64,000 nucleotides of DNA, from positions 62,001 through 126,000 of the IMG/VR virus record IMGVR_UViG_3300034279_001861; one strand, written 5' to 3'. Below, piece by piece: positions 1-64,000 of this stretch. The translations under genes and the position numbers were made by a program. The notes beneath the pieces were generated by a model. It saw nothing but the letters and a program-made list of their open reading frames with translations, was not told where the DNA came from and did not search any database. The stretch is from a virus. Each line of letters opens with the position of its first letter. The first letter of the stretch is position 1.

Positions 1-219
1 GTAGACTCGCGACAAGTTGTCAGCCTTTACCTTGTATCTCCGCACCGTATCGAAATACAACTCAGTAAGTATAGCGTAATTCGAGGGGAAACCAACCACC
101 CAGTAATCAGACGCAGGCAACTCGCCAAACTTAGGCTTAACTATGTCTTTACCCGCCTGCAGACTCCAAATGTCGCCATTGGAGTCTGCGTGTAAGCAAA
201 TAAGTGGTTTGGTTGTCAT
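1..219 (-). CDS. Hypothetical protein, C-terminus cut by left edge
   Basis: The reading frame starts with ATG at 219 and stays open for 73 codons to the window edge. Its ATG overlaps the TGA stop of the rad50-like gene (ATGA), so it is the next gene in the same operon and probably translationally coupled. The visible part begins MTTKPLICLHADSNGDIW, which reads like a beta-strand-rich domain. I do not recognise the family. Confidence 0.6.
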   Translation of the reverse strand, partial: MTTKPLICLHADSNGDIWSLQAGKDIVKPKFGELPASDYWVVGFPSNYAILTELYFDTVRRYKVKADNLSRVY

Positions 220-2354
220 TTTTCGATTGTGATCATTTGGTCAAAGGCACTGGTCATATCTTGAACGTGCGTGATGACAACAATCTGCTTCTGAGCTCCA
301 ACGTTAGCAGACCAACTCTGCATCGCGTCGTGAAAGTAAGCGACATTGTCAGCATCCAGCCCGGCTGTGGGCTCGTCCAAAAACAGCATACCAATATTAT
401 GACCGAAAAGCCTATCCAAAGCCGCCCGAAAAGCAATAGCCAGTATGACTTTCTGCCCGCCACTCAGCTGTCGTGCTGAAACGCTTGGTTTACCTGGAAA
501 GGTAACCTTGAACGACAAGTCATTTGACGCTTCCACCGTAAAAGGCGAGTTAAACAAATCGAGCTGCTCGTTGATGTGCGACTCTAGTCGAACCAAATTA
601 TTCTGAGCAACACGCTTTGGTAATCCAGACCAGTGAAACGCACTAGCAACACGGTCTATAACGTCAGCCAGTGCCTTGATTTTTACCTCTCTGGCAAGCG
701 TCGCTTTGACTTTTGCCAGCATTTCTTTGGTTTTAGCCAACTGCTGTGTCGTTGTTTCGTATTGCGACGCCAGTTTAGCTTTTTGCAACAAAGCCTCCCT
801 ATGCTCTGCCAACTTCTGCAGCAAGGAATCGTCAGCGTCACCTGCCAATAAAAGCAAAGACTCGAGCTGCTTTTCATTGCTGTCGATTTGAGCTCTAGTT
901 TGCATTATACGCCCATTCAAATGGTCTAAATCTGCTTTTAGCGACTCGTACTTTGGCCGCGTCGCCGTTACTGCTTCTTTTGCGTTTTTACGCGAACGCA
1001 AAACATTCAACGCATTTTCAAGCTGCGAGTCTGAGACTTCAACAGAAACATGCGACAAACCTTGTAGTTCAGCTTTCGCGTTATCCAGTTTAACTTGTCG
1101 CTCTTGCCTATTCTTTTGCGTCGCGTCTAGTTGCCTGTAAAAATGACTACTTTGCGTCAAATCTGCATCAAGTTTTTCTCTCCGCGTTTCGAGCTCAGCT
1201 CTTTCATCTACTAGCTTTTGTTTGTGGCTTGCTGGCAATTCTTGTAAACAAGAAGAACATATCGTTTTGTTGCCTTTCGATAAACTAAAAACTGCAGCAT
1301 CTAACTCTTGAGCCTTTGCGGCCATTCTTTCTTTTTCGTTCCGTTTGACGGGAAGTTCCTCAGCCAAATAAATTGGTTTGCTAGAAAGCTGTTTCGCAAT
1401 ATCTGCGTCGAGCTGCTCGATCTGACCTTCATATAGCGAAATAATTTTTTGAAATTCTTCTCGCTTCGCTTCGAATGCGGTTTGAGCGTTTTTATCTCTA
1501 ACAGTCTGTTCTGCCAGTTCGCAAACCTTTTTGTGTTTCTCAAGCCAAGCGTTGGCGGATTTTAGCTTACCGTCAATTTGCGTAAACTGCTTTTCCTTTT
1601 CAAGAAACGCAGCTTGCAGTTCGTCAGCCGCGTAGCAAGCTTTGTCTTTGGCTGCCCTTAAAGTGCCCGCATCTTTAAAAGCTTGCCATTTGGCTTCAGC
1701 CGCTTTGGCCGCGTCTTCTTTAAGCAAACCTTTGATTTTAGTTGCCTGAATAGTCGCGAGTGTTTCTTCTAACTGTAAAATGTTACTTTCAAGATCTAAG
1801 CTGTTATCCAATGTTTGCCTGCCAGCAATCTTGTCCCTAAAAGCTACGCAAGTTTTATGTAAACCAATAGCTGACTCAACGCCGCAAAGGTGCTGAAAAG
1901 CTTTGGCCCTAACACTCTCTGTGTCATCAAGAAAACTAAACATTTCCCACTGGTCAACGAACACGTAGCGTTCAATTACGTTGGGAGTAAGCCCCATCAA
2001 CTTAAACAATGCGTCGTTTACTTGTGTGGCAGTCTCGAGCTCGCTGTCACCGTACTTGAGTGTTACCTCGTTAGGCTTAAGACTTCGCACAAGCTCAAAA
2101 GGTTTTCCAGAGTGCAATCCTGTAAGCTTAATATACGACTTCTCGTGCTTTGCGGCTTGATTGTTTATAACGTCAGCTTTTGACGCAACGTGAAATCGCT
2201 TGAAATCACCAGTAAGAGCAGCGTAGATACCGTTTACTAACGAACTTTTGCCCGCTCCGTTAGCACCCACAATACCTACAATGCCTGACGACAGCTCGAC
2301 GTTAAGCAATCTGTGCGGACCTACGTTTTTCAATTCGACTGTTTCAATCTGCAT
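216..2354 (-). CDS. Rad50/gp46-like recombination ATPase (SMC family)
   Basis: This is the 712-residue ATPase subunit of an SbcC/Rad50/T4 gp46 type nuclease complex, which processes DNA ends for recombination-dependent replication. Walker A is GANGAGKSS at residues 30-38. A long coiled coil follows, interrupted by a zinc-hook CSSC near residue 366. The ABC signature LSGGQK is near 630 and Walker B (LFLDEP) near 658. The length suits phage members. Its start overlaps the end of the Mre11-like gene by 11 bases, matching the usual gp47-gp46 pairing. The family call is firm; the exact DNA substrate is inference. Confidence 0.95.
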   Translation of the reverse strand: MQIETVELKNVGPHRLLNVELSSGIVGIVGANGAGKSSLVNGIYAALTGDFKRFHVASKADVINNQAAKHEKSYIKLTGLHSGKPFELVRSLKPNEVTLKYGDSELETATQVNDALFKLMGLTPNVIERYVFVDQWEMFSFLDDTESVRAKAFQHLCGVESAIGLHKTCVAFRDKIAGRQTLDNSLDLESNILQLEETLATIQATKIKGLLKEDAAKAAEAKWQAFKDAGTLRAAKDKACYAADELQAAFLEKEKQFTQIDGKLKSANAWLEKHKKVCELAEQTVRDKNAQTAFEAKREEFQKIISLYEGQIEQLDADIAKQLSSKPIYLAEELPVKRNEKERMAAKAQELDAAVFSLSKGNKTICSSCLQELPASHKQKLVDERAELETRREKLDADLTQSSHFYRQLDATQKNRQERQVKLDNAKAELQGLSHVSVEVSDSQLENALNVLRSRKNAKEAVTATRPKYESLKADLDHLNGRIMQTRAQIDSNEKQLESLLLLAGDADDSLLQKLAEHREALLQKAKLASQYETTTQQLAKTKEMLAKVKATLAREVKIKALADVIDRVASAFHWSGLPKRVAQNNLVRLESHINEQLDLFNSPFTVEASNDLSFKVTFPGKPSVSARQLSGGQKVILAIAFRAALDRLFGHNIGMLFLDEPTAGLDADNVAYFHDAMQSWSANVGAQKQIVVITHVQDMTSAFDQMITIEK

Positions 2355-3462
2355 TTATGTTATCCTCTAACCATCTTTCCAGTACAACATCAGGATTACC
2401 GCCGGACAATAATTCAGAAGCCAAAGCGTAAGCCATTGGAGCACCTTCAGGTTCAATCTCGTCGCTTAGACAAGACTGAAGCGTAAGCTTACTCTCGTCA
2501 ACTGTGACGTCAGACGAAAGTGCTTCAACAACGACGCTCTTGTGCTTGAAAAACAAATGAGATTTATCGTCAAACTCCTGTTTAACAAATCGCACAAAAT
2601 CAAAATCTTCGGTACCGTGAACCAATCTTATGATCGGTTTTCGGAGCTCTTCCGGCAAATTTGTAAAACTCTGCTGGTTCAGCGACAAAAAGGCTTTGAC
2701 GCGTTCAACAATCTTTTTGTAACTGCCAGCGTTTGTAGAAACCTCCAAGTAACCTCGAGTAGGTATTTCCTGGGTACGAATCTTAAAATCAACATCATCG
2801 CAAGTTAGCTTAAAAAAGCACTTCGAAGCTGGCTCGGCCAAACTACGCAAATGCGTGCTGCCTGGGCTAAGCACTGTCAGGTTTGACCCGTGCTTGCGTT
2901 CAATTGTCTGGTGATAGTCACCAGTTATCAGCAGCTTTACATTCGGTGGAATGTCGTCAAAGCAACCTTGCGTTTTACCGACTTCACCCATAAAGTCTTT
3001 CCACACCTGATGGCAGACAAGTACGTACTCCTGTGTAGAATCCTTGGCAATCGTGGCTAAGTTTTCTGCCAGCGTTTTTGCATTGCAGTAATCAAAACCA
3101 ACTATCCGCATTCCATTAGCCAACCTGTTGTTGGAATCCAACGTAAGATGCAACGCATCCAAAGAAGCAACTTCCATCCAGGGCAAATCTCGCTGGAACT
3201 CATGTTGGCCTTGGTTATACAAAACCGAGATACCGTTATCTCGAAGCTTTTTAATACCGGCGTTCAGCTCAGCAACCGGTCTTGCAACATTCAGTTGCTT
3301 ATCCAAGATGTCGCCAGCTAGAATAACAGCATCGGCCTTGTCCCATACCGCGTAATCCACAATGTACCGCCAGCTGTGGTAGCTGTCGCCGTAAATTGGG
3401 CGATGCTTCCAAATAGTGTCCGACAAATGTAAATCACTCGTTACAAAAATTTTTTTGAACAT
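2344..3462 (-). CDS. Mre11/gp47-like DNA exonuclease
   Basis: This calcineurin-type metallophosphoesterase is the nuclease partner of the downstream Rad50-like protein. The metal-binding motifs appear in order: DLHLSD near residue 10, GDILDK, the GNHD-equivalent QGQHEFQ, and TGDYHQ. I chose the ATG at 3462 (MFKKIFVTSDLHL) because the motif lies near the N-terminus in this family and the upstream in-frame extension is antisense to another gene. An AGG-type ribosome-binding site sits about 10 bases upstream. The start overlaps the plus-strand ATG at 3461, so the two genes diverge from one CATG. Confidence 0.93.
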   Translation of the reverse strand: MFKKIFVTSDLHLSDTIWKHRPIYGDSYHSWRYIVDYAVWDKADAVILAGDILDKQLNVARPVAELNAGIKKLRDNGISVLYNQGQHEFQRDLPWMEVASLDALHLTLDSNNRLANGMRIVGFDYCNAKTLAENLATIAKDSTQEYVLVCHQVWKDFMGEVGKTQGCFDDIPPNVKLLITGDYHQTIERKHGSNLTVLSPGSTHLRSLAEPASKCFFKLTCDDVDFKIRTQEIPTRGYLEVSTNAGSYKKIVERVKAFLSLNQQSFTNLPEELRKPIIRLVHGTEDFDFVRFVKQEFDDKSHLFFKHKSVVVEALSSDVTVDESKLTLQSCLSDEIEPEGAPMAYALASELLSGGNPDVVLERWLEDNINAD

Positions 3463-3847
3463 GACTAAACCTATTTTAATGCCAATAAACGAGTTGTGCG
3501 ATAGACTAACAATTGCAGAACTCAAGTTAGAGCGGCTATCCGCCCAAGAGCCAGACAAAACGCTTCTTTCAAAGCAAATTGCCTACTTTTGGGCAGGGGT
3601 AGACCGGAATAACCTGCAACTACTAGAGCTTATCGCACGGCTAAAAACAATCAACGGACAAATGTGGGATCTAGAGTACGACCTTCGCAAAGGACTAGAC
3701 GAAAGTCTAGGCCTAGCTGAAATAGGTAGACGTGCCATAGAAATTAGAAACTTTAACCGAACACGGATTGCAGTCAAAAATCAGATTGCGGAGTTAGTTT
3801 TGCAACCTGAGTTTTTTGATTGCAAAATGAATCATGTCAGTGGCTAA
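3461..3847 (+). CDS. DUF6165-like protein
   Basis: This protein of about 128 residues is one of the few plus-strand genes. It contains a helical pattern typical of DUF6165: LCDRLTIAELKLERLS near the N-terminus, then INGQMWDLEYDLRK, EIGRRAIEIRNFNRTRI and a final NQIAEL helix. The function of the family is unknown; members occur near glycosyltransferase genes and in phages. The ATG at 3461 overlaps the mre11-like start on the other strand. A second ATG at 3479 is possible, and neither has a clear ribosome-binding site. It converges on the 266-residue gene at 3862. Confidence 0.6.
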   Translation: MTKPILMPINELCDRLTIAELKLERLSAQEPDKTLLSKQIAYFWAGVDRNNLQLLELIARLKTINGQMWDLEYDLRKGLDESLGLAEIGRRAIEIRNFNRTRIAVKNQIAELVLQPEFFDCKMNHVSG

Positions 3848-3861
3848 GTGTATTCAAGCGA

Positions 3862-4662
3862 TCAGTCCAAGCTATCAACAACAGGCTTTTTACCCTTAAA
3901 GCTACTTGCGGCTTTAAACCCAGCTTTAAAAGCCTGCCAAGCTGTTTCTATCGACAAATAGACGTATTCCCTTTCATTACGTGCTAGGTCTTCGCGTTCA
4001 ATGTCGTACTTCTCAAACATAGAAGCCTCAAATGACTCCCGTAGCTCAACATCCGACGCAGTCAAAGGATTTAAACACCTCGCGTCAACAGCGTCTTTTA
4101 GCGATTTTAGCCTAGGCAGACAGGCAGGAAACGGTTCCAACGGAATTAAGTTTGTTGCGTGTTCGTTACGATATTTCTTAGGCTTAGAACCAGCAAGATA
4201 AACTTTATAGTGGCCATACATTCCTTCGGTAGTAGCTACACCGTCTACAACCCAGACTCCTTCGACCCATGTAACGGAAACCTTTTCACCGCGATCAAAA
4301 TTACACCGACGAATGTAAGCATTGGCTTCACTAGCTTTTGTACTTACTTGAAGACCAACTAACACCTTTTCTACTAGTTTTGGTCGGCTTAACCCCACGC
4401 AGATATCAAATTCAGACCAATAATCGAGGCTACTTAAAAAACGATAGCCTTTAGGTGGAGAATTTTTGTAATTCGTGCAAGTGTCTCGCACTTCAAAAGC
4501 TTCTTTAGCGGCTGCTGTAGGCTCTAGCAGCAATTCGTGAAGCTGTCTAATTGCAGCCGCAATAAGCGTAGTTACCGGCAGATCTATTGGATCTTCACAG
4601 TCGTGATCTACACTAAAAGCAACGCTAATTGCGGAATTATATTTATCAGTTGTCATGAACAT
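3862..4662 (-). CDS. Hypothetical protein (266 aa)
   Basis: I do not recognise this protein. An AAAGGA ribosome-binding site lies six bases before the ATG at 4662. The central part (YWSEFDICVGL, VSVTWVEGVWVVDG) looks beta-rich. The C-terminus is helical and aromatic (AWQAFKAGFKAA), a pattern seen at the ends of many phage early proteins. No catalytic motif is visible. It sits downstream of the 187- and 311-residue genes in the same direction. Confidence 0.75.
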   Translation of the reverse strand: MFMTTDKYNSAISVAFSVDHDCEDPIDLPVTTLIAAAIRQLHELLLEPTAAAKEAFEVRDTCTNYKNSPPKGYRFLSSLDYWSEFDICVGLSRPKLVEKVLVGLQVSTKASEANAYIRRCNFDRGEKVSVTWVEGVWVVDGVATTEGMYGHYKVYLAGSKPKKYRNEHATNLIPLEPFPACLPRLKSLKDAVDARCLNPLTASDVELRESFEASMFEKYDIEREDLARNEREYVYLSIETAWQAFKAGFKAASSFKGKKPVVDSLD

Positions 4663-4697
4663 TGTTTCCTTTGTTGTTGGTTAACTGTCAAAAGCAA

Positions 4698-5261
4698 CTA
4701 CTCGTTGCTGTCACCTAACAAATCGTCACCGTTAAACAATTCAGTCAAGTCAGTGTCTGAAATAGTTTCAGAAGATTTGCTACCAAAGAGTTTGTTGATA
4801 AAATCAGGCGGCAACTTATCCAGAGGAATAACTCGGACGTCACTTGACGCAGCCTGGTTAGCCTTAGCTTCTCGCTTTTCAGCGTCTAGAAAAGCGTAGT
4901 CTAAAAAACCAGCTGCTTGTTGCAGCAAGCGAAGACGCCCGTAGGCACAGTTATCACTGTCCCAGAGGTCAACTTCTTCGTAATTTCGCACAAGACCGTC
5001 GTACAAGTTTCTAATGTTACGCAACGCCTGAAAGTTCAAAAACATCTCAGGAATAGCTAGATTTTTGAACTTCTCAACGCTCTGCTTAGACAGAAAAGAC
5101 AAATCAATCAAAAATGGGTTGTACGGAGCTTTAAGATCTTTAGCTTTTTGCTCGGCCCACTCGCGGTGGTCTTCAACCCAAGCACCAAGCTGAAGCAATA
5201 ACTCGTATAACTTTTCTGAATTACAATCTTTTCTCGGGTACGGTGGTGATGTAATCTCCAT
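4698..5261 (-). CDS. Hypothetical protein (187 aa)
   Basis: This is a mostly helical, charged protein with no motif I can name. It follows the zinc-binding 311-residue gene by three bases, so the two are likely co-translated. The C-terminus is acidic (DTDLTELFNGDDLLGD). Confidence 0.7.
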   Translation of the reverse strand: MEITSPPYPRKDCNSEKLYELLLQLGAWVEDHREWAEQKAKDLKAPYNPFLIDLSFLSKQSVEKFKNLAIPEMFLNFQALRNIRNLYDGLVRNYEEVDLWDSDNCAYGRLRLLQQAAGFLDYAFLDAEKREAKANQAASSDVRVIPLDKLPPDFINKLFGSKSSETISDTDLTELFNGDDLLGDSNE

Positions 5262-5264
5262 GTC

Positions 5265-6200
5265 TTAGTCTCTCTTTCTTTGAAAACGAATCAGGTTTTG
5301 ATTGGGAAAACACTTGTGAACTGTCTGAAAAACACGCTTTGCATCAAGCGTAAAAAAGGGCTGCCAAGTGTACGACAGCACTTTTTGAATGCTTTTGATC
5401 ACCAGTTTTTCTCGCTGTTTCGCGTCGGCTCCAACAAGGCTGTAGTCAAACCGCCGGTCTAGCTTCATCGCTTCAAGCTTACGCTCTACCGCCGCTGGCA
5501 AAATCAAGTCAGCAGGTACTACATGCAAGCCTACATGGTAAATCGACGGTCTGTACTTGTATTCTATCAACCTTTTGTGTTTGACAACTGGGGTTTTCAA
5601 TTTAGCACGCACGTAAAACGGAACCGCGACCTGAACGCTGAAATGCGATTTAAGCCAAGTGTGCGGTCCTGTTCTACGGTTGAAAAACGGCAAGCCTTCT
5701 TTAAGGTAGCTTGAACGAGCCCAGCTAAAAATACGGCTGTCGGCTAAAACAGACTCGTCGAGCTCCAAGATACCACGAGCAATAGGCTCCAGCCGCAGCC
5801 TTACAAAACAGAACGGACAGGTTTTTGCGTTTTTGCATTGAAAAAGCATAGACGGCTCATAACCGCAACCAGGAGCAGGGCAGTTGCTCTGGGTAAGCAG
5901 CTTTAAAAACTCTCCCTTAAAGTCTGTTGGGTCGATTTCCTTGACAGGAAAGCCAGTTTCCTCGGACGTTCGATAGACCTGGTTTCGAATGTAGCGTAAC
6001 CAAGAAGCCGAGGTGGATAGCTGTTTACGGTAGTTGTACTGGAAATCTGCTAGCTGTTTAAGCAAGCCCTTTTTTCTGTCGCTGTGTAAGACGCAAGCGT
6101 CAAACAAGCGAAACGACAAAGACTTGACTGAGGGTCTGTACTTGATTTTTATGCAAGAACCAAACAAACCATTATTAGCTTTCACGATACCTCCAGGCAT
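5265..6200 (-). CDS. Zinc-binding hypothetical protein (311 aa)
   Basis: The protein has a central cluster of paired cysteines (CPAPGCGYEP, then CKNAKTCPFCFVRLRLEP at roughly residues 110-145), which should bind one zinc. Basic and aromatic segments surround it. A later HVGLHV stretch recalls the HxH of replication initiators, but the pattern is too weak to call. The ATG at 6200 lacks a ribosome-binding site. A GTG at 6185 lies only three bases after a GGAGGT, so the start is uncertain. It reads away from the inverted-repeat region 6226-6522, which may hold its promoter. Function unknown. Confidence 0.7.
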   Translation of the reverse strand: MPGGIVKANNGLFGSCIKIKYRPSVKSLSFRLFDACVLHSDRKKGLLKQLADFQYNYRKQLSTSASWLRYIRNQVYRTSEETGFPVKEIDPTDFKGEFLKLLTQSNCPAPGCGYEPSMLFQCKNAKTCPFCFVRLRLEPIARGILELDESVLADSRIFSWARSSYLKEGLPFFNRRTGPHTWLKSHFSVQVAVPFYVRAKLKTPVVKHKRLIEYKYRPSIYHVGLHVVPADLILPAAVERKLEAMKLDRRFDYSLVGADAKQREKLVIKSIQKVLSYTWQPFFTLDAKRVFQTVHKCFPNQNLIRFQRKRD

Positions 6201-6225
6201 TAGATTAGTTTTGGTTTGCAGAAAG

Positions 6226-6522
6226 TGTACACTTATTTCTATTTCATAGTTACTACATAACTATATCAATAGGTGAACAGCCAAAATTTCGTGTATTATT
6301 ATTAATGATACACCAACACCCACCATTAGCTTGGTCTATTTAAAGACAGTTTTCTGATCTAAAAACAGGTTGTTTAGCGGCAGGTGCCTTTAGTGGTTTC
6401 GGTTTAGGCCTACCAAAGCTACCTATGCACCAAGTCTAATGCGACAGGGAGCCTGGTACGATCACGCGTGCGGAATATTTTGTTACTCTTGAAAAGAGTA
6501 ATGAAATAGAAATAAGTGTACA
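6226..6522. repeat. Non-coding segment bounded by a 22-bp perfect inverted repeat
   Basis: Positions 6226-6247 and 6501-6522 are exact reverse complements (arm starts TGTACACTTATTTC). They enclose 253 bases with no credible gene. Inside are two strong hairpins: one at 6291-6313 (GTGTATTATT arm) and one at 6483-6501 (TTACTCTT/AAGAGTAA). The inner 6340-6435 reads on the minus strand as a Pro/Lys-rich peptide ending QPVFRSENCL but has no start codon, so it may be a decayed gene. The layout could be a small mobile element, a bidirectional regulatory region or an origin. The whole gap 6201-6549 holds nothing else I can see. Confidence 0.75.
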
Positions 6523-6549
6523 TGTTTGTAGTGGACAGGCTAATGCTAA

Positions 6550-6849
6550 CTAGCTTTTGTACAGATTTTCTAATGTACTGGCAAAGACACAAACCTGAAG
6601 CCACTGTTCGTTGGTAACGTATGAGGCAAACGGATTTATCTCGTTTGCCATCAGCTGACCGGGTTTGACTAGGTTTGGGCTTTCAAGTGTTGGTGTAGCC
6701 TCGCCCAGCCTGTAACCTTGATCGTATAGCCACTGCTCGAATCTAGCCTCTATGTCGTTTATCCAGTAGCCGGGCTTAAACCGTGACGGTAAGTAACCCG
6801 GCTTGCGTGTTTTGACGACGTGCTGTGCTGTATCGGCGCTGACTCTCAT
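6550..6849 (-). CDS. Hypothetical protein (99 aa)
   Basis: This small soluble protein has aromatic and Gly/Pro-rich patches (PGYLPSRFKPGYWIND). The start is ATG at 6849. It is the last gene before the inverted-repeat region. I recognise no domain. Confidence 0.6.
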   Translation of the reverse strand: MRVSADTAQHVVKTRKPGYLPSRFKPGYWINDIEARFEQWLYDQGYRLGEATPTLESPNLVKPGQLMANEINPFASYVTNEQWLQVCVFASTLENLYKS

Positions 6850-6889
6850 AGCATCGCTTTCTAGGCCCCTGGGGCCTCGCTAGACGCAC

Positions 6890-7240
6890 TTAGCTTTTTT
6901 TTGGCTGTGACTGGGCGGTTTTTCGCTTCTGTGCGTCTAATCGCTTCCTAGCGGTCTGTACCTGGACCTCGTTACTTTCGTTTAGCTTGTGGCTTACGTT
7001 GAGCGAGTTCAAAAAGGCGCGAAGGGTCTGAATTGTGATTTGACCTAGGTTAGGGATAGCCAGTAGTTCTTCAACTGTTTTTGTTGTCAGATGCTTTACG
7101 GTGAGTATTCCGTGCAGCTCGAGAGTGTTTTGAGTTCGCAGAGCTAACTGTGTTTCAGCTAGTGACACTTCTAGTACGTCTAGTTTGGGAATTCGATACG
7201 TTTGCTTTTTACGGGAAGCAGGCCCACCTACTATTTTCAT
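6890..7240 (-). CDS. RNA polymerase alpha C-terminal-domain-like protein
   Basis: This 116-residue protein contains a helix-hairpin-helix module that reads like the RpoA CTD. The pattern is LALRTQNTLELHGILTVKHL (residues about 30-50), then a TVEELLAIPNLGQ turn and a closing TLRAFLNSL helix. In bacteria this domain binds UP-element DNA and activators. The rest is a basic tail. As a free-standing domain it could compete with, or recruit, the host alpha CTD. The fold assignment is moderate and the regulatory role is inference. Its ATG lies one base from the stop of the 111-residue gene upstream. Confidence 0.7.
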   Translation of the reverse strand: MKIVGGPASRKKQTYRIPKLDVLEVSLAETQLALRTQNTLELHGILTVKHLTTKTVEELLAIPNLGQITIQTLRAFLNSLNVSHKLNESNEVQVQTARKRLDAQKRKTAQSQPKKS

Positions 7241-7241
7241 A

Positions 7242-7577
7242 TTAGCTCCTAAGTTTTGATTTAAATTGGTCGAAAGTGTCGTGAGCTCGCTCGAGAAGTT
7301 TATAAATATCCTCGACGTCTAAGTCCATTTCTGCGGCAACATCGGCAACGTCGGTAGATCCGAACAGCCCAACATCGTCGCACTCGGCTATGAATCTTGC
7401 AAATTGCACTAAGTCTACGCACCAGAGGGGTTGCCATACACTATCTGCCGGAATATGATCTGTTTCTTTTCTTTCTTTTTCTGTAAAGAAAGTCGCCTCA
7501 TCGATTCCGGTCCAGCCGTGTTCGTTAGACCAAAATGTGTTTTCTTTCAGCTTATGCTGAATTACGTAGCTTGCCAT
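7242..7577 (-). CDS. Hypothetical protein (111 aa)
   Basis: This is an acidic, Trp-rich protein (TFWSNEHGWTG, VWQPLWCVDL) with a helical C-terminus (DLDVEDIYKLLERAHDTF). Its family is not recognised. It lies between the methyltransferase and the RpoA-CTD-like gene. Confidence 0.7.
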   Translation of the reverse strand: MASYVIQHKLKENTFWSNEHGWTGIDEATFFTEKERKETDHIPADSVWQPLWCVDLVQFARFIAECDDVGLFGSTDVADVAAEMDLDVEDIYKLLERAHDTFDQFKSKLRS

Positions 7578-7589
7578 GTTTAATCCTTG

Positions 7590-8138
7590 TTACCGTGATG
7601 AATTCCAGGTGACGATTGAGCCCGCTAATCCTGACGTTTTTAACCGACGTGCATCCTCGTGACCGTATGCAACCAGACACGATGGCCCGCCGCTGTTTCC
7701 TTTAGCTCTGGACCCGTCCGGCTTGTGAAAGAACAATCGACCGTGAAGAAACATCACCGCCGTCGCACGCTTCCAGACCTGCTGTACAAAACCTTCGGTT
7801 TCTGTTCTTGCGAAAATCAACGCCGTTCCCCGGTCGTGATCTGCTAGACGTTCCATCCACTTCCACGCTTCGCTGTACGGCGGATTCAACCAGACGCGAC
7901 CGTACCACGTGCGGCTGAGTCCGTCCTGATCAACCGTAAATGCGTTTTCTGCACACGCCCATGGTTGAGGGGTGCATTGGCATGGATCTAAATTGAATGG
8001 CCCTAACGCGTCGATGATGTTTTTCGGAGTGATCCACGAATCCGTTGCCCCGCGATTGGGAGAGGTGTGACCTCCAATTCCTCGCGAGGTGCCAGTGGGA
8101 TGCAACGGAACAACCGGTTGGTCGTTTTCTATGTTCAT
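7590..8138 (-). CDS. Phage DNA N6-adenine methyltransferase
   Basis: This 182-residue protein matches the phage Dam-like family that transfers a methyl group from SAM to adenine N6. The N-terminus has TDSWITPKNII (32-42) and FNLDPC (48-53). The catalytic DPPY-type motif is NPPYSE at 85-90, followed by the RTETEGFVQQ segment and a GGPSCLVAYG strand. Length is normal for the family. Methylating phage DNA would protect it from host restriction or mark replication state. Target specificity cannot be read from the sequence. Confidence 0.9.
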   Translation of the reverse strand: MNIENDQPVVPLHPTGTSRGIGGHTSPNRGATDSWITPKNIIDALGPFNLDPCQCTPQPWACAENAFTVDQDGLSRTWYGRVWLNPPYSEAWKWMERLADHDRGTALIFARTETEGFVQQVWKRATAVMFLHGRLFFHKPDGSRAKGNSGGPSCLVAYGHEDARRLKTSGLAGSIVTWNSSR

Positions 8139-8157
8139 AATTTTTTCCGTTTGTCTG

Positions 8158-8388
8158 TTAATCGCGATCGTCCGAACTGTTGGCTGGTACTATTCGTGTA
8201 AAAAATTTGTCGTGGTTTAGGTTGATTGCCGCACCGGTTTCTGTCCTGTCTGCCTTTCGCTCTACCATCGGCCCCATTCGGCTTTCAATATTGCCGGTAG
8301 CTTTTTCCACTATTTCGACGTAAAACATGGGTATGTTCGCATCGTCCATGCTGTTTAAATCCATATCACCAAAACTACGTATTGCCAT
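8158..8388 (-). CDS. Hypothetical protein (76 aa)
   Basis: This small protein lies directly upstream of the methyltransferase gene. The start is ATG at 8388. The middle reads FYVEIVEKATGNIESRMGP, probably a beta-strand and turn. No known motif is visible. Confidence 0.6.
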   Translation of the reverse strand: MAIRSFGDMDLNSMDDANIPMFYVEIVEKATGNIESRMGPMVERKADRTETGAAINLNHDKFFTRIVPANSSDDRD

Positions 8389-8440
8389 GTTATTAACCTC
8401 GATGGTTTGTTGAAAAAAACACTCAATCGGCGTTTAGTCG

Positions 8441-8788
8441 CTACGTTAAACGTTCGACGATAACGGTTTTAACGGTTTCTGACGTTGCCGGTATTAAGAG
8501 AAAACAGCTCGTAGTTTTGATTTTAATACCGCAGCGACTTGCAAACGCTTGCGAAGTTGCACCTGCGTTTTTTGTAGTTTCCGGCTCTGCGAATACACAG
8601 CAATCACCTACAGCCATTATTTTAAGTTCTCTAGCTGAAACCTTTTTAATTTTTGTTGATTTAGCTATTTTTTGTCGCAGAACATTAGCTGCATTTGCCA
8701 ACTCCCAATCGTCTTCTCGTGGTATTTCGTTGCGACTGTCGACAATTTTAATCGCGTCTTCAATCGACATTTTCTTTTTTTGTTTCAT
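8441..8788 (-). CDS. Hypothetical protein (115 aa)
   Basis: The N-terminus is Lys-rich and helical. The C-terminal half (MAVGDCCVFAEP, AFASRCGIKIKT) resembles a small alpha/beta module seen in many phage proteins with an AxxRxGIK helix. I cannot name the family. Starts at 8788 or 8770 are both possible. Confidence 0.65.
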   Translation of the reverse strand: MKQKKKMSIEDAIKIVDSRNEIPREDDWELANAANVLRQKIAKSTKIKKVSARELKIMAVGDCCVFAEPETTKNAGATSQAFASRCGIKIKTTSCFLLIPATSETVKTVIVERLT

Positions 8789-8836
8789 TTTTTAGTTCTG
8801 ACACCAGGCTTGAAAATACGAAACGTAAAGCTAACT

Positions 8837-9133
8837 TTAGCTTACTTCTGGTTTGATCTGAGCTAGTAATTCAAGCATCGCGGTTTCAACTTCTTCTTTG
8901 GTTGCTAACTGCAATTTTAGCTGAAGTGCGCGTTCGCGTTTTTGATGCGTCGACAACCGACGTAGTTCGCGGCTAAAAAGGTCTACGGCAGTTTCCCATG
9001 TACGTTTGCCTTTTAAACATTTGTAAGTTTTAAAATCCCACCTTATATCTTGGCTATAAAGTTCAACAGATAGCTCTACTTCGATTTTGACTTTACTTCC
9101 GTCGTCGCGACGTATGATTTTTTCGTGTCTCAT
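8837..9133 (-). CDS. Hypothetical basic protein (98 aa)
   Basis: This protein is highly charged, with a predicted long helix (LSTHQKRERALQLKLQLATKEEVETAML, residues about 60-90) that could be a coiled coil. The start is ATG at 9133. Nothing identifies its function. Confidence 0.6.
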   Translation of the reverse strand: MRHEKIIRRDDGSKVKIEVELSVELYSQDIRWDFKTYKCLKGKRTWETAVDLFSRELRRLSTHQKRERALQLKLQLATKEEVETAMLELLAQIKPEVS

Positions 9134-9162
9134 GTTATCTCCTAGTAACCACAGTCTTCTAG

Positions 9163-9354
9163 TTACATAAACAGGTTATTTACCGCCACAAAGCTATGTC
9201 GAAACTCCGGACCCATAACTTCTAATAGTTGTCGAAGCTTTTCTAATGCCTTTTTAACCGTAACAGCGGTTTCTTTATCAATTTTGCCTTCAGTTTGTCG
9301 TATTTTTATGTATCGCTTAAGTGCTTGTCTTTCTAATTCCGCTATTTGGCTCAT
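9163..9354 (-). CDS. Hypothetical helical protein (63 aa)
   Basis: I chose the ATG at 9354 because AGGAG lies five bases upstream. The longer in-frame extension has no ribosome-binding site. The protein is helical and charged (MSQIAELERQALKRYIKI). Its opening resembles MSQIKEL at the start of the neighbouring Gly/Tyr-repeat gene at 9774. Function unknown. Confidence 0.6.
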   Translation of the reverse strand: MSQIAELERQALKRYIKIRQTEGKIDKETAVTVKKALEKLRQLLEVMGPEFRHSFVAVNNLFM

Positions 9355-9467
9355 GTTTGCTCCTATTTTGCGTATTTTGAAGTAATGTTTAAGACCTTGG
9401 TTTTCGGTATACATTTCATTTGTCGCTGCCCGTCGGTTTAAAACAGGCAGAATAAAAGCTTACGAAA

Positions 9468-9770
9468 CTAACGTCTTCCGTTTCCAGAGACAGTAGCGTA
9501 GCCGTCTCCCCAGCCGCTGCCATCGCCGTAACCGTTGCCGTCGCCAGAGCCGTAGCCGTAGCCGTAGCCGTCGCCGTAGCCGTAGCCGTAGCCGTAGCCG
9601 TAGCCGTTGCCGTAGCCGTAGCCGTTGCCGTCGCCAGAGCCGTAGCCGTAGCCGTTGCCGTCGCCAGAGCCGTTGCCGTGGCCGTAGCCGTAGCCATAGC
9701 CAGAGCCGTCGCCCCAGCCGTCGCCGTAGCCGTTGCCTACTGGTTTAAAATTTTGTTCAACGTTTGGCAT
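9468..9770 (-). CDS. Gly/Tyr-repeat protein, copy 1
   Basis: About 75 residues of this 100-residue protein alternate Gly with Tyr, Asp, Asn, Ser or Trp (GYGYGDGYG type). They are encoded by a hexanucleotide array (GCCGTA/GCCGTC on the plus strand). I chose this frame because the non-repeat ends are shared with four other genes in the window: N-terminal MPNVEQNFKPVG and C-terminal ATVSGNGRR. The repeat also leaves Ala/Val/Thr-rich frames open on both strands; these are shadows. Low-complexity Gly/Tyr proteins can self-associate, but no function is shown here. Confidence 0.75.
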   Translation of the reverse strand: MPNVEQNFKPVGNGYGDGWGDGSGYGYGYGHGNGSGDGNGYGYGSGDGNGYGYGNGYGYGYGYGYGDGYGYGYGSGDGNGYGDGSGWGDGYATVSGNGRR

Positions 9771-9773
9771 TAT

Positions 9774-10097
9774 CTAACTCCTTCTTCCACTGCCAGAAAC
9801 AGTAGCAAAGCCGTAGCCGTAGCCATCACCGTAGCCGCAGCCGTAGCAATAAGCGGCACCGTTGCCGTAGCCAGAGCCGTAGCCGTCGTCAGAGCCATAT
9901 CCTTTGCCGTAGCCAGCGCCGTAGCCAGTGCCGTAGCCGCTGCCGCAACCCCAGCCGCTACCCCATCCGTCGTTGTAGCCCCAGCCGCTGCCCCAGCCGT
10001 TACCGTCGCCGTAGCCATCGCCGTCGCCGTCGCCGTCGCGGTTGCCTACTGGTTTAAACGTATTTGGCAGTACTATCAGTTCTTTTATTTGACTCAT
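9774..10097 (-). CDS. Gly/Tyr-repeat protein, copy 2
   Basis: This 107-residue protein is the direct upstream neighbour of copy 1. Its N-terminus (MSQIKELIVLPNTFKPVGN) differs from the other copies up to the shared FKPVG. Its last 40 residues (from GSDDGYGSGYG to FATVSGSGRRS) are identical to those of the copy at 47034, and the DNA is nearly identical as well. The middle is Trp-rich (NGWGSGWGYNDGWG). The match to a gene 37 kb away points to recombination between copies. Confidence 0.75.
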   Translation of the reverse strand: MSQIKELIVLPNTFKPVGNRDGDGDGDGYGDGNGWGSGWGYNDGWGSGWGCGSGYGTGYGAGYGKGYGSDDGYGSGYGNGAAYCYGCGYGDGYGYGFATVSGSGRRS

Positions 10098-10117
10098 GTT
10101 TAATCCTAAAAGCGTAA

Positions 10118-10399
10118 TTAGCTGTTTGCTTCAACTAGTTTTTCTACAATTTCTGTGTATGTCTCTGAAGCGGTACCGGGGTTTTCTTCTTTTGTTTGAA
10201 GCGGATCGTCTACGACAATAAATTCCGTCCAGACGTCTGTAATTAAACCTTCGCTGGTGAAATTAAAAACTAGAGCACCATTTTCGTTGTCTTCGCCAGG
10301 GCAACCGGAAAAAACAGGTAGAGGACTAACGAGGACTCTAATACCTTGCTTGGCTGTAGTCCAGGTTTTTCCGCCGTCAAGTGACATAGAAATTGACAT
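10118..10399 (-). CDS. Hypothetical protein (93 aa)
   Basis: The opening MSISMSLDGGKTWTTAKQGI looks like a beta-hairpin, as in Asp-box proteins (SxDGGKTW). The acidic C-terminus is helical. A single Asp-box is not enough to call an enzyme. A stop-start spacing of two bases links it to the upstream 91-residue gene. Confidence 0.6.
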   Translation of the reverse strand: MSISMSLDGGKTWTTAKQGIRVLVSPLPVFSGCPGEDNENGALVFNFTSEGLITDVWTEFIVVDDPLQTKEENPGTASETYTEIVEKLVEANS

Positions 10400-10401
10400 G
10401 A

Positions 10402-10677
10402 TTATTCCGGAATGAAGTGGTGTGTGTTAAGATGTGCAAGCACGTTGGCTGCGTGTTGTCTATTTTCGAAGTCGCTGATGTTTTCGCTTTCATAAATTAG
10501 CACGCAGCGTCCGGAATCATAAGTATCGCCTAAGACTACTGTTGCACGTGAACGAAGAATATCCGATCCACCCTGGCCTTGTATAATTTCTAGCCGGTGT
10601 AAGTCGTCGCTCCAGTCTAAGATCTGATATTCAATTGCATCGACTTCAAACGAGTAAACAACTTTTTTAGTGTACAT
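10402..10677 (-). CDS. Hypothetical protein (91 aa)
   Basis: This is a mixed alpha/beta small protein with no motif I know. The start is ATG at 10677. It is the upstream neighbour of the 93-residue gene. Confidence 0.6.
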   Translation of the reverse strand: MYTKKVVYSFEVDAIEYQILDWSDDLHRLEIIQGQGGSDILRSRATVVLGDTYDSGRCVLIYESENISDFENRQHAANVLAHLNTHHFIPE

Positions 10678-10717
10678 GCTTTCGCCTAAATAAAACTTGA
10701 TCGAAACATTAGTTAAA

Positions 10718-10945
10718 TCACGTGTTGTCTTCCCACGACCATTCGGGATACCCGTCGGCGTAAAAGTATTCCTGAACCGCCTTCATCTTTTCGTCTTCGG
10801 TCGCAGCGGCCCATGCCGCACGACTTTCAAAGCCAAGTTCTTCAGCAGATGTAATGACGTCATTTGAGCTTTTGCAATTTGCTCCGCTTTCTAACGACAC
10901 TAAAATCTCGTCACCTTTTGGTTTTGGTTTGCCATCCCAACTCAT
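10718..10945 (-). CDS. Hypothetical acidic protein (75 aa)
   Basis: The C-terminus is rich in Glu, Trp and Tyr (QEYFYADGYPEWSWEDNT). The start is ATG at 10945, with AAGGAAA upstream. Not recognised. Confidence 0.6.
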   Translation of the reverse strand: MSWDGKPKPKGDEILVSLESGANCKSSNDVITSAEELGFESRAAWAAATEDEKMKAVQEYFYADGYPEWSWEDNT

Positions 10946-10962
10946 AAGTATTTCCTTTTAGT

Positions 10963-11178
10963 TTAGTAGTTGTGTGCGACCCAGGACCCGTCGTAGTCGT
11001 CAATTGCTTCTTCAGGAGTCGATTTGCCCGTTACCACTCGCTTCGGTCGCTTCGCGCCGCGATTCAATGCGGCACATGACCTCGAGCAGGTTTTACCCCA
11101 GCCGCGATCGACGTCAGCCTTGCGGACTTCGATCTGCTTTCCACATGTCCGACAAAATACTTTAACGAGTGTTGCCAT
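10963..11178 (-). CDS. Zinc-ribbon protein (71 aa)
   Basis: An N-terminal CRTCGKQIEV pair and a CSRSC pair at about residues 9-36 form a probable treble-clef or zinc-ribbon site, typical of small phage DNA- or RNA-binding proteins. The tail reads RGAKRPKRVVTGKS and is basic. The role is inference. Confidence 0.65.
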   Translation of the reverse strand: MATLVKVFCRTCGKQIEVRKADVDRGWGKTCSRSCAALNRGAKRPKRVVTGKSTPEEAIDDYDGSWVAHNY

Positions 11179-11180
11179 GT

Positions 11181-11426
11181 TTACTTGTTTACTCCGGTTA
11201 CTAAAGCGAACAACGCTGCTCCGAGTAGCATAAAAAGCAAACCGACAACGCCCATCGCCACAAAAGATATTAGCGATTCAGCAAATCCCGTAGGCCTACT
11301 TTCAGCGTATTGTGCTTCTAGCATTTCGACGCGTTCTTCTAGCGACGGCTTAGTCGGTTCTGTGGGTTGATATGGGTTCATCTGTTGTGCCTTTGCCGCT
11401 TCTAAAATGTCTTTGACAATGTTCAT
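11181..11426 (-). CDS. Small tail-anchored membrane protein (81 aa)
   Basis: A charged helical N-terminus (LEERVEMLEAQYAES) precedes one hydrophobic span at about residues 50-77 near the C-terminus (LISFVAMGVVGLLFMLLG). This suggests a membrane anchor with the coiled-coil part in the cytoplasm. Its ATG overlaps the stop of the next upstream gene (ATGA), also a membrane protein, so the pair may act together. It is not a recognised holin or spanin. Confidence 0.65.
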   Translation of the reverse strand: MNIVKDILEAAKAQQMNPYQPTEPTKPSLEERVEMLEAQYAESRPTGFAESLISFVAMGVVGLLFMLLGAALFALVTGVNK

Positions 11427-11689
11427 GGAGTGGCCTCTTTAGGTTGCTCGACGCACACGAAAGAGACTCGAAAGTAAAACTCCTGGCCGTCACGATCAAA
11501 AAAGCGATTTTCATCGCCACGTGCTTTTCGAAGATTTTTGAATTCACCAAGCTTGGTTGTGACCGTGTATTCGGTGACTGTACTTTGTGAAGGTTTCGAA
11601 AAGAAAGAATTAGTTACTGCGGCTAATATGAACGCTATTGCCAGTACGACAATAACAATCCATCCGCCTTTGTCTTCGTTGCTTTCCAT
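11423..11689 (-). CDS. Small membrane protein with N-terminal anchor (88 aa)
   Basis: I start at ATG 11689, which follows AAGGA. The sequence shows one transmembrane segment at about residues 10-31 (IVIVVLAIAFILAAV) and then a soluble domain with alternating beta strands (TVTEYTVTTKLGEF, EFYFRVSFVCVE). Function unknown. It is coupled by a 4-base overlap to the downstream membrane protein. Confidence 0.65.
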   Translation of the reverse strand: MESNEDKGGWIVIVVLAIAFILAAVTNSFFSKPSQSTVTEYTVTTKLGEFKNLRKARGDENRFFDRDGQEFYFRVSFVCVEQPKEATP

Positions 11690-11705
11690 TGTTTTATTCC
11701 TTAGA

Positions 11706-11981
11706 TTACTCAAAAGTTGGAGGCCAGTGAAATCCGTTTTCTATTTCAGGGTCCTCAGGTTGTTGTTCGTTCGGCTTGTCAGGTTTTGAGGTTTTAGACT
11801 GTATTTTTTTCATGACGTCTGCAAACGACATTGACTTTCCTACCTTCCAAAAGATATCTCTTGGGCACTTCTTGCAGCGGTATCTGCCTTGCTGTCCGTT
11901 TAGATGCGTGTCGTATAGCTCGATGTCTCCGCCGCAATCGGGACACCCCCTGTTTAACATTGTCTGTTCGTGATTTGTCAT
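11706..11981 (-). CDS. Zinc-ribbon protein (91 aa)
   Basis: The N-terminal half is a classic ribbon: CPDCGGDIELYD then YRCKKCPRDIFW at about residues 14-45, as in small topoisomerase/transposase-type zinc ribbons. The C-terminal half is polar and Pro-rich. GGGAG lies ahead of the ATG at 11981. That ATG overlaps the stop codon of the upstream polymerase-fragment gene. Confidence 0.7.
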   Translation of the reverse strand: MTNHEQTMLNRGCPDCGGDIELYDTHLNGQQGRYRCKKCPRDIFWKVGKSMSFADVMKKIQSKTSKPDKPNEQQPEDPEIENGFHWPPTFE

Positions 11982-12226
11982 TAGATTTGCTTCTCCCTGT
12001 GAGGAGGTTTGGGCACAAAAGCCGAGCGGATCGAGCGATCTTCGGGAGTTCGAACGGGGATATTTTGCAGGTTGGGTTCAACGCTGCTGAGTCGTCCGGT
12101 CGGCTCGCAGGACATCGGGGCCACCGCTGGCTGATCGTCGACCATCTCAGCCCATTGCTGCGGATACAATCGCTTATGCTCAGGTGGCAGCGAAATAAAC
12201 AATCTCAACACCTCGAATTGGTTCAC
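11981..12226 (-). CDS. Small ORF carrying a family A DNA polymerase segment
   Basis: The 81 residues include TGRLSSVEPNLQNIPVRTPE and SIRSAFV, which is the segment just before motif A of DNA polymerase I (Pol I has TGRLSS.DPNLQNIP.R...G..IR.AF). The conserved DYSQIELR with the catalytic Asp is missing, because the frame ends in PPHREKQI and a stop. The N-terminal part (LPPEHKRLYPQQWAEM) is not obviously polymerase. It is either the remnant of a broken polA-like gene or a short protein that keeps this peptide. It overlaps both neighbours by a few bases, which argues that it is translated. Confidence 0.6.
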   Translation of the reverse strand: MNQFEVLRLFISLPPEHKRLYPQQWAEMVDDQPAVAPMSCEPTGRLSSVEPNLQNIPVRTPEDRSIRSAFVPKPPHREKQI

Positions 12227-12441
12227 GATGCCGCCTCCAGTTCGCTAATCTTGTCGTTAATCACCATACGGATCGCCTTGACTTCGCTAATGGCTTCTTC
12301 GATGCGATCTTGGATTTCCTCGAATTCGACCACCGGGAGCTCCTGGAAGTCGCGGAACATGTTGAAATTATGCTCCAAGTTCTCGATCGCCCGAAACAGG
12401 CTCGCGTGTCGGTGTTTCAAAAACTTAGCTTTACCGTTCAT
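12223..12441 (-). CDS. Hypothetical coiled-coil protein (72 aa)
   Basis: This is almost entirely helical with heptad-like spacing (FRAIENLEHNFNMFRDF, IQDRIEEAISEVKAI). Its stop overlaps the ATG of the polymerase-fragment ORF by four bases. Function unknown. Confidence 0.65.
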   Translation of the reverse strand: MNGKAKFLKHRHASLFRAIENLEHNFNMFRDFQELPVVEFEEIQDRIEEAISEVKAIRMVINDKISELEAAS

Positions 12442-12489
12442 ATTTTAATCTCCCTGGTAAGGTAGGTCCGGATTTAATTTGCCATCGCT

Positions 12490-12957
12490 CTATTCTTCGG
12501 CTTGCTGGCCGAGGGCTACCTGATTTATAACCGCACATTCCTCGATCCCTGCGGCTACACCTCGGTTGTAAGTCCTGTGCGATTCGTTCGTAGCCGTAGC
12601 TGTGAAGTTTAGGTAACGCTCGCGAATCTTTTCAAATTTTTCAATAGTTTCAGCAAAACGCTTGCGAGTCTTTTCAAGCTTTTCAAGAACTTCAGCAAGC
12701 CGCTTTACGGTCAACTCGTTGTCCGACTCTGTTTGCGACGATTTCATTTGTAGTTTGATCCTAGCTTTATTCCAACTGGTTAATGCTACATTAGGGTCTA
12801 AAACATTAGAACCTATTTCAATTACGGTGAAACGGCTTTCTGCGTTAGAGTTGGCAATATGCACAAGCTTTCGCTTACACCACTTTTTACCGTCGTCGCT
12901 GACTTCTACTACTGACTCAATATCCTGGTCTGTCGGCTCTCTGTACTGGTTGTTCAT
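12490..12957 (-). CDS. Hypothetical coiled-coil protein (155 aa)
   Basis: I start at ATG 12957 (MNNQYREPTDQD) because the upstream extension would run into the next gene. The N-terminal 60 residues look beta-rich (VVEVSDDGKKWCKRKLV). Residues about 75-115 repeat LEKxxKRFAETIEKFEK, a coiled coil. Function unknown. Confidence 0.65.
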   Translation of the reverse strand: MNNQYREPTDQDIESVVEVSDDGKKWCKRKLVHIANSNAESRFTVIEIGSNVLDPNVALTSWNKARIKLQMKSSQTESDNELTVKRLAEVLEKLEKTRKRFAETIEKFEKIRERYLNFTATATNESHRTYNRGVAAGIEECAVINQVALGQQAEE

Positions 12958-12974
12958 ACTCACTCGCTTTCTTT

Positions 12975-13226
12975 TTAAACGTGCTCGACCGGCTCGGAAG
13001 GTTCTGCGGGTGCCCAAACCTCTAGACCGCCAACAAAATAAACTCCGTCCGAAGTTCTTTGAGTGCACGTGTACTCAAAACGCTCGATCAGTTCTTCGGT
13101 CAGTTGAATATCTTGATTTTCTTCGGCTATATGCCTCAATACTTGCTTAGATTCACTCATAGAGCTAGCCACCCAAGTTCTTCCAAGTAAACCATCTTCA
13201 CCGATAAACCCAATTACATAACGCAT
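12975..13226 (-). CDS. Hypothetical protein (83 aa)
   Basis: The start is ATG at 13226. A beta-strand opening (MRYVIGFIGEDGLLGRTWV) is followed by a helix. No motif is recognised. Confidence 0.6.
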   Translation of the reverse strand: MRYVIGFIGEDGLLGRTWVASSMSESKQVLRHIAEENQDIQLTEELIERFEYTCTQRTSDGVYFVGGLEVWAPAEPSEPVEHV

Positions 13227-13235
13227 CTGTTGTTT

Positions 13236-13439
13236 TTACTCCTCGTAAACATCTATACCAATTACAACACCACCTTCACCGTCAAGTACAATTGCTGCGT
13301 AGGCACTATCAGGATATTCGGTACGAATTATACGCTGGCAATAAGCCTCAAAAGAAAACCAGATTGCTTCAGCCTGTTGTTCTGTCGCTGAAAGCTGTTG
13401 TACAATCACCGACTTTAAAAATGCTTCCGGTGTACTCAC
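13236..13439 (-). CDS. Hypothetical protein (67 aa)
   Basis: A small alpha/beta protein ending in a strand-rich segment (VLDGEGGVVIGIDVYEE). Its ATG overlaps the stop of the GHKL ATPase gene by one base, so it is probably translated together with it. Confidence 0.6.
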   Translation of the reverse strand: MSTPEAFLKSVIVQQLSATEQQAEAIWFSFEAYCQRIIRTEYPDSAYAAIVLDGEGGVVIGIDVYEE

Positions 13440-14872
13440 TAAACAAGTGCTACCTTTCTAATTTGATCGGTGAAGCATTTGTTAAAACGCTTCCTGTTTT
13501 TCATAACCAATGCCATAAGATCTGTAAGGTCTCCTGCAAAATCTTCATCATGATAGCTGCGGCCATATTGCCCGTGAACAAACTCATGGGCGGCGATGGC
13601 AATCAGCTTGTCTTTGTCTTTTGACGAAAACCGGCGTTTGAACCCTGGCAATGTTGGATTGATGTAGTAGATAGGTTCGCCGTTGTGTGACTCGTAGCCC
13701 GCGACGTACGAACCTTCTGGGTCTTCATCAAAAACAAAACCAACTGAGAAAGAAGCCGATTTTTTAGTTATGTTGTGCAACTCGACTAAAATACTTGCCC
13801 AGGTATGCACGAGTTTTCGGGCAAAGCTTCGCATGCTGGTTCCTGGCGTTAGCCATTTTGGAATCTTGCGGTCGGTCCTATTGTAAACGACGAAACGCAT
13901 TTTATAGCTAACGGCTCGGGTTGTGCTGTAACTACTTGCAGCACTAGCCTCGTATTTTGTAGTTTCAAACAGCGAGGGAATTTCACTTGGTTTGTTTTCG
14001 ACGTGTAACGGTTTTTCTGGTATCTCGTTGAAAGCACAAGACATTCTAACGTTTCCAAAAAACTCACGTTCTTGTCGTTTGCTTGACAAAGCACTTCGGC
14101 GGTCGACCGCGATCTCAGTAAGAAAATCGTCGAGCTCGTAGGAGTACTTTGAAAGCAGTGAGTCGCGATTGCTAGTTAGCCTGTCAGCACTCGATCCGTT
14201 TAGCTCCAGTACAACACAGCGATTAAGCCGGATATGCTTGGTAAACATAGGAATGCCGCCGATGCGTACAACAAGCATGTTTTCTTCGGTCTTGTTGGTG
14301 TAGACTTTGCCGAAAGAAAAGTCGCGACGATGACTTCCTTTTCGCAAGTTAGCCCGGCCAGCAACGCCGTCGATATGAAAAGTACCGTGCCATTGTGCAA
14401 GGTTTACAAATCTAGAAGCCTTGCCGTTTAGCGATTCTGCGTAATTGCCTTCAATGCTAACAACAGAAATAGTGCCTTTGCGGTTATCCGCAGGGTAAAC
14501 CGTATAATCACCGCCCTGCCCGTTAACAACTAGTTGCCCTGTATGAATGCTGTAGTTTTGCTGTGCAAAGTACAGAAGCGTTTTAGCTTTACCAAAGCCG
14601 CCGACAGTGCCGTCAAAACCTTTTCCAGTACCACCGAGAGCGAAGAGTTTATTCTCGACGGTTTCTTGGTCCATCGGTTTGCCGTTGTTTGACCAAGTTA
14701 CCACCGTTGTGTTACCAATGTCTTTTGCTTGGAAGTGTATTTCTTGAGAACCGGGTGCGTCGATGCAATTCTGCAAGGCTTCACGGACGAATGCCCACTG
14801 CCAGTTAGCATACTCGCGTAGCTCCTTTTGAAAGAACTCAGGCCCAATCTTAACTGATTTCATTTCGCTCAT
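13439..14872 (-). CDS. GHKL (HSP90-type) ATPase with C-terminal HEXXH motif
   Basis: The N-terminal third is a Bergerat-fold ATPase: EALQNCIDA near residue 30 (N-box), SNNGKPMD (G1, with N in place of the usual D), and GGFGKAKTL near 95-105 (G2 lid). The C-terminus holds AAHEFVHGQYGRSYHDEDFAG near residues 430-450, a zinc-metalloprotease HEXXH motif with acidic residues downstream. At 477 aa it is long for a simple GHKL domain. An ATPase fused to a protease-like domain suggests ATP-gated cleavage of a target, perhaps in host takeover or anti-defence; that role is inference. The variant G1 motif may weaken hydrolysis. Confidence 0.8.
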   Translation of the reverse strand: MSEMKSVKIGPEFFQKELREYANWQWAFVREALQNCIDAPGSQEIHFQAKDIGNTTVVTWSNNGKPMDQETVENKLFALGGTGKGFDGTVGGFGKAKTLLYFAQQNYSIHTGQLVVNGQGGDYTVYPADNRKGTISVVSIEGNYAESLNGKASRFVNLAQWHGTFHIDGVAGRANLRKGSHRRDFSFGKVYTNKTEENMLVVRIGGIPMFTKHIRLNRCVVLELNGSSADRLTSNRDSLLSKYSYELDDFLTEIAVDRRSALSSKRQEREFFGNVRMSCAFNEIPEKPLHVENKPSEIPSLFETTKYEASAASSYSTTRAVSYKMRFVVYNRTDRKIPKWLTPGTSMRSFARKLVHTWASILVELHNITKKSASFSVGFVFDEDPEGSYVAGYESHNGEPIYYINPTLPGFKRRFSSKDKDKLIAIAAHEFVHGQYGRSYHDEDFAGDLTDLMALVMKNRKRFNKCFTDQIRKVALV

Positions 14873-14891
14873 TATTTTTCCTTGTTAGCTG

Positions 14892-15245
14892 TTAGCTACC
14901 CCAGTCTTCTTGTGACTTTAGTTGTTCGTCGTAACAACGCTGGCAGGCACACCGACTGCACCAGCCTTCGTTGTCTTCTTCCTCCGAAGCCCCGATTAAA
15001 CTTTTCATTTCATCGGCTGCTAATTGAGCTCCTTTAGCCATAGCCAAACGGTATTGGTCGGTCAGCCAGTCCGCAAAAGCTAGACTTGTGACATCGGTAG
15101 GTACGCGTTCCAGGTCACAATAATTGGTAATTGGTACAGTTTGGTTTATAGCTCTTTGTATCGCTTCGGGTTTGTACCACTGACAAGCAAACGCCCACGG
15201 GTTACTGACGATTGATAGGTTTTTGTTTTTTCCGGAATCACTCAT
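14892..15245 (-). CDS. Hypothetical protein with Cys cluster (117 aa)
   Basis: I use the ATG at 15245 (MSDSGKNKNL), which overlaps the stop of the upstream gene by eight bases. The protein is helical in the middle (FADWLTDQYRLAMAKGAQLA). It ends with CSRCACQRCYDE, probably a zinc site. The AxxxGxxxA-type helix occurs in many phage early proteins of unknown role. Confidence 0.6.
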   Translation of the reverse strand: MSDSGKNKNLSIVSNPWAFACQWYKPEAIQRAINQTVPITNYCDLERVPTDVTSLAFADWLTDQYRLAMAKGAQLAADEMKSLIGASEEEDNEGWCSRCACQRCYDEQLKSQEDWGS

Positions 15246-15708
15246 GTTTTTCTTTCGGTAAAAACCATACAGGTACAACCCCTGTAACGATTCTATCATC
15301 AACTCGAGCAGCTACACGCAAACAAAAAAGACCGAGTTCGGTTGGAATCGGGCTAAGCATTGCTCGAGCGTCGAAGCTGACACCTTGAGCCTTAGCCGTG
15401 TCATTTATTCCTTGTACAATATCGAATTCTCTTGGAAAATTGCCGGTTATTTTAGAATCGTCGTCTGCGTAGACTTCGAAGTTAATGCAGATACTTTTTA
15501 GCGATGTAAATTTTGCGTCTGCACTCGGCGGAAAATCTCTGTCAAACTTTTCGAGCTTTGCTTTTAACGTCGCAAGTTCTTCTTCTAGATCAATCAGGTC
15601 GATAATTGCTGTTGTAAGCATTATCTCGGTGGATTGTTGTTCTTCAACACCGATACTGTTAATTGCGTAGAAATCAAATTTAGTCTGTATTTTGTCTTTG
15701 ATACGCAC
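15238..15708 (-). CDS. Hypothetical protein (156 aa), GTG start
   Basis: The start is GTG at 15708, with GGAGA seven bases upstream. The protein has a central coiled-coil stretch (LIDLEEELATLKAKLEKF) and a beta-rich C-terminus (GLFCLRVAARVDDRIVTGVV). Not recognised. Confidence 0.65.
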   Translation of the reverse strand: MRIKDKIQTKFDFYAINSIGVEEQQSTEIMLTTAIIDLIDLEEELATLKAKLEKFDRDFPPSADAKFTSLKSICINFEVYADDDSKITGNFPREFDIVQGINDTAKAQGVSFDARAMLSPIPTELGLFCLRVAARVDDRIVTGVVPVWFLPKEKHE

Positions 15709-15711
15709 TGA

Positions 15712-16035
15712 CTAGTCTCCGTATAGGTTTTCGGCTGATAACGCTTCTAACACGTCGTCGACCACTTTTTCGTTATCAACCATTTTTAGATGACACCTAA
15801 GCAGCACACGCTTGGCGTGTCTGTCTATAGTTTTTTCGCGTTCATTTCGTTCTAACCAATCGCAAAAGGACTCAGAAGAATACGCAGAATCGTGACACGG
15901 TATATCGAGAGCTTCCGTAACAGCCCGAATTATTTCACGTATCTGACGATTCTCTGCGTCTGTTTTTTTGATGATATCGTCTTTGATATGAATGCGATAT
16001 TTACGCAGCAATCTTCGCTGATTGTCAGTTAACAC
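15712..16035 (-). CDS. Hypothetical protein (107 aa)
   Basis: A charged helical protein (IHIKDDIIKKTDAENRQIRE). It ends in TAG, useful as a check that amber is a normal stop in this genome. It lies between the HD hydrolase and the GTG-start gene. Function unknown. Confidence 0.65.
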   Translation of the reverse strand: MLTDNQRRLLRKYRIHIKDDIIKKTDAENRQIREIIRAVTEALDIPCHDSAYSSESFCDWLERNEREKTIDRHAKRVLLRCHLKMVDNEKVVDDVLEALSAENLYGD

Positions 16036-16516
16036 GTCTAATCCTTTGCATTAATATGTATTGTGCTAAACGGTATTTATCTTTCAAAGATCCTTCGTTT
16101 AGATCGCTCATGTTATGTTGAAGATCAGCAAGTTTGACTGCTATTGCTCCAACGCTAATCGAACCACTGTTCATAATTCTAACTACGAAATCTAAATAGT
16201 TCTCATCTTTTTTTCGTGACACAACCTCGACAATTTCAGCCGTCAAAGGTGTAAAACCTTCGGCTTTTATATCTTCCTTAGTTACGCCGCAGTCCTCAAT
16301 TACGTCATGCAAGTACGCCGCATCGACTATGTTTTCGTAAAGCGGCCCCCAGACTGTCAACGCGTGAAACGGCATCAAATTTAACCAGTCATTCCTAACG
16401 ATACCAGCCACAGCTTCTACGTGCGTAAAGTAAGGCTTGCCGTCTTTTCGCTTCTGATCTTTGTGTTTAGCCGCGGCATAGGCACGAGCTTTGTTTATTA
16501 GGTTTTCAGTCGTCAT
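16025..16516 (-). CDS. SpoT/MESH1-like HD-domain phosphohydrolase
   Basis: This 163-residue protein shows the HD-hydrolase metal ligands in family order: H in YFTHVEAVAGI, HD in YLHDVIEDCG, and the distal D in VKLADLQHNMSDL. This matches the hydrolase half of RelA/SpoT and the stand-alone small alarmone hydrolases that cleave (p)ppGpp. AAGGAAA precedes the ATG at 16516. A phage enzyme of this type could blunt the host stringent response; that role is inference, and another nucleotide substrate is possible. Confidence 0.8.
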   Translation of the reverse strand: MTTENLINKARAYAAAKHKDQKRKDGKPYFTHVEAVAGIVRNDWLNLMPFHALTVWGPLYENIVDAAYLHDVIEDCGVTKEDIKAEGFTPLTAEIVEVVSRKKDENYLDFVVRIMNSGSISVGAIAVKLADLQHNMSDLNEGSLKDKYRLAQYILMQRIRRVN

Positions 16517-16643
16517 TTTTGGTTTCCTTCTGTATGCGGATAACGCGATCAATTCTTCGGTTCTTGTCTACACAGGCTTCAATTTGCATAAGCAAAAACG
16601 CGAAGATAAACAAAAACACAATTACACCTGCTCCTTTAGTCAC
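16506..16643 (-). CDS. Very small membrane protein (up to 45 aa)
   Basis: Between the methyltransferase-like gene and the HD gene a frame encodes GVIVFLFIFAFLLMQIEAC followed by a basic-acidic tail (DKNRRIDRVIRIQKETKNDD). The start may be GTG at 16643, inside the stop region of the upstream gene, or GTG at 16619 with AAAGGAG ahead. A single N-terminal hydrophobic span with a charged tail is typical of small phage membrane proteins. It overlaps the HD gene start. No homolog recognised. Confidence 0.45.
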   Translation of the reverse strand: MTKGAGVIVFLFIFAFLLMQIEACVDKNRRIDRVIRIQKETKNDD

Positions 16644-17379
16644 GTCTCATTGTCCCCCACTGAGTACAGACTTTACCGGCCTTTTCGATGTCATCTTTGA
16701 TTTTCAAATACTTTTTGTCAAAAGCGGCGTAGTCAAAGGCACGCCAAATGTCCCACACCGCAACATTGAAAGATTGTTGCCAGTCAAAATCGTAGGCACT
16801 TGTATGAACAAGCGTTATTGGCTTGTCGTATATCGCTTTTAGTCTTGAACCGAAGAAGTCTAAAACATCTTTGTTGTCGTCAACGATTACAACTTCAGTT
16901 ACTTTTTTTCGTTGAAGTACTTGAGCCGCGAACCAACCCATACCCATACCGGCGATGATGGTTTTACCGCTTGTGCGTCTGATCTGCGAACGTTGAGTCA
17001 CCATTTCGCTTGGAGTAAGGCTCATCCAAGCACGCCCATCTGTGTCTTGCAGTATTGGAAGCAACACGTCGCCTGAAAACCCGACTTTCTTATCGCTGCC
17101 ACCTACGATATCGAGCCAATTTCGATGCAGTTTTGGATTGCTAAACAAAAAAGTCGAACGCATAGAGAACTTGGGAAATACTGCGTTGAAAAGTCTAAAC
17201 TCGCCCAGCTTAATTGCGTTTTTAGGTGGGTTATTCACTTCGCCCCTGGGTAGTTCTTTCGACCAAGGTAATTGTTCTTCGACTAGTTTGTTGTAAGCCT
17301 CTGCGTCGAACACCGTGTACCGTTGCAACGGTTTGAAATCAAGCGTAAACTTGATTGTTTCTTCTACTGTTGTTGTCAT
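16636..17379 (-). CDS. SAM-dependent methyltransferase-like (spermidine synthase-type fold)
   Basis: The C-terminal half of this 247-residue protein has a Rossmann pattern: TIIAGMGMGWFAAQVL (glycine loop I), VTEVVIVDDNKDVLDFF (acidic end of beta 2) and FNVAVWDIW (motif IV region). The N-terminal half is unassigned. The substrate cannot be told. The ATG at 17379 follows GGAG, itself directly after the terminator at 17392-17415, so this gene begins a new unit or depends on read-through. Confidence 0.65.
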   Translation of the reverse strand: MTTTVEETIKFTLDFKPLQRYTVFDAEAYNKLVEEQLPWSKELPRGEVNNPPKNAIKLGEFRLFNAVFPKFSMRSTFLFSNPKLHRNWLDIVGGSDKKVGFSGDVLLPILQDTDGRAWMSLTPSEMVTQRSQIRRTSGKTIIAGMGMGWFAAQVLQRKKVTEVVIVDDNKDVLDFFGSRLKAIYDKPITLVHTSAYDFDWQQSFNVAVWDIWRAFDYAAFDKKYLKIKDDIEKAGKVCTQWGTMRRD

Positions 17380-17391
17380 CGTTTACTCCAT

Positions 17392-17415
17392 AAAAAAACC
17401 CGCCTTTCAGCGGGT
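17392..17415 (-). terminator. Rho-independent terminator
   Basis: On the minus strand ACCCGC-TGAAAG-GCGGGT forms a six-pair GC-rich stem followed by seven T residues. It lies between the 122-residue gene (ends 17466) and the methyltransferase-like gene (starts 17379). Confidence 0.85.
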
Positions 17416-17465
17416 GTGGTGTTAACGTAAGTTTACTTCGGTTCAAAGCGTAACTCGTAAAATAT

Positions 17466-17834
17466 TTACTGCGAACACGGTGGGCTGACATATTCTTCGT
17501 AATTAACGATGTCAGCTATCTGTTTTAGCTTGTCGTAGTCACAACAATGCCTTACGCACTCTGCTATCGAGTACCTATCTGCAACAAGTGCCCGCCGATT
17601 AATCTCTTCCTCAGAAAAGACATGGGCGTGACCTTCTTTTTTAGGTACTTTTCCGCCACAACTTGTAACCCAGCTTCTTGTTGTTTCTCCGACGATTTCA
17701 ATTTTAACCCAGTGTTCTCGCCAAATTGGGCCACCGAATGTTTCGCCTTTGTCGTTTCGGCGATATACACGACGGTTAGGTTCAAATAACCAGCAGTCCG
17801 GATACCCAGCGGGTTCGGTTTTTGTTGCCTTCAT
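17466..17834 (-). CDS. Hypothetical protein (122 aa)
   Basis: I start at ATG 17834 (MKATKTEPAGYPDCW), since the longer frame would overlap the upstream gene. A Trp-rich segment is followed by scattered Cys and His (GHAHVF, CVRHCCDY), which might bind a metal. It is the last gene before the terminator at 17392. Not recognised. Confidence 0.65.
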   Translation of the reverse strand: MKATKTEPAGYPDCWLFEPNRRVYRRNDKGETFGGPIWREHWVKIEIVGETTRSWVTSCGGKVPKKEGHAHVFSEEEINRRALVADRYSIAECVRHCCDYDKLKQIADIVNYEEYVSPPCSQ

Positions 17835-17841
17835 GTTGTTC

Positions 17842-18399
17842 TTAGTTCCGTGCAAAGCCACCAGGTGGTGTACCGTCAAAAGAAATGCGAACGTTTGTTA
17901 CTTCGTTGCGACCTGGAAAGCGGTCCATGGGGTCGCCATCGACTTCTTGAATTACGTATTCAATTTTGACGTTCAAACCTGAAAACAGCTTTTCGCTGAT
18001 AATTTTGTTGATCTGTTCAACAGGGTAGTCTACGGTCGTTGTCGTTTTACTTGTTGCCATGTTAACTTTCTTTGCTTCTAAAATTTTCAAGATTCGCATA
18101 CGATAGTTGTCAAACACGAATTCTTTGTATTCTTCGCAATAATCCTCTTCTTCGTACGAGGCGAAATCAAACTCTTTGACAGCTAATTCAACGATTGTAC
18201 CGGCTGGACGAATTAATTTGCCTTTCTTCAAATCTTTTTCTGCTCTTACAACGTACAACGTAACGGTTTTAGGTTTACCCCAGTCAGGAGCACAGCCGGT
18301 TTCGTTATCTCGAGTAGAAAACTGTGCAACAACTTTTACGCCGTCGTACAAATCTTTGAGAGACATTTCGTTCGCCGGTTCTGTTAGGTTATTAGACAT
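17842..18399 (-). CDS. Hypothetical protein (185 aa)
   Basis: I use the ATG at 18399 (MSNNLTEPANEM), inside the last codons of the dCTP deaminase gene. The first part contains TVTLYVVRAEKDLKKGKLI and an acidic patch (SYEEEDYCEEYKEF). The last 70 residues from MATSKTTTTVDYPVEQ look like a second small domain ending SFDGTPPGGFARN. An internal ATG there has no good ribosome-binding site, so I keep one gene. Function unknown. Confidence 0.65.
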   Translation of the reverse strand: MSNNLTEPANEMSLKDLYDGVKVVAQFSTRDNETGCAPDWGKPKTVTLYVVRAEKDLKKGKLIRPAGTIVELAVKEFDFASYEEEDYCEEYKEFVFDNYRMRILKILEAKKVNMATSKTTTTVDYPVEQINKIISEKLFSGLNVKIEYVIQEVDGDPMDRFPGRNEVTNVRISFDGTPPGGFARN

Positions 18400-18931
18400 A
18401 CCACTCAGACCTTTCTCTGTAGATACCGCTAATCTTTGGTTCTTTTTGCCCGACGTACTTGCCGTCATATAACCGGTAATTAACACCGTCTGTTTTAGGT
18501 TCAAAGAAGTAGATTTGACAAATACGCATGTTGGCGTAAATGCGAACAGGTTGGATACACGATACTTCTAGCGTCCAAGTTCCTTTGAAACCGATGTCAC
18601 CAAAGCCTGCCGTTGCGTGAACGTTAATTCCAAGCCTGCCGATAGACGACCGGCCTTCAATGCACGGCACGTATTTAGAAGTGTACGTTACCTCTCTGGT
18701 TGCCATTAGATAGAGCTGGCCGGGGTTAAGCCGCAACCCTTCTTTTGGTATCTTGCTCTCTATAAACACAGGCCTTGAGGCTGCATCGATTTCTTCGTAA
18801 AGACTGATAGAGTAAACTTCACTTAGCCGAAGATCGTATGAGTTTGGGCCGAGTTGGCTTTTGTCGTACGGGGTTATCTCGATATGGCCTAGTTCTACCG
18901 CTCGGTCTATCGCTCCGCCTGTTAAAATCAT
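18392..18931 (-). CDS. dcd: dCTP deaminase
   Basis: This 179-residue enzyme should convert dCTP to dUTP (or to dUMP if bifunctional), feeding thymidylate synthesis. The Dcd/dUTPase fold is clear: LGPNSYDLRL near residue 27, GRSSIGRLGINVHATAG near 92-108 (the family signature), then GDIGFKGTWTLEV and the C-terminal YDGKYVGQ that closes the active site. GGGTGA precedes the ATG, which overlaps the stop of the tiny membrane gene upstream. Mono- or bifunctional activity cannot be decided by eye. Confidence 0.92.
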   Translation of the reverse strand: MILTGGAIDRAVELGHIEITPYDKSQLGPNSYDLRLSEVYSISLYEEIDAASRPVFIESKIPKEGLRLNPGQLYLMATREVTYTSKYVPCIEGRSSIGRLGINVHATAGFGDIGFKGTWTLEVSCIQPVRIYANMRICQIYFFEPKTDGVNYRLYDGKYVGQKEPKISGIYRERSEWYV

Positions 18932-19032
18932 TTGTCACCCAACTTAGATAAAATAGCGTATAAAAAAACAATGAAAACAATAAAAGCAGCAAGTTCAGGG
19001 CTTATTTGACTTAGGTTTGTTTGTGCGATCAT
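18928..19032 (-). CDS. Tiny membrane protein (34 aa)
   Basis: This frame starts at ATG 19032 with GGAGG six bases upstream and encodes a polar start (MIAQTNLSQISPEL) plus one hydrophobic span (AAFIVFIVFLYAIL) and a KLGDK tail. Its TGA overlaps the dcd start codon (ATGA). The strong ribosome-binding site and clean junction argue that it is real. It overlaps the end of the 72-residue gene by 38 bases in another frame. Function unknown. Confidence 0.7.
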   Translation of the reverse strand: MIAQTNLSQISPELAAFIVFIVFLYAILSKLGDK

Positions 19033-19213
19033 TTGGTTCCTCCCAGTTGATAGCCAGTATTCCTTCGGAAACAGCTTTGGCTAGTTTGGTTATATCAGGA
19101 TAGTGAATTGGTCTACCGCCGGTGCGTAAAATAAAACCGTTTTCAATTTTGTTGATACGAACTGTGGTAGTTGTATCGTTACCTTCAGATGTAACTGAAA
19201 ATTTAGGTAGCAT
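18995..19213 (-). CDS. Hypothetical protein (72 aa)
   Basis: A small protein with alternating strand pattern (TTTVRINKIENGFILRTGG) and a short helix. The start is ATG at 19213. Its 3' end contains the ribosome-binding site and start of the tiny membrane gene. Not recognised. Confidence 0.6.
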   Translation of the reverse strand: MLPKFSVTSEGNDTTTTVRINKIENGFILRTGGRPIHYPDITKLAKAVSEGILAINWEEPNDRTNKPKSNKP

Positions 19214-19222
19214 AGTGATTCT

Positions 19223-19483
19223 TTATTTGAGACAAGAACAGCACCACCAGTAGTTGGTTGTTTCGCTAGCCTGGCACCAGTACTTTTCGCTAGGCTTTAG
19301 TTTTTTGCGACAAATACCGCAGACTACATCTCTAGATCTGGCGGGAAGTGTTCTTAAAACAGGACCGCATTCCTCTGCTGGTTTTTCTTGCTTAGACTGT
19401 TTTGGAATTTCTTGTTTGGTGGGTTTTAAGTCTTCTTTTTTAGTTGTACCCTCAAGCTCAGCCAAAAGATCTTCAATGTTCAT
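19223..19483 (-). CDS. Zinc-finger protein (86 aa)
   Basis: The Lys-rich N-terminal half (residues 10-37) looks disordered. The C-terminal half has CGICRKKLKPSEKYWCQ and WWCCSCLK, a two-pair zinc site. Its ATG overlaps the stop of the RNase H gene by four bases. It may bind nucleic acid; the role is unknown. Confidence 0.65.
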   Translation of the reverse strand: MNIEDLLAELEGTTKKEDLKPTKQEIPKQSKQEKPAEECGPVLRTLPARSRDVVCGICRKKLKPSEKYWCQASETTNYWWCCSCLK

Positions 19484-19995
19484 GTGGTAGGTTCAATTTC
19501 ATAAGCGGTTTGTTTTCCTAGAAGTGTTATGGCGGTTTGATCGTACTTCGCGTTTTTGATGTCTGCTCGAGCGTACTTACTAACCATATCGGCAAGTTTG
19601 TTGGCTTCTAACGTAGAACGTTCAAGCCAGTGCGTCTTTACGATAAAACCTTTAGCTAGAAAGTCCGACAAGAATTTACCGCAGATGTAGGTGGTGCTGG
19701 CGGCGGCGACAACTTGGCTATCAGTGATGATGTGCACGTGTTGGAAGTTGTCGTATTTTCTGCTAGCGTAGTAAATAAGCGGTTGAATGTAAGCCATGTA
19801 CTCGGCCACGTTTACCGTGCCATGGTTCATGCTGCCATACCACATAGTTCGGCTAAAGTCTTTACGCTCAATCGACAAACAGCCCCAGCCGCAAGGCCCC
19901 CACGACGCACCAGATCCGTCACCAATTAGCAAAATGTCCCAGTTTTCGATTTTTAGATGATCTAACAATTGGGACAATTGTTTACAGTTTTCCAT
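19480..19995 (-). CDS. Ribonuclease H-like protein
   Basis: This 171-residue protein follows the RNase HI core: first catalytic Asp in IGDGSGASWGPCGWG, Glu in NVAEYMAYIQ, second Asp in VHIITDSQVVAAA, and a C-terminal LADMVSKYARAD with the last acidic residue. It would cleave RNA in RNA-DNA hybrids, for example removing replication primers. The Cys and Gly between strands 1 and 2 and the short length fit phage or archaeal-type members. Confidence 0.82.
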   Translation of the reverse strand: MENCKQLSQLLDHLKIENWDILLIGDGSGASWGPCGWGCLSIERKDFSRTMWYGSMNHGTVNVAEYMAYIQPLIYYASRKYDNFQHVHIITDSQVVAAASTTYICGKFLSDFLAKGFIVKTHWLERSTLEANKLADMVSKYARADIKNAKYDQTAITLLGKQTAYEIEPTT

Positions 19996-20064
19996 TGTAT
20001 TTTCCTAATGCAACATGCTAGCAAGAAATATTTAAAACAGCTATTGGTTAGCAACTAAAACCCA

Positions 20065-20313
20065 CTAACCGCTGTGCTGTTTAAGCGGAACGAGAATCTG
20101 ATTGAAGTCTGACGCATAAGTGTGATCTTCATGAGGAACGCTCGGGCTTCCTTGTTTAAATAAATTGGCCGTTAGCGTTCTATCGAACATAATGTCCAAT
20201 TCTGGTAACGCTTCATCTTCAATATCGGACAATACCAAGCTGACCTTGTTTCCGTTTGGAAGCTCAATTACAACTTCGTCTCCGTCAACTTCAAGTTTAA
20301 CTTTCACTTTCAC
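20065..20313 (-). CDS. Hypothetical protein (82 aa)
   Basis: The N-terminus alternates hydrophobic and charged residues (MKVKVKLEVDGDEVVIELPN), a beta-sheet pattern. No family is recognised. The gap 19996-20064 holds nothing I can identify. Confidence 0.65.
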   Translation of the reverse strand: MKVKVKLEVDGDEVVIELPNGNKVSLVLSDIEDEALPELDIMFDRTLTANLFKQGSPSVPHEDHTYASDFNQILVPLKQHSG

Positions 20314-20341
20314 AGTGTCTTTCTCCGGTAATGTCGCATCT

Positions 20342-20725
20342 TCAATAGCTGATGTGATCCTCGACTGCCCATTCTTTTAACTTATCAAAAACTTGTTCAA
20401 TGCAAGCGACTGCGTTAAACGCGTCGTAGGAGTCTGTTGGACTATCACCATACGATGGAGCTCCGGTAATACCTAGTCTGTAGTTCATAGGGGCAACACA
20501 AAGCCATCCAACGTCTTTTGAAGCATTTTGAAAGTTTTCGCAGACTTCTACTACGTATTCAAGGAGCTTTTCTCTAATTACTGTGATGTCGCTGTCGCCG
20601 TAAAACTGATAAGACTCTTCAAATTCGTCGATTTCTAACGTGGCGATTAACGATTTCATGGCTGCTTTCCGCACTTCTGTGAGTTCACACAGCGGTGCGG
20701 CTGCAAAAGTCATACTCATGCCCAT
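20342..20725 (-). CDS. Hypothetical protein (127 aa)
   Basis: A helical protein with an aromatic core (ESYQFYGDSDITVIREKL). The start may be M1 or M3 (MGMSM). Not recognised. Confidence 0.6.
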   Translation of the reverse strand: MGMSMTFAAAPLCELTEVRKAAMKSLIATLEIDEFEESYQFYGDSDITVIREKLLEYVVEVCENFQNASKDVGWLCVAPMNYRLGITGAPSYGDSPTDSYDAFNAVACIEQVFDKLKEWAVEDHISY

Positions 20726-20729
20726 GCTA

Positions 20730-20972
20730 CTACCTTCTTTCTACAACGCGAGTAGTTGTTATTGTTTCAGTTTCAACGATTTCAGCTATGTGGTACTCTG
20801 TCTGCATGTCGCTAAAAGCTGCATAGGCCTCGATGATTGCACCGGACAAGAAGTACTCACCTTTTTTTGGGCACCGTTTTTCACCGGTCCAACGTGCTTT
20901 AAACCTGCGGTCAATAAGCAACTTATTGGGTATTACAGGGTAAAGCCCGAATCGGCTTAGTTTCTCAGTCAT
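20730..20972 (-). CDS. Hypothetical protein (80 aa)
   Basis: I start at ATG 20972 (MTEKLSRFGLYPVIPN), which overlaps the stop of the upstream gene by eight bases. It is a small basic protein with a strand-rich C-terminus (HIAEIVETETITTT). Function unknown. Confidence 0.6.
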   Translation of the reverse strand: MTEKLSRFGLYPVIPNKLLIDRRFKARWTGEKRCPKKGEYFLSGAIIEAYAAFSDMQTEYHIAEIVETETITTTRVVERR

Positions 20973-21318
20973 TAGTGTTCGATTTCTCCGCGAGCTTAAG
21001 CCTAAGTGCAACCACGCGGTCTTCGAGTTCTTCCAGTTCCGCCTCCAAAATAGCTCGGTCGAGGTCTACGACGATAACGTAATCGTCGTATTTCAGCCTA
21101 GACGTAAAAACAAAAATATCTTCGATATCGGGTCTAACTGTCAAAAGGCTAAGCTGACGCAATAAAACTTTTTTGCTATCGAAAATTCTGGCGTTTTTTA
21201 GATCCGGATTCCAGCAAAAGTCGTCGTCATCTCTATCATACATAAGATAAGAAACTGTTCCGGTTTGTTTGTGCCGTAGAGCTGCACCGTAACCACTATT
21301 AATTTCAAGGTTTTCCAT
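20965..21318 (-). CDS. Hypothetical protein (117 aa)
   Basis: I start at ATG 21318 (MENLEINSGYGAAL), two bases inside the end of the Lar-like gene. The C-terminal third is a coiled coil (LEAELEELEDRVVALRLKL). The N-terminal part looks alpha/beta. Not recognised. Confidence 0.65.
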   Translation of the reverse strand: MENLEINSGYGAALRHKQTGTVSYLMYDRDDDDFCWNPDLKNARIFDSKKVLLRQLSLLTVRPDIEDIFVFTSRLKYDDYVIVVDLDRAILEAELEELEDRVVALRLKLAEKSNTND

Positions 21319-21319
21319 G

Positions 21320-21541
21320 TTATTTTCTTTTGTTGTTTGTGATTCTTGTATTCCAATCAACTATCGCTAGACTGCGGTCGTAGCGAATACCTTCAGGGCA
21401 ACTGCTAGCGCCACAGTCGTCACATTGCACTACCCAATCGTCAAGGTCGTGCAATTGGTAGTGCAAAAGAGGTTTGTCACCGCAAAACGGACAAACAAGT
21501 AACGCAGATTTTTCTTCGCTGGTGAAATCGAAAGTTGTCAT
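21320..21541 (-). CDS. Lar-like zinc-ribbon (restriction alleviation) protein
   Basis: The 73 residues follow the Lar family layout: VCPFCGDKPLLHYQ, then WVVQCDDCGASSCPEG, and a closing helix AIVDWNTR (Lar proteins end with a similar AxxxWNxR). Rac prophage Lar relieves type I restriction by modulating EcoKI; many phage relatives are only sequence-related. The family call is good; anti-restriction activity here is inference, supported only by the presence of a DNA methyltransferase elsewhere in the window. Confidence 0.65.
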   Translation of the reverse strand: MTTFDFTSEEKSALLVCPFCGDKPLLHYQLHDLDDWVVQCDDCGASSCPEGIRYDRSLAIVDWNTRITNNKRK

Positions 21542-21542
21542 G

Positions 21543-21899
21543 CTAATCTTTCGATACGTTAGTTATGTCGGGTTGTTCAAGATTACTTGCTTCTTTTTCT
21601 TCTGCGTCCATAAGTCTGTTAATTGAAAAGACTCTCGCGTACACGTCCGGCGTGTTATCGTAAAGCCATTTAATGCCTTCTTGGTATCTTCTAGTTTCCA
21701 AAAACCATTCAACTACCGGCGATATGTCTTCCCACGCCGAGTCGATAAGAACCATGTACTGCAGATTATGATCGGCAGCAAGCCGAAACAACTGTAGCGA
21801 TGCAGAACATTCCAACTTCGCCGCCAAAGCTGTCGGCATTCCGGAAGCAACGTCAAAGCGATCTTTTTCTACGTAACGCATAATTTTTACAAGTTTCAT
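21543..21899 (-). CDS. Hypothetical protein (118 aa)
   Basis: A helical protein with Trp-rich centre (DSAWEDISPVVEWFLE). It ends NLEQPDITNVSKD. The gene at 21928 ends EQPNTANVSKD, and the DNA at both 3' ends shares AATCTTTCGATACGTTAG (plus-strand reading). Function unknown. Confidence 0.65.
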   Translation of the reverse strand: MKLVKIMRYVEKDRFDVASGMPTALAAKLECSASLQLFRLAADHNLQYMVLIDSAWEDISPVVEWFLETRRYQEGIKWLYDNTPDVYARVFSINRLMDAEEKEASNLEQPDITNVSKD

Positions 21900-21927
21900 A
21901 AGGGTTTTAAAGTACTGCGAGTTTAAG

Positions 21928-22203
21928 CTAATCTTTCGATACGTTAGCCGTGTTGGGTTGTTCGGAGCTCGTTCTGTAAGAATCTTTTTCGACGGACAGT
22001 GATAGGTCGGCTCTGACCGCTATGCCCTCTTCACGGTGTTTAACTGTGTACCAGCCAGATGTGTGTAACGCTATGCGGTTGTTTTCTTTTTGTTCTATGC
22101 TTACCACGCGTACCCACTGATACGGAGGATGTTTGGCTAAAGAATTCCACAGATAGTCACCAACTTTTACGTCTTTTGCGGCTATCGTTATTGTATAAGC
22201 CAT
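21928..22203 (-). CDS. Hypothetical protein (91 aa)
   Basis: The N-terminal half reads like a small beta-barrel (AKDVKVGDYLWN, QWVRVVSIEQKENNRIAL), as in domains that sense or bind small ligands. It ends in the same NVSKD tail as the next gene downstream. Not recognised. Confidence 0.6.
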   Translation of the reverse strand: MAYTITIAAKDVKVGDYLWNSLAKHPPYQWVRVVSIEQKENNRIALHTSGWYTVKHREEGIAVRADLSLSVEKDSYRTSSEQPNTANVSKD

Positions 22204-22218
22204 TTCAAGTCTTCTTTC

Positions 22219-22642
22219 TTAGTATCGGGCTCCAGCCGAGATACTAACAGGTGGTTCTTTTCCTTTTTTCAATGCGTCTTTTTCCAGCCTGCGGAACTTA
22301 CGTTTCGCTTGCTTGGTTTTCAACTTGACATTAGGCAAATGCTGAATGCATTTGTCCCACGCTTCTCGACACAACTTGTACGGACTAGGTATTGCGTTGC
22401 TTTTTCCTGTGTTCTTGGCAGCACTCGCCGCTGCAGTAAGCGTTGTTGTGTTGCTTTTCTTTGCCGCAGTTAAGGCACGGCCTTTTAGTTATCTCCGGTT
22501 CGCCCCGCGGTTGTCCGCCCCACCCATACATGCCGTTGTAATTAACCAGCATTGCAGCTGCCATCGCTGAGTGCATTTGCAGCTTACTCCTTATTCCAAG
22601 TCTGTGGTATTTTTGTACTTCTGTTTCTTTGTTTTCATTCAT
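22219..22642 (-). pseudogene. Zinc-finger protein gene apparently split by a frameshift
   Basis: The first part starts at ATG 22642 (MNENKETEVQKYH), carries CLNCGKEKQHNNAYCSGECC and stops at 22385 just after a run of five A at 22401-22405 (minus strand). In the +1 frame across this run, coding-like sequence continues without a start codon: SNAIPSPYKLCREAWDKC then a basic helix (KQAKRKFRRLEKDAL) to a stop at 22219. Joined, they give one coherent protein of about 140 residues. Causes may be a real frameshift mutation, programmed +1 shifting or a sequencing error at the homopolymer. Confidence 0.55.
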
Positions 22643-22994
22643 CTTTTTTAGTTCCTGTTTCAGTTTCTGTTTCAATGTTCAAATCTTCGACACTAAACCT
22701 AGGCGTTCTGCATACAGTGTAAAAATAATCGTTGCCCAGGTTGGCTAGTCGGGAAACTGCTAAAGCCGTAATTACGGATTTAGCAAACCATACCGCCAAC
22801 CTGGTGTCTTGACAGCACATGACAAGAGTGCACAGGAGTGCAACCCAGGGAGACAGGCAAAAACAGCAAACCAGGAGTTCTCCTAGTTTACTTGTCCAAG
22901 TTTCTACTATTGCGCGGGGTGTCGCAAACAGTAAGGAGTGATGCCATATCTCGACGATTTGCCATGTTGCCAAGGCTGCAACGATTAGTTCCAC
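22635..22994 (-). CDS. DUF1360-like membrane protein (119 aa)
   Basis: Two hydrophobic helices are visible: one around residues 37-62 with paired Cys and SPW (LLVCCFCLSPWVALLC), and one around 70-85. The CxxC...W pattern in a membrane helix is typical of DUF1360, a family of unknown function in Bacillus and phages. The soluble C-terminus is acidic and Thr/Glu-rich. The call is moderate. Confidence 0.55.
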   Translation of the reverse strand: MELIVAALATWQIVEIWHHSLLFATPRAIVETWTSKLGELLVCCFCLSPWVALLCTLVMCCQDTRLAVWFAKSVITALAVSRLANLGNDYFYTVCRTPRFSVEDLNIETETETGTKKDE

Positions 22995-22998
22995 GTGA

Positions 22999-23133
22999 TT
23001 ACCCGTTTACTATTTTTATAGAAGCAAATAGCAACAAAAATGCCATAATACCTAAACCGATTTGGCCTGAAAGCATCAGATACAAACCAGCACACAGTAA
23101 ACCAAGAAACCAAACTGCAATCGCGTTATCCAT
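22999..23133 (-). CDS. Tiny membrane protein (44 aa)
   Basis: ATG at 23133 lies eight bases after AGAGGA. The protein is nearly all hydrophobic: AIAVWFLGLLCAGLYLML and IGLGIMAFLLLFASIKIV, two short spans joined by SGQ. Holin-like topology is possible, but so are many other small membrane roles. Its start overlaps the end of the 75-residue gene. Confidence 0.65.
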   Translation of the reverse strand: MDNAIAVWFLGLLCAGLYLMLSGQIGLGIMAFLLLFASIKIVNG

Positions 23134-23353
23134 TGTTATCATCCTCTGAAATTGTCGGAGGAGACCAACTATTTAAGCTAACTCTATCAGAGGGAGGTGC
23201 TCCTTCGCCTGCTATTAACTCTTCCAGAGGTTTGCCGCTAGGCACCTCGGTTTGATTGACTAGCAACTGCGGTGGAGAAAATGAGGACGACGGCCAATTC
23301 AGCGGTCGCAATTGTTTTCTCCGGCTAAAGGCGAAAGAACTTCTGGTCGGCAT
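23126..23353 (-). CDS. Hypothetical protein (75 aa)
   Basis: A strong AGGGGAGG lies before the ATG at 23353. The N-terminus is basic and Ser/Arg-rich; the rest is Pro/Ser-rich and probably disordered. It is co-transcribed with the ATT-start membrane protein upstream, whose stop is just ahead of its ribosome-binding site. Confidence 0.6.
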   Translation of the reverse strand: MPTRSSFAFSRRKQLRPLNWPSSSFSPPQLLVNQTEVPSGKPLEELIAGEGAPPSDRVSLNSWSPPTISEDDNNG

Positions 23354-23373
23354 TGTGGCCTCCCCTCTGTGGG

Positions 23374-23541
23374 TTACTCTTTGTTATCTTGTCCAAAAAC
23401 CATATTATGGACGGCGGCGACGGTCATTAAAAGACCGGCACCTATCAAAATTACGGACTTGGCGGCAAACGATGCCACCCCGATTATTGCTTTGGCTGTG
23501 AGAGACAGCAAGTCAAACACAGTATCACTTAGCTTAAAAAT
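23374..23541 (-). CDS. Small membrane protein with probable ATT start (55 aa)
   Basis: A perfect AGGAGG lies five bases before an ATT at 23541. The frame then encodes FKLSDTVFDLLSLTAKAI and a hydrophobic stretch SVILIGAGLLMTVAAVH, ending DNKE just ahead of the next gene's ribosome-binding site. There is no in-frame ATG near the N-terminus; a GTG seven codons in is the fallback start. ATT starts are rare (infC is the known case). The frame is antisense to the 5' extension of the terminase frame, supporting a later terminase start. Confidence 0.6.
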   Translation of the reverse strand: MFKLSDTVFDLLSLTAKAIIGVASFAAKSVILIGAGLLMTVAAVHNMVFGQDNKE

Positions 23542-26500
23542 GACATCCTCCTACGATTTGATTAAAAATGCCAGAATGACCTCTAGCGAGGTCATGGCAG
23601 AAGAACAAGCACACGATCCTTACGTTATCAGCGAAACTAAGCTGGTAAACGTAGCTCGGCAGATGGGCTACAAGCCGTCTGCATCGACAAGCCTTGTGGA
23701 ACGCAGATTACACTTGGCGGATTTTATGCTGAAATCGTCGGGATACCCGACGCTTCAGCCACTTCTTCCGCTACTGCTTTCCATCAGGGGCAAGCCCTAT
23801 CACTTACATGATCACTTTCCGTTTGCTCCTTTCTTTAGAACGAGAATGGCACGGACGACGCTGCTAAAAACGGGCCGTCAAGTGAGTAAAAGTACTTCAC
23901 TGGCAGCTCAAGGTGTTTTGTTCTCAAACTGCATACCGTACTTCAGTACGCTTTTTCTTACGCCTTTGTTTGAAATGATCCGGCGGTTTTCTCAAAACTA
24001 CGTCGCAGAATTCATTACAACAAGCCCTGTAGGCCGACTGTTCACTGACGAAACTACCGTGAACAACGTACTACAACGTTCGTTTAAGAATAGATCTAAG
24101 ATGATCTTTTCTTTTGCCTACCTGGACGCCGAGAGAACTCGAGGTATCTCTGCCGACAAAAACTGCCTCGTCGGAAATACCATGTTGGAGCTTTCTGACG
24201 GTAACTTTGTCGCCATAAAAAATGCTAAACCAGGCATGGCTGTACTTTCTACGGATAAGAATGGTACAATCAGTACCGATGTAATAACTGAGGTGCTGTA
24301 TCACGGCGTGCAGCCTGTTTTTGAGGTTAAGTTTTCCGGCGGTGAAGTTGTACGGTGTACTGCAGATGAGCGATTTAGAACAGCCAGCACAAAACAGTGG
24401 AAATATTTGGCAGAGCTTGTACCAGAACTGCTCGAATTCCAAAACGGACAAGCGAAAGCGGAACCAGGACAAACCTTTAAGCTACCCGCAGAAACAAATG
24501 CTACTAGGTTGCTTACTAGGCGATTCCGGAATAGCTCAAGCTTCAAAAACCTCAAATTACCGAATATATTTCAGACACGGACTGAAACAAAAACAGTACT
24601 GTCAGGACAAAGCCGACACTTTGGCCGAGTTTGTTTCAACCCAACCGAAAGAAGTGCTCAACCGAGGCTACGGAAAAAAGTCGGTAATATTTGCTACTGT
24701 TTCAAGTCCTGCGTTTCTGGAAATAGCTCGAACTGTCACCGTCGAAGGCAAAAAAACGGTAACTACAACTTGGGCAAATCAACTGGATTGGGCGGCAATA
24801 GCTTATTGGTACATGGACGACGGAAGCTGCGGTGCTCGAAGAAGCAATTGTGTTTTTCATACACAAGGGTTTTCAAAAGCCGAGTGCGAAATACTTTCAA
24901 GCCGATTAAAAGAGCTGGGCATCTACAACAAGGTGACGCCTGTAAAAAACAAAAATCAAGCCAGGCCGTATTACGTGCTTTGTCTAACTGCCGAGAGTTC
25001 TCGAAAATTAGCGCTAAATATTGCACCTTGGGTGCATCCGTCTATGCGTTACAAAATCCCAAGACAAAAAGAAACAGTAATCTGTTCAATGTGTGGATCG
25101 ATTTTTTCGGGTCGAAAAGACCAGCTGGAGGCAAAAGAAGCTATTTGCAAAAAAGAAAATTGCAAAAAACTTCGACACAGAAAGTTGAATTTGGAATATC
25201 GCGAAAGAAAGAGAGCTGCGAAAGTTCGGTTATAACTTGTGTAACCTATGTCGGCTTACGTCCAACTTGGGATATAAACACAGCGAAGTATCATTCATTT
25301 TTTGCTAACGGTGTAAATTGCCATAACTGTATAGACGAGATCCAGGACATGGATATCTCGTTTCTACCTGTTATTCACGAGACTATTTCTGCCTCACGCT
25401 CTTGGGGAATCAAGCAATATGCTGGAACTCCCAAGACACTTGACAACACAATCGAGCGGCTTTGGATAGATAGTTCCATGGCCGAGTGGATTATCAAATG
25501 CCCTCACGGAGGCTGCGGTCACTGGAATATTCCTTCACTAGATCACGATCTTCTCAAAATGATCGGACCGGTTCACGACGGCATTAGCGACACGTGTCCA
25601 GGTGTTATTTGTGCTAAGTGTGCAAAACCAATCAATCCAAGACCACCCTACCAGGGCGGAACTGGACGGTGGTTGCACCGGCATCCCGATAAGCGTTGGA
25701 GCTTTGCTGGCTACCATGTGCCTCAGCTTATCATGCCTATGCACTACGCTAGCCGCGAGAAGTGGCAAACGCTAGTCGATAAACGAGATGGCAAAGGTAA
25801 CACACCTATCCACGTTTTTTACAACGAAGTATGCGGCGAGTCGTGGGACTCAGGTAGCAAGCTTGTAACCATTACAGATCTCAAACGTGCTGCGTGCCTG
25901 CCGTGGAAAAATACCATGGAGACAGCTCGAAATAACATCGACGGCTATTTGTACCGCTTTGTGGCCGTTGACTGGGGTGGAGGTGGCGTTAGCAACGGTA
26001 AAAGCGATCTTGCGTTGCAGTCTTACACTTCGATTGCGGTATGCGGTCTTTGTCCTGATGGTCGCGTGGACGTTATTTACGGGTACCGAAGTATGACACC
26101 GCACGAGCACGAACGCGAAGCCGGTTTGATTTTGAACATCATGGGAGCTTTCAAGTGTTCTCACGTTGTTCACGATTACACAGGAGCCGGTACAGTGCGA
26201 GAAACGCTGCTAGTGCAGGCTAGGCTTCCTCGAGAAAGGATTCTTCCTGTGGCCTACACTGGGCCTGCCAAGGGTGGTTTGATAGGTTACAAACCTGCAA
26301 ACCCGAAACACCCTCGAGATCACTATGTAATGGACAGAAATCGAGCTTTGAATTACTGCTGTCAATTCATCAAAGGTGGGGTTATTAGATTCTTCGAATA
26401 CGACTACAAAGGATCAGATGATGTCGGTCTTTTGCACGACTTTTTGAATTTAATCGAAGACAAAGCCGAGTCTGGATCCGGCAGGGACACTTACAAGATT

Positions 26501-26671
26501 TTGCGAGATCCTGCCGGACCTGATGACTTTGCACAAGCTGTTACCATGGGCTCAATGATGCTGTTCCAAATGGCAGGTAGGTTTCCAGACCTATCAGCCT
26601 ACAAGGACATAGAGATAAGCGACGATGTGCTACTCTCTACCCAGGGTATTAAGGACATGGATTGGTACTAG
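23540..26671 (+). CDS. Terminase large subunit (TerL) interrupted by an intein
   Basis: This is the DNA-packaging motor. The Walker A-like motif is GRQVSKSTS and Walker B is CIDEIQDM, immediately after the intein. The RNase H-like nuclease follows with VDWGGGG, HDYTGAG and PDDFAQAV supplying acidic residues. The frame is open from 23312, but the first 76 codons lie antisense to a membrane-protein gene, so I prefer the ATG at 23540 (MTSSYDLIKN); 23594 is another option. Minus the 388-residue intein, the mature protein would be about 655 aa. It is the only long plus-strand gene. Confidence 0.92.
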   Translation: MTSSYDLIKNARMTSSEVMAEEQAHDPYVISETKLVNVARQMGYKPSASTSLVERRLHLADFMLKSSGYPTLQPLLPLLLSIRGKPYHLHDHFPFAPFFRTRMARTTLLKTGRQVSKSTSLAAQGVLFSNCIPYFSTLFLTPLFEMIRRFSQNYVAEFITTSPVGRLFTDETTVNNVLQRSFKNRSKMIFSFAYLDAERTRGISADKNCLVGNTMLELSDGNFVAIKNAKPGMAVLSTDKNGTISTDVITEVLYHGVQPVFEVKFSGGEVVRCTADERFRTASTKQWKYLAELVPELLEFQNGQAKAEPGQTFKLPAETNATRLLTRRFRNSSSFKNLKLPNIFQTRTETKTVLSGQSRHFGRVCFNPTERSAQPRLRKKVGNICYCFKSCVSGNSSNCHRRRQKNGNYNLGKSTGLGGNSLLVHGRRKLRCSKKQLCFSYTRVFKSRVRNTFKPIKRAGHLQQGDACKKQKSSQAVLRALSNCREFSKISAKYCTLGASVYALQNPKTKRNSNLFNVWIDFFGSKRPAGGKRSYLQKRKLQKTSTQKVEFGISRKKESCESSVITCVTYVGLRPTWDINTAKYHSFFANGVNCHNCIDEIQDMDISFLPVIHETISASRSWGIKQYAGTPKTLDNTIERLWIDSSMAEWIIKCPHGGCGHWNIPSLDHDLLKMIGPVHDGISDTCPGVICAKCAKPINPRPPYQGGTGRWLHRHPDKRWSFAGYHVPQLIMPMHYASREKWQTLVDKRDGKGNTPIHVFYNEVCGESWDSGSKLVTITDLKRAACLPWKNTMETARNNIDGYLYRFVAVDWGGGGVSNGKSDLALQSYTSIAVCGLCPDGRVDVIYGYRSMTPHEHEREAGLILNIMGAFKCSHVVHDYTGAGTVRETLLVQARLPRERILPVAYTGPAKGGLIGYKPANPKHPRDHYVMDRNRALNYCCQFIKGGVIRFFEYDYKGSDDVGLLHDFLNLIEDKAESGSGRDTYKILRDPAGPDDFAQAVTMGSMMLFQMAGRFPDLSAYKDIEISDDVLLSTQGIKDMDWY
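24164..25327 (+). other. Intein inserted at the TerL Walker B site
   Basis: The protein insert runs from Cys1 (CLVGNTMLEL, block A) at 24164 to HN (FFANGVNCHN, block G) ending at 25327, with Cys as the +1 extein residue. Block B is RCTADERFRT, where the usual TxxH His appears as Glu, which may slow splicing. Block F is TWDINTAKYHSFFANG. The splice junction falls directly before the Walker B Asp-Glu, a conserved site often hit by inteins. The central part of the reading frame is not endonuclease-like; the endonuclease is in another frame. Confidence 0.85.
24366..25235 (+). CDS. LAGLIDADG homing endonuclease, nested out of frame in the intein
   Basis: In the +1 frame relative to TerL, a reading frame encodes two LAGLIDADG motifs: MLLGCLLGDSGIAQ and AIAYWYMDDGSCG. 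These are followed by HTQGFSKAECEILSSRLKEL, typical of the LAGLIDADG_2 family, and a CxxC...C zinc-like tail (ICSMCGSIFSGRKDQ). It ends with TAA at 25235, before the C-terminal intein blocks. The start is unclear: ATG at 24366 or at 24498 (next to the first motif). The TerL frame stays open across the whole overlap. Confidence 0.8.
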   Translation: MSDLEQPAQNSGNIWQSLYQNCSNSKTDKRKRNQDKPLSYPQKQMLLGCLLGDSGIAQASKTSNYRIYFRHGLKQKQYCQDKADTLAEFVSTQPKEVLNRGYGKKSVIFATVSSPAFLEIARTVTVEGKKTVTTTWANQLDWAAIAYWYMDDGSCGARRSNCVFHTQGFSKAECEILSSRLKELGIYNKVTPVKNKNQARPYYVLCLTAESSRKLALNIAPWVHPSMRYKIPRQKETVICSMCGSIFSGRKDQLEAKEAICKKENCKKLRHRKLNLEYRERKRAAKVRL

Positions 26672-26686
26672 CTTTACGATTTCTCG

Positions 26687-27190
26687 TTACTCTATTTCAA
26701 TCCCGTTAGCAGTGACAGTAAGAATCCTACCGTTGGGCAGCAGAATTCTATCGTTAGGCTTAGCAACAAGATCAGCGGCTGGCTTTGTTTGCTCCTGCTT
26801 GCGTCGGTACCAGATAGCTTCGAGTTGCTCGCCGGTCAACTTTGTCGATGCAACCCACTTAACACCGTCCCACCACTCGTCGTTGGCTTCTAGAGTCTCG
26901 TGCGGATATTTTCCGAGCAGCGTGTAGCCTTTACCCGGCTCAGGCTTTTTGAGCCACCAGGACTGCGGCTCGTAGACTTGGCATTGAGACCAACACATGC
27001 CTCCGTCGCACTTGAAGTGGCCTCGTTCCCATCCAACAAGCATCAGGTCGTACCCGTCACCGTCGAGGCAGACCCAGTTTTGAGTTTTGTCATCCCTAAA
27101 TCTAGCCACTTTTCCGTTGTTGGTTCTTACGATCTCCGCAACATCCATATCCGTCGCGTCTCTGTAAAACGCTTCAATCTTTGTAGTCAT
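26687..27190 (-). CDS. Hypothetical protein (167 aa)
   Basis: I start at ATG 27190, which follows AAGGAG. The protein is Trp-rich and strand-rich (NWVCLDGDGYDLMLVGWE, YEPQSWWLKKPEPGKGY) and ends ILLPNGRILTVTANGIEIE, a beta-hairpin pattern. No family is recognised. It converges on terL. Confidence 0.65.
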   Translation of the reverse strand: MTTKIEAFYRDATDMDVAEIVRTNNGKVARFRDDKTQNWVCLDGDGYDLMLVGWERGHFKCDGGMCWSQCQVYEPQSWWLKKPEPGKGYTLLGKYPHETLEANDEWWDGVKWVASTKLTGEQLEAIWYRRKQEQTKPAADLVAKPNDRILLPNGRILTVTANGIEIE

Positions 27191-27234
27191 CGTGATAATT
27201 CTCCTTATCGGCGATTGCCGAAAATAAATTTGAA

Positions 27235-27642
27235 CTAACGCATACCGACTTCTTTTCGGCTCGCGCAAGAACGCTCGTAGTCTCGTTTTTCAACACTAGA
27301 CATTAAACCTAGTTTGTAGCGTAAGCGTTTAGATAAATCTTGCTTGCAGTATTTACAACCGTACTTAGAACCTATGCGAGCTCTAATGCTAGCAAGAACA
27401 GCCATGTACGGTTTTACATCTGGCAATAGACTGTACTTACGCAAACAAAAGAAAGCGGCGTCCAAGTGGTTAATAACGCGTATTTGGTGGTAAAATCTAG
27501 CACTAGCTTTTTCAGCCTCTAAAGCTAGTTTTATATGTTTAATGAACAATTTTTTAGCTTCTTTTAACGCTGTTTGCCGATCCAGCGATGCTTTAAAACT
27601 ATCAGAATTACTCGAATCAATTTCAAGTTTAGTCAGGTTCAC
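27235..27642 (-). CDS. Hypothetical protein (135 aa), probable GTG start
   Basis: I use GTG at 27642, inside the last codons of the upstream gene; a GTG at 27684 would lengthen the protein by 14 residues. The body is helical and basic, with one Cys pair (YGCKYCKQDL) and a basic end. Function unknown. Confidence 0.55.
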   Translation of the reverse strand: MNLTKLEIDSSNSDSFKASLDRQTALKEAKKLFIKHIKLALEAEKASARFYHQIRVINHLDAAFFCLRKYSLLPDVKPYMAVLASIRARIGSKYGCKYCKQDLSKRLRYKLGLMSSVEKRDYERSCASRKEVGMR

Positions 27643-28138
27643 AGATACGCCAATCTCCAGAAAGGTTTTCGATATTACACTCACACCATTCAGCAGTTGC
27701 TTTTTCTTCGTTTAAATCAAAAGCTTCGCCGTATTTTTCCCATGCAACATCTTCACATGTGCTCGGATCATCAGTTACAGCTACCAGCCGACAAAGTGCT
27801 AATCTCTCTGCCAATGCGCGACGACGGCTGCTAGGTACAGTTTCAGGTACGTATATTTCTACGATACCTTTAAACGAAACGTGCACCTTGATTTGCTCTG
27901 AAGGTTTTGGTTCGAACTCAATCAAATCTTCGAATTCAAATGTTCTTCGTTGAACTGTGGATTCTACGAACGCAGCGATGTATCCGCGTCGCAACGCTTC
28001 GACATGCGGTCCGGTTAGGTACCTGGAAAATACCAGCGAGATTGCTGCCTGGTAAACCATTGCCGGTTCTTGTTGCAGTAAGTCGGCAAGACCCAGCTTT
28101 GTGAAAATCTTAATTTCGTTGGTTGAAAAGTTACTCAT
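27629..28138 (-). CDS. Hypothetical protein (169 aa)
   Basis: The ATG at 28138 overlaps the stop of the membrane protein upstream (ATGA). The sequence mixes helices and strands (KVHVSFKGIVEIYVPE) and ends with CECNIENLSGDWRICE. Not recognised. Confidence 0.65.
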   Translation of the reverse strand: MSNFSTNEIKIFTKLGLADLLQQEPAMVYQAAISLVFSRYLTGPHVEALRRGYIAAFVESTVQRRTFEFEDLIEFEPKPSEQIKVHVSFKGIVEIYVPETVPSSRRRALAERLALCRLVAVTDDPSTCEDVAWEKYGEAFDLNEEKATAEWCECNIENLSGDWRICEPD

Positions 28139-28326
28139 GCTTTGTAAGTAATGCAAAAAGCAAGGAAGTAGCATAGAAACACTAACACGGACGCCATGCT
28201 GCCGATTGCGACACCCTTTAAAAATTCACCACGGTAAGCGTATAGCGTGGTGTTACCTATAAAAACACCAAAAGATAAGCCAAAACCGTATAAGTATTCA
28301 TTCATATTTTTTTCATGTTTTTTCAT
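28135..28326 (-). CDS. Small membrane protein (63 aa)
   Basis: Two hydrophobic spans are visible at about residues 14-30 and 40-60 (GVAIGSMASVLVFLCYFLAF). The start may be M1 or M8. Function unknown. Confidence 0.6.
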   Translation of the reverse strand: MKKHEKNMNEYLYGFGLSFGVFIGNTTLYAYRGEFLKGVAIGSMASVLVFLCYFLAFCITYKA

Positions 28327-28333
28327 TAGAGGT

Positions 28334-28618
28334 TTACTTTACTTCAACTCCGTTTGCCGTTGCAGTTGCGAGTTGATATGTTTCATCAGACACATAGGAA
28401 AGAGAGCTGAAACCGCTCAGTGAATAGCCGATCAACTGTGCGAACTGTTCGCGGTCTTCGTTTGACCAGTTCATATAGCCTAGTTGATTCATATCAAAAG
28501 GACCGGCATCTAGTAAGAACTTTACAATCGCGTTTTTCTTGAAACGTAAAGTACCGTCAGTATCTTTTTCTAGCGGTTGAACCGGGTGTCTTGCAGTTTT
28601 GGCGGAAGAGTTACTCAT
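28334..28618 (-). CDS. Hypothetical protein (94 aa)
   Basis: A small soluble protein that appears to form a helical domain (FDMNQLGYMNWSNEDREQFA). Its ATG overlaps the stop of the upstream 209-residue gene by four bases. Not recognised. Confidence 0.6.
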   Translation of the reverse strand: MSNSSAKTARHPVQPLEKDTDGTLRFKKNAIVKFLLDAGPFDMNQLGYMNWSNEDREQFAQLIGYSLSGFSSLSYVSDETYQLATATANGVEVK

Positions 28619-29244
28619 GACGATACCTCCATCATTCTAATAACCCGGTCTTCACCTACGTATACACGTTGTTTTTCAAAATGTTCAGGGCTAGGTTTGA
28701 TACCATTTAGAGCTAGTAGTTTTGAAAAAACTTTCACAGCTTCAGCTTTGTTTTTGCAAAGCTTAGCTTGCCCATCTAAACCATCTTTGCTGATTTCCAA
28801 CACCACCCAAGCTTTGTTTTCTTCAACGTTTTTAGCAACTGAAACCTTGGTTTCTTCGATTTCTTGCGGCTTGCCCCAGACAGGATTTTTTACAATCTGA
28901 AAGCCAAGCTTTCGAAAAGCTTGCTCGCAATCAGTCTTTTTCATTTTAGGCGACAGTTTGTGTTCTTCGCATTCGTAGAAGCCAGGAATGTTAAAACCCA
29001 AACAGGTGTCCGGAATGAAACCATTAGCTGCCCAGAATGGTTTAGGTGCAACGCTCCACACTTCTTCTACCCAGTCTGACTCTTCGCCGTCCTCTGCATC
29101 GTAGTTAAAGTCATCTTCGGCGGAAAATATAGCCACCCATTTTGTGAAATCAGGCTTCCAATTTTTTTGTTTAACCCAATCGCCAGCTTTGTTTTTACGC
29201 AGCCCGTAAAATTCCGAAAACTGTTCTTCCGTAAGCTCAATCAT
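28615..29244 (-). CDS. Hypothetical protein (209 aa)
   Basis: An acidic protein with Trp-rich segments (DWVKQKNWKPDFTKWVAIF) and a Lys-rich helical C-terminus. No catalytic motif is seen. It forms a coupled pair with the 94-residue gene. Confidence 0.65.
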   Translation of the reverse strand: MIELTEEQFSEFYGLRKNKAGDWVKQKNWKPDFTKWVAIFSAEDDFNYDAEDGEESDWVEEVWSVAPKPFWAANGFIPDTCLGFNIPGFYECEEHKLSPKMKKTDCEQAFRKLGFQIVKNPVWGKPQEIEETKVSVAKNVEENKAWVVLEISKDGLDGQAKLCKNKAEAVKVFSKLLALNGIKPSPEHFEKQRVYVGEDRVIRMMEVSS

Positions 29245-29269
29245 GATTTACTCCTGGTTTGTGTGATTA

Positions 29270-29626
29270 TCAACGGCTAACTGAAACGTCGGCTTCTGGA
29301 TAAGCCAGACAAGCTCCAATATAAGATTTGATGAAAGGTATGAAATCTTTGTACGTACCCCAACCATTTGTCGCATTAAAGGTTTCAAATCTAGCACGAT
29401 CGCTCTGCATTAAAGCTAAACCGGCTGTTAGTGGTTCGATTAGCTGCTTCGCTTTTTCGATACCAATTTCTTCAGGCCGCCAAAGATGCTCGTATATTCC
29501 AGCTTCTTTGGCCATTTTTCCTAGGTTGTGCGTGATGTTTGAAGTATACAGCTCCATAGTTTCTGCTGAGACATTGGCAGTGGATTGACCGGGTTTCGGT
29601 ACGGTTAAACTAACATCTAAACTCAT
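29270..29626 (-). CDS. Hypothetical protein (118 aa)
   Basis: A helical protein (MELYTSNITHNLGKMAKEAG, GIEKAKQLIEPLTAGLALM) that resembles small phage proteins of unknown function found near replication genes. I cannot assign a family. The start is ATG at 29626. Confidence 0.6.
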   Translation of the reverse strand: MSLDVSLTVPKPGQSTANVSAETMELYTSNITHNLGKMAKEAGIYEHLWRPEEIGIEKAKQLIEPLTAGLALMQSDRARFETFNATNGWGTYKDFIPFIKSYIGACLAYPEADVSVSR

Positions 29627-29629
29627 GTT

Positions 29630-29815
29630 TTACTCCTCAGGTAAATGTAAATTTGCTGTTTCAACTTCTTGTTGTGAGTCTAGCTTAAGTTCGATGTTGA
29701 AAACTTCGTCATCGCTTACTAAATGTCGATTATAGTAGTCGACGTTAATTAGTTTGCAGAGTTTTTCCCATGCAAATAGCATGTCTAACTCTTTTAGTGT
29801 GCCCGTTATTTTCAT
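29630..29815 (-). CDS. Hypothetical protein (61 aa)
   Basis: The start at ATG 29815 follows a perfect AAGGAGGTG at a seven-base spacing. That ribosome-binding site lies in the codons RKEVGE at the end of the upstream gene, and ATGA joins the two. A small soluble protein starting MKITGTLKELDML. Confidence 0.65.
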   Translation of the reverse strand: MKITGTLKELDMLFAWEKLCKLINVDYYNRHLVSDDEVFNIELKLDSQQEVETANLHLPEE

Positions 29816-29973
29816 TCGCCCACCTCCTTTCTTGCCTTGGTTATTCTGCATTGCTGTCGGAAAAAAGCAGATTCCGCTTTGCCCCGAGTCGAATCGCGCA
29901 GTGTTCGGTAGTCCAGTTTTTTTCGGTATAGACTGAGCCTTTCGACTATCTTCCCGGCTTGCCTGATCTTCAT
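29812..29973 (-). CDS. Short basic protein, MKIRQA family copy 1 (53 aa)
   Basis: This gene begins at ATG 29973 after AAGGAGGTG and encodes MKIRQAGKIVERLSLYRKK, then a basic stretch ending ITKARKEVGE. It is a paralog of the next gene upstream: the two share the MKIRQA start and the RKEVGE end. Both junctions are ATGA overlaps, with the ribosome-binding site encoded inside RKEVGE. Short basic helical proteins of this kind are common in phages, with no known role. Confidence 0.65.
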   Translation of the reverse strand: MKIRQAGKIVERLSLYRKKLDYRTLRDSTRGKAESAFFRQQCRITKARKEVGE

Positions 29974-30158
29974 TCGCCCACCTCCTTTCGTCGCTTGCGA
30001 AAAATCCCCATCGCTTCTGCGTACCTATAATCAACAGCCTTGACGTAATAATCAACAGCCTTGACGTAAGTTGCTTTTTTGATTCGGTAAAAATAGCTAT
30101 CTGATTTTCGCTCTCGATGCGCACGCTTCCAGATTTTTCTTGCTTGCCTGATTTTCAT
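29970..30158 (-). CDS. Short basic protein, MKIRQA family copy 2 (62 aa)
   Basis: The start is ATG 30158 (MKIRQARKIWKRAHRER), in the VGE-TGA end of the upstream gene. The protein contains a small internal duplication, YVKAVDYYVKAVDY, encoded by a perfect 19-base direct repeat at about 30028-30068. It ends with RKEVGE like its downstream paralog. Function unknown. Confidence 0.65.
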   Translation of the reverse strand: MKIRQARKIWKRAHRERKSDSYFYRIKKATYVKAVDYYVKAVDYRYAEAMGIFRKRRKEVGE

Positions 30159-30697
30159 TCGCCCACCCACTTGTGTTTTTCCCAAACGAGACGCTGTGGC
30201 GCGTGACCGCCGGTACCGTCTTCGTCCGTGTCCGGAGAATCCGAACAACCGTAGTCACCGTCCGCTGTTGACCAGTCCGGACAACCTCCGCCAACTAGAA
30301 GATCAACATAAATAGTTTCGCCGCAGTGCTTGCACGTTGATTCTGCCCCTTCTACATTAGACAGAAAGCTGTCAAGAAACTTTTCGGCACCATATTCCTG
30401 CAGCCAACTCAACCAGTTTTGTTTGTCTTGTTTCAACCTGTTCAGTTTTTCGGTCTCAATGACTTGTGCTTTATTTTCGTTTTCCTGGCAGTAATCTTTA
30501 GCTACGTGCAGTGAATCAAAAACAGTTGCAGATGACAACAACGTTGGCCTTGGTATGTGTCGTTCGATACCGATCGGAAACACTACGGCGAATCGACCTT
30601 TTTCAGTCATCAAAATATGCCAATAACACTCGGGTTTATCTCGTTCTGCGAACCAATTCCCGCGATCAAAACTCCACACTAATTGTTTTTCAGTCAA
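30155..30697 (-). CDS. Hypothetical protein with zinc pair (180 aa)
   Basis: The N-terminal part is Trp-rich (VWSFDRGNWFAERDKPECYW). The middle is helical, and near residue 120 a CKHCGETIY pair with a later CPDW may bind zinc. The last residues KWVGE and TGA form the ATGA junction with the MKIRQA gene. Not recognised. Confidence 0.65.
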   Translation of the reverse strand: MTEKQLVWSFDRGNWFAERDKPECYWHILMTEKGRFAVVFPIGIERHIPRPTLLSSATVFDSLHVAKDYCQENENKAQVIETEKLNRLKQDKQNWLSWLQEYGAEKFLDSFLSNVEGAESTCKHCGETIYVDLLVGGGCPDWSTADGDYGCSDSPDTDEDGTGGHAPQRLVWEKHKWVGE

Positions 30698-31145
30698 GTT
30701 TATTCTCCTGATTTTCTGTGCCGTTTAACAACTGCGGCGGCATAATTTGGTTGAACAGATTACCGTCCTCTTGCAGTTTCGCTCGTACAAATTTAAAGGT
30801 AGTATCAAATACAGCACCTTCAGTGAAAGTAGCCAATAAAATATTCGGCCTATTTGCAGCTAGCCAATTAAGTAAATCGTATGAATCTACCTCGCACTCA
30901 AAACCGTTTGTATCCCCAGAAAAAGGTTGACGCGTTACAATTTTCAAAAATTCAAATAACGCTGCAGCTTTTTCGTCGCCGTTGTCTGCCATGAACATAA
31001 CAACGTCGTCTGCAGGGTAATCGCCGCGAAACCCGCACGCACCTAGTGCGATTATCGCTTCATCACTAGCCCGCTGTGCCCACAGAGTAGCGTCAAATTC
31101 GATTTCAAATTGACGGCAGTCGCTCCAGGCTTTTGCATGAATCAT
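30690..31145 (-). CDS. Hypothetical protein (151 aa)
   Basis: A mixed alpha/beta protein opening with a strand pattern (RQFEIEFDATLWAQ) and an acidic helical middle. Its stop overlaps the next gene's start by eight bases. Not recognised. Confidence 0.65.
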   Translation of the reverse strand: MIHAKAWSDCRQFEIEFDATLWAQRASDEAIIALGACGFRGDYPADDVVMFMADNGDEKAAALFEFLKIVTRQPFSGDTNGFECEVDSYDLLNWLAANRPNILLATFTEGAVFDTTFKFVRAKLQEDGNLFNQIMPPQLLNGTENQENKLD

Positions 31146-31157
31146 TTTTGCTCCTAA

Positions 31158-31577
31158 TCAAATACGAAGTGCCATTTTTTGTTCAACAGTCAGTTGTGCC
31201 AATGTTTCCTGTTTGATTTGGTTTTGCGACTTACCGATCAAATCAGGGTACAGTTTATTGTCAAAAGCGATCACAAAATTCTGGATAGCTTTCGGAACGT
31301 CTGGGTCCATAGTCTGGTGGTCGTTCCAAGTTATTTTGACCTCGCTTCTACCTTCAAAGTAGAAGATACCGTAGCCTGTATCGCGGTAACCTGGAGCGTA
31401 TCTAACCGTGTCAACCACCAGCCCACGGCTAAGGTTTGGAAACTTACGGTAGATTGCTTTTATAACAGGGCAAAATTCTCTGTTGCGAACTTCTCCGGTT
31501 ATACCGTACACTCGACAGTAATCCGCAACTTCGTCGGTTGTGTTGCCCATTGACGCAAGAAACTCTGAAATTTTCAT
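31158..31577 (-). CDS. Hypothetical protein (139 aa)
   Basis: A soluble protein with an opening helix (MKISEFLASMGNTTDEVAD) that could be a short DNA-binding-like bundle, followed by strands (YGIFYFEGRSEVKITWND). I see no clear helix-turn-helix. Function unknown. Confidence 0.65.
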   Translation of the reverse strand: MKISEFLASMGNTTDEVADYCRVYGITGEVRNREFCPVIKAIYRKFPNLSRGLVVDTVRYAPGYRDTGYGIFYFEGRSEVKITWNDHQTMDPDVPKAIQNFVIAFDNKLYPDLIGKSQNQIKQETLAQLTVEQKMALRI

Positions 31578-31613
31578 TTTTTTCCTTTTGAGTTAAATGC
31601 TGTTACCAAGCAG

Positions 31614-31925
31614 CTAGCCGCCGTGTTTTTCGAGTAGCTTATAGGCCTCCGTGTGAGCCGCTTCCGCTTCATCGAGCGTCAACCAGCTTTGATCGATGTG
31701 CGAATACTCAAGCACCTGTCTAAGCACCTTGAGCAACCTTGGAGCGTCTGCCCAAAGTTCCGCGTTGGCCTTGGTCTCTTCGGCGGTAGTTCCATTCCCA
31801 GACTCTAGACGCCCAACCGCCGCTCCTAAAAACACGTCTCTAGCCTTGACCCGGTACGTGTTTTTGAAGTTGGTAGACTTCTCAACCCGCCACGGCCCCT
31901 TAGTAAATTTCGATTTCGTCATCAT
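31614..31925 (-). CDS. FTxGPW-motif phage protein, copy 1 (103 aa)
   Basis: The sequence has the layout of a widespread phage protein: N-terminal KFTKGPWRVE, a strand region, then AEETKANAELWADAPRLLKVL and a final helix. Many phages carry this family, usually with ANAxLIAAAPxLL; its role is unknown. It is a paralog of the gene at 31953. GAAAGGAAAC precedes the double ATG at 31925. Confidence 0.65.
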   Translation of the reverse strand: MMTKSKFTKGPWRVEKSTNFKNTYRVKARDVFLGAAVGRLESGNGTTAEETKANAELWADAPRLLKVLRQVLEYSHIDQSWLTLDEAEAAHTEAYKLLEKHGG

Positions 31926-31952
31926 GTTTCCTTTCGAGTTAAACCGCCTGAA

Positions 31953-32246
31953 TTAGCCGCCGAGTCTTTCGAGTACCGCCCTGGCATCTGCAAACGCTTG
32001 CTCGGATTCCGCTGCAAGCTCTCTGTCTCGCAATGGTAAAGCGAAATCGTGAAGCGTTCGCAGCACTTCCAGCATTCTTGGAGCTTCGGCCATTAGGTTT
32101 GCGATAGCCTCGATCTCCTCGGGCTTGAGTAAGTGACTCGACACGACGGCAAGGCATAAATCCGCAGATGCTATCCGCTTTGAATTAGGGATGTCCCTTG
32201 CTCCTAAAACCCGCCACGTACCCTTAGTAAACTTCGATTTTGCCAT
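31953..32246 (-). CDS. FTxGPW-motif phage protein, copy 2 (97 aa)
   Basis: The start at ATG 32246 follows AAAGGA. The protein shows KFTKGTWRVLG, an EEIEAIANLMAEAPRMLEVL helix and the same RLGG-type C-terminus as copy 1. The two adjacent genes therefore arose by tandem duplication. Function unknown. Confidence 0.65.
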   Translation of the reverse strand: MAKSKFTKGTWRVLGARDIPNSKRIASADLCLAVVSSHLLKPEEIEAIANLMAEAPRMLEVLRTLHDFALPLRDRELAAESEQAFADARAVLERLGG

Positions 32247-32257
32247 TTCATTTCCTT

Positions 32258-34492
32258 TCAAGTGTTAACTTTCAGTCTCGCGTAAGCTTTGTCCAGCATT
32301 TCTGCCGGTACAAAATCAAAAACCTCGCCTAAGTTTTTGCGTGTAAAATCAAGCCAACCTTTGTACATACGAATACCTTTTGGAATTTCAAGCTGTGTAA
32401 AGTGTTTAAGATAGTTCATGGCTATCTTGTCAGCACTGTGCGACAGTAGTCTTGGCTCTAGGTCTTCGTCTGTAACGTCGACTTCAACTACTTCAATAGC
32501 GTTCGGTTTGTCGTTAAACGCTATGAAGTAATTGTCAGCGCACTTACGAACAGCTGTACTTAGTTTTTCAAGCTTTCTCGGCCAGTGATGCTTCCAACCG
32601 GTCAGCGGTCCCTCTTTCAAATCGAACCTAACGAAAAGCTGATGCAAAAAAGCATCGTATTCGTCGCGGGTAAGTGATATGCCGTATGGAGTTTTTTTAC
32701 CGACTTGAGCCGTAATTTGAGCACACATAGCAATAGCCAACGCCCACATAATTTCCATTTCGGGACCGGTTTTTTGCAGTGCCTCTTTGACGTCTTCCGT
32801 CATTTTGCAGTAGCTTTGTCGCGGACCTGGCGCGTCCTCGGGAAAAGCGTATTTAGGTGTGTCTCTAAATACGCTTTTAACCAGCTTGGCGTTGAAAAAC
32901 TGAAATCCTTCTGGATCCCAACCAATTCGGTCGAGACCTTTAACAACGCTTGGCTCTTCAAACTTACAAGCTACAAACAGTGGATCAAATTTTTCCATGC
33001 TTTTTTTGCCCCAGGTGTTTGCCTCGTGCGACAAAAAGACAGGAATTTCATTAGCTAAGGCGAGTTCTACAAAGTACCTGAGCGTTCCTTTTTTTTCTTC
33101 AACCCTAAAAGGTATTTCATGACCTTTGATAATAAATTTTCCAATGTACTCGTGTTTGTTATCTGGTCTTACAACGATGTGACTTACACGCAATACACCT
33201 GGAAAACGTATTACGCCCTCTAAGTTAAACCACTTGCCGTCTCGCTCTACGACAACAACATGACCAAAATTGAAAATTTTGCCTGAACTAATGTCGGTTG
33301 GAACCTTAACACGCCTCGAGAAACCGGCTTTGACTTTAGGATCTATGTGTTTTCGGACTAACTGCGAAACGCTTTCATTGTAATTGTCGCAGTCACTAAG
33401 TAGCTGTGCTTTCTTGTCGAACGACGTTGTTTTAAGCCAGTCTGACAAAGCTTTCTCGTAAGGTTTGGCGTTGTCTGCTATACGTCTAACAATGTCTAGT
33501 GGCGGATCGTGTCTCAGCCAACTGTGCCAGTTACTAGGAGTAACTTGGACATTCTGTTGACGTAAAGATTCAGGCCCGACAAATGACAATTTGGCGTCCA
33601 GCATCATAGCTTGATGTAAAATAAGCGGCGTCGGATACTTTTCCCAAAAGATAGGCAACCGACCTTCTGCAATAGACCACTGGCGTTTGCAAAACGACCT
33701 TGGCGGTCTTTTCCAACCGAACATAGGAAGAGGTACGTCGCTGGTAAGAAAGTTCAAATTCTGCAATTGCAGGTAGTTGAGCATCATAGACGTTACTACT
33801 ACAAACGGAGACTGAAACCTGTGCATAAGTTGCAAACCGGAAAAAGCAATGTTGCTCATGCAAAGTTTCATACCAGGAGCTATTTCCTCGTCCTGCGTTG
33901 TCAGCGTCACGTAACCTATGTCGACAGGGTTACGGTAACAGGGCACAACTAGAAGCGACCTATCGCGGGTTTTAAACTGCGGCTCGTTGAAAAGATTGCG
34001 TATTTCTCTATCGCTGATTGTACCGTACAAAGCACCAGGGCCAGCCATAAACCGTTCTCGGCTCATTCGATCAGGACGTAAGCCGTAGCGGTTTAGTAGC
34101 TCTGTACCCTGAACTGTAGGTTTAATCATTTCCTGTTGTGCAGTATGCCAGATTTTGTTTATGCGGGCTTGTCGCTCGGTTACACGCTTAAAATCCTCAA
34201 AAACGGTGTCTGGCATTTTGCATTCTATTTTAGAATACAAGTACCTAACAGCCTCGGTCTGGGACATCTTCAGGCGTTCAGCCGCCAGGCTAAATACTGT
34301 TCCTGCCTTTTTGCACTCGAAACAGTAGTGCGATTCTTCTAAATATTTGTTATCCTGGTGTATAGTCCAGGCGTTTTCGCCGCAATATGGACACGTTCCC
34401 GACGCCGTGTAGATATCGAAGGGTTCTAGCCCTATGTAAGGGGCTATAACGGAATACGGCAAACTGGCGTGAATTTCGAGGAGACTAGACAC
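32258..34492 (-). CDS. DNA primase-like protein with CHC2-type zinc finger
   Basis: The N-terminal 80 residues hold a primase-type zinc ribbon: CPYCGENAWTIHQD and CFECKKAGTVF, followed by a helix with KMSQTEAVRYL, as in CHC2 domains that read single-stranded template. The remaining 650 residues are divergent; no Walker A is visible, so a fused helicase is not supported. I choose GTG at 34492, because the longer frame is antisense to the divergent plus-strand gene starting two bases away. About 744 aa. Primase is likely; the catalytic core is unproven. Confidence 0.7.
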   Translation of the reverse strand: MSSLLEIHASLPYSVIAPYIGLEPFDIYTASGTCPYCGENAWTIHQDNKYLEESHYCFECKKAGTVFSLAAERLKMSQTEAVRYLYSKIECKMPDTVFEDFKRVTERQARINKIWHTAQQEMIKPTVQGTELLNRYGLRPDRMSRERFMAGPGALYGTISDREIRNLFNEPQFKTRDRSLLVVPCYRNPVDIGYVTLTTQDEEIAPGMKLCMSNIAFSGLQLMHRFQSPFVVVTSMMLNYLQLQNLNFLTSDVPLPMFGWKRPPRSFCKRQWSIAEGRLPIFWEKYPTPLILHQAMMLDAKLSFVGPESLRQQNVQVTPSNWHSWLRHDPPLDIVRRIADNAKPYEKALSDWLKTTSFDKKAQLLSDCDNYNESVSQLVRKHIDPKVKAGFSRRVKVPTDISSGKIFNFGHVVVVERDGKWFNLEGVIRFPGVLRVSHIVVRPDNKHEYIGKFIIKGHEIPFRVEEKKGTLRYFVELALANEIPVFLSHEANTWGKKSMEKFDPLFVACKFEEPSVVKGLDRIGWDPEGFQFFNAKLVKSVFRDTPKYAFPEDAPGPRQSYCKMTEDVKEALQKTGPEMEIMWALAIAMCAQITAQVGKKTPYGISLTRDEYDAFLHQLFVRFDLKEGPLTGWKHHWPRKLEKLSTAVRKCADNYFIAFNDKPNAIEVVEVDVTDEDLEPRLLSHSADKIAMNYLKHFTQLEIPKGIRMYKGWLDFTRKNLGEVFDFVPAEMLDKAYARLKVNT

Positions 34493-34493
34493 A

Positions 34494-35648
34494 ATGACTA
34501 ACCCTGTACTTGACCCTATCAATGATAAAAATAAGTCCGGCCTGTTCAAAGTCGCAGAGGCTTTTGAGCTCCCTGACTTTGTCAAGACAGCGAATATGGA
34601 CGCTACGCTGCATCCGGTAAACATTGCAAAAACTGCGTTTGCGGATTTCCCTAGTAGTTTAAGATATCCTTGCCATACTGCAGCTGCAACGTGGATGTCT
34701 ACTGCCTATTTTCAGCTCAAAAAAGCTTCTTTCAATACTGCGGAGCAGAAAAGAATTAAGGATAACCTGCAAAAAGCAGCCGCGTATTTCGGAATAAGAC
34801 CCGCTTGCGACAAAGTTTTGTCACACGAAGTGCACGTTGAGAAGCTGGCTGACAGCGACTATGCGTATGTCTACCGGTCAGATACAGGCGATGTTGAACG
34901 ACATTTTCCAATCACCAACGCAGAGGAAATCAAAGTCGCCGCAGATTGGCTCGAAGAAAATAAACAGCACTTCATTTTCGAAGATCGCTGCATTGTAGCC
35001 GAGAAGATTCTGCGTAAAGCCGCGTCGGTCGGTGTTCGACTGGACGACGAACTGGCCAGCAAACTAGAAAAGCAAGCCGGTTACGGGCTTCCAGATCTTA
35101 CGTTAGTACAATTGGCTTTGAGTAATAGAGCTTTGCTTACCCGAGACAGTAAACACCGAGCTAGCATTGAGAAGCTTGCTGAAGAAATAAAAGACAAGCC
35201 TGAGCTTTTCCTAAGTCGGGAAACCTCGCTGAAGCTGGCCTCGGCTATCGACCAGCTTGATCACGCTATCGGGCTTAACGGAAAGTACACAGCCCTTATT
35301 CCCAGTCCCGAAGACATTGTTTTCACGGTTTCGCTCGTTAAAGCAGCCGCAGCTTGCGGCGATATGTGCGAGCTGCAGACAGGTAACGTTTATGAAAAAG
35401 ATCAACTTGCCAAACTAGCACGACAAGACCTTGTTGAAATTTTTGGTGACGATTTCGCCAAGGAGGCTTGCGTGGGTTTGGCAGTTGATCCCGAGAAGTT
35501 GGCTACTATTGCTCACACGCTACCTAAGCCCGACGCGGAGCTGCTTGAAAAACTTCTTAAAGAAGCAGGACAATCGCCTGCCAGATTTAAAGTGGCAAGC
35601 AGTCCGCTTGATGAAATGGACTTAGATAGTATTGCAGCTAGTTACTAA
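34494..35648 (+). CDS. Hypothetical protein (384 aa), plus strand
   Basis: ATG at 34494 follows GAGGAG about ten bases upstream. The protein is helical and rich in Ala, Leu, Lys and Asp. A segment SLRYPCHTAAATWMSTAYF precedes a long helical region (KRIKDNLQKAAAYFGI). It stands alone on the plus strand between two minus-strand genes, like terL, so it may be a late or structural protein; that is inference. Its start abuts the primase GTG, and its stop overlaps the stop of the gene at 35645. Confidence 0.7.
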   Translation: MTNPVLDPINDKNKSGLFKVAEAFELPDFVKTANMDATLHPVNIAKTAFADFPSSLRYPCHTAAATWMSTAYFQLKKASFNTAEQKRIKDNLQKAAAYFGIRPACDKVLSHEVHVEKLADSDYAYVYRSDTGDVERHFPITNAEEIKVAADWLEENKQHFIFEDRCIVAEKILRKAASVGVRLDDELASKLEKQAGYGLPDLTLVQLALSNRALLTRDSKHRASIEKLAEEIKDKPELFLSRETSLKLASAIDQLDHAIGLNGKYTALIPSPEDIVFTVSLVKAAAACGDMCELQTGNVYEKDQLAKLARQDLVEIFGDDFAKEACVGLAVDPEKLATIAHTLPKPDAELLEKLLKEAGQSPARFKVASSPLDEMDLDSIAASY

Positions 35649-36064
35649 CTGCGAGCTAGCGGTCGAAGTGGTTTTCGTACACCTATACCCTTGAAGCCGT
35701 GCTCGGAAGCGACAGACTTAAGTAAGTCGCGATCGGAGCAGAAGCTATTTACGTTGTCGGTATTTCGACAGCCTTCGCACTTTCCGCAGCGGTGGTGTAC
35801 AAGTGCTCGAACCAGTTCTTTTCGGGTTTTAATACCCCAAAGTAACTGGATAACGTAAGGCATTTCTTCGACCTGTTTACACACACGTTGCGATACCGGT
35901 CGCTGCGGTAGGTCGATTAGTTCAGCCATGTATTTCCAACGCTCGAGTTCAGCCGTGGCAATTGCACCAAACTTGCCGTCTTCGTCGTAGTAACGAGCCT
36001 GCATTTCATCGCGAAGCCAGTTTTTCGATTTGCTGTAAACGGCAATTAGCCTGCCGTCAAGCAT
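35645..36064 (-). CDS. Cys-rich hypothetical protein (139 aa)
   Basis: I start at ATG 36064 (MLDGRLIAVYSKSK), which overlaps the Gp88 stop by eight bases. The C-terminal half has HHRCGKCEGCRNTDNVNSFC, likely a zinc or iron-sulfur site. It is converging with the plus-strand gene. The position next to a Gp88-like gene suggests a shared role. Confidence 0.6.
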   Translation of the reverse strand: MLDGRLIAVYSKSKNWLRDEMQARYYDEDGKFGAIATAELERWKYMAELIDLPQRPVSQRVCKQVEEMPYVIQLLWGIKTRKELVRALVHHRCGKCEGCRNTDNVNSFCSDRDLLKSVASEHGFKGIGVRKPLRPLARS

Positions 36065-36938
36065 GTAGACTTTTACGTTCGGCTTTGACCGATTTAGGTT
36101 TTGACCTTGAGTGTTTTGATTTCTGCTTTGACTTACTGTTGCAGTTTCGTTTCGCATTCTTTGCTACTTTCTGTTTAAAATTCTGTTGCAATTCGTGGCT
36201 AGCTTTAAAAGCGGAATTAGCGTTGCCACTTACGCTGTTTTCCGAGTTACTTCTGACAATTTTGGCGTTTACCCTGTGTAACAATGCCGGGGTATAGCAC
36301 AGCTTACAAGCACTACACGTTGTCTTTGTAGTGCCGTTTTCTACCGGGCAGACTATTGTGCTCCTGACTTGTTTGACGACGCTCTTACGCTTATTGCGAA
36401 AGAATAAGTCGACACTGTAATCAGGAATATCGTCGTCGCTGCCCTGTAGGTAGCATCGCATCACGTGCGAAGTCGACGGAGGTTCACCGGTGTTCTTGTC
36501 ACAAGAATACCAAAGACGTGCGTTAGGTAACGCAGCAAATTTGGAAAAGGCTTGCACCATAGAATCATTGATAGAACCATCCCTATTCCGCCAGCTACGG
36601 GTGTAGGCGTAGAACGTTACGTCCGGCCTTCGCGTAGCAATTTCTGTCCACTTTTCAACATATTCCGGGCTGTAGAAATCACCTGCGGCGTGGATACGGA
36701 CAGTGCGGATTTTAAAAAGAAGCAAACAACCTAGTATGAAACCGACAAAGAAGTCAGTTAAAGATAGTTTGTAGTTGTTGGCTAGACTTGTTTTTACTGT
36801 CTTGTGGTTGTAATGGCTTTGCATTGCATAACATATTGCAAGACAAGCAACTGTAGCCCCAATACAAATGTGACCTAGTCCTGCAGGTAAACTCCACTGC
36901 CAGATAAATCTTCCAAGTTTACGATTGCCTCGTTTCAC
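36057..36938 (-). CDS. Gp88-family protein
   Basis: The sequence follows the mycobacteriophage gene-product-88 pattern: WSLPAGLGHICIGA with CLAICYAM near the N-terminus, then RIHAAGDFYSPEYVEKW and FYAYTRSWR in the middle, and near residue 200 TIVCPVENG with CSACKLCYT. The conserved cysteines suggest a metal or iron-sulfur centre. The last 60 residues are a Lys/Ser/Arg-rich tail not typical of the family. The function of Gp88 is not known. ATG at 36938 overlaps the stop of the 74-residue gene. Confidence 0.75.
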   Translation of the reverse strand: MKRGNRKLGRFIWQWSLPAGLGHICIGATVACLAICYAMQSHYNHKTVKTSLANNYKLSLTDFFVGFILGCLLLFKIRTVRIHAAGDFYSPEYVEKWTEIATRRPDVTFYAYTRSWRNRDGSINDSMVQAFSKFAALPNARLWYSCDKNTGEPPSTSHVMRCYLQGSDDDIPDYSVDLFFRNKRKSVVKQVRSTIVCPVENGTTKTTCSACKLCYTPALLHRVNAKIVRSNSENSVSGNANSAFKASHELQQNFKQKVAKNAKRNCNSKSKQKSKHSRSKPKSVKAERKSLHA

Positions 36939-37159
36939 TCGTCATCCTCGTCGTCTATGAGTTCGTTTTTCTCTGCTAACCAGTGTGGAACAACGAAGTA
37001 ACCTTCGTCACCCTTCGCAAGACAGTCCGTGTCTTTTAGCTGGCTAAGAGGTATCCAGATTTCACTGACTTTTGGTGCGGTTAAAGTTACAAGCATCGCT
37101 TTGGGTGTAAGATGTTTGACTTTACCTTCTAGTGTGACGTCATCTTTATCGGGCATCAA
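36935..37159 (-). CDS. Hypothetical protein (74 aa)
   Basis: The sequence reads like a small beta-barrel (VTLEGKVKHLTPKAMLVTLT, EIWIPLSQLKD) with an acidic tail (DDEDDE), similar in pattern to single-domain OB folds. No specific family is called. Its stop overlaps the gp88 start. Confidence 0.6.
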   Translation of the reverse strand: MMPDKDDVTLEGKVKHLTPKAMLVTLTAPKVSEIWIPLSQLKDTDCLAKGDEGYFVVPHWLAEKNELIDDEDDE

Positions 37160-37448
37160 AACTCTCCCGAGACAAAACAGCTACAATCGAATAAGTAGAA
37201 CCTCTGTCTGCATACGGACGAACGAGACCGTTGTCGGGGACTTCTTTAAACGTGTTGCTAGGCCCGTAGGGCAAAATGACTTTATTGCCTAATCTCGACG
37301 AACACATGTCGTGACATTCGCTTAGAAACCAGCCTGCAGGATTGAATTTGCGTGTCTGCTCGAGAAGTATCTCAGCCAGTTTTTCTGTTGTTGATTCTTG
37401 TGTTTCGCAATAACTATCTGCAAATTCCTTGAAGTTAATCTTTTCCAT
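37146..37448 (-). CDS. Hypothetical protein (100 aa)
   Basis: I start at ATG 37448 (MEKINFKEFADSYC), just downstream of the terminator-like hairpin at 37461-37493. It is an alpha/beta soluble protein with no known motif. Confidence 0.6.
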   Translation of the reverse strand: MEKINFKEFADSYCETQESTTEKLAEILLEQTRKFNPAGWFLSECHDMCSSRLGNKVILPYGPSNTFKEVPDNGLVRPYADRGSTYSIVAVLSRESFDAR

Positions 37449-37650
37449 TTTCCACTTTACAAAAAAGCTGCTCGCTAGCACCTGGCGAGCAGCTACCATA
37501 ACTTGTCCGTGGTACAAAGTTAGTACATGATTCGGGTAGCGAGGTTGGCGGTTGCAACTTCTTATTCTTGGTTTTCACCTTAGGCTGATACCGCTTGCAG
37601 TGCTCTCTGAAAATGCAGTTAACACCAGAACATAACTCGCTACTTTTCAT
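37435..37650 (-). CDS. Cys-rich small protein (71 aa)
   Basis: The N-terminal half carries CSGVNCIFREHCKRY and later CTNFVPR, a spacing typical of small phage metal-binding proteins. The last 25 codons pass through the GC-rich hairpin and T-run at 37461-37493, so a terminator is embedded in the coding sequence. The start is ATG at 37650. Confidence 0.6.
   Translation of the reverse strand: MKSSELCSGVNCIFREHCKRYQPKVKTKNKKLQPPTSLPESCTNFVPRTSYGSCSPGASEQLFCKVENGKD
37461..37493 (-). terminator. Rho-independent terminator inside the end of a gene
   Basis: On the minus strand GCTGCTCGC and GCGAGCAGC form a nine-pair stem with a nine-base loop, followed by six T residues. It lies within the 3' end of the 71-residue gene and just before the start of the 100-residue gene at 37448. 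Confidence 0.85.
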
Positions 37651-37652
37651 CG

Positions 37653-38144
37653 TTACTTGCCTCTAGGTGAACGCTTGGCTACAACGGTTTCTGGTCGAAC
37701 GCTGATAGTGCCGTTGACGGTAGTGTTGCCTTCCTTTGGCTTTTTGCTCTGCTGGTTTTGGAAGCTTAGCTTGCACTTTTCAACTTCGCTTTCAAAATGC
37801 GATCGAATTTCATTGTTGACCGCTGCAGATTTATTAGCTCTGATAAGTTTACCCATAACACCCTGGTCGCCAAAGAGACTATCAATCCAGGCAAGGCTTT
37901 CTTCAGGTTTCTTTTTGTTGCTGTCGAGCGATTGCGCGTACATCAAAATTGTCTCAACGAGGAAATCACCGACTTTAAATTGCGGATAAGCCTCACCGGC
38001 TTCCGCTTTAACAAGTGCATAAGTTACGTCGAGCGTCAGATCGCCGCTGTATGCACCGGCTTCAAACTTTTTAGTTTCAAGCTTTTCTTTTTCTTTCTCG
38101 AGTAGTTTGATTGTGGCAGTAACATCCGCTAAAGACAGAGTCAT
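37653..38144 (-). CDS. Hypothetical protein (163 aa)
   Basis: A helical protein starting with a coiled-coil stretch (IKLLEKEKEKLETKKF). It ends in a polar tail with repeated Lys and Pro. It lies downstream of the Ycf46-like ATPase operon. Not recognised. Confidence 0.65.
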   Translation of the reverse strand: MTLSLADVTATIKLLEKEKEKLETKKFEAGAYSGDLTLDVTYALVKAEAGEAYPQFKVGDFLVETILMYAQSLDSNKKKPEESLAWIDSLFGDQGVMGKLIRANKSAAVNNEIRSHFESEVEKCKLSFQNQQSKKPKEGNTTVNGTISVRPETVVAKRSPRGK

Positions 38145-38455
38145 GTGGTTTCTCCAAGTAGTTGTTGTTCAATGAATTCTATCTCGGCGTCGATAGCTTT
38201 TTGCCGAGAATCGTACGGACCTAGCACCGGTCCATCAAAAATGCGGGCTTGCCAGCGACAAGTCCAAGTTCTAGTCCAGCACGCAAGCTTTGAATCGTCG
38301 CTGACACGCTTTCTAATCGCACGGAAAATAGATTGCAAAACCGGGTTTACCGGTTCAACACGACTGACCCGCCTTTTGCAGGTCAGCCCCAGGTCCCGTG
38401 TTATCTCATTCTCCAGGCTTTCGATGTTACCATTTGGGTGAATGATTATGCGCAT
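38141..38455 (-). CDS. Hypothetical protein (104 aa)
   Basis: A mixed protein with two Trp in a segment WTRTWTCRWQARIFDGP and a helical acidic end. Its stop overlaps the next gene by four bases. Not recognised. Confidence 0.6.
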   Translation of the reverse strand: MRIIIHPNGNIESLENEITRDLGLTCKRRVSRVEPVNPVLQSIFRAIRKRVSDDSKLACWTRTWTCRWQARIFDGPVLGPYDSRQKAIDAEIEFIEQQLLGETT

Positions 38456-39696
38456 GCTTTATCGATCTTGCGACCGACCTTTTGAATTTTTCTAATCTCG
38501 ATCTCTTGCGTAGAGATTTTTTGAAGCAAATTGTTGAACGTGGTGTGTGCAGACTTGCGAGCAAAGCCGCTGTTTTTGATTTCTCGCGTGATGGAGTCTG
38601 CCGAATTGCCCATATTTGAAAGAGCATCCTGCACTTCCTTAGCCAAGTCAATTACAGGCTTGCCCTCTTCGCCTAGCATATTTTGGACCGACGCGATTTT
38701 TTGTGCTAACCATTGCAAGTTGCTAAAACCACTTTGCGTTAGCGATTTGTATTCGTCAGTTTCGTAGGGTTTCAGCTCGAGATACTCCTGCTCTGTAAGT
38801 AGCAGGCTTTTTTCTTTTCCAACTTGCTTGAAACCATTTTTACCGGCAGGTACACATTCTTGTGCGATGATTTGTACGTAACCTGCTGGTATCTCATCGT
38901 TATCGCTGTGTCGAATAATCTCACGCACTTCGGCATCTCGCAAGTTGTAGTACGGATTATCAAGTCCAGGAATAAGCCGTATTCGCTTGCCGCAGTTTCT
39001 AGCTACAGTAGCTACCATTTCCTTGAGCTCGTAAACAAGCTCACCAACTGCACCGTTTACAGACGCTTCAAGCCGCTGTTCTGCTTGTTTACGTATTTTT
39101 TCGGAAGTGGCTGGAGCTAAATTTGCTATAGTAAATGTGGCGTTGTACGGCTCAATCCTAGGTACGTCGCAAGTAATGGCGTCTGCTAACTCTTGCGATG
39201 TCGGATATTTGCGTTCAACGACCACCCAGTCTTTGCCCAGCTTTATTTTGTCGCTTTCTTTGATCTTGTTGTAGTTTTCCTCGGAGGATACACGCTTGCC
39301 CCAGTCCAGGTACTGATCCCTTGCCGCGTTAAATCGGGTTAGAAATTCATCGAGCTTTGCAGCCTCGATCAGATGGGAGCCTGGAACCTTTTCTGGTTTA
39401 AGATTTTCCGTATCCGCAGCCGTACCGACAAGCGTGTACTCTGGGATGGTATACTCGTCTCGTATGATGCCCAGCAGCCTACGAAGGTTTGTACCTTCTT
39501 TGATCAGATCGTCGTTTGACGCACCGAGAATCGCATAGGATCCTCGGAGAACTTTAGAGTCCACGCCTTGCTCTCTGGCAAGAACAGCTTTAGATTGTTC
39601 AGTAAGTGCTATCGACGATGGCAGCCAGCCTACTGTGTATTTGATAGTCAAATACTCGACTTTGTTTTCTTCTTGGTTATTGGGTTGGTTTTCCAC
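38446..39696 (-). CDS. DUF3150-like protein (416 aa)
   Basis: The N-terminal part (RRLLGIIRDEYTIPEYTLVG, then EAAKLDEFLTRFNAARDQYL) resembles DUF3150 proteins, which often sit beside AAA+ ATPases in phages and plasmids. The rest is helical, including ASVNGAVGELVYELKEM and a C-terminal coiled coil. It lies four bases downstream of the Ycf46-like ATPase gene and may be its partner. The family call is tentative. Confidence 0.55.
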   Translation of the reverse strand: MENQPNNQEENKVEYLTIKYTVGWLPSSIALTEQSKAVLAREQGVDSKVLRGSYAILGASNDDLIKEGTNLRRLLGIIRDEYTIPEYTLVGTAADTENLKPEKVPGSHLIEAAKLDEFLTRFNAARDQYLDWGKRVSSEENYNKIKESDKIKLGKDWVVVERKYPTSQELADAITCDVPRIEPYNATFTIANLAPATSEKIRKQAEQRLEASVNGAVGELVYELKEMVATVARNCGKRIRLIPGLDNPYYNLRDAEVREIIRHSDNDEIPAGYVQIIAQECVPAGKNGFKQVGKEKSLLLTEQEYLELKPYETDEYKSLTQSGFSNLQWLAQKIASVQNMLGEEGKPVIDLAKEVQDALSNMGNSADSITREIKNSGFARKSAHTTFNNLLQKISTQEIEIRKIQKVGRKIDKACA

Positions 39697-39700
39697 TAGA

Positions 39701-41497
39701 TTACTCCTTTGCTCGAGTTACTTTACGAACGACACGTTTTGGGGCTGACACTGCGTCTATTGCATTTTTTGCTTTGAAGCGGTCTCCGGTTTCTGCACAA
39801 ATGCAACCGGCAGCTTCTGCCCATTCCAGCAGATTATCCATCTGCTCTTTATTCTTCTCGTAAGACGGTGTTATCCACTTTGATGCTGTCTTGATATCTA
39901 CTCGCTGCATTTCTGCCAGACGACAGCACGAAGCGATGTCAGCCGGAGTCCAGTACTGATCAGTTGGTAGATCTTGGTCTGCAAGATCGTGTCGCTGCAT
40001 ATACATTTCCCAGGCGTGGCTCTTTGCATCGCTGCCTGGAAACCCAACAAAGAACAAGGCGTCGACACGCCCAGAACGTGTAATCTCGTCTGGCAAGTTT
40101 GCGATGTTATTTGCAGCCGACAAAATCACCGTGCTTTTTTGATCGTTAAACCAAGTTAGCAAAGTGCCAAGCATACGGTTTTCTAGCCCGCCCGACTCAC
40201 CGGATCCGCCCTGCGGCAAGAATCGCTGAAATTCGTCGATACCCAGGATGCCGCCAATTTCTTCGACTGTACGAAGCATGTTAGCTAGAATCTTGTCAGT
40301 GTCGCCAACCCACTTTGAATACAGGTTGCTAGCTTGCATCGAAGAAAGCGGAAGACCGAACTCACCTGAACAGCACTTCATAGTCATTGACTTACCGGTA
40401 CCTGGAACACCAAGCATCAGCACGTGTCGTAACTTAGATCGGTCTGGAACGTCAGGGCTAAAACCGTTTTTAAGGTAAGACTTAAGCCCGTTTAGTCCGA
40501 TGATCGAATCGAATGTATAGAAGTTACGCTCGGGTCGGTAGAGTTTGTTGAAGCTGTCAACTGGCATTGGCTCAAGCCACTGCTCAATCTTTTTGCCGTT
40601 TTGCATGAAACTGATACGAGCTCTAATCTCGTCTTGGTTCACATACTCTTCTGAAAGCATTGTTACGTCGACAGCTTCGCGTAACTCTTCTATCGTTTCT
40701 TCGGGCCATAGTTTGATCGCTTGCTGAAAAGCGGGCGACCAAACATCTAGCTTAGAGCTACGAGACAGGTGTTTGGCTTTTCGGTGAAAAAGGAAACCAG
40801 GATCAAACGAACCTTTTTCCGACAAGGACTCGGCACCGTACTGGTTCACCTTTGCTCGAGACAAACCCGCGGTGGCTTCAATAGACTTATCGCTTACCTC
40901 AGATTCGCTGTCAAGATTTGACAAAAGCGCTTGACGTTCTTCTTCGTCCGGCAAGTTGTGATGAAGAACTTCGAAGTGCTCGACAAGCTCGTAAGGTAAT
41001 TCGACGTCCGGTGCAGTCTGTGCGATCAAAAATACACGAGCGTTTTGACCTTCTAAAATTAGCTTCTGGGTTTGAGCCAGAAGAAACGCATCGACTTGAC
41101 CCCCGGCAGTGCCGTTTGGAAAAAGAAATCGGTCGTAATTCCTAACCAGAACAACAAACTTTTTGACAGACTCGTCCTGCATGTTTTCTAGCGAAACACC
41201 GCTCTGCTCGATTGCAATACGATTACGTGCGTTATTGATCGCAAAATCCATTGCAGCGTACAGTGTAGCTTTTTGTTTGCCAAATGCATCTTCACTTACT
41301 GCCACCGTTTCGCCTTTTATGTCGGTCAGGCCGTCAACCGGATCCCAGTTAAGTAGAATGATACCGTCCGGGCCAGTCGTGTCGACGTTGTCAATTGCAT
41401 AGTTAAGAAGTTCAATGTGAACATCTTCTGGCTCCAGTGATGTTACACATAGCCCGGCTTGACCCGATGCAAGATATTTCAAAATCGTCTTAAGCAT
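39701..41497 (-). CDS. AAA+ ATPase, Ycf46-like
   Basis: This 598-residue protein has a divergent N-terminal P-loop-fold domain without a Walker A, then an AAA+ module: LGVPGTGKSMTMKC (Walker A, near residue 365), ILGIDEFQRFL (Walker B), ILSAANNIANLP (sensor 1) and the arginine-finger region EITRSGRVD. The N-terminal domain (VVLVRNYDRFLFPNG, FLIAQTAPDVELPYEL) matches Ycf46 proteins of cyanobacteria and plastids. DUF2997 and DUF1257 genes lie 1-2 kb away, the same partners found with ycf46/ycf35 elsewhere. It probably remodels a protein or RNP; its substrate is unknown. Confidence 0.8.
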   Translation of the reverse strand: MLKTILKYLASGQAGLCVTSLEPEDVHIELLNYAIDNVDTTGPDGIILLNWDPVDGLTDIKGETVAVSEDAFGKQKATLYAAMDFAINNARNRIAIEQSGVSLENMQDESVKKFVVLVRNYDRFLFPNGTAGGQVDAFLLAQTQKLILEGQNARVFLIAQTAPDVELPYELVEHFEVLHHNLPDEEERQALLSNLDSESEVSDKSIEATAGLSRAKVNQYGAESLSEKGSFDPGFLFHRKAKHLSRSSKLDVWSPAFQQAIKLWPEETIEELREAVDVTMLSEEYVNQDEIRARISFMQNGKKIEQWLEPMPVDSFNKLYRPERNFYTFDSIIGLNGLKSYLKNGFSPDVPDRSKLRHVLMLGVPGTGKSMTMKCCSGEFGLPLSSMQASNLYSKWVGDTDKILANMLRTVEEIGGILGIDEFQRFLPQGGSGESGGLENRMLGTLLTWFNDQKSTVILSAANNIANLPDEITRSGRVDALFFVGFPGSDAKSHAWEMYMQRHDLADQDLPTDQYWTPADIASCCRLAEMQRVDIKTASKWITPSYEKNKEQMDNLLEWAEAAGCICAETGDRFKAKNAIDAVSAPKRVVRKVTRAKE

Positions 41498-41811
41498 TAT
41501 TCTTCTTCTTTCTGTTTAAATTCACCGCAAAAATCTGTTTTCCACTTTACTTTTGTACTGGGGTAACGAGTACAGCGTATTTGCTGTTCGTGTTTGTTCA
41601 TTGCTTCCAGCCAGTTTGATCTCAGTATGTTGTGCACAACTCTATCGAAATTATGCGGCTCAGTCTGCCAACTAAAACACAAAAATCTGTGTGTAGTTTT
41701 TTCCGGAGTATCTGGCGGCTGCTCGCCGCTTGGCGGCGGTATAGTTCTGGCATAACAGCAGTTCTTACACATCTGTCGCATAGGTTTTGGTTTGTCTTCC
41801 TTTAATTTCAT
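41497..41811 (-). CDS. Hypothetical protein with Cys pair (104 aa)
   Basis: The N-terminus has MCKNCCYARTI and a later FLCFSW, possibly a zinc site, with a Pro-rich loop between. The C-terminus has CTRYP and DFCGEF. It overlaps the ATPase start by one base. Confidence 0.6.
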   Translation of the reverse strand: MKLKEDKPKPMRQMCKNCCYARTIPPPSGEQPPDTPEKTTHRFLCFSWQTEPHNFDRVVHNILRSNWLEAMNKHEQQIRCTRYPSTKVKWKTDFCGEFKQKEEE

Positions 41812-41974
41812 AGTAAACGGATTTTGTCATCTCTTCAGCTAGTTTTTCAATTTCTTGGTGATCCCGTGACCAACAAGAAGTATTTTCCCGTTTTGGAAAG
41901 CCAGAATTCCACCATTCTTCGTTTGTGTCTACGCAAGGTGTTTCCGATAGCCCGTCGATTACCACCTGCGTCAT
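41765..41974 (-). CDS. Hypothetical protein (69 aa)
   Basis: A small acidic protein (DTNEEWWNSGFPKRENTSCW) that overlaps the next gene by 47 bases. It is probably real given the direction and a start at ATG 41974, but it has weak support. Not recognised. Confidence 0.5.
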   Translation of the reverse strand: MTQVVIDGLSETPCVDTNEEWWNSGFPKRENTSCWSRDHQEIEKLAEEMTKSVYYEIKGRQTKTYATDV

Positions 41975-41992
41975 TTCGTTGACGATTACTTT

Positions 41993-42187
41993 TCACCAAT
42001 GCAGCGAGAAATTGTCAATGTGATTTACCTGAGCTGTTAGAATAACTTTGTTATCGTTTAGAAAACGTTGACGTATGTCCGGTAAGGCTAAAAGCAACTT
42101 TTGTCGTAACGGTGCGTCTATAGTTTTTTCTTTGACCGCTGCTTGCCTTTTTGCAAGCAGCGGGTAGAACTGATTGTTGTGCGACAC
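41993..42187 (-). CDS. Hypothetical protein (64 aa)
   Basis: A small helical protein (DAPLRQKLLLALPDIRQRF). The start is ATG at 42187, next to the end of the Gly/Tyr-repeat gene. Function unknown. Confidence 0.6.
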   Translation of the reverse strand: MSHNNQFYPLLAKRQAAVKEKTIDAPLRQKLLLALPDIRQRFLNDNKVILTAQVNHIDNFSLHW

Positions 42188-42189
42188 TG

Positions 42190-42441
42190 TTAAACTCTTC
42201 TTCCGCGGCCAGAGACAGTAGCACAGCCGTAGCCGCCGCCATCGCCGTGGCCGTCGCCGTCGCCGTAGCCGTGGCCGTCGCCGTCGCCGTAGCCGTATCC
42301 GTCGCCGTTGCCGTCGCCGTTGCCGTTGCCGTAGCCGTTGCCGTAGCCCCAGCCGTAGCCCCAGCCGTAGCCGTAGCCGTAGCCGTTGCCGTAGCCGTCG
42401 CCACGACCTACTGGTTTAAAACTTTGTTCAACGTTTGGCAT
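42190..42441 (-). CDS. Gly/Tyr-repeat protein, copy 3
   Basis: The 83-residue protein has the family ends (MPNVEQSFKPVGRG and CATVSGRGRRV) around a GYGxGDG array. It contains relatively more Asp and His than the other copies (GHGYGDGDGHGDGGG). The array at 42225-42405 is the same hexanucleotide type. It lies between the DUF2997 gene and the 64-residue gene. Function unknown. Confidence 0.75.
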   Translation of the reverse strand: MPNVEQSFKPVGRGDGYGNGYGYGYGWGYGWGYGNGYGNGNGDGNGDGYGYGDGDGHGYGDGDGHGDGGGYGCATVSGRGRRV

Positions 42442-42638
42442 TACTGTCTAACTCCTACAGCCGCCTTAATTTCAGGTAGGTTATACTCTGGCTTTAGCGT
42501 CTGCTTGTCAGGTTGTTCGCCAATCAACGCGTCTTTTAGCGGTTGCGTTGCCTTGACACAGCTGCCGCCGGTGTAGCCGTTTGCTTCGATGGTTGTGTTA
42601 CCGTCGACAGCTACAATGATTGTGATTATCTTTTCCAT
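42441..42638 (-). CDS. DUF2997 family protein
   Basis: The 65 residues follow DUF2997: IIVAVDGNTTIEANGYTGGSC, an ATQPLKDALIG helix, and a closing LKPEYN. DUF2997 proteins are encoded next to DUF1257 (Ycf35) and a Ycf46 AAA ATPase in cyanobacteria and phages, exactly as here. Function unknown; a small adaptor or regulator of the ATPase is plausible. Confidence 0.75.
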   Translation of the reverse strand: MEKIITIIVAVDGNTTIEANGYTGGSCVKATQPLKDALIGEQPDKQTLKPEYNLPEIKAAVGVRQ

Positions 42639-42639
42639 A

Positions 42640-43338
42640 CTATCTTCCTCTCACTTGGTAAACGATTCGACCGTCAGGTAATTTTTGCTTGCTGACTTGC
42701 CCGTAAGCTGGATTTTGCATTGATTGTTGCCGTTCAATAGCTCTTTCAGTGGCCCTCGCGGCGTAGCTTTGTTTGAGCTCGTTTGCCCAGGCATCTACCC
42801 CACCTTTGCTAGTATGCTGGCCGACGCCCTTCGCCCGAAGCAAACCGTTTCCTTGCGAATAAAAATCAGTCATCATGATGTATTCGCCCTTTTGGAAAGG
42901 ATGCGGTACTAGCCCTATCTCGTAGGCTTGTGGCTTATTTTCCGAAGCTTTGTATCGGATGACATACTGACTATCTTTACTCATGCGATTCTTAACGATG
43001 TTTTCGTATTCGTTACGCACAGAAGAGTTATTGAGGAGCTTTTTTTGAGTCACCAAATCCCAAGGATTGTTCTCGAGATCGCGAGTGTTGACGGGAAGTG
43101 TGACGCCCAGCTCAGCTGCAATCTTAACTAAATCCAAGCCCTTTGCTTTAAGGTTTTCGGCTAGAATTGTTTGGTATACGCCTGGAATCGGGTAGTCTCC
43201 AGCAAGCCGCCCGTGATCGGTAATCCAGGTGCGATACTTTGTACCTTCGACTAACTCGAGTTGAGGACACTGTTTTTCCACAACCTGCTTCAGTGCAGTA
43301 ATATCCTTAACGCAGAAACCATTAACTAAGTGACTCAT
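42640..43338 (-). CDS. DUF1257 (Ycf35-like) protein
   Basis: The N-terminus MSHLVNGFCVKDITALKQVV and the late AYEIGLVPHPFQKGEYIMMTD segment match DUF1257. The 232-residue length is longer than plastid Ycf35 because of a middle insertion around residues 70-125. It is followed two bases later by DUF2997. The pairing with the Ycf46-like ATPase makes a three-part module. Its biochemical role is not known. Confidence 0.7.
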   Translation of the reverse strand: MSHLVNGFCVKDITALKQVVEKQCPQLELVEGTKYRTWITDHGRLAGDYPIPGVYQTILAENLKAKGLDLVKIAAELGVTLPVNTRDLENNPWDLVTQKKLLNNSSVRNEYENIVKNRMSKDSQYVIRYKASENKPQAYEIGLVPHPFQKGEYIMMTDFYSQGNGLLRAKGVGQHTSKGGVDAWANELKQSYAARATERAIERQQSMQNPAYGQVSKQKLPDGRIVYQVRGR

Positions 43339-43549
43339 TTTCGCTCTCCAAACAAAACCTACGGGATAAAAAACACTTATTTTCTTCGTCGCCCCAAAAC
43401 CCCAAGTGACTGAGCCTAGACTTATCTGGTTCTCTGACTTTTTCTGGATTTGCTAGAATCCTAAGAACGCCTGATTCGCAGGCAATCGGATAGTTTAAGT
43501 GGTCGGCGTATTTCGAAAATATGAACAACGCTTCAAGCAGCTCAGACAT
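43322..43549 (-). CDS. Hypothetical protein (75 aa)
   Basis: I start at ATG 43549 (MSELLEALFIFSKYAD), which has GGAG upstream and lies directly after the terminator at 43561-43597. The longer frame would run through the terminator into the secreted-protein gene in antiphase. Its stop overlaps the DUF1257 start. Not recognised. Confidence 0.65.
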   Translation of the reverse strand: MSELLEALFIFSKYADHLNYPIACESGVLRILANPEKVREPDKSRLSHLGFWGDEENKCFLSRRFCLESENESLS

Positions 43550-43560
43550 GTTTACTCCAT

Positions 43561-43597
43561 AAAAAAACCACCCGGCCAGAAACTCCAGCCGGGTGGT
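43561..43597 (-). terminator. Rho-independent terminator
   Basis: On the minus strand ACCACCCGGC and GCCGGGTGGT form a ten-pair stem around an eleven-base loop, followed by seven T residues. It ends the unit containing the secreted Cys-rich protein. As at 17392, the next gene's GGAG and ATG follow directly. Confidence 0.88.
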
Positions 43598-43616
43598 ACA
43601 CCTGCGGAAATAAAAA

Positions 43617-43877
43617 CTAGCGACAGCAACGTGTTCGACGAGCAAACACGCGTTTTGCTGGCTGCGTTGTGGCTGCAACTGCCTTTCGTGTACTACAAGC
43701 TGCAAGCTGCACAGTTTGCTCTGCTACGCCTACAACAGCCTCGGTAACACCGACAACCTGAGTTGCTGCGACAGCGACTACACTGCGAACCGGTCGCTGA
43801 CAAGTGCCTGTGCTGCAATCTTGAGCCGACGCGAAACCTGCACTAAGGGCAGCCAATACGAACACAAACTTCTTCAT
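43617..43877 (-). CDS. Secreted Cys-rich small protein (86 aa)
   Basis: The N-terminus is a signal peptide (MKKFVFVLAALSAGFASA, cleavage likely after Ala 18). The mature part starts QDCSTGTCQRPVRSVVAVAA and ends in a basic RRTRCCR. Small secreted proteins with CxTGxC-xxPVR patterns occur in planctomycete genomes, to my recollection, but that is not proof of host. It is directly upstream of a terminator. Function unknown. Confidence 0.65.
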   Translation of the reverse strand: MKKFVFVLAALSAGFASAQDCSTGTCQRPVRSVVAVAATQVVGVTEAVVGVAEQTVQLAACSTRKAVAATTQPAKRVFARRTRCCR

Positions 43878-44641
43878 TCTTCTGCTCCTGATAAGTATAC
43901 TATTTGTTGCAGCTGACGAACCACAACTTCTGTCGAACCGTTGCTCAATGGTAGCATACGCAGCTGGTCCATCAAGCCCTGCATGTTTTCCAGGTACATC
44001 GTACGCAGATCACCTGTTTTTTCCTGCTGCATTTCGTAGATAGCCGAATACATTTCCGGGTCGTCGGCATACTCTGCGTCTACTTTGCTTGCACTGTCGT
44101 CACTCATTGCAAATTTCAGGACATCGAAGGGTTTTAGTATACCCTCCTCACGGAGTACTTGTCTGATGTACTCCTGAATTTCTGCCGAAAACTCGGTGTC
44201 CTCTGGATCCTCGTTAGGAGGGTACAGCAGTAATGCTTCCGTGATTCCTAGAAGCATTTCACCGGCATCAGCAGGTTCAAACTCGTCTGGTTGAAAATCA
44301 TCGCCAGAAAGGATGTTGCAGATCTCGACAAACCGAGTTACGTCTTTGTAGAAGTAATTCGTTGTCAAAATCGTTATAGCTGCCATAATTTTGTCCAACG
44401 TGATCTTAGGCAGCTTCAATTGAAAATCCTGCTCTAATTCCAGCCTGATTGTAGCCGGTGCCCAAGAGAGTACGTCTGTTCCGTACTTGTCTAAGACAAG
44501 TAGTATCAAAGGCGTTGCGTAAGCTTCTTCGGCTGCAAGCAGCGTACGCTGGGCTAGCTTTGCAGCTTGTGGCTGACTAATCGAACTGTTGGCCCGCTTT
44601 ATTAGCGATTGCATTAACGCTGACGCTGCTTTTTGATCCAT
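43874..44641 (-). CDS. Hypothetical protein (255 aa)
   Basis: A helical, acidic protein (EPADAGEMLLGITEALLLYP, SAEIQEYIRQVLREEG). Its stop overlaps the start of the secreted protein by four bases. The first 22 codons overlap the end of the 139-residue gene in another frame; a start at 44614 would shorten this. Phage packaging or portal proteins can look like this, but there is no firm motif. Confidence 0.65.
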   Translation of the reverse strand: MDQKAASALMQSLIKRANSSISQPQAAKLAQRTLLAAEEAYATPLILLVLDKYGTDVLSWAPATIRLELEQDFQLKLPKITLDKIMAAITILTTNYFYKDVTRFVEICNILSGDDFQPDEFEPADAGEMLLGITEALLLYPPNEDPEDTEFSAEIQEYIRQVLREEGILKPFDVLKFAMSDDSASKVDAEYADDPEMYSAIYEMQQEKTGDLRTMYLENMQGLMDQLRMLPLSNGSTEVVVRQLQQIVYLSGAEE

Positions 44642-44996
44642 GTTTTTTTCTCTGTATTAGTGCCAGGCAGTCGCAAGTTATGAATGTGATTGCAGGCTGA
44701 GGTAAGCGTTCAACTTCTTCGGCAGTCGCCGTATCCCAAAAAGAATCATCAGTCCAAGATGGGATCCACCTGCTGTCGCATATAACCAAATTGAAAAGTC
44801 GTACGCTTTTTGCAGACAACGTCGATATCTCGATCGCGGTTATGTTGTCTGTATTTAGGAATTTGATTATATCGTAAATCTGCGACTCAGAGAACATATT
44901 TAGATGCTCAAGCCATTCCACAAGCCAAACGACTTGGTCGTGGCAAGAACCTGTAGCGTGTTTCAACCGTTTGATTTTGTTTGAATCCATAGTCAA
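44577..44996 (-). CDS. Hypothetical protein (139 aa)
   Basis: The start is ATG at 44996 or two codons later. It is an alpha/beta protein with several Trp and Cys (WIPSWTDDSFWDTAT). The last 21 codons overlap the 255-residue gene. Not recognised. Confidence 0.6.
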   Translation of the reverse strand: MTMDSNKIKRLKHATGSCHDQVVWLVEWLEHLNMFSESQIYDIIKFLNTDNITAIEISTLSAKSVRLFNLVICDSRWIPSWTDDSFWDTATAEEVERLPQPAITFITCDCLALIQRKKHGSKSSVSVNAIANKAGQQFD

Positions 44997-45043
44997 TAGC
45001 TAAAAAAAAGTCACACAAACCGTAACAAAAGTAAAGAAACAAA

Positions 45044-45092
45044 GTCGCAAGAGGGCTTGTTTATTTTAGGGATAAACAAGCCGCTCCTGCGA
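45044..45092 (-). terminator. Long hairpin, probable terminator
   Basis: Outer GTCGCA/TGCGAC and inner GGCTTGTTTAT/ATAAACAAGCC (eleven pairs, seven-base loop) make a strong stem. On the minus strand it is followed by a T-rich stretch (TTTGTTTCTTT). It lies just after the RNA ligase gene, which ends at 45129. The rest of 44997-45128 holds nothing else. Confidence 0.7.
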
Positions 45093-45128
45093 CTAATAGT
45101 TTGTTACCTGGTACGAGCCTTCGGCGGT

Positions 45129-45722
45129 TTACGCCGATTTGTGTTCTTGGTCTTTTTCAATCGTCGCTTTGAAGCCGAAGTTTCCAGCAACGTGATAGCA
45201 GATGATGCCTTCGGGCCGCATGAATCCGACTCTTGCGTGGCTACCTCCCATTTGTAGTTCTTTAAGAGCTTCGTACACTCGGGCAGTGTCGAACAAGCCC
45301 TGATACAAAATAGGAACCAAACCGCAGCACGAAGGCAACCGCTGTTGGTACTTCTCAATTCGAGGGTCTGCGGTTGCAATTCGTTTTGGCTCTTGACCAG
45401 GTAAACACCACCTTGCCACGTTGAAAAGACTCCATCGCTTTTCTCCGTTGGTCAAGCCATACCCTCGCTGGATTCCACTGCCCCACCATTCTCCGAAGTG
45501 CGTACCAGGGCCTAGTTGCATCAATTCATCGCGGTGGGCCTCGGCCCACCCTGCGAATCCGAAATTGTCGTCTTGGGGCGTGATCCATCGCGACCGGCTA
45601 CCGGTCAAAAACTGACCGTCCTCGGTGATGCAGACACAGGCGTTGGTCCCGTCGATCTTTTCCGTAATGATGCACTCTCGAAACATTCGAGGCATTTTCG
45701 GAAACGCTACAAACTCTTTCAT
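45129..45722 (-). CDS. RNA ligase (Rnl2/DRB0094-like nucleotidyltransferase)
   Basis: The catalytic motif I is TEKIDGTNA with Lys 22 as the likely AMP acceptor. Motif III is HFGEWWGSGIQRGYGL, motif IV is PEGIICYH, and motif V ends KATIEKD. At 197 residues it is a minimal nucleotidyltransferase core without a big C-terminal domain. It would seal nicked or broken RNA. A cluster of tRNA-sized structured RNAs lies directly upstream in the same transcript, which suggests but does not prove that these are substrates. AGGAGA precedes ATG 45722. Confidence 0.88.
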   Translation of the reverse strand: MKEFVAFPKMPRMFRECIITEKIDGTNACVCITEDGQFLTGSRSRWITPQDDNFGFAGWAEAHRDELMQLGPGTHFGEWWGSGIQRGYGLTNGEKRWSLFNVARWCLPGQEPKRIATADPRIEKYQQRLPSCCGLVPILYQGLFDTARVYEALKELQMGGSHARVGFMRPEGIICYHVAGNFGFKATIEKDQEHKSA

Positions 45723-45756
45723 TGTGATTCTCCTAAAGTAAAAGTAAAAGTAAAAA

Positions 45757-45876
45757 GGATCGGGCAGGTTTGGTTACCTGCTTACGGCTCGCAATCACAA
45801 TCCAGCCATCGAGTGTATCTGGGATTGCTACTTTCATATCCGCTATCTGTCGTAGTTACCGCCACGCCGCCGATCC
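45757..45876 (-). ncRNA. tRNA-like fold-back RNA, unit 1
   Basis: The ends pair perfectly (GGATCGG with CCGATCC), followed by five T on the minus strand. Inside, GCAGGTAACCAAACCTGC forms a T-arm-like hairpin at the 3' side, AATCC...GGATT (with CAG/CTG) forms a long internal arm, and CGT/ACG forms a short D-arm-like hairpin. At 120 nt it is longer than a tRNA and has no clear anticodon arm. It shares its T-arm-like hairpin and 5' arm with unit 3. Confidence 0.45.
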
Positions 45877-45882
45877 AAAAAA

Positions 45883-45964
45883 TTAGCAGAGGTTGGAACC
45901 CGACTCCAACACGCACAGGCACTATCTCAGCCCAGTTGTTCTTCCTCTTAAACTACTCTGCTAA
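45883..45964 (-). ncRNA. tRNA-like fold-back RNA, unit 2
   Basis: The ends TTAGCAGAG and CTCTGCTAA pair over nine bases, followed by T6 on the minus strand. The 5' part reads AGCAGAG-TA-GTTTAAGAGGAAGAAC, like an acceptor, spacer and D-arm. A T-arm-like TTGGA/TCCAA with a seven-base loop follows. The anticodon arm does not close properly and the T loop lacks TTC. At 82 nt it is the most tRNA-like unit, either a degenerate tRNA or a mimic. Confidence 0.45.
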
Positions 45965-45967
45965 TAA

Positions 45968-46095
45968 AAGACCTGGCAGGATTGGTTACCTGCTTAGGGA
46001 TGGTTACGTGCCAGAACGCCCACCTAGGGTAAATTCTGTACTCATCACTCCTATTTTAGTCTATGACTGTGTGTAACTTCCACACCGCTGGTCTT
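45968..46095 (-). ncRNA. tRNA-like fold-back RNA, unit 3
   Basis: AAGACC pairs with GGTCTT to close the element. The 3' hairpin is GCAGGTAACCAATCCTGC, nearly identical to unit 1. The 5' side GTGTG/CACAC aligns with the unit 1 D-arm-like region. Internal hairpins AGTC/GACT and CAGAA/TTCTG fill the middle. 46096-46231, between units 3 and 4, contains further short hairpins but no gene. Confidence 0.4.
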
Positions 46096-46231
46096 AAGTT
46101 GATTAGGTCAACCACTCCCTTTCCAATTCACTTCGCATACTTGTTACCAAATAATTCGTGAAATTAAGTCCGTCAACTTTCGCGAGAGCCGCCAGACACA
46201 GGAAATAGAAAAACTAGCTTTTAAAGTAAAG

Positions 46232-46332
46232 TTAAAGGACCGGCCAGGAATTACCACAATAACCTGCAGGTTCTCTTCTGGGTCACGACCTCCCAAAAGG
46301 AACACCTAGCCGTTAGACACCGATCCTTTTAA
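46232..46332 (-). ncRNA. tRNA-like fold-back RNA, unit 4
   Basis: A 12-pair closing stem includes GGATCGG with CCGGTCC (one G-T pair) extended by AAA/TTT. Inside, AGGT..TC-CTTTT-GGG folds on CCC-AGAAG-A-GAACCT as a long rod. A second hairpin, CAGG-TTA...TAA-TT-CCTG, sits at the T-arm position. It follows directly after the 99-residue gene (46357). Confidence 0.4.
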
Positions 46333-46356
46333 CTTAGGCAATCACAGCCGTAGTGG

Positions 46357-46656
46357 CTAGACGCCCCAGTTAGCGTCAACCGGGATGCTGAAGATTTCCG
46401 CGTTTTGCGGGATATCGACAGGCTGGTCCAGTTTCTTCAATGTAACCTTACTGCTCTTTGGATCTTTCAGCATCCCGTCGAACCCAATCTGCTCCCACTT
46501 GAAAACGTGTACGGCATTTTGAAGCAAAAGTCTACCGTTTTCTCGTGTCAGATCTCCAGCGAAAATCCATCCGCGATCAACTACGACCACGTGCCGGTTT
46601 CCGGTAGTTTCCCGAACAAACTTTACACCATCAACAATTACAGAATCATTAGCCAC
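46357..46656 (-). CDS. Hypothetical protein (99 aa)
   Basis: A beta-rich protein (DSVIVDGVKFVRETTGNRHV) with a pattern of a small barrel; it ends in TAG. It is the upstream neighbour of the structured RNA cluster. The gap 46657-46758 contains a copy of the 3' region that also follows Gly/Tyr copy 1. Not recognised. Confidence 0.65.
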   Translation of the reverse strand: MANDSVIVDGVKFVRETTGNRHVVVVDRGWIFAGDLTRENGRLLLQNAVHVFKWEQIGFDGMLKDPKSSKVTLKKLDQPVDIPQNAEIFSIPVDANWGV

Positions 46657-46758
46657 AATAAAACCCTTTCAAAAGACTAAACCACTCTGACAACACCGGA
46701 AACATTCTCAGTGTCGCTGCCCGCCGGTTTAAAGCAGGCAGAATAAAATCTTACTAAA

Positions 46759-47031
46759 CTAACGTCTGCCGCTTCCAGAGACAGTAGCAAAGCCGTAGCC
46801 GCAGCCGTCGCCGTCGCCGTTACCGTCGCCGTCGCCGTAACCGTAGCCGTTGCCGTTGCCGTTGCCGTTGCCGCCACCGTTGCCGTCGCTGGTGCCGTAG
46901 CCGTAGCCGTAGCTGCCGCCACCGTAGCCGTTACCGTCGCCGTAGCCGTAGCCGTAGCTGCCGCCACCGTAGCCGTTACCGTCGCCGTAGCCACGACCTA
47001 CTGGTTTAAAACTTTGTTCAACGTTTGGCAT
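46759..47031 (-). CDS. Gly/Tyr-repeat protein, copy 4
   Basis: The 90-residue protein has MPNVEQSFKPVGRG and FATVSGSGRR ends. It includes two copies of GGGSYGYGYGDGNGYG-like units and a GNGNGNGNG stretch. The roughly 50 bases after its stop match those after copy 1 at 9416-9467, so duplication extended past the gene. It is immediately downstream of copy 5. Function unknown. Confidence 0.75.
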   Translation of the reverse strand: MPNVEQSFKPVGRGYGDGNGYGGGSYGYGYGDGNGYGGGSYGYGYGTSDGNGGGNGNGNGNGYGYGDGDGNGDGDGCGYGFATVSGSGRR

Positions 47032-47033
47032 AG

Positions 47034-47312
47034 CTAACTCCTTCTTCCACTGCCAGAAACAGTAGCAAAGCCGTAGCCGTAGCCATCACCGTAGCCGCAG
47101 CCGTAGCAATAAGCGGCACCGTTGCCGTAGCCAGAGCCGTAGCCGTCGTCAGAGCCGTAGCCGTAGCCGTAGCCGTAGCCGTTGCCGTAGCCGTAGCCGT
47201 TGCCGTCGCCAGAGCCGTAGCCGTAGCCGTTGCCGTCGCCAGAGCCGTTGCCGTGGCCGTAGCCGTAGCCATAGCCAGAGCCGTTGCCTACTGGTTTAAA
47301 CGTATTTGGCAT
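47034..47312 (-). CDS. Gly/Tyr-repeat protein, copy 5 (apparent chimera)
   Basis: This 92-residue protein starts MPNTFKPVGNG. Its first half (GSGYGYGYGHGNGSGDGNG) equals a block of copy 1, and its second half (from GSDDGYGSGYGNG) equals copy 2. The gene therefore looks like a recombinant of the adjacent pair at 9.5-10.1 kb. The DNA agrees over long stretches, including the 3' flank. Confidence 0.75.
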   Translation of the reverse strand: MPNTFKPVGNGSGYGYGYGHGNGSGDGNGYGYGSGDGNGYGYGNGYGYGYGYGSDDGYGSGYGNGAAYCYGCGYGDGYGYGFATVSGSGRRS

Positions 47313-47314
47313 CG

Positions 47315-47641
47315 CTACACCTTAGCCGTTATCTCAAACCCCACCTGATAATAAGCAGGCTTGACGTCCGGATGGTCGAACGGCAGTGGTTTACCGTCGG
47401 CGTCACGAAGGTCTTCAAGAGCTTTACCTTCTTTGTTTCGCGGATGGATAGCCTGGGCAAGTCCAGATATACCCGGACTACCCTTAATACCAGCGGCACT
47501 GGCAGCTTTTAACGCCTCATTCCTCGCGGCAGCCGAAGATAGCTCGTCGATTTGCTGCGGGAAAGTCTTAGCGTTTGACCTGACGGTAACAACCGCACGC
47601 GTGCCGCCGTTCCCCAGGATGCACTCGATAACCTCAATCAT
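47315..47641 (-). CDS. Hypothetical protein (108 aa)
   Basis: I start at ATG 47641, which follows AAAGGT. The protein opens with a strand (MIEVIECILGNGGTRAVVTV), then Ala/Gly-rich helices, and ends with a strand. Not recognised. It is upstream of copy 5. Confidence 0.65.
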   Translation of the reverse strand: MIEVIECILGNGGTRAVVTVRSNAKTFPQQIDELSSAAARNEALKAASAAGIKGSPGISGLAQAIHPRNKEGKALEDLRDADGKPLPFDHPDVKPAYYQVGFEITAKV

Positions 47642-47663
47642 TGTATGACCTTTCAAAATGAAA

Positions 47664-47879
47664 CTAATCTACCTGCCAACCTGCGGCTAGCACTTCTTGT
47701 TCAGACGAATATGAGATAGTGTTCCCGTTTCCTCCGTCCCAAATGTAGCCTAGAAATACATCCTAGCTGTTTTCTAACAGAAAACCATGCTCTCGGTTAC
47801 CCTCACGTTCGCGAATAACGCACAAGTAACGTGAACCGTCTGAAGCTTTAGGCCATTCTTTAAGCTCAAGTAAACCCAT
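47664..47879 (-). pseudogene. Small gene with in-frame amber codon (71 codons)
   Basis: ATG 47879 follows GAGGG and encodes MGLLELKEWPKASDGSRYLC through FLLENS, then TAG at 47763-47765. The same frame continues with coding-like sequence DVFLGYIWDGGNGNTISYSS and ends QVD-TAG at 47664. Both halves look like one small protein. Amber is a normal stop in other genes here, so this is a nonsense mutation, read-through, or two peptides. Confidence 0.55.
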
Positions 47880-47903
47880 ACTACCCTCACTTTAGTTTGA
47901 ATT

Positions 47904-48287
47904 CTACTGCGGAAATAAAACTTCAACAAGTTCTGCGTATTTGCCTTCAACCTGTCGGGCTGTCGACTTTTCTTCTTGGGATTTTCGAACAACCTTTCGG
48001 TCAATCGCAACATCTTTCGGAGCCTGAAAAGCCATTCTCACGACTTTTGAGCTGCTTGATACCAAGTTGATCACGCTTTGCCCGTAACTGACAGGCTTGT
48101 CGTACGTGATATTCCTAGTAAAAGCAGCCTTGCCTAACGGCATAAATCTAAACCTAGCAAAACCTTTTTCCGCGGCGAAAACTTGGATTTCGGTTTTACC
48201 AATAAAGAAACAACTTTCGTCGCTTGGGTTTTCGATGTTAGCGTCAACCTTCACCGCGAAAGACAAGCCTCCAAATTGCTTAGACAC
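47904..48287 (-). CDS. Hypothetical protein (127 aa), GTG start
   Basis: I start at GTG 48287 (VSKQFGGLSFAVKVDAN), with AAAGGAAA upstream; it overlaps the end of the next gene. The sequence is strand-rich (IQVFAAEKGFARFRFMPLG). No motif is recognised. Confidence 0.6.
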   Translation of the reverse strand: MSKQFGGLSFAVKVDANIENPSDESCFFIGKTEIQVFAAEKGFARFRFMPLGKAAFTRNITYDKPVSYGQSVINLVSSSSKVVRMAFQAPKDVAIDRKVVRKSQEEKSTARQVEGKYAELVEVLFPQ

Positions 48288-48672
48288 TGATATTTTCCTT
48301 TCCGAAGTTTTCAAACTTCCACTCAAGCCGTCGTTCTGAAGCTAAATTTTTCAGCCTTTTTTTCCAGCTAGATTCGAGAGCGTTGTCGTGAATGCATTGC
48401 AAGTTCGAAATAAGTCCTCTGTGTGCAAAGGGTACAATGACACGATGACTTAACCTAGACCAGGTATCGCCTTCAAATTTAGCAGAGTAAGCCTTATCTG
48501 GTATTAGACAGCCTGCAGCGCACTTCCTACCCTGCTCATCACGATAAACGCAGTTTTCCTCTTGGTCTACTGACCGGCAGTTTTGCGTAAGCAGATGTTC
48601 AGCAACGCGGTCAAAACATTCTTGTTCAGTTTTGGGAAAATCTTCCCAAAGTTTCGGGTCGTAAGACATCAT
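48280..48672 (-). CDS. Hypothetical protein, CAxGCLI family (130 aa)
   Basis: The sequence DRVAEHLLTQNCRSVDQEEN and CVYRDEQGRKCAAGCLIPD matches a pattern common in small phage proteins (CxYRxxxGxxCAxGCLI). The role is unknown; it may be distantly related to the DUF6197-like genes downstream, which share a C-x(A/V)GA core. GGAGTGA precedes the double ATG. Confidence 0.65.
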   Translation of the reverse strand: MMSYDPKLWEDFPKTEQECFDRVAEHLLTQNCRSVDQEENCVYRDEQGRKCAAGCLIPDKAYSAKFEGDTWSRLSHRVIVPFAHRGLISNLQCIHDNALESSWKKRLKNLASERRLEWKFENFGKENISV

Positions 48673-48935
48673 TCACTCCACAATATTAAAGGTTCAGTCT
48701 TTTGGTGCAGCTCAGCCAAGTCGCACGCGGTGAAGTACTCTAGCTGTCGCATCAGTTCCTCGGGCTCGAGGTGATCGTGATCACCGTCCATACCTACGAG
48801 GTGCGGTTGTTGCGGTTCAGGTTGGAAGCCATCAACCTCTTTTTGAGCGATCACGATATAGCCCCTGGCTACATAGGATCTCATTTTGCGAGCAAACTTT
48901 TGTCGAGGTTTTGCAACTTGAGGTACGGAACTCAT
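48669..48935 (-). CDS. Hypothetical protein (88 aa)
   Basis: I start at ATG 48935 (MSSVPQVAKPRQKFARK). A basic N-terminus is followed by an acidic His/Pro-rich C-terminus (GMDGDHDHLEPEELM). Not recognised. The overlap of four bases with the next gene suggests coupling. Confidence 0.6.
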   Translation of the reverse strand: MSSVPQVAKPRQKFARKMRSYVARGYIVIAQKEVDGFQPEPQQPHLVGMDGDHDHLEPEELMRQLEYFTACDLAELHQKTEPLILWSE

Positions 48936-48952
48936 GTTGAGAATCTTTCTTT

Positions 48953-49114
48953 TTACCAAACCGACGAATAAGAAACTGCGACGTTGCCGTTTCCGGAAAT
49001 TTTGCTGTCGTAGACCTCTACATTATGCATGTAAACATCTACCTTCAGCATTTGTTGTCTAGGAGCAGTACAACCACATACTAAAACAATAGAAAGCAAA
49101 ATCCATTTAATCAT
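48953..49114 (-). CDS. Small lipoprotein (53 aa)
   Basis: ATG 49114 follows a perfect AAGGAGG. The sequence MIKWILLSIVLVCGC is a lipoprotein signal (lipobox VCGC), and the mature part starts CTAPRQQMLKVDVYMHN. A short outer- or inner-membrane lipoprotein fits an o-spanin or superinfection-exclusion factor, but no cognate gene is obvious. The gene follows directly on the terminator at 49128-49160. Confidence 0.65.
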   Translation of the reverse strand: MIKWILLSIVLVCGCTAPRQQMLKVDVYMHNVEVYDSKISGNGNVAVSYSSVW

Positions 49115-49127
49115 TATTTCCTCCTTG

Positions 49128-49160
49128 AAAAAGCCGCCCACCTAAGAAGGCAGGCGGCTT
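49128..49160 (-). terminator. Rho-independent terminator
   Basis: AAGCCGCC and GGCGGCTT (eight pairs), extended by CC/GG, form a hairpin with a short loop, with A-runs on both flanks, so it could act in both directions. On the minus strand TTTTT follows. It ends the transcript of the 138-residue gene (49182). Confidence 0.8.
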
Positions 49161-49181
49161 AAAAACGCTTTTAGCCTGTGG

Positions 49182-49598
49182 CTAGCGGCTGTTAGCTGTA
49201 TCCAGTACCGCTTGAGCCGCAGAAACCACCTTGAGCACATGCAGATTTACTTGTTCAGGTTGTGCGGTTTCTGTGGGCTGTTCTGGTTCGATCCCAAGCA
49301 TAGCACATGTCTCCAAGTACTTCTGCGCATGCGGAGTTACTTGTTCAGGTTGTGCGGTTTCTGCGGGCGGTTCCGGTTTGAACGGATACACAAAAAGTGT
49401 ATCTGCTGCATTCGTGTTGTTGCGGATTGCGAACTTCACGCTGCGAGACCTGAGCTCGTGGCGGATCTCTTCTTGCGAAGCTCCGTCTTTCCGCAACGCA
49501 AATTCCAGCCCGATTGAATCAGCTGGCAGACTGTGGGCCTGCCTTGCGATTCTATCGAACCACTCCTTGCGATTCTTTTTCCTCATTGAACCTATCAT
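49182..49598 (-). CDS. Hypothetical protein with duplicated segment (138 aa)
   Basis: I start at ATG 49598, after AAGGA. The N-terminus is basic (MIGSMRKKNRKEWFDR). Residues about 73-115 include ETAQPEQV twice, from a DNA duplication of about 25 bases at 49248 and 49340. Not recognised. The tRNA gene lies just upstream. Confidence 0.65.
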   Translation of the reverse strand: MIGSMRKKNRKEWFDRIARQAHSLPADSIGLEFALRKDGASQEEIRHELRSRSVKFAIRNNTNAADTLFVYPFKPEPPAETAQPEQVTPHAQKYLETCAMLGIEPEQPTETAQPEQVNLHVLKVVSAAQAVLDTANSR

Positions 49599-49655
49599 AC
49601 TCAATTCCTTTGAAAAAGGTTTAACGAACAAAGCAACATCAAAGATGTCACACAA

Positions 49656-49729
49656 TGGGACTGCCCGGACTTGAACCGAGAACCGAGAGATTATGAGTCT
49701 CCTGCTCTAACCTATTGAGCTACAGTCCC
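49656..49729 (-). tRNA. tRNA with anticodon CAU (Met or lysidine-Ile)
   Basis: The 74-nt minus-strand sequence folds as a full cloverleaf: acceptor GGGACTG/CAGTCCC, D-stem GCTC/GAGC, anticodon stem GGAGA/TCTCT with loop CTCATAA (anticodon at 49693-49695), variable loop of five, T-stem CTCGG/CCGGG with loop TTCAAGT, and discriminator A. CCA is not encoded. CAU may be elongator Met or, if modified to lysidine, Ile for AUA codons. It is the only clear tRNA in the window. Confidence 0.95.
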
Positions 49730-49737
49730 AATCGAAA

Positions 49738-49998
49738 CTAGATGTCTAGCTCTTTAAGAACAGCAAGGACTTCTTCTTTAGTACGTTCAGGATCATCATT
49801 CCAGTCAATTACTCTCATCCCCAAATGTTCTTTGAGTTTAGGGTAGTTCAAGTCCAAAGTACCAGTAGCTTTCAGTAACCCTACTGCGCAAAAGCTACAA
49901 GCTTGAGGATCATTAACTTCTACCCAGTGATCGAATGCGTTTCTTGCTAACGCTCCTTGACACCAGTCTTTTTCTTCTAACAGTTGCCAAGCTTTCAT
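49738..49998 (-). CDS. DUF6197-like protein, cluster A copy 1
   Basis: The 86 residues show MKAWQLLEEKDWCQGALARN, then CSFCAVGLL and the closing TKEEVLAVLKELDI. This layout (GWCQ, a Cys-containing FCxxGA core, a final helix) resembles DUF6197 of actinobacteria and phages. It is closest to the copy at 51963. Overlap with the upstream copy is four bases (ATGA). Function unknown. Confidence 0.7.
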   Translation of the reverse strand: MKAWQLLEEKDWCQGALARNAFDHWVEVNDPQACSFCAVGLLKATGTLDLNYPKLKEHLGMRVIDWNDDPERTKEEVLAVLKELDI

Positions 49999-50267
49999 AT
50001 GTCTAGCTCCTTAAGTAAAGCGATGACTTCTTCCTTAGTGCGGTCGGGATGGTCGTTCCATTCCGTAATTTGCAAAGTGGAGTAAAGCGAGAGGTGATGT
50101 TCTAATTTTTTAAGTGCAGGGCTACCCGCACCTACCCGTTCTAAAGCTCCGCGGGTGCAAAAACTACAAGCCATAGCACTATCAATAGGAGCCGGAAGGC
50201 CTTCTGCATTTCTTGCCCATGCGTATTGACACCAGCCTTTTTCTTCTAACAATTCCCAAGCTTTCAT
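49995..50267 (-). CDS. DUF6197-like protein, cluster A copy 2
   Basis: The 90-residue paralog starts MKAWELLEEKGWCQYAWARN, with CSFCTRGALERVG in the core and the shared WNDHPDRTKEEVIALLKELD end. It joins both neighbours by ATGA overlaps. Function unknown. Confidence 0.7.
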   Translation of the reverse strand: MKAWELLEEKGWCQYAWARNAEGLPAPIDSAMACSFCTRGALERVGAGSPALKKLEHHLSLYSTLQITEWNDHPDRTKEEVIALLKELDI

Positions 50268-50569
50268 ATATCAAGCTCCTTAAGCAAAGCGATGACTTCT
50301 TCTTTGGTACGTTCAGGATGGTCGTTCCAAACTGAAATTAACGCATGTTGATCTGTTGCCTGCAATTTATCTTGCACGCTATTAACATCGTCATACACAC
50401 CAATGGCGTCTACAGCTCCGTATTTCGATGTGTGTTTTCTGTCTATCGCTCCGAAAATACAAAAGCTAACGGCTTTGTCGCTAATCGGGGAACAAGACCG
50501 CCCTTTGTCGCTTCTTGCGTTAACCTTTTGACACCAGCCGTTTTGCTCGATGATTTGCCAAGCCTTCAT
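50264..50569 (-). CDS. DUF6197-like protein, cluster A copy 3
   Basis: This 101-residue paralog (MKAWQIIEQNGWCQKVNAR, SFCIFGAIDRK) is the first gene of the triplet in transcription order. A longer loop with VYDDVNSVQDKLQ distinguishes it. It ends with the same WNDHPERTKEEVIALLKELD. Confidence 0.7.
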   Translation of the reverse strand: MKAWQIIEQNGWCQKVNARSDKGRSCSPISDKAVSFCIFGAIDRKHTSKYGAVDAIGVYDDVNSVQDKLQATDQHALISVWNDHPERTKEEVIALLKELDI

Positions 50570-50600
50570 AAGCTAAACTCCTTAAGTAAAAAGAAAACAA

Positions 50601-50900
50601 TTAGCTACAGAAATGATGTTCAGTAAGTGAATGCCGCTTCATCATGTCTTGTTCGACCATTTCTGCCCACTTTTCAAATTCACCGTTATCAAACGAATCT
50701 TCAACATCCAGAAAAGGAAAAACCCAACCCAGTTTATTGAAATTAGAACTGCAAATTTGAGGACCAAGATGACTTGGTCTTGCTGACGTGAATGGGCATT
50801 CGCAGTATTCACCGAGCAAGAACATGTATTCTGACAAGTACTGGTGTGGTAGATTTGGAACTACTGTCCTTGCCCAAAAGATATTATCCGATTTTCTCAT
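50601..50900 (-). CDS. Hypothetical protein (99 aa)
   Basis: A small protein with aromatic and Cys residues (EYCECPFTSARPSHLGPQIC) and an acidic helical end. Not recognised. Confidence 0.6.
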   Translation of the reverse strand: MRKSDNIFWARTVVPNLPHQYLSEYMFLLGEYCECPFTSARPSHLGPQICSSNFNKLGWVFPFLDVEDSFDNGEFEKWAEMVEQDMMKRHSLTEHHFCS

Positions 50901-50917
50901 TTTGACACGTTATCCGT

Positions 50918-51268
50918 TTAGAATCCGTTTAGAATCGCCTTGTCGATGTTAGCTGCGGCAGCCGCTTCAGCGGCGATACAATCGGCGTTCGCTTGTTCCG
51001 ACCACTCGCTGAAATCTTTCATCTTTTGCGTGTGATCAGTTTCTGTCTCTTGCTCGCGGATACAATCAGTATAGTCCGCAATAAATTCTTTAGCCCTTTC
51101 AAGTAAAAAAGCTGCTTCTTCAAGCGTACTGAGCATTTGCGAAAACCCAGACACGTCATCGTAATCGTTGTCAACAAACCAGTTACGAACGTCTTCAATT
51201 GATGCTATATCTTTTCTCAAGGCGTATTGTTGACGACGTAGCAGAATTTTCAGAGTATCTTTAGACAT
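50918..51268 (-). CDS. Hypothetical helical protein (116 aa)
   Basis: A fully helical, charged protein (FSQMLSTLEEAAFLLERAKE) with an Ala-rich C-terminus (DCIAAEAAAAANIDKAIL). Probably a coiled coil. Function unknown. Confidence 0.65.
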   Translation of the reverse strand: MSKDTLKILLRRQQYALRKDIASIEDVRNWFVDNDYDDVSGFSQMLSTLEEAAFLLERAKEFIADYTDCIREQETETDHTQKMKDFSEWSEQANADCIAAEAAAAANIDKAILNGF

Positions 51269-51329
51269 AGAAATATTCCTTAACAGAAAGAAAAAAACCG
51301 GAGCCTATCCCGACATGGTTGGGGTGGGT

Positions 51330-51692
51330 TTACTCGGACTCGCAAGAGGTTTGCTCGGCCTGCCGATTGATTTGGCAGCGTAACCACGATCGACCACAGG
51401 CGTCGAGGAAATAAATCAAACTTGGCTCTCCGGCGTAGGCTAGTCGGAACCCGATCAATTCTACCTGCGACCACGGATCTGTCGGGAAATTCTTAACCCT
51501 AGCTTCGACCGGCTTGTGCGTCTTGACAATCGAATGTGTGATCTTGACAAGATCGTCGAGGTTTAGGTCCTCCCAGCAAGATTTCGTAACTTGATCCACC
51601 AGCGGAGCCAATGCCCTTTCTGCTGCTCCTTGTCCGTTGTCACGGTCATACAGCTGCGGATTTAACGTATCTTTTCCTAGATCTACTTTCAT
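51330..51692 (-). CDS. C-terminal part of a split phage protein (LYDRDNGQGAA motif)
   Basis: The ATG at 51692 (MKVDLGKDTLNPQLYDRDNG) follows AAGGGG. QLYDRDNGQGAAERAL is typical of a small phage/bacterial protein in which it is preceded by DYLxGRVMKVDL. Here DYLRGRV is present upstream in the same frame but after a TAA stop. The extra C-terminal half (about 70 residues, SQVELIGFRLAYAGEPS) is unassigned. It may be translated by re-initiation. Confidence 0.65.
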   Translation of the reverse strand: MKVDLGKDTLNPQLYDRDNGQGAAERALAPLVDQVTKSCWEDLNLDDLVKITHSIVKTHKPVEARVKNFPTDPWSQVELIGFRLAYAGEPSLIYFLDACGRSWLRCQINRQAEQTSCESE

Positions 51693-51713
51693 CACACGAC
51701 CCCTTAAATAGTC

Positions 51714-51896
51714 TTAATACTGGCCGCCTCTGTTGACTGTGCTAATGCCGCTGGTGTACTGTCTTGCGTCTTCCACCGTCATGGGGACCGCACCGGACTC
51801 ATCCAAAAAACCCATTCCCTGTTGCTTGCTTGCGTTAAACAGTGCCGCTAGTACTTCCGCTTTGTCCAACTTGCTAATATCAATTGTGTTGCTCAT
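51714..51896 (-). CDS. N-terminal part of a split phage protein (60 aa)
   Basis: The 60 residues (IDISKLDKAEVLAALFNASK, QGMGFLDESGAVPMTVED) form the first part of the same domain that continues in the gene at 51330. The stop is TAA, and the following in-frame codons read DYLRGRVMKVDL. Most family members are one protein, so this looks like a nonsense split. Confidence 0.7.
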   Translation of the reverse strand: MSNTIDISKLDKAEVLAALFNASKQQGMGFLDESGAVPMTVEDARQYTSGISTVNRGGQY

Positions 51897-51962
51897 TTTA
51901 TAGTTCCCAAAAAAGTGTTAGTAAACCGGAGCCTATACCGGCAGAAGGCAGTTAGAACTAGA

Positions 51963-52223
51963 CTAGATGTCTAGCTCTTTAAGAACAGCAAGGACTTCTT
52001 CCTTAGTACGTTCAGGATGGTCGTTCCAGTCAACTACATTCATCCCTAAATGTTCTTTGAGTTTAGGGTAGTTCAAGTCACAAGTACCAGTAGCTTCCAG
52101 TAACCCTACCACGCAAAATCTACGAGCCTGAGGATCGTGAACTCTTACACTTTGACCGCTTGCGTTTCTTGCGTAATCTCCTTGACACCAGTCTTTTTCT
52201 TCTAACAATTCCCAAGCTTTCAT
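51963..52223 (-). CDS. DUF6197-like protein, cluster B copy 1
   Basis: This 86-residue copy (MKAWELLEEKDWCQGDYARN, RRFCVVGLLEATG) is clearly the sister of the gene at 49738, sharing the LDLNYPKLKEHLGM-type stretch (here CDLNYPKLKEHLGM). It occupies the same last position in its triplet, implying block duplication. Confidence 0.7.
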   Translation of the reverse strand: MKAWELLEEKDWCQGDYARNASGQSVRVHDPQARRFCVVGLLEATGTCDLNYPKLKEHLGMNVVDWNDHPERTKEEVLAVLKELDI

Positions 52224-52540
52224 ATATCAAGCTCCTTAAGCAAAGCGATGACTTCTTCTTTGGTACGTTCAAGCTCGTCGTTCCAATTTATCAAACAGTC
52301 GTCGCGACCTAGAAACTCCAACTTTTCCTCGGCTTTGCCGATGTCAAAATATGCCGCTAAGTTTGCAGTATCGGTTTCCCACGGACCAAAAGTTTTAGCT
52401 GAGTGCTTTCGAAGAATGGCTCCGACGGCACAAAAGCTAATGGCAGTCGTATCGACAGGCCTACAAGTTAAGTCTAGTTCGTTTTTTGCCATGCGACCTT
52501 GGCACCAGCCGTACTTTTCAAGTATTTCAAAGGCTTTCAT
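52220..52540 (-). CDS. DUF6197-like protein, cluster B copy 2
   Basis: A 106-residue paralog (MKAFEILEKYGWCQGRMAKN, SFCAVGAILRKHS) with a longer middle segment. ATGA overlaps link it to copies 1 and 3. Function unknown. Confidence 0.7.
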   Translation of the reverse strand: MKAFEILEKYGWCQGRMAKNELDLTCRPVDTTAISFCAVGAILRKHSAKTFGPWETDTANLAAYFDIGKAEEKLEFLGRDDCLINWNDELERTKEEVIALLKELDI

Positions 52541-52824
52541 ATGTCAAGCTCCTTGAGTAACGCAACAACTTCTTCTTTGGTACGGCTAGAATGATCGTTC
52601 CAAACTGAAAGGCTTGCACTGCTTCCAAAACCAAGTTTACGGCAGGCTTTAGCAAGGTCTTCCGTTAGAGTAGTGCGTGAGCATCGATTCTTTCGATATA
52701 TCGCACCTATTAAACAAAAGTTAGCTGCAGTTTTGTCGTTAATACTACAGCCAACCCCTGTTTCGTCTGTTGCCAGGTTTTCTTGGCACCAGCCGTACTT
52801 TTCAAGTAGCTCGAAGGCTTTCAT
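52537..52824 (-). CDS. DUF6197-like protein, cluster B copy 3
   Basis: A 95-residue paralog (MKAFELLEKYGWCQENLATD, NFCLIGAIYRKNR) with WNDHSSRTKEEVVALLKELD at the end. It is the first gene of triplet B in transcription order, one base from the 172-residue gene upstream. Confidence 0.7.
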   Translation of the reverse strand: MKAFELLEKYGWCQENLATDETGVGCSINDKTAANFCLIGAIYRKNRCSRTTLTEDLAKACRKLGFGSSASLSVWNDHSSRTKEEVVALLKELDI

Positions 52825-52825
52825 A

Positions 52826-53344
52826 TCAGTCTCCGTAGATAGGTAAAAGTAAACTGTCGCTGTCGCGAAGAGTATATTTTTGGCAAATGGCGATAACCCA
52901 TTTAAAGTCTCGCTTAGAAATTAAAAGCACCTCGCCGCGACCAGTCATACCGACAGCTGTCCAGCCTTTGTTAAGGTACAGTCGCAAAGAAGTTTCGTCC
53001 GCTTCAGGCCACAAGGCCTGAAAGTAGCTCAAAACAATCTTAGACTGCACTGGGTCTTCGGTTGAAAACATCATCAGGTACCTAACAGGATTTTTCATAT
53101 CTTCCCAGTAGGATCCATGAATTGGAATTTTGAAATTTTGAGGCTTCTCCTGATAGTCAGAATTGAGACGGATCGCTTTTTCCCTTAGCTCGCAGATATC
53201 GTTTCGTCGCATTTCGGGATCAAGTGTTTCTACGATCACGTCTACAAATTTCTTGTAGCGATCTACTGTGCATTTCAAACACGGTAGACCGCTGATTTTG
53301 TCGCAACAGTTAGAGCAAAGATTTCTAAAACTAGCGTCGTTCAT
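52826..53344 (-). CDS. Cys-rich hypothetical protein (172 aa)
   Basis: The N-terminus has LCSNCCDKISGLPCLKC, probably a zinc site, followed by a helical domain and a late strand-rich portion (AVGMTGRGEVLLISKRDFKW). Not recognised. Confidence 0.65.
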   Translation of the reverse strand: MNDASFRNLCSNCCDKISGLPCLKCTVDRYKKFVDVIVETLDPEMRRNDICELREKAIRLNSDYQEKPQNFKIPIHGSYWEDMKNPVRYLMMFSTEDPVQSKIVLSYFQALWPEADETSLRLYLNKGWTAVGMTGRGEVLLISKRDFKWVIAICQKYTLRDSDSLLLPIYGD

Positions 53345-53567
53345 TTCTTTTTTCCCCTTTTATTACCACGTCTTTAGCGACACCAAATCCGCACAGTTTG
53401 GCAAACATTTCCTGCCAATCGAAAGCTTTTTCGTTCCACTCTCCGTCGATTTGTAATGGATGCGGGTTTAGAAGCTCTTCAAAATGGGCAAAAAGGTCGT
53501 GTTTGTCCGGTGCTTTCGACTTGCCGACTAGCTCCGCCGCTTTTTCAAGCGTCATTGTCGTTTTCAT
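53331..53567 (-). CDS. Hypothetical protein (78 aa)
   Basis: I start at ATG 53567 (MKTTMTLEKAAELVGKSK), after GGAGG; this start overlaps the stop of the upstream gene. The sequence opens with a helix and ends basic (KGEKRNERR). Function unknown. Confidence 0.65.
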   Translation of the reverse strand: MKTTMTLEKAAELVGKSKAPDKHDLFAHFEELLNPHPLQIDGEWNEKAFDWQEMFAKLCGFGVAKDVVIKGEKRNERR

Positions 53568-53791
53568 TTCTTTTTCCTCCATGGAACTTGAATTTCTGCA
53601 ACTCTGCGGTTGGCTTCTGCACATTGTTTGTCGATACCGTCAAGCTCGGCAATAAGCCTTTCAGCAATATCGCCAAAATAAATTCGTATAAGCCTTTTGA
53701 GAATCTGGCGATCTCCGTGAGGCCAAACCAGACCGGCCTGCTTTAAGCTGTTTATGACAGCTTCGAGAACGATTGAATCTGTACTTTCCAT
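53564..53791 (-). CDS. Hypothetical protein (75 aa)
   Basis: A helical protein (IVLEAVINSLKQAGLVWP, ERLIAELDGIDKQCAEANRR) with a basic end that carries the next gene's ribosome-binding site. Not recognised. Confidence 0.6.
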   Translation of the reverse strand: MESTDSIVLEAVINSLKQAGLVWPHGDRQILKRLIRIYFGDIAERLIAELDGIDKQCAEANRRVAEIQVPWRKKK

Positions 53792-53792
53792 G

Positions 53793-54317
53793 TCATTTGC
53801 TTTCTAAGTATTGATAGGCGGGACTAAGCTCGCGATCGTTCCAGTAGGTACCTACGATCATGCGATGCTGATCAACTGGTGTTTCGACTTTTATCGAAAG
53901 ACCAGCTGCAATTTTTTCTTCAACAGCTGCGTTAAGTTTTTCAGAACGCAAACGGTATGAATCCCAACAAAAGCGGCGATAGTCCTCTAGGGGTAGAGAT
54001 CCAGCATAAACTGCTGTTATCGATTTACAGTTACGGGCAACCCTTTTGACAACCAAATGCGTCCAGTCAGCGGGAGGTATTTCGTCTACGAAAACGATAA
54101 TACCAATTGGTTTTCGAAGCCGATTCCAGACAGTCGCTTCAAATAGCCAGTTGGAGATAAATTCCAATCTAACCATGTAGTTTCCCTTGTCCGTTTGGAC
54201 AAAAGGAACTTCGGCAACACAAATACCTTCGGTCGTGTGAACGGCAAAATCCCGCCACAGGCAGGTGCCAGGCTTTAACCTGGACACCAGCTCTTCTAAG
54301 TTTTGTAGTTTTTCCAC
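53793..54317 (-). CDS. Hypothetical protein (174 aa), probable GTG start
   Basis: I use GTG 54317 (VEKLQNLEELVSRLKPG), just after the secreted gene's stop; the longer frame to 54347 would overlap it. The protein is strand-rich (MVRLEFISNWLFEATVWN) with a helical C-terminal part. Not recognised. Confidence 0.6.
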   Translation of the reverse strand: MEKLQNLEELVSRLKPGTCLWRDFAVHTTEGICVAEVPFVQTDKGNYMVRLEFISNWLFEATVWNRLRKPIGIIVFVDEIPPADWTHLVVKRVARNCKSITAVYAGSLPLEDYRRFCWDSYRLRSEKLNAAVEEKIAAGLSIKVETPVDQHRMIVGTYWNDRELSPAYQYLESK

Positions 54318-54318
54318 G

Positions 54319-54696
54319 TTATTTCTTTGGGTCCATGAAAATGACAATGAAAAAAACTTCTAGTGACATGCGGGATTCAAACTTTGCAACCCACTCAAGC
54401 TCCTCGGCTGACAAAGTTTCCTTTGTCTTATTGAGGATAGTAATCTCGCTGTCTTTAAGTTCTCGAAGTTTGCGATCCAGAATCTTGTTCATCGATCTGC
54501 GAAAGACAGGGCCTGGTTCGCCTCTCTGAATAACAAATCCCAACCAGAAAGCGTCCTGAAACGCGTGCACTGTGTTAGTGACGAGCTTTTCGTTGCGAAC
54601 TTCTTTAACCGGTGCTCCCGGCTTGTCCTGGACCTGCATCGCAGAAAGCGTGAAAAGACTAGACAAAGTAAACAGAATCAAAATGATCGTACGCAT
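54319..54696 (-). CDS. Exported hypothetical protein (125 aa)
   Basis: I start at ATG 54696, after AAGGAAAA. The first 20 residues (MRTIILILFTLSSLFTLSAM) form a signal peptide or anchor. The exported part is helical and charged (SMNKILDRKLRELKDSEITI) with a hydrophobic stretch near the end (LEVFFIVIFM). It lies right after the large structured RNA candidate. Function unknown. Confidence 0.65.
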   Translation of the reverse strand: MRTIILILFTLSSLFTLSAMQVQDKPGAPVKEVRNEKLVTNTVHAFQDAFWLGFVIQRGEPGPVFRRSMNKILDRKLRELKDSEITILNKTKETLSAEELEWVAKFESRMSLEVFFIVIFMDPKK

Positions 54697-54718
54697 GATT
54701 TTTCCTTGTGAATGTAAA

Positions 54719-55460
54719 TTAAAGATTACCGCAGCATTCACTGAATGCGGTAAGCTTGTGTCCTCTGCATTTGCCAGGGCTTGGAACCTGCCTCACCGTG
54801 AGGGCTGCATTACACGCCGCAACTCTGCAAAGATCCTCACTGATCTTTACGCTTGCGGCAGGTCGGTCATGTAACTTGACCGGTGGTATAGAGTGAGCTA
54901 TGCATTTTTCTACCTGTATGCTCAGGCTCTTAGCGTAGAAGTACGGGCAAGTTTCCGCTCTGCCTAGCGATCCGTTCTTCCACGGATTATTACTGGCCCC
55001 TTCGCGGTAGCTTTGCGTCGGACTCTCTCCGCGTGACTTGTCGTTACTGATCAAGTCCACTGCTGACGTTTTTTAGTGTCGTCAGTACCACGTTACCTTT
55101 GGTTTAGCGAGAAGGTATTTCTCGGAACGTTTACTGCTTTTTAGCTCCGCCTTGAGATTGTTATAGACAACGCAAGACGCCAACATAAAAGCCCACAGAA
55201 ATTTAGGGCTAGTTGTCGGAACAGTTTTCACTTTCTGGGGAATGCCCTTTCGGACTTTAGTTCAACCCCGAAACCGTGCCACGTGTACCTTTACACGCCA
55301 CACAGTAATGCTTTACAAGACCCATAAAGAGAAGATCTTGGTAAGGACGACACAAGTGCTAGCCGCCCGCAAATATCGCAAAGACAAAAGACGCTGTTAC
55401 CCTCAGCTTGATTTTTACATCAAGCGAGTGCGGCCTTTGCGATACTCGACTTAAGCCAGT
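54719..55460 (-). ncRNA. Candidate large structured RNA (about 740-830 nt)
   Basis: The 850-base gap between 54697 and 55550 has no credible gene but many strong stems: 55374-55383 with 55435-55444 (ten perfect pairs, TATCGCAAAG), an inner GCTTGAT/ATCAAGC, CTGACG/CGTCAG at 55063-55085, GACTTG/CAAGTC, CGAGAA/TTCTCG, ATCCGT/ACGGAT, CGGTCA/TGACCG, nested GCCGCAA/TTGCGGC (54816-54822 with 54853-54859) around AAAGATC/GATCTTT, and ACCGCA/TGCGGT at 54728-54751. Size, phage context and stem density recall the ornate GOLLD and ROOL RNAs. Class membership is inference; the strand is assumed from flanking genes. Confidence 0.7.
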
Positions 55461-55550
55461 GAAAATACGTTTGCTTTTGTATTTCGACCGACTTGCAAAC
55501 GATAAGTCGTCTGCATATTATTATGACTCGTTTTTAACGAAAATTAAGCA

Positions 55551-55847
55551 CTAAAAAGTATACTCTACAACCTTACCATTTTGGGCTACTCTCAGTCTAA
55601 CCTTATCAGCACTAAGCATTTCTTTAAGTCGCTTCTTTTTCTCCACACCCATGTTGATGATAGATTGCTTGATCGTCTGCATGGTCTGCACACGTCTGGC
55701 TGCTGCCTTGTTACAAGGTTTACAACTTTTCTTCGCAACCGGTGCGGCACCGCTTGCGAGGAACGGAAACTCTCGTACGAAGTTAGGATTTGTAGCGAGC
55801 GTGAGCAACACCGTATCTTCAAGTGTAAGTAGCTTGTGTGTAGCCAT
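55551..55847 (-). CDS. Hypothetical protein (98 aa)
   Basis: A helical, Lys/Ala-rich protein with a single CKPC motif near residue 42 and a strand-rich end (VRLRVAQNGKVVEYTF). It joins the virion-type gene upstream by a one-base TAATG overlap. Function unknown; a small virion component is possible. Confidence 0.6.
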   Translation of the reverse strand: MATHKLLTLEDTVLLTLATNPNFVREFPFLASGAAPVAKKSCKPCNKAAARRVQTMQTIKQSIINMGVEKKKRLKEMLSADKVRLRVAQNGKVVEYTF

Positions 55848-56284
55848 TAGTTTGAGCTCGAGGTAGATGTGTCAGGAGCATCCGGTATCCAAACGACTTG
55901 TGTTGTTTTCAGTGTATCTAGACGGTTCATTGCTTTGATCAAAATTTCGACTTCGTGCTTGATCTCATCCCATATGGCCTGTGCCTGGGCCGACGAGGCA
56001 ACGTCTAGCTCGACATAACTAAGACGGTAGTACGGCCAACCTTGATCTGGGTCCGGGGCACCAGCAGGATAGTCGGCTAACTGGGGAGGTCCAGCTACCG
56101 CTTCAAATACGTCTGTACTTAGATCGGTGTACGGGCTAGGTGTGTTGTGTCTGTAGATAAAAACATTTCCGTCTATATCGTTGCCCTCGAAGTCTGTGAC
56201 ATCTATACGTAAACGATAAGCACCGTAGTTTGGAAAAACAACAGTGCCTGTTTCTGCTTTTGTAAGTTGTATTCGTCTAGCCAT
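55847..56284 (-). CDS. Probable virion-associated protein (145 aa)
   Basis: A beta-rich protein (GAYRLRIDVTDFEGNDIDG, NVFIYRHNTPSP, YYRLSYVELDVAS) with a Ser/Thr-rich tail. The sequence and its place in the fibre region suggest a tail or baseplate component. No firm family. Confidence 0.6.
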   Translation of the reverse strand: MARRIQLTKAETGTVVFPNYGAYRLRIDVTDFEGNDIDGNVFIYRHNTPSPYTDLSTDVFEAVAGPPQLADYPAGAPDPDQGWPYYRLSYVELDVASSAQAQAIWDEIKHEVEILIKAMNRLDTLKTTQVVWIPDAPDTSTSSSN

Positions 56285-56299
56285 TGCCTCAGCCTCGGT

Positions 56300-56914
56300 T
56301 TAGATATCGAGCAACGATTTCATTATCTCTAGTTTTGGTTTTTTTGCAATATTGCAGGCTTGCGACGTACAGTGAATTAGTTGGTCGTACACCGGGTATT
56401 CTGCCACTGTAAATTTTTTGGTAAACGCAATAAGCCCAGTCGCCAGCATAATCATATCGGAAGTGTGGGGTCTATCGTGGATTTGAATAAAGTGCTCATA
56501 CTGTGCGGCTAAGTTACAGAATTCGCGACAAACTCGCAGGTAGTTTTCTGCGGAGCCTGACACGGTGCAAGGTACGTGACCGCAGTGGACGACGAGTTCC
56601 GAGGATTCAAAAGCATCTGATTGTGTCAGCCCGGTGTTCACGACATCATAGTCTATCATGACCCCACCTCCAATTTCAGCCATTGCCAACCATCGCATAT
56701 AGCAATGATAGTCGTACTTGCCTGGATTTACAGTTGGTAGCCTGGAGACAGTATCGACATATTGTTGGTAGAAAGTAGATCTTCTTGCAACAGCTTCGCC
56801 TATAACTTCTAATTGCCAACCATTACGCTCCCAAGATTGGCGACAAACTTCTATTTGGTCTGGTTGGCCTGTAAGTTGGCTTACAGGTTCGTAGTAGGTA
56901 AAAACACGTTTCAT
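56300..56914 (-). CDS. Glycosyltransferase-like protein with DxD motif (204 aa)
   Basis: The core segment CYMRWLAMAEIGGGVMIDYD has the R..A...GG...D.D pattern of GT32-type (capsule/OCH1-like) glycosyltransferases, where DxD (DYD) binds the metal-nucleotide sugar. It lies two bases downstream of the GT9/GT2 fusion gene. Together with the virion genes it suggests modification of phage surface proteins or of host glycans; the acceptor is unknown. Confidence 0.7.
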   Translation of the reverse strand: MKRVFTYYEPVSQLTGQPDQIEVCRQSWERNGWQLEVIGEAVARRSTFYQQYVDTVSRLPTVNPGKYDYHCYMRWLAMAEIGGGVMIDYDVVNTGLTQSDAFESSELVVHCGHVPCTVSGSAENYLRVCREFCNLAAQYEHFIQIHDRPHTSDMIMLATGLIAFTKKFTVAEYPVYDQLIHCTSQACNIAKKPKLEIMKSLLDI

Positions 56915-56916
56915 AG

Positions 56917-58911
56917 CTATCTCTTAATCTGTGATATATCGAAGTCAGGATCCCACGGAAAACGCTGGCTTGCTCCGCGTCTACCGCCTTGTTCTCGAGA
57001 AGGACAAGCTATCAAACTTTTATTCTTGTTCCATTGTTTTATACCAAAACCGGCTTGGTGTACTTGTTCGCCAATTGTGATGTCTCCGCCGTTGTGTAGT
57101 AGCCTACAGTCAGGCACATCGGCCTGTCGCATAGCCTCCGTTTCCAGAGCCCAGCACCAGCCTACAGCAAAGTCGATCACAGAACCATTGGAAACTTCTT
57201 CTTTCCCCGTCTTTGTACGTAAGTGCTTGCCCTTATGCCACATAGCATCCTTAAACCACTTGTCAGGACGATGCCCTGCCCCCGCATAAACGCTGAGATC
57301 GTGATACATAATATTACCATAAAGCCTAAATCCGCTTTTATGATTAGCTACTATTGTTGTACAAAGATCTCCCAACCAAGCGGGGTTAGCTACCCAAGTG
57401 TCATCGTCAAACCACATTAAATACTTAGTAGTAATAGGATGAGATTCGTCATAAAACATTTGACGCATTACGGGATACTTGAAGTCGTTAGTATCGTGCT
57501 TGTATATCTTAGTAACTGGCACTGTCTTTAGATAATCGAGTGTAGCTTTCGGTACTTGGTTTGTAGCAACTCTAAGATCTAATTGGTCGTTCGGTACTGT
57601 TCTAAGTATTCCGTTTATACATCTTGTAGCGAGCTGCGTATGCTGTCCGTAGCAAAGTACAAAAACTGTAATCTTTCCGCCTAGTATCGGATCGCTTAAA
57701 CCTGGTACAGCCTTAAATATACTTCCAACTTGATTTGCTTTTAGTTCTAACGGATGAACTTTTTGATGTGTTTTTTGTGTTACATTAGGTCTAGATGGTT
57801 CTCTAACCATTTTTACATCGTGCGGCTTATGCTCTACGAGCTCTACCGCAGGTATCACAATGTTATGTCTTACCTCTTCCTGTGCGGTAGTAGGTTGCAA
57901 CACTCCAGATTGATAGTAAGACATGACCGCGGCTACAACTTCGTCAGAACTAAGCATATCGTGACAGCCTGCTACCGCGTGCGTAGTCGCGGGCTTAACT
58001 GGTTTCTGACATAGCAGATGTATTTTGCGACTGCGATCAGTCGGATCAAGCGGCACTACTCTATTTTTCCAGCAACCGTAGCTCTCGCAGCACGGTAGCT
58101 TTCCAACGGTGTGCAAGTACTTGTGCGGTATAGTTACTGCTTCTGCGTTAGCTCCGAACGCCTGATACTCGTCAGTGTAAGCTTCAAACCAAGGTTCTTC
58201 TCTACCGCCCGCGTACACCACGCACGGTTTATCGAATGCGGCTGCGATATGCATAGCACCTGTAATCCCGCATATAACGCCGTCGGAGTGCAGTATTATG
58301 TTCCACAGGTCTCTTACATTATCTGTCTGACCTACAAGGTTAAGCGTACGCTCGAGCGGCGGGTGTATATGATTGGTTTGAGTAGCACCAACCTGAACGC
58401 AATGTATGTTATCGTTTAACAGTTTATCTACGACTTCTTGCATGCGGTGAGAATGCCAGTGTTTAACAGTAGCGTCTAACTTACCGCCTGATACCACAAC
58501 CCAATATCTACCTGTCAGCCTTCTAACCCTTTCATCGTCTGACAGGTGTAAGTCAGCTTTAGGTTTTGTCACGGGTACTTTTATACCGGTTTTGACTTCG
58601 AAATCATGATGGTACCAAGCCAGTATATGTCTTTTGTTGCCCTGTGAATCGATACCGTGCTGTTTAATTGCTTTACCCCAATCAAGGGTGACTAGCTTGG
58701 CTTTTGACCTTTGGCTTTCAGAAAACTTTACAACATACGGATTGTTCCACCATACGTTAGTAAAGTTGGTACTAACCTCAGTCTCGTACTTGCCCGGATA
58801 GGCCGCATGCAGATCACGTATAAGTGCCGTAAAAAGAACAGTGTCGCCCAGAGCGTGCGGGTGACCGTGCCTAACTATTAGTGGAATTTTGCCTTGCATT
58901 TTGCCTTGCAT
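56917..58911 (-). CDS. Two-domain glycosyltransferase: GT9-like plus GT2/GT-A-like
   Basis: The N-terminal half (to about residue 300) resembles ADP-heptose transferases (GT9): HALGDTVLFTALIRDLHAAY near residue 15, and GVICGITGAMHIAAAFDKPC near 230. The C-terminal half starts KITVFVLCYGQHTQLATRCI (beta 1 of GT-A) near 410 and has MWFDDDTWVANPAWL with the DxD near 510. Two catalytic folds in one chain may add successive sugars. The start has a 12-base repeat, so M1 or M5 could be used. Acceptor unknown. Confidence 0.8.
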   Translation of the reverse strand: MQGKMQGKIPLIVRHGHPHALGDTVLFTALIRDLHAAYPGKYETEVSTNFTNVWWNNPYVVKFSESQRSKAKLVTLDWGKAIKQHGIDSQGNKRHILAWYHHDFEVKTGIKVPVTKPKADLHLSDDERVRRLTGRYWVVVSGGKLDATVKHWHSHRMQEVVDKLLNDNIHCVQVGATQTNHIHPPLERTLNLVGQTDNVRDLWNIILHSDGVICGITGAMHIAAAFDKPCVVYAGGREEPWFEAYTDEYQAFGANAEAVTIPHKYLHTVGKLPCCESYGCWKNRVVPLDPTDRSRKIHLLCQKPVKPATTHAVAGCHDMLSSDEVVAAVMSYYQSGVLQPTTAQEEVRHNIVIPAVELVEHKPHDVKMVREPSRPNVTQKTHQKVHPLELKANQVGSIFKAVPGLSDPILGGKITVFVLCYGQHTQLATRCINGILRTVPNDQLDLRVATNQVPKATLDYLKTVPVTKIYKHDTNDFKYPVMRQMFYDESHPITTKYLMWFDDDTWVANPAWLGDLCTTIVANHKSGFRLYGNIMYHDLSVYAGAGHRPDKWFKDAMWHKGKHLRTKTGKEEVSNGSVIDFAVGWCWALETEAMRQADVPDCRLLHNGGDITIGEQVHQAGFGIKQWNKNKSLIACPSREQGGRRGASQRFPWDPDFDISQIKR

Positions 58912-59221
58912 TTTGTTCTATCTTTGACTTTTTCTCGGGCTTTGATAACAGCTGAACCAGTTCGCGGCAAATATTTTGCAAGTTTTCTGCGTGTTTGTCG
59001 ATTGTAGCTCGCAAGAATTCGTCGGACTCCAATACAACAGGCAATACCGCAAACGGCTTGCATTGTTGTTCGTAGGCCTGTTTACTTCGCCAACACGTAA
59101 AGACACAGCACACGTTTCCAGTATCAAGCTTAATGCTTAACTCGGTCATTAAGCAGTAAGCCTTAATGTCTCCAACATCTGTCGGATCGTGTAAGTTGAC
59201 TTCCAGCACTAGTTCAGTCAT
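58871..59221 (-). CDS. Hypothetical protein (116 aa)
   Basis: The N-terminus is strand-rich (TELVLEVNLHDPTDVGDIK) and the C-terminus helical and basic, ending QNARQNARQNSTNS. The QNAR repeat is encoded by the 12-base repeat that in another frame gives MQGKMQGK at the start of the glycosyltransferase. Function unknown. Confidence 0.6.
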   Translation of the reverse strand: MTELVLEVNLHDPTDVGDIKAYCLMTELSIKLDTGNVCCVFTCWRSKQAYEQQCKPFAVLPVVLESDEFLRATIDKHAENLQNICRELVQLLSKPEKKSKIEQNARQNARQNSTNS

Positions 59222-59244
59222 AGCTGCTCTTTCAAAAGTTTGGT

Positions 59245-59865
59245 TTACTTAGGTAAGTACTTTAGCTTACCGTCGACACGTTGAATTTTAAAGTCGATGA
59301 ATTTTTGCGATAGTCGCATAGACTGGTACACTGGAAAATTTTTAGGTGGTTTTTCTAAGTACTCCTCAACAAAAAAACCGTCTTCGTCTAGCCTGTAGTA
59401 TTTGACCGGACTTCTGACTAGCGTGATACCGGACCTAAGCGGAGAACACAACGCAAAAAGTCCAATATTTTGATTTTTACATTCTTCAGCGTAAGCACAG
59501 TCGCAAACAGACTGCGGCTCTTCACTGTGCGACATAGCCTGTCCTGAAGCAGCCGAACTTGTAAAATATATCGACTCGAATGCTTTACTGTTAAATATTT
59601 CATCTTCGTTGTAATAAAATCTGTAAGGTAAATTGTACGATTTTATTACATCTAAATGTGACTTAGCGATAATAGGTGGTCGTGTACCAGGGTATGTTGT
59701 TAAAAACTCTGCGTCAGTTTCATTCGCAAACATATCAAAATAAGTTTTGATATCTGTTTGAATATTAGCCGGGTCGGTAAAATACATGAACAAAACAACT
59801 ATCATGTTTTCTATGCGTTCGTATACAACCCAGTTTTTTTCGTCGATGTAATACTTATTTATCAT
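59245..59865 (-). CDS. Hypothetical protein (206 aa)
   Basis: An acidic, aromatic protein (YIDEKNWVVYERIENMIVVL) with clustered Cys near residue 120 (SVCDCAYAEECKNQ). It lies in the virion region. Its ATG overlaps the stop of the upstream gene (ATGA). Not recognised. Confidence 0.65.
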   Translation of the reverse strand: MINKYYIDEKNWVVYERIENMIVVLFMYFTDPANIQTDIKTYFDMFANETDAEFLTTYPGTRPPIIAKSHLDVIKSYNLPYRFYYNEDEIFNSKAFESIYFTSSAASGQAMSHSEEPQSVCDCAYAEECKNQNIGLFALCSPLRSGITLVRSPVKYYRLDEDGFFVEEYLEKPPKNFPVYQSMRLSQKFIDFKIQRVDGKLKYLPK

Positions 59866-60272
59866 GCTACGACCTGTACTGTAAATGTGTCTATAAGTGC
59901 GTTATTTGCATTGTTACGTACTTCTACTGTTTGCGGACTTACCTTAGCCGTCAAGGTGCTGTAACAAGTAAACTTAACCCACTGACCAGCTGTTACTGCG
60001 AACGTGCTGCCAGGGCTGTCGGCTACCTGTATCCATGGCGGCGTTGTTGGTTGCCCGTTTGGGTTTAAAGTTGCTTCAGAAGCTGCTACTTGATAGAAAA
60101 GTTGAATATTGGACGGGCTTGTCAAGTTTACAACTTTAAGTGTTACACCGTATGTAAGTAATTTACTGGTGATAGTGCCGCTTGTTGTGCCTAAACTCCA
60201 CTGTATAGCTTCCCAGTCTGGGTTAACAACGCTTGGTGGTTGTACGTTAAACAGACCAGCAAATGGTAACAT
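59862..60272 (-). CDS. Probable virion protein, beta-sandwich-like (136 aa)
   Basis: I start at ATG 60272 ([18 protein letters not shown]), which overlaps the collagen gene's TAA by one base. The sequence is Thr/Val/Ser-rich with alternating strands (GVTLKVVNLTSPSNIQLFYQ, QWVKFTCYSTLTAKV), typical of fibre-tip or decoration domains. It is probably attached to the fibre made by the upstream gene. Confidence 0.65.
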   Translation of the reverse strand: MLPFAGLFNVQPPSVVNPDWEAIQWSLGTTSGTITSKLLTYGVTLKVVNLTSPSNIQLFYQVAASEATLNPNGQPTTPPWIQVADSPGSTFAVTAGQWVKFTCYSTLTAKVSPQTVEVRNNANNALIDTFTVQVVA

Positions 60273-62416
60273 TATATTGTTGTATCTCCAGCTAGTACAA
60301 AGTTGTTTGCACTTCTTTGGATCAGAGACACGACTGCCCATCTACCTGCTGTTTTAGTGTGACTTTGTCTGTTGTTTATGGTTGTACCCGACGCATTAAA
60401 AGTAACTTGACCTGTACCTGACTGTATCACAGTAACCGTAAAACCAACTGGTAAGCCTGTAGGTACCGTTATCGTTATAGCGTTACTGCATTCCAAGACT
60501 ACACCGTTATCACCGGCTCCAAGTGTTCGCGATGCGTTAGCCTCGGTTACAATTATACCTGTACCTGTAACATACTTATTGGAAGTGATACCACCGGTGC
60601 TAAGCATATTAGTGCTAGCGTTGTAACTAAGAGCTGGCGACGTTGTATCGATGTTAGGCGTTTGATTACTCCCGCCCGCCGCCACAAATACAACGTAAAA
60701 CAAAGAATCTGCGTCTGTGGCTGTTGCGTTTATAGCTGTGCTAGGACCCGTCGCACCGGTAGAGCCAGTTACTCCTGTGGCTCCTGTAGTCCCGGCAGCT
60801 CCGTTAGCACCTGTTGGTCCGGTAGCACCTACCGTCCCACTTATGCCTGTGGCACCTTGCGAACCTGTAGCCTGTAACGATAAGACAACTTGGTCTGACG
60901 CGGTGTAAGTTCCGTTTGTAACAATACTCTCTACACTAAAATCAAAATAGGTTGCTTCTTCAGTTACAGCGGTAATTCGATACAAGCCAAAGTTAGTCAC
61001 GTTGTTTATCAACCACGTCTTTATAATGTCGCTAGCTTTAAACGTGTCTAACCATGCCGTCATATCTATGTCATTGTAATTTGACTTTTCAACGTAAATA
61101 TGCTCGACAGCATCCAATACTGCGCTATCAAAATAAACTTGACCGTGGGAAGTTAACGCCATTATCTTGGCAGATTCTATCTCAGTGTCTGCGTAGAAAT
61201 AGCTGTCGTCACCTGTGTGTTTTAAAGGAAATACAGGGGCCTCTGGTGAAAGGTTGCTGTTAAACTCCCAGCTCATCAGAAAATCATTTTCGTCGGGTGT
61301 AGGCGGGCCGGACGGGCCGGGTGGTCCTGTTGGCCCTGTTGGGCCTGTTGGTCCCGAAGGCCCGGTTGAACCTTCGCAACAAGGCCCTTGTGGCCCAACG
61401 GCACCTTGCGGACCTGCAGGACCTATAGGTCCTTGTGGGCCTACGTCACCCTGAGGTCCTTGATAGCCTTGAGGTCCCCGATAGCCTTGAGGTCCCCGAT
61501 AGCCTTGAGGTCCGCGGTATCCCTGCGGCCCGCGATAACCGTAAGGTCCACGGTATCCCTGCGGACCGCGGTACCCGGTTGCTCCCCGACCACCTAGCGG
61601 TCCTTGAGGCCCTGTTGGGCCTTGGTTACCGTCTGGGCCTGGATTGCCGTCTGGGCCTGGATTACCGTCTGGGCCTGGGTTGCCATCTGGGCCTGGATTA
61701 CCGTCTGGACCGCTAGGTCCGGCTGGGCCTTGTGGTCCTTCTGGCCCGCTTGGTCCCGCGGGTCCGGTGGGTCCGGCTGGGCCTTGTGGTCCGTTTGGTC
61801 CTACTGGTCCTTGTGGTCCTTCTGGCCCAACGGGTCCTTCCGGTCCGTCAGGCCCTTGCGGTCCGGCTGGGCCTTGTGGTCCTTCCGGACCTTCTGGACC
61901 TTCGGGTCCTTGCGGCCCCTGTGGGCCTTCTGGTCCTGTTGGACCCTGTGGACCTTGTGGGCCTAACTGCGGGCTGGGTATTCCAAGATTTAAATCAATA
62001 GAGAACGTACAATCGCCAGATTTTGTTACGTCAAGCGAGGCAAACGGAGCTCCGCCGGGGCCTACGGTACTTACAGTGGCACTTCCGCTAATTTCCGGGC
62101 AAGGAAAAGCAATATCCAGCGTAAAGGTGTAATCGCAGCATGCACCTTTAGTTATTATGAGACTAGCGTTTTCTCCACCAATTGGCACTACGGTGGTATC
62201 AACATCGCCCGCACCTATTACAGGACAAATAGGATCGGGATCTAGCATCGGAACCGGCAGCGACGGGCAATCGAAAATATCAGTCGGTGCCTGCGGTACC
62301 TGTGGATTAAGCAGCCAATTACCGCCAGGTATAGGAAAAATACAAGGCACATCGCATTTGATAACATCAAATACAGGTGACTGAGGTCCTTGTGGACACG
62401 GAGTCGTCGGTGCCAT
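60272..62416 (-). CDS. Collagen-like phage fibre protein (714 aa)
   Basis: Residues about 150-373 are uninterrupted Gly-X-Y triplets ([13 protein letters not shown] type), with local sub-repeats GYRGPQ and GPDGNP. A second short Gly-X-Y block is at about 517-559. The N-terminal domain is Cys/Pro-rich ([14 protein letters not shown]). The C-terminal part (about residues 580-714) is a beta-rich domain with [19 protein letters not shown], found at the ends of phage tail fibres. It should form a trimeric stalk with a receptor-binding or tip domain. AAGGAAA precedes the ATG. Confidence 0.85.
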
Positions 62417-62427
62417 TCGTTATTTCC

Positions 62428-63462
62428 TTATAACGATATCGAATTAAATGAAAAATCACATACGGACAAGTCATTTAGATTGATATCTACGATTAGTTTG
62501 TGGTTGACGATATCAGTCAGTATAGAGACACCGGACTCGCCGAAAAAGGTTAAAGTTGGTCCCTGCAACCCGTTGACAGACCTAAACACTTCGTTGCAAT
62601 AAAAATCACCAGCCAGAAGTTCGTTTTCAGAACCTATTGGGGGTGTTTCACCTGGGAATATAGCAATCTCGTTACACGGTTGGCCGTCACCTGTCCCGAC
62701 ACCTGGAGCGAACACCAACGTAGAAGCCGTTACATCCTGGTTGATTGAAATATTGAAACCTGCCTTGAACTTTACGTTACCAAGCAAACACACGTCATAC
62801 ACGTACGTCTGACCGACAGGAAAATCCCATTGGTTTTGCGGGCAGTTTTCAGGACGCAAAGCTCGAGTTCTGTCAGAGTTAGCTATGTTCAACGAAACAA
62901 CCTGGCTATCGCTTAGATTTTGAATTAAGCAAGGTTCGACTATCCCCGAGTAAACGTCGGATCTTGTTACGCTGTTGCCTGCGGCAATTCGGTTTGCAAG
63001 CAAAGGCATGTCACCGGAAACCATAAAACCAGACCATAAAGGTTCTCCGCAGTCCTCCGGGTAACCTGAATCAGACGCTGACGCTTCTAACGCTTCGGAA
63101 GCTGAAAGACTTATATCTGCTTGGTCGGCTGTTATGCTTTCAACAAACTCGGTTTCAAACAAATCAGCATCAGCTGCCCTTGTGAAAATCAAAGGGGCGT
63201 GCAGTAAATTGCTCGCCGTGCATCGAAACTCAAATTCAAACAAGAAAGAGTTTACACGAGTTATACGGTATAGGAACACCTCATCAATGCTGGCGTCAAA
63301 ACCCGACTCAGCACCCAGGATAAAACCGCAATCGACAACTACATTGTCCGGTAAACCTGGCATAGCAAATATGCCAGTTTCAGGCGTATTTACGCCGACG
63401 CTTCCTTCCCTGAAAGGATACGAACGATTCAAGTTGTCGTTAAAAAAATTAGGACGAGGCAT
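62428..63462 (-). CDS. Probable tail/virion protein (344 aa)
   Basis: The opening FFNDNLNRSYPFREG matches an N-terminal motif (LNRxYPF) common in virion proteins of phages with collagen-like fibres. The body is strand-rich with several Cys. It lies 11 bases upstream of the fibre gene. A tail or fibre-attachment role is inferred. Confidence 0.65.
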   Translation of the reverse strand: MPRPNFFNDNLNRSYPFREGSVGVNTPETGIFAMPGLPDNVVVDCGFILGAESGFDASIDEVFLYRITRVNSFLFEFEFRCTASNLLHAPLIFTRAADADLFETEFVESITADQADISLSASEALEASASDSGYPEDCGEPLWSGFMVSGDMPLLANRIAAGNSVTRSDVYSGIVEPCLIQNLSDSQVVSLNIANSDRTRALRPENCPQNQWDFPVGQTYVYDVCLLGNVKFKAGFNISINQDVTASTLVFAPGVGTGDGQPCNEIAIFPGETPPIGSENELLAGDFYCNEVFRSVNGLQGPTLTFFGESGVSILTDIVNHKLIVDINLNDLSVCDFSFNSISL

Positions 63463-63463
63463 G

Positions 63464-64000
63464 TTATTTACTGATCAAAGATCCTTCTACAGAAAAAACT
63501 ATGCCTGCGGGCGTCGTTCTTACACGTAAAGCTGGTTCTGACGTCAGGCTATCGTTCATTTGAATGTTGAAATTTCCTTGCTCGTCAGGGTAACAATCGT
63601 AAGTGCTTTCACCGTTTACGACACGTATAACTCGAATCGGATTGACAGGCACAAATAGATCAGCCGGGTTGCATAATCTCTGTAAGTTCAACGGATCTCC
63701 TACAACGTCAACACGTATCACAGGCACTATTTGACCTTGCTTGTCTACATAATTCTCAGTTCTAAGTACAACACCGTCTTCGCCTACTAGCCAAACCTTA
63801 CCAGAAGCAATTTGACCGTCGGCAACTTGCAAACCTGTAACACCCGGATAAGCAGCAGGAACCTGGCAGTTTACGCAAAACTCAGTTTGACCTTGTTCAA
63901 AGGTATGCGTTCGAACTCCCCAAGTTGAAAGCAGTGCTAGTCTGTCTGGGCTAGACACAAGAATTCCACCAGGTCTACCGTAATCATCGACAAGTCGAAC
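63464..64000 (-). CDS. Probable virion protein, 5' end cut by right edge
   Basis: The frame continues past 63958 to the window edge (VRLVDDYGRPGGILVSSPD), so the true start lies outside. The visible 178 residues are strand-rich (VWLVGEDGVVLRTENYVD, PVIRVDVVGDPLNLQRLC), like tail or baseplate proteins. It ends one base before the ATG of the next gene. Family not recognised. Confidence 0.65.
   Translation of the reverse strand, partial: VRLVDDYGRPGGILVSSPDRLALLSTWGVRTHTFEQGQTEFCVNCQVPAAYPGVTGLQVADGQIASGKVWLVGEDGVVLRTENYVDKQGQIVPVIRVDVVGDPLNLQRLCNPADLFVPVNPIRVIRVVNGESTYDCYPDEQGNFNIQMNDSLTSEPALRVRTTPAGIVFSVEGSLISK

Follow-up and report, generated by a model that had tools for sequence, protein, structure and literature searches.

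A phage gene pair encoding a predicted Sm/LSm-fold protein and a hypervariable (Gly-X)n protein

Phage genes that encode arrays of Gly-X dipeptides, (Gly-X)n, are paired with a gene for a small protein of predicted Sm/LSm fold. Combining the two clades of this partner gave 158 loci, and in all 158 of them a (Gly-X)n gene, or the cut-off beginning of one, was adjacent to the partner gene. No described system with such a pair was found in the papers or families searched, and the two-gene module apparently has not been described before. (The literature search on DUF6948 or phage Gly-Tyr repeats found no open-access paper; most subscription papers lie outside its scope.)

The analysis concerned a 64,000-nucleotide stretch of a virus record (here called the window; G000:C1:62001-126000 of a record of 175,160 bp in total). 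The original prediction had described five Gly-X genes with FKPVG...ATVSGxGRR ends at three sites, and these were confirmed. All five open reading frames (ORFs) run along the minus strand, and each encodes an FKPVG motif near the N-terminus, then a Gly-X array, and finally ATVSGxGRR at the C-terminus. A TTYAARCCNGTNGG scan of the whole record returned exactly these five genes, and the reversed control gave 0 matches. They form two tandem pairs (9774 plus 9468 and 47034 plus 46759) and a single copy at 42190. The N-terminus of copy 1 (9774..10097), extended upstream, is MSQIKELIVLPNTFKPVG. The prediction was right about the coding genes, the hexamer steps, the possible self-assembly, and the lack of a known family. 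It overlooked the near-invariant partner gene at 46357-46656 (gene A), the limits of the clades, and the spread of the genes, which extends to hundreds of phage contigs and to several isolates. The features of the window are as follows.

9426..9450, minus strand: hairpin just 3′ of copy 9468, homologous to the hairpin after 46759
9468..9770, minus strand: (Gly-X)n copy 2, 100 aa, second member of the tandem pair with 9774
9774..10097, minus strand: (Gly-X)n copy 1, 107 aa, first member of the tandem pair with 9468
42190..42441, minus strand: (Gly-X)n copy 5, 83 aa, lone copy right after the DUF2997 gene (42441-42638)
46357..46656, minus strand: gene A, 99 aa, predicted Sm/LSm fold, DUF6948 superfamily
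46717..46741, minus strand: hairpin just 3′ of copy 46759, homologous to the hairpin at 9426..9450
46759..47031, minus strand: (Gly-X)n copy 4, 90 aa, second member of the second tandem pair
47034..47312, minus strand: (Gly-X)n copy 3, 92 aa, mosaic

The (Gly-X)n genes of this phage have been duplicated and are mosaic. The 3′ flanks of copies 9468 and 46759, including the hairpins, are homologous, and thus duplication took in a tandem pair along with its 3′ flank. Copy 47034 has an exact 132-bp run in common with the array of copy 9468 and an exact 123-bp run in common with the 3′ end of copy 9774; therefore, the copies recombine among themselves. The minus-strand genes near copy 42190 (39701-43338) encode an AAA ATPase (39701-41497), the DUF2997 protein, and a 232-aa protein (42640-43338). 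Near gene A there is a further RNA-related gene, which encodes an RNA ligase family protein (45129-45722, minus strand; PF09414, E = 4.9e-13). A 714-aa protein (60272-62416, minus strand), in which a long GPx region is collagen-like (Pfam Collagen, E = 2.5e-33), is probably a fiber protein.

A gene-A search of IMG/VR gave 334 relatives, of which 80 were kept and 78, all outside this phage, were read by script. In all 78 of these loci, gene A was followed by a (Gly-X)n gene or by the beginning of one that is cut (71 by script and 7 by eye; in the latter, the (Gly-X)n gene was short, had a GTG start, or was cut). When IMG/VR was searched with the DUF6948-like proteins of the Barba and RcapNL type, a (Gly-X)n gene adjoined the match in 79 of 80 loci, and the remaining locus was cut 70 bases past the match. 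Nearly all FKPVG-type (Gly-X)n relatives in IMG/VR were directly 3′ of gene A. The few for which gene A was not detected were two cut by contig ends, one that followed another array, one with a divergent gene A, and one that is this phage. Here, gene A is downstream of the pair 47034 plus 46759, whereas in other phages it is upstream of the (Gly-X)n gene, and three of the five copies are far from it. Some other phages (L226, L122, L288, and L318) have three or four (Gly-X)n genes beside the partner, comparable to the pairs in the window.

Among relatives, the start of the (Gly-X)n gene coincides with the end of the partner gene or lies no more than about 20 nt from it. In the gene-A clade the (Gly-X)n start is at the partner's stop codon, and in the DUF6948-type clade it lies inside the partner gene, the median distance to the stop being 16 nt. 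The two proteins are thus probably made together. Both the gene overlap and the almost exceptionless pairing speak for a joint function. Fusions of the two genes were looked for, but none was found, so the case for a physical association of the proteins rests on synteny and overlap. The (Gly-X)n proteins of the gene-A clade have the FKPVG leader and a basic, NRxRR-like tail; those of many DUF6948-type loci lack a tail and carry other leaders, FEDSQNTYG being one. The FKPVG and ATVSG ends that had been singled out are real but are a trait of one clade, and what is conserved is the pair of Sm-fold and (Gly-X)n genes.

The pair is present in cultured phages of Eggerthella (PMBT5 gp37 and gp38), Rheinheimera (Barba gp018 and gp017, in a region present in 115 records), and Rhodobacter (RcapNL 00047 and 00046), and in the metagenomic genome MW202613. 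Public records mislabel the (Gly-X)n genes as "adsorption protein" (PMBT5 gp38) or "lamprin" (MW202613), or give the wrong frame, MVMVMV (L231:2782-3108, L234:1728-2042, and L235:1902-2192). Searches of 369 bacterial genomes with PF22253 and of 385 bacterial genomes of another class with the A5 profile, both run without a positive control, found nothing. With the A5 profile, a set of 369 bacterial genomes, which overlaps in part that of the PF22253 search, gave one match (L320), itself near several (Gly-X)n ORFs. The (Gly-X)n ORFs that follow the L320 match are richer in Phe and Ala, and each has an NHTPDPAG-like start.

The partner was assigned to a superfamily by profile and to a likely fold by modeling. 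Aligning gene A (A2) with the DUF6948-type alignment (A4) by hhalign gave a probability of 96.5 and an E value of 9e-10 over 77 columns, which places gene A in the superfamily, and Foldseek matched gene A to named DUF6948 proteins with a probability of 1.00. The Pfam cut-off for PF22253 was not reached: gene A of the window had no match, one relative had an E value of 0.096, RcapNL_00047 scored 22.5 bits (E = 1.3e-4) against a cut-off of 27, and none of the relatives scanned was above it. The AlphaFold2 models of gene A and Barba gp018 had pLDDT values of 87.8 and 89.5, respectively, and when both were compared to the PDB, nearly all of the 50 best rows were Sm/LSm or LSm-containing structures. 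The best Z was 8.0 for gene A (rmsd, 1.6; 61 aligned) and 8.4 for Barba gp018 (rmsd, 3.0; 64 aligned), and the Sm-like structure 3by7 gave Z values of 7.2 and 8.0, respectively; a Z near 8 is modest, and the structure-comparison tool warns that a common arrangement can give such a score. Foldseek again gave Sm/LSm proteins, with a best E value of 0.02 and weaker values for the rest. A sequence-level search of the PDB with the partner found no Sm relative. Because the Z values are modest, the Sm/LSm fold is likely rather than proven, and an Sm-like fold alone does not fix the function.

The (Gly-X)n protein had no convincing match in Pfam or PHROGs, in line with the prediction that it belonged to no known family. 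TrAA12 (PF22807) matched over the repeat region only and was below its cut-off (26.5 versus 30.9 bits), and KRTAP and PHROGs 18306 and 10432 matched weakly over the repeat only; these are matches of composition, not of membership. The search for FKPVG proteins that had been proposed was run as a pattern of FKPVG plus four Gly-X units. It matched 23 stretches in IMG/VR, 21 of which were true members, and 16 stretches in GTDB genomes, none of which was (they were chance GA/GV/GR-type or unrelated frames). A relaxed pattern, F[KR]P[VI]G, added dozens more. Searching for relatives with a (Gly-X)n alignment confirmed 0 of 600 candidates, whereas DNA patterns worked. A tblastn search of INPHARED with the (Gly-X)n protein gave no match, probably because low-complexity filtering removes the query, and the partner gene was therefore used as the query instead.

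At the X positions of 201 distinct arrays, 46% of the residues were Tyr, 24% Asp, 20% Asn, and 4% Ser. The order of X was near random: adjacent identical residues numbered 1,837 versus 1,859 ± 30 in shuffles, with a slight depletion of Tyr-Tyr neighbors (1,115 versus 1,171 ± 18), and since arrays from related loci are not independent, such deviations in composition and order are only indicative. His, Glu, Gln, and Lys were nearly absent at X although they are one base away. Entropy per array fell from 1.36 bits at the first base of X to 0.43 at its second and 0.27 at its third base; at the third base of Gly, which is fourfold synonymous, it was 0.21. The first-base value of X exceeded that of this silent Gly base in 197 of the 201 arrays. 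Because the silent base is the less variable, neutral drift plus slippage would not yield such a pattern. Depending on the phage, the Gly codons of an array are all GGC, all GGG, all GGA, or mostly GGT, yet the protein composition is the same. Thus, with variation concentrated at the amino-acid-changing base and the same protein made from different Gly codons, selection acts on the arrays at the protein level. Each array has grown from a few seed hexamers, with selection keeping X mixed. The composition, dominated by Gly, Tyr, Asn, and Ser (with Asp), the near-random order, and the spread of the aromatic residues are prion-like, as expected of a sticker-spacer low-complexity protein.

The arrays change in hexamer steps. 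Tandem Repeats Finder gave a period of 6 and its multiples, as expected from the hexanucleotide arrays of the original prediction, and the predicted changes in array length were found as well. In 19 allele pairs with near-identical flanks the array content differed, and the length differences were all multiples of 6 bp. Metagenome assemblies may missize repeats, so the isolates carry this argument. A single TACGGC separates Barba1A from Barba15S, with 0 differences in the 315 plus 484 flanking bases; Barba19A and 31A are two hexamers apart; and Barba1A and 31A have quite different arrays, with 1 difference in the 315 bases of the partner gene and 0 in the 484 bases downstream. These differences between isolates answer the objection that the arrays are assembly artifacts. 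The objection that another frame is translated is answered by the 6-bp multiples and by relatives that keep the Gly-X frame with other Gly codons. That Gly-X is the coding frame follows from the conserved ends, its retention with GGG, GGA, and GGT, and its fixed overlap or junction with the partner gene. An on/off switch by phase variation was ruled out, since all length changes keep the frame. A diversity-generating retroelement, an idea suggested by the variable NAC codons, was dropped because the variation is mostly at the first base with little change at the second, which does not fit.

The interpretation that we favor, tentatively and at less than even confidence, is that the Sm-fold and (Gly-X)n proteins form a phage assembly, probably with RNA. 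The module would have a conserved half, the ∼100-aa protein of predicted Sm/LSm fold, and a variable, low-complexity (Gly-X)n half; the two are probably cotranslated, and they probably bind to one another. Most likely, self-association of its Tyr residues would make the (Gly-X)n chain behave as a prion-like polymer of stickers and spacers. Together with its partner, the chain would form a multivalent assembly, and this could plausibly be a condensate in which RNA is concentrated or shielded during infection. The strength of the assembly would be tuned by array length, which changes by whole hexamers and never breaks the frame. We infer complex formation, self-assembly, the RNA cargo, and the timing in infection. 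Self-assembly had been raised as a possibility in the original prediction, and by analogy the synthetic peptide Ac-GYGYGYG-NH2, which forms amyloid-like fibrils (PMC10510724), makes it plausible. The fuller version is possible but more doubtful: an RNP condensate encoded by phages of unrelated hosts, in which an Sm/LSm-fold protein has an obligate, separately encoded, prion-like partner that is hypermutable and is tuned through array length without risk to the frame. Against an assembly, Asp makes a chain less prone to aggregate, and the evidence for amyloid comes from short peptides that carry no charge; in addition, three window copies are far from gene A, which in this phage is downstream.

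Other explanations draw on the same observations. The pair could act in counter-defense, sequestering or shielding something from host immunity, with an arms race driving the variation of the arrays. Array content does shift between fixed flanks and the module is nearly confined to viruses within what was searched, but no PADLOC model matched and the near-random order contains no recognizable target pattern; we consider this role unlikely. It is distinctly unlikely that (Gly-X)n, with alternating aromatic and acidic side chains, imitates single-stranded nucleic acid, occupies the putative RNA site of the partner, and so controls the partner or a host RNA- or DNA-binding protein. Such mimicry would suit the Sm-like predicted fold of the partner and the shares of Tyr and Asp at X, but Glu, equally suited, is nearly absent and many X residues are neutral (Asn and Ser). 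The label of PMBT5 gp38 would point to a structural or adhesive, silk-like protein of the virion or envelope, as would a Gly-Tyr dipeptide composition like that of silk-like proteins and the self-assembly of (GY)n. However, in isolates the neighbors of the pair are replication or regulatory genes (for SSB and a helicase loader, for DNA polymerase, or for a repressor), which argues against a virion part, and the PMBT5 paper says nothing of an adsorption protein in its main text; this explanation is quite improbable.

Two further explanations make the protein incidental or the array neutral. If the GGCNAC hexamer array were a binding site, a decoy, or a regulatory RNA, the strong excess of GGC over background would be accounted for (in the other window genes, 33% of the Gly codons are GGC). 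Such a DNA- or RNA-motif role is highly improbable and was rejected, because the Gly codons differ between arrays that encode the same protein, the variation is at the base that changes the amino acid, and the length changes are in frame. The frequent gain and loss of hexamers would also be seen in a neutral microsatellite hitchhiking beside a conserved gene. There is very little chance of this, given that the pairing was seen in all 158 loci, across great phage distances, and that the composition is constrained.

In the assembly interpretation, phages would make complexes of their own that self-assemble and possibly bind RNA. A module of this kind would be new: one gene for a conserved, folded protein and one for a hypervariable protein of low complexity, paired almost without exception in phages of both Proteobacteria and Actinobacteria. 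It would offer a natural experiment on sticker-spacer proteins, with about 200 distinct arrays of one composition in which order, length, and codons turn over, and DUF6948 would gain a probable fold and a partner. The module is directly testable in the cultured phages Rheinheimera Barba, Eggerthella PMBT5, and Rhodobacter RcapNL.

Four known systems bear comparison. Gene A is homologous by profile and fold to Barba gp018 and RcapNL_00047, which are DUF6948-type (PF22253) phage proteins; gene A itself, however, falls under the Pfam cut-off, and the (Gly-X)n neighbor is absent from the papers searched. The likeness to Sm/LSm proteins, including 3by7 (from an uncultured marine source), is in the predicted fold of the models of both clades. 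It is known here from models, without a sequence match, and the main helix of the model comes after the long strands, not before the barrel. The synthetic, prion-inspired heptapeptide GYGYGYG, which self-assembles into amyloid-like fibrils (PMC10510724, PMC11093263), has the alternating Gly-Tyr pattern of the phage (Gly-X)n proteins, but the phage chains are ∼60 to 140 aa long and about half of their X residues are Asp, Asn, or Ser. Finally, yeast Lsm4 joins an Sm fold to a Q/N-rich, low-complexity region that is linked to P-body assembly and thus to RNA granules (PMC5087693), much as the phage pair brings a predicted Sm fold together with a low-complexity protein. In contrast to Lsm4, the low-complexity part in the phages is a separate, overlapping gene, and its product is Gly/Tyr rich and hypervariable.

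Follow-up and report, generated by a model that had tools for sequence, protein, structure and literature searches.

The window analysed here is a stretch of 64,000 nucleotides (bases 62001-126000 of the 175,160-base virus record IMGVR_UViG_3300034279_001861), and coordinates without a locus name refer to it. On its + strand, a frame that is stop-free from 23312 to 26671 forms one uninterrupted ORF for a GpA-like large terminase (TerL) with an insert; the gene probably starts at ATG 23540. Aligned with empty-site TerL homologues, the insert is exactly 24164-25327 (388 codons). These homologues (L010-L012; 89% identical) read ...ISADKN/CIDEIQDM... or a near variant without a break (here and below, a slash within a sequence marks the junction). 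Because they read straight through, both limits of the insert are fixed, and they are the same as in the initial annotation. Over the C-extein, the window is 74-89% identical to close intein-less viral terminases. A separate contig (L002) matches the window with 3 mismatches and 0 gaps over 7780 bases, all 3 mismatches being outside the intein. The locus is made up of the following parts.

23540-24163, + strand: N-extein of TerL (GpA-like), ending in ...RGISADKN (open frame; alignment with intein-less TerL homologues)
24164-24460, + strand: N-terminal splicing part of the intein, TerL frame, with Cys1 and block B region CTADER (empty-site boundary; AlphaFold; Foldseek)
24461-25219, + strand: shadow linker of 253 residues, TerL frame, stop-free, predicted disordered (pLDDT ~38; 0 stops versus 15 expected)
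24468-25235, + strand: core of an I-SceI-type LAGLIDADG endonuclease, +1 frame, with its own TAA (Pfam PF03161; AlphaFold; Foldseek)
24501-24530, + strand: LAGLIDADG motif 1, LLGCLLGDSG, catalytic Asp codon at 24522 (aligned with I-SceI LGDAYI)
24804-24827, + strand: LAGLIDADG motif 2, YWYMDDGS (aligned with I-SceI AYWFMDDG)
25083-25163, + strand: zinc-ribbon-like motif at the endonuclease C-terminus, C-x2-C ... C-x4-C (cysteines conserved among nested endonucleases)
25220-25327, + strand: C-terminal splicing part of the intein, TerL frame, blocks F/G, ending in FFANGVNCHN (AlphaFold; empty-site boundary)
25328-26671, + strand: C-extein of TerL from Cys+1 (CIDEIQDM, Walker B region; homologues 74-100% identical over the C-extein half)

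Two other features of the window, both on the - strand, are a lone tRNA-Met (CAT) gene (49655-49730), its sole tRNA, and a 714-aa ORF (60272-62416) that probably encodes a protein of the tail-fibre type and has long GPQ/GPE repeats resembling collagen.

Two frames and their predicted folds

In the TerL frame, the insert has the splice-junction residues of a class 1 intein (C1 ... HN/C). It lies precisely between host codons and intein-less alleles exist, as is also the case for the intein of phage FoX3 described below. In the inteins of relatives, residue 1 is C, S or T, residue +1 is C or S and the terminal Asn is invariant; the penultimate His is absent from some (S, K or Y is found there). 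The AlphaFold model of the TerL frame has a pLDDT of ~95 for intein residues 1-99 (HINT-type strands) and 353-388, and of ~38 for residues 100-352. A HINT fold split into N and C parts is found by AlphaFold, Foldseek and profile comparison: Foldseek with this model gives mini-intein matches (Ssp DnaB, Mtu RecA and Npu DnaE inteins), and a family profile of the TerL frame matches mini-inteins at 2e-30 (including a DnaX mini-intein). The window TerL frame by itself has a weak match to Pfam Intein_splicing (8e-4).

The block B motif TxxH is highly conserved in inteins yet not universal, and it is not strictly defining. The window intein is without the usual His and has TADE instead (24350-24380). 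TxxE is also found in other inteins (TANE in L030 and L031, TSGE in L108), and many other nested inteins, i.e. those with an out-of-frame endonuclease, have a canonical block B. The predicted fold suggests that this mini-intein would splice TerL in cis.

The initial annotation described the TerL frame as open across the whole intein with a central part unlike an endonuclease, and this is what we observed: the single ORF runs through, and its linker part is not endonuclease-like and is predicted to be disordered. It also rightly placed a LAGLIDADG endonuclease with its own stop in the +1 frame, where the canonical bifunctional mobile intein would have it in frame. The +1 frame is open from 24291 to its TAA at 25233-25235 and matches Pfam LAGLIDADG_2 (PF03161) with E=6.5e-30, and a family profile of the endonuclease finds two intron endonucleases, one of them I-SceI, at 1e-30 or better. 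Its AlphaFold model has high confidence throughout (mean pLDDT 94.9), and Foldseek matches this model with I-WcaI and I-SceI at E ~5e-15, far ahead of intein endonucleases such as PI-SceI. Both LAGLIDADG motifs align with I-SceI by phmmer, so the two motifs with catalytic Asp and the fold of LAGLIDADG_2/I-SceI-like enzymes are all present. The D of motif 1 and the DDG of motif 2 are invariant across the nested family, and four cysteines (C206, C209, C227 and C232) are invariant or nearly so. These belong to the C-terminal zinc-ribbon motif, a hallmark of the nested +1 endonucleases that is absent from I-SceI. As modelled, the protein that the window encodes in this frame is a well-folded LAGLIDADG endonuclease of the I-SceI type, with a zinc ribbon at its C-terminus.

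The predictions for the two frames complement each other (pLDDT ~95 in the endonuclease frame where the TerL frame has ~38), and the disordered linker (24461-25219) matches the endonuclease core (24468-25232) in position. Even the conserved VHGRR of the linker is the YMDDG motif of the endonuclease read out of frame.

Stop avoidance and recurrence among viral loci

A T at the end of an endonuclease codon creates a stop in the TerL frame when the codon after it begins with AA, AG or GA. We permuted synonymous codons in 20,000 shuffles, with the endonuclease protein and its codon usage fixed. The TerL frame of the window has 0 stops versus 15.0 expected, and none of the 20,000 shuffles was as low; the third frame has 17 stops (16.5 expected in the same test). 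Among codons able to end in T before AA, AG or GA, 0 of 51 do so, versus 62 of 141 elsewhere (Fisher P=7e-11). The host frame, i.e. that of the interrupted gene, has 0 stops in 20 out of 21 distinct +1 loci and one stop in L032 (7-24 expected). Statistically, selection keeps the TerL frame open over the out-of-frame endonuclease, in the window and in nearly every relative, which bears out the suggestion of the initial annotation that two stop-free frames are selected for. The 33 un-nested relatives show no general stop depletion in the same shuffle test (two or three are partly depleted, though still with many stops).

Substitutions between related nested pairs are found mostly at endonuclease codon position 3, then 1, then 2, like in un-nested controls, and the host-frame identity of these pairs (0.17-0.44) is at the level of a meaningless offset frame in the controls. 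This combination indicates selection on the endonuclease for its protein sequence, and on the host frame for nothing but openness. A host-frame linker that is a conserved protein is ruled out by these pair comparisons and by its low pLDDT.

We scanned viral contigs with endonuclease profiles and analysed the frames of the best 80 matches of each scan. Beside the window, at least 20 further distinct loci have an endonuclease in +1 relative to a long host frame (L003, L029, L030, L031, L032 (=L033), L035, L106 (=L107), L108, L109 (=L110), L111, L112, L113, L114, L116, L126, L136, L148, L153, L156 and L163). At least three loci have it in the opposite frame (L128, L155 and Xanthomonas phage FoX3, L174), all within ResIII-type helicases. 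In the stop test for these, L128 is significant on its own (0 versus 7.1 expected), FoX3 is marginal (P=0.027) and L155 is not significant. In the endonucleases of L128 and L155, the C-terminal motif is replaced by CxCGCG motifs at the N-terminus that resemble a zinc ribbon.

Based on Pfam, hosts of the nested inteins include terminases (GpA, Terminase_6) and DEAD/Ski2-like, UvrD-like and ResIII-type helicases; the L108 host looks RecQ-like by inspection. The insertion point is nearly always DE/C or DE/S in Walker B; in the window, in L148 and in the group of L029, L032, L112 and L113 it precedes Walker B by a few residues. Among the close relatives no in-frame endonuclease was found, the in-frame copies being more distant endonuclease relatives. 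A search of prokaryote genome contigs with a narrow pattern (alignment A1) gave ten pattern matches and no confirmed relative.

Two arrangements of other kinds were also noted. A homologous TerL in L022 (IMGVR_UViG_3300042539_002213, 2949-6341) has a different LAGLIDADG intein, in frame and at Walker A (junctions GRQVSK/TLKK...HN/STSLAAQ), with the Walker B site empty. In Staphylococcus phage MarsHill (L175, 2977-3717), a related LAGLIDADG_2 gene lies between two annotated pieces of the prohead protease gene; it is intron-like and not nested, because its other frames have many stops.

The initial annotation considered that compensating indels could be sequencing errors hiding an ordinary in-frame endonuclease. 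This is excluded by the presence of the layout in at least 24 distinct loci and in a cultured phage, and by the endonuclease's own stop codon; the gap-free L002 contig, together with these loci, rules out sequencing or assembly error in general. Some nested copies may be decaying. In L031, a one-base shift at ~4668-4849 moves the host and endonuclease frames together, after which a second zinc ribbon falls in the former host frame; this is either an assembly error or a broken copy. In L032, a single host-frame stop (2339-2341) interrupts an otherwise open nested intein, with a matching stop in the near-identical L033, and reflects either decay or readthrough.

The cultured phage is FoX3. Its helicase gp40 (MT161383, 26902-29268) holds a 942-base intein (L174:2723-3664), which contains an unannotated out-of-frame LAGLIDADG gene. 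Five phages 97-99.5% identical to FoX3 (FoX1, FoX2, FoX5, Murka and M29) have an uninterrupted helicase gene with the exact empty site, which reads ...GATGAG/TGTCACCAC... in FoX5 or Murka. The joined FoX3 exteins differ from these siblings at 7-44 out of 1425 positions: the third base of the Cys+1 codon is changed in all comparisons, and the last base before the junction is also changed in Murka, FoX5 and M29. Such near-identical siblings with an exact empty site point to a recent acquisition of the intein by FoX3, which would imply recent homing in this lineage. The portion of the Murka paper that was searched has no mention of the hidden FoX3 endonuclease. FoX3 and its intein-free siblings make a ready homing assay.

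Translation, mobility and origin

The computation establishes both frames, the exact insertion, the stop avoidance, the endonuclease-type codon evolution, the two predicted folds, the recurrence and the empty sites. Based on these, it is highly probable that a mobile intein occupies the Walker B coding sequence of TerL, with a separate homing endonuclease gene overprinted out of frame on its linker. The simplest reading of its expression is that the mini-intein, disordered linker included, splices in cis and that the endonuclease is translated separately. Ribosomes in the TerL frame would cross the endonuclease DNA and make a precursor in which a mini-intein is broken by a meaningless, probably unstructured linker of ~250 residues; the two HINT halves would fold together and splice, giving intact TerL. 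Ribosomes initiating within the message in the +1 frame would make a free I-SceI-type endonuclease with its C-terminal zinc ribbon. This enzyme would presumably cut intein-less alleles near the insertion site, and repair would copy the whole intein-endonuclease unit into the cut allele, i.e. homing.

For the relatives, separate manufacture of the endonuclease is well supported by the placement of putative starts: the endonuclease frame opens at most 16 codons before the core in 13 out of 21 loci, and an ATG or GTG then follows in 12 of these 13. AGGAG is found ~8 bases ahead of the ATG in L030 and L031, and GGAGG upstream in L148 and L153. In the endonuclease region of the window, no convincing start codon or Shine-Dalgarno sequence was found. 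The candidates are ATG 24366 (34 codons upstream of the core, with no clear Shine-Dalgarno sequence), TTG 24417 and ATG 24498, which lies within the first LAGLIDADG helix (residues 6-15) of the AlphaFold model and would truncate it. Separate initiation may apply to the window endonuclease too.

A programmed +1 ribosomal frameshift from the TerL frame would instead give a fusion of N-extein, intein N part and endonuclease, with no internal initiation. The window would suit it, as 59 open codons precede the core in its +1 frame without a good start nearby, and similar long openings are found in L106, L108 and L031. We nevertheless think it improbable: most relatives have an endonuclease-frame stop within ~16 codons upstream and then a start codon, the second class (L128, L155 and FoX3) uses the other frame, and an unsystematic look noticed no conserved slippery site.

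Homing endonucleases are known to decay after fixation, and L031 and L032/L033 do appear damaged, so the element could be an ordinary mini-intein with a dying endonuclease put out of frame by chance indels. Such a relic would hardly stay free of stops for 255 codons (P=7e-11) or keep one relative frame across 21 distinct loci, nor would it be expected to show a purifying pattern in the endonuclease frame with invariant catalytic residues, and an endonuclease with its own stop codon and zinc ribbon; we consider it very unlikely. Equally doubtful is that the linker stays in the protein, the host tolerating an unspliced insert, which is what has been proposed for ShiLan in methylases: splicing domains are absent from that published element (PMC11855218) and block B of the window is non-canonical, but the predicted HINT fold is complete with its splice-junction residues, and a 388-residue insert in the Walker B region of an essential ATPase would be expected to be lethal. 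A group I intron with its endonuclease, removed from RNA and with a coincidental intein-like frame, is barely credible, even though the endonuclease is of the I-SceI intron type and its distant relatives L004-L007 stand alone, perhaps within introns, since the TerL frame has HINT halves with Cys1, His-Asn and Cys+1, is kept open (needless for an RNA intron), and neither the window nor nine loci including L002 have an Rfam match to group I or II introns at the gathering score, which argues against both intron groups.

In a quick tree built from 127 endonucleases, six changes are required to explain the nested +1 state, at least three of them forced by starred branches (such counts do not tell gain from loss). 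The opposite-frame class occupies a single branch (support 79); in-frame inteins and free-standing genes are scattered in between. These changes do not allow a common origin of nesting to be demonstrated, and nesting likely arose repeatedly. One endonuclease clade (the window, L106, L108, L030 and L031) has both terminase and RecQ-like hosts, and the inteins of the window, L108, L030 and L031 have in common a Glu for the block B His, a hint that an intein and its endonuclease travel together. Intein and endonuclease distances are correlated over 24 loci (Mantel r=0.67, P=0.0002), and weakly so between different host genes (r=0.20). Co-travel across host genes is thus hinted at, not proven.

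On balance we lean slightly towards a broader view, in which overprinted mobile inteins are a distinct and repeatedly evolved architecture: an intron-type endonuclease gene would have invaded a Walker-B mini-intein at its linker, in a frame other than that of the intein, with both frames then held open and the composite unit moving among unrelated ATPase genes. If so, holding both frames open by selection would uncouple endonuclease output from the translation and splicing of the host gene.

Comparison with known systems

In a full-text search of open-access papers and a minority of preprints, no description of a true intein with an out-of-frame endonuclease was found, and as a design for mobile inteins the layout seems to have been overlooked. 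It explains why such endonucleases, e.g. that of FoX3, are missed by gene callers. It is also one of the cleaner natural long two-frame overlaps (~250-500 codons) in which one frame is selected only against stops.

Textbook mobile inteins are bifunctional single polypeptides, with the endonuclease usually in frame. The window intein is like those of the PI-SceI type in its HINT splicing domain, in the topological place of the endonuclease and in its insertion in conserved ATPase motifs. Unlike in those, the endonuclease is outside the intein polypeptide, as a separate overlapping gene with a different frame, its own stop and its own zinc ribbon. It is closest to I-SceI and I-WcaI (LAGLIDADG_2) and not to the in-frame intein type, sharing with these two the fold, the two motifs and the catalytic Asp residues; however, they are carried by group I introns, whereas the window enzyme is carried by an intein and has extra C-terminal zinc ribbon(s). 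The layout thereby connects intron-type I-SceI enzymes with intein mobility.

Split inteins are also known, with free-standing endonuclease genes that sit between the halves of fractured phage genes. The window is similar in that the intein halves are parted by an endonuclease gene that would be separately translated; the host gene, however, is not in two genes but one continuous frame (23312-26671), and splicing would be in cis.

The nearest published case, and the one precedent for hidden endonucleases that the literature search gave, is the ShiLan domain together with the Pacc40 insertion, where mycobacteriophage methylases hold HNH endonucleases out of frame (Arsenault, Gosselin, Gogarten 2025, PMC11855218). 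ShiLan is without splicing domains, its retention in the protein has been proposed, and leaderless internal initiation was suggested (PMC11855218). Both have a homing-type endonuclease out of frame in an insertion without host-frame stops, a sporadic distribution and a proposed separate translation, but the window endonuclease is a LAGLIDADG enzyme, not HNH, and lies inside a complete mini-intein.
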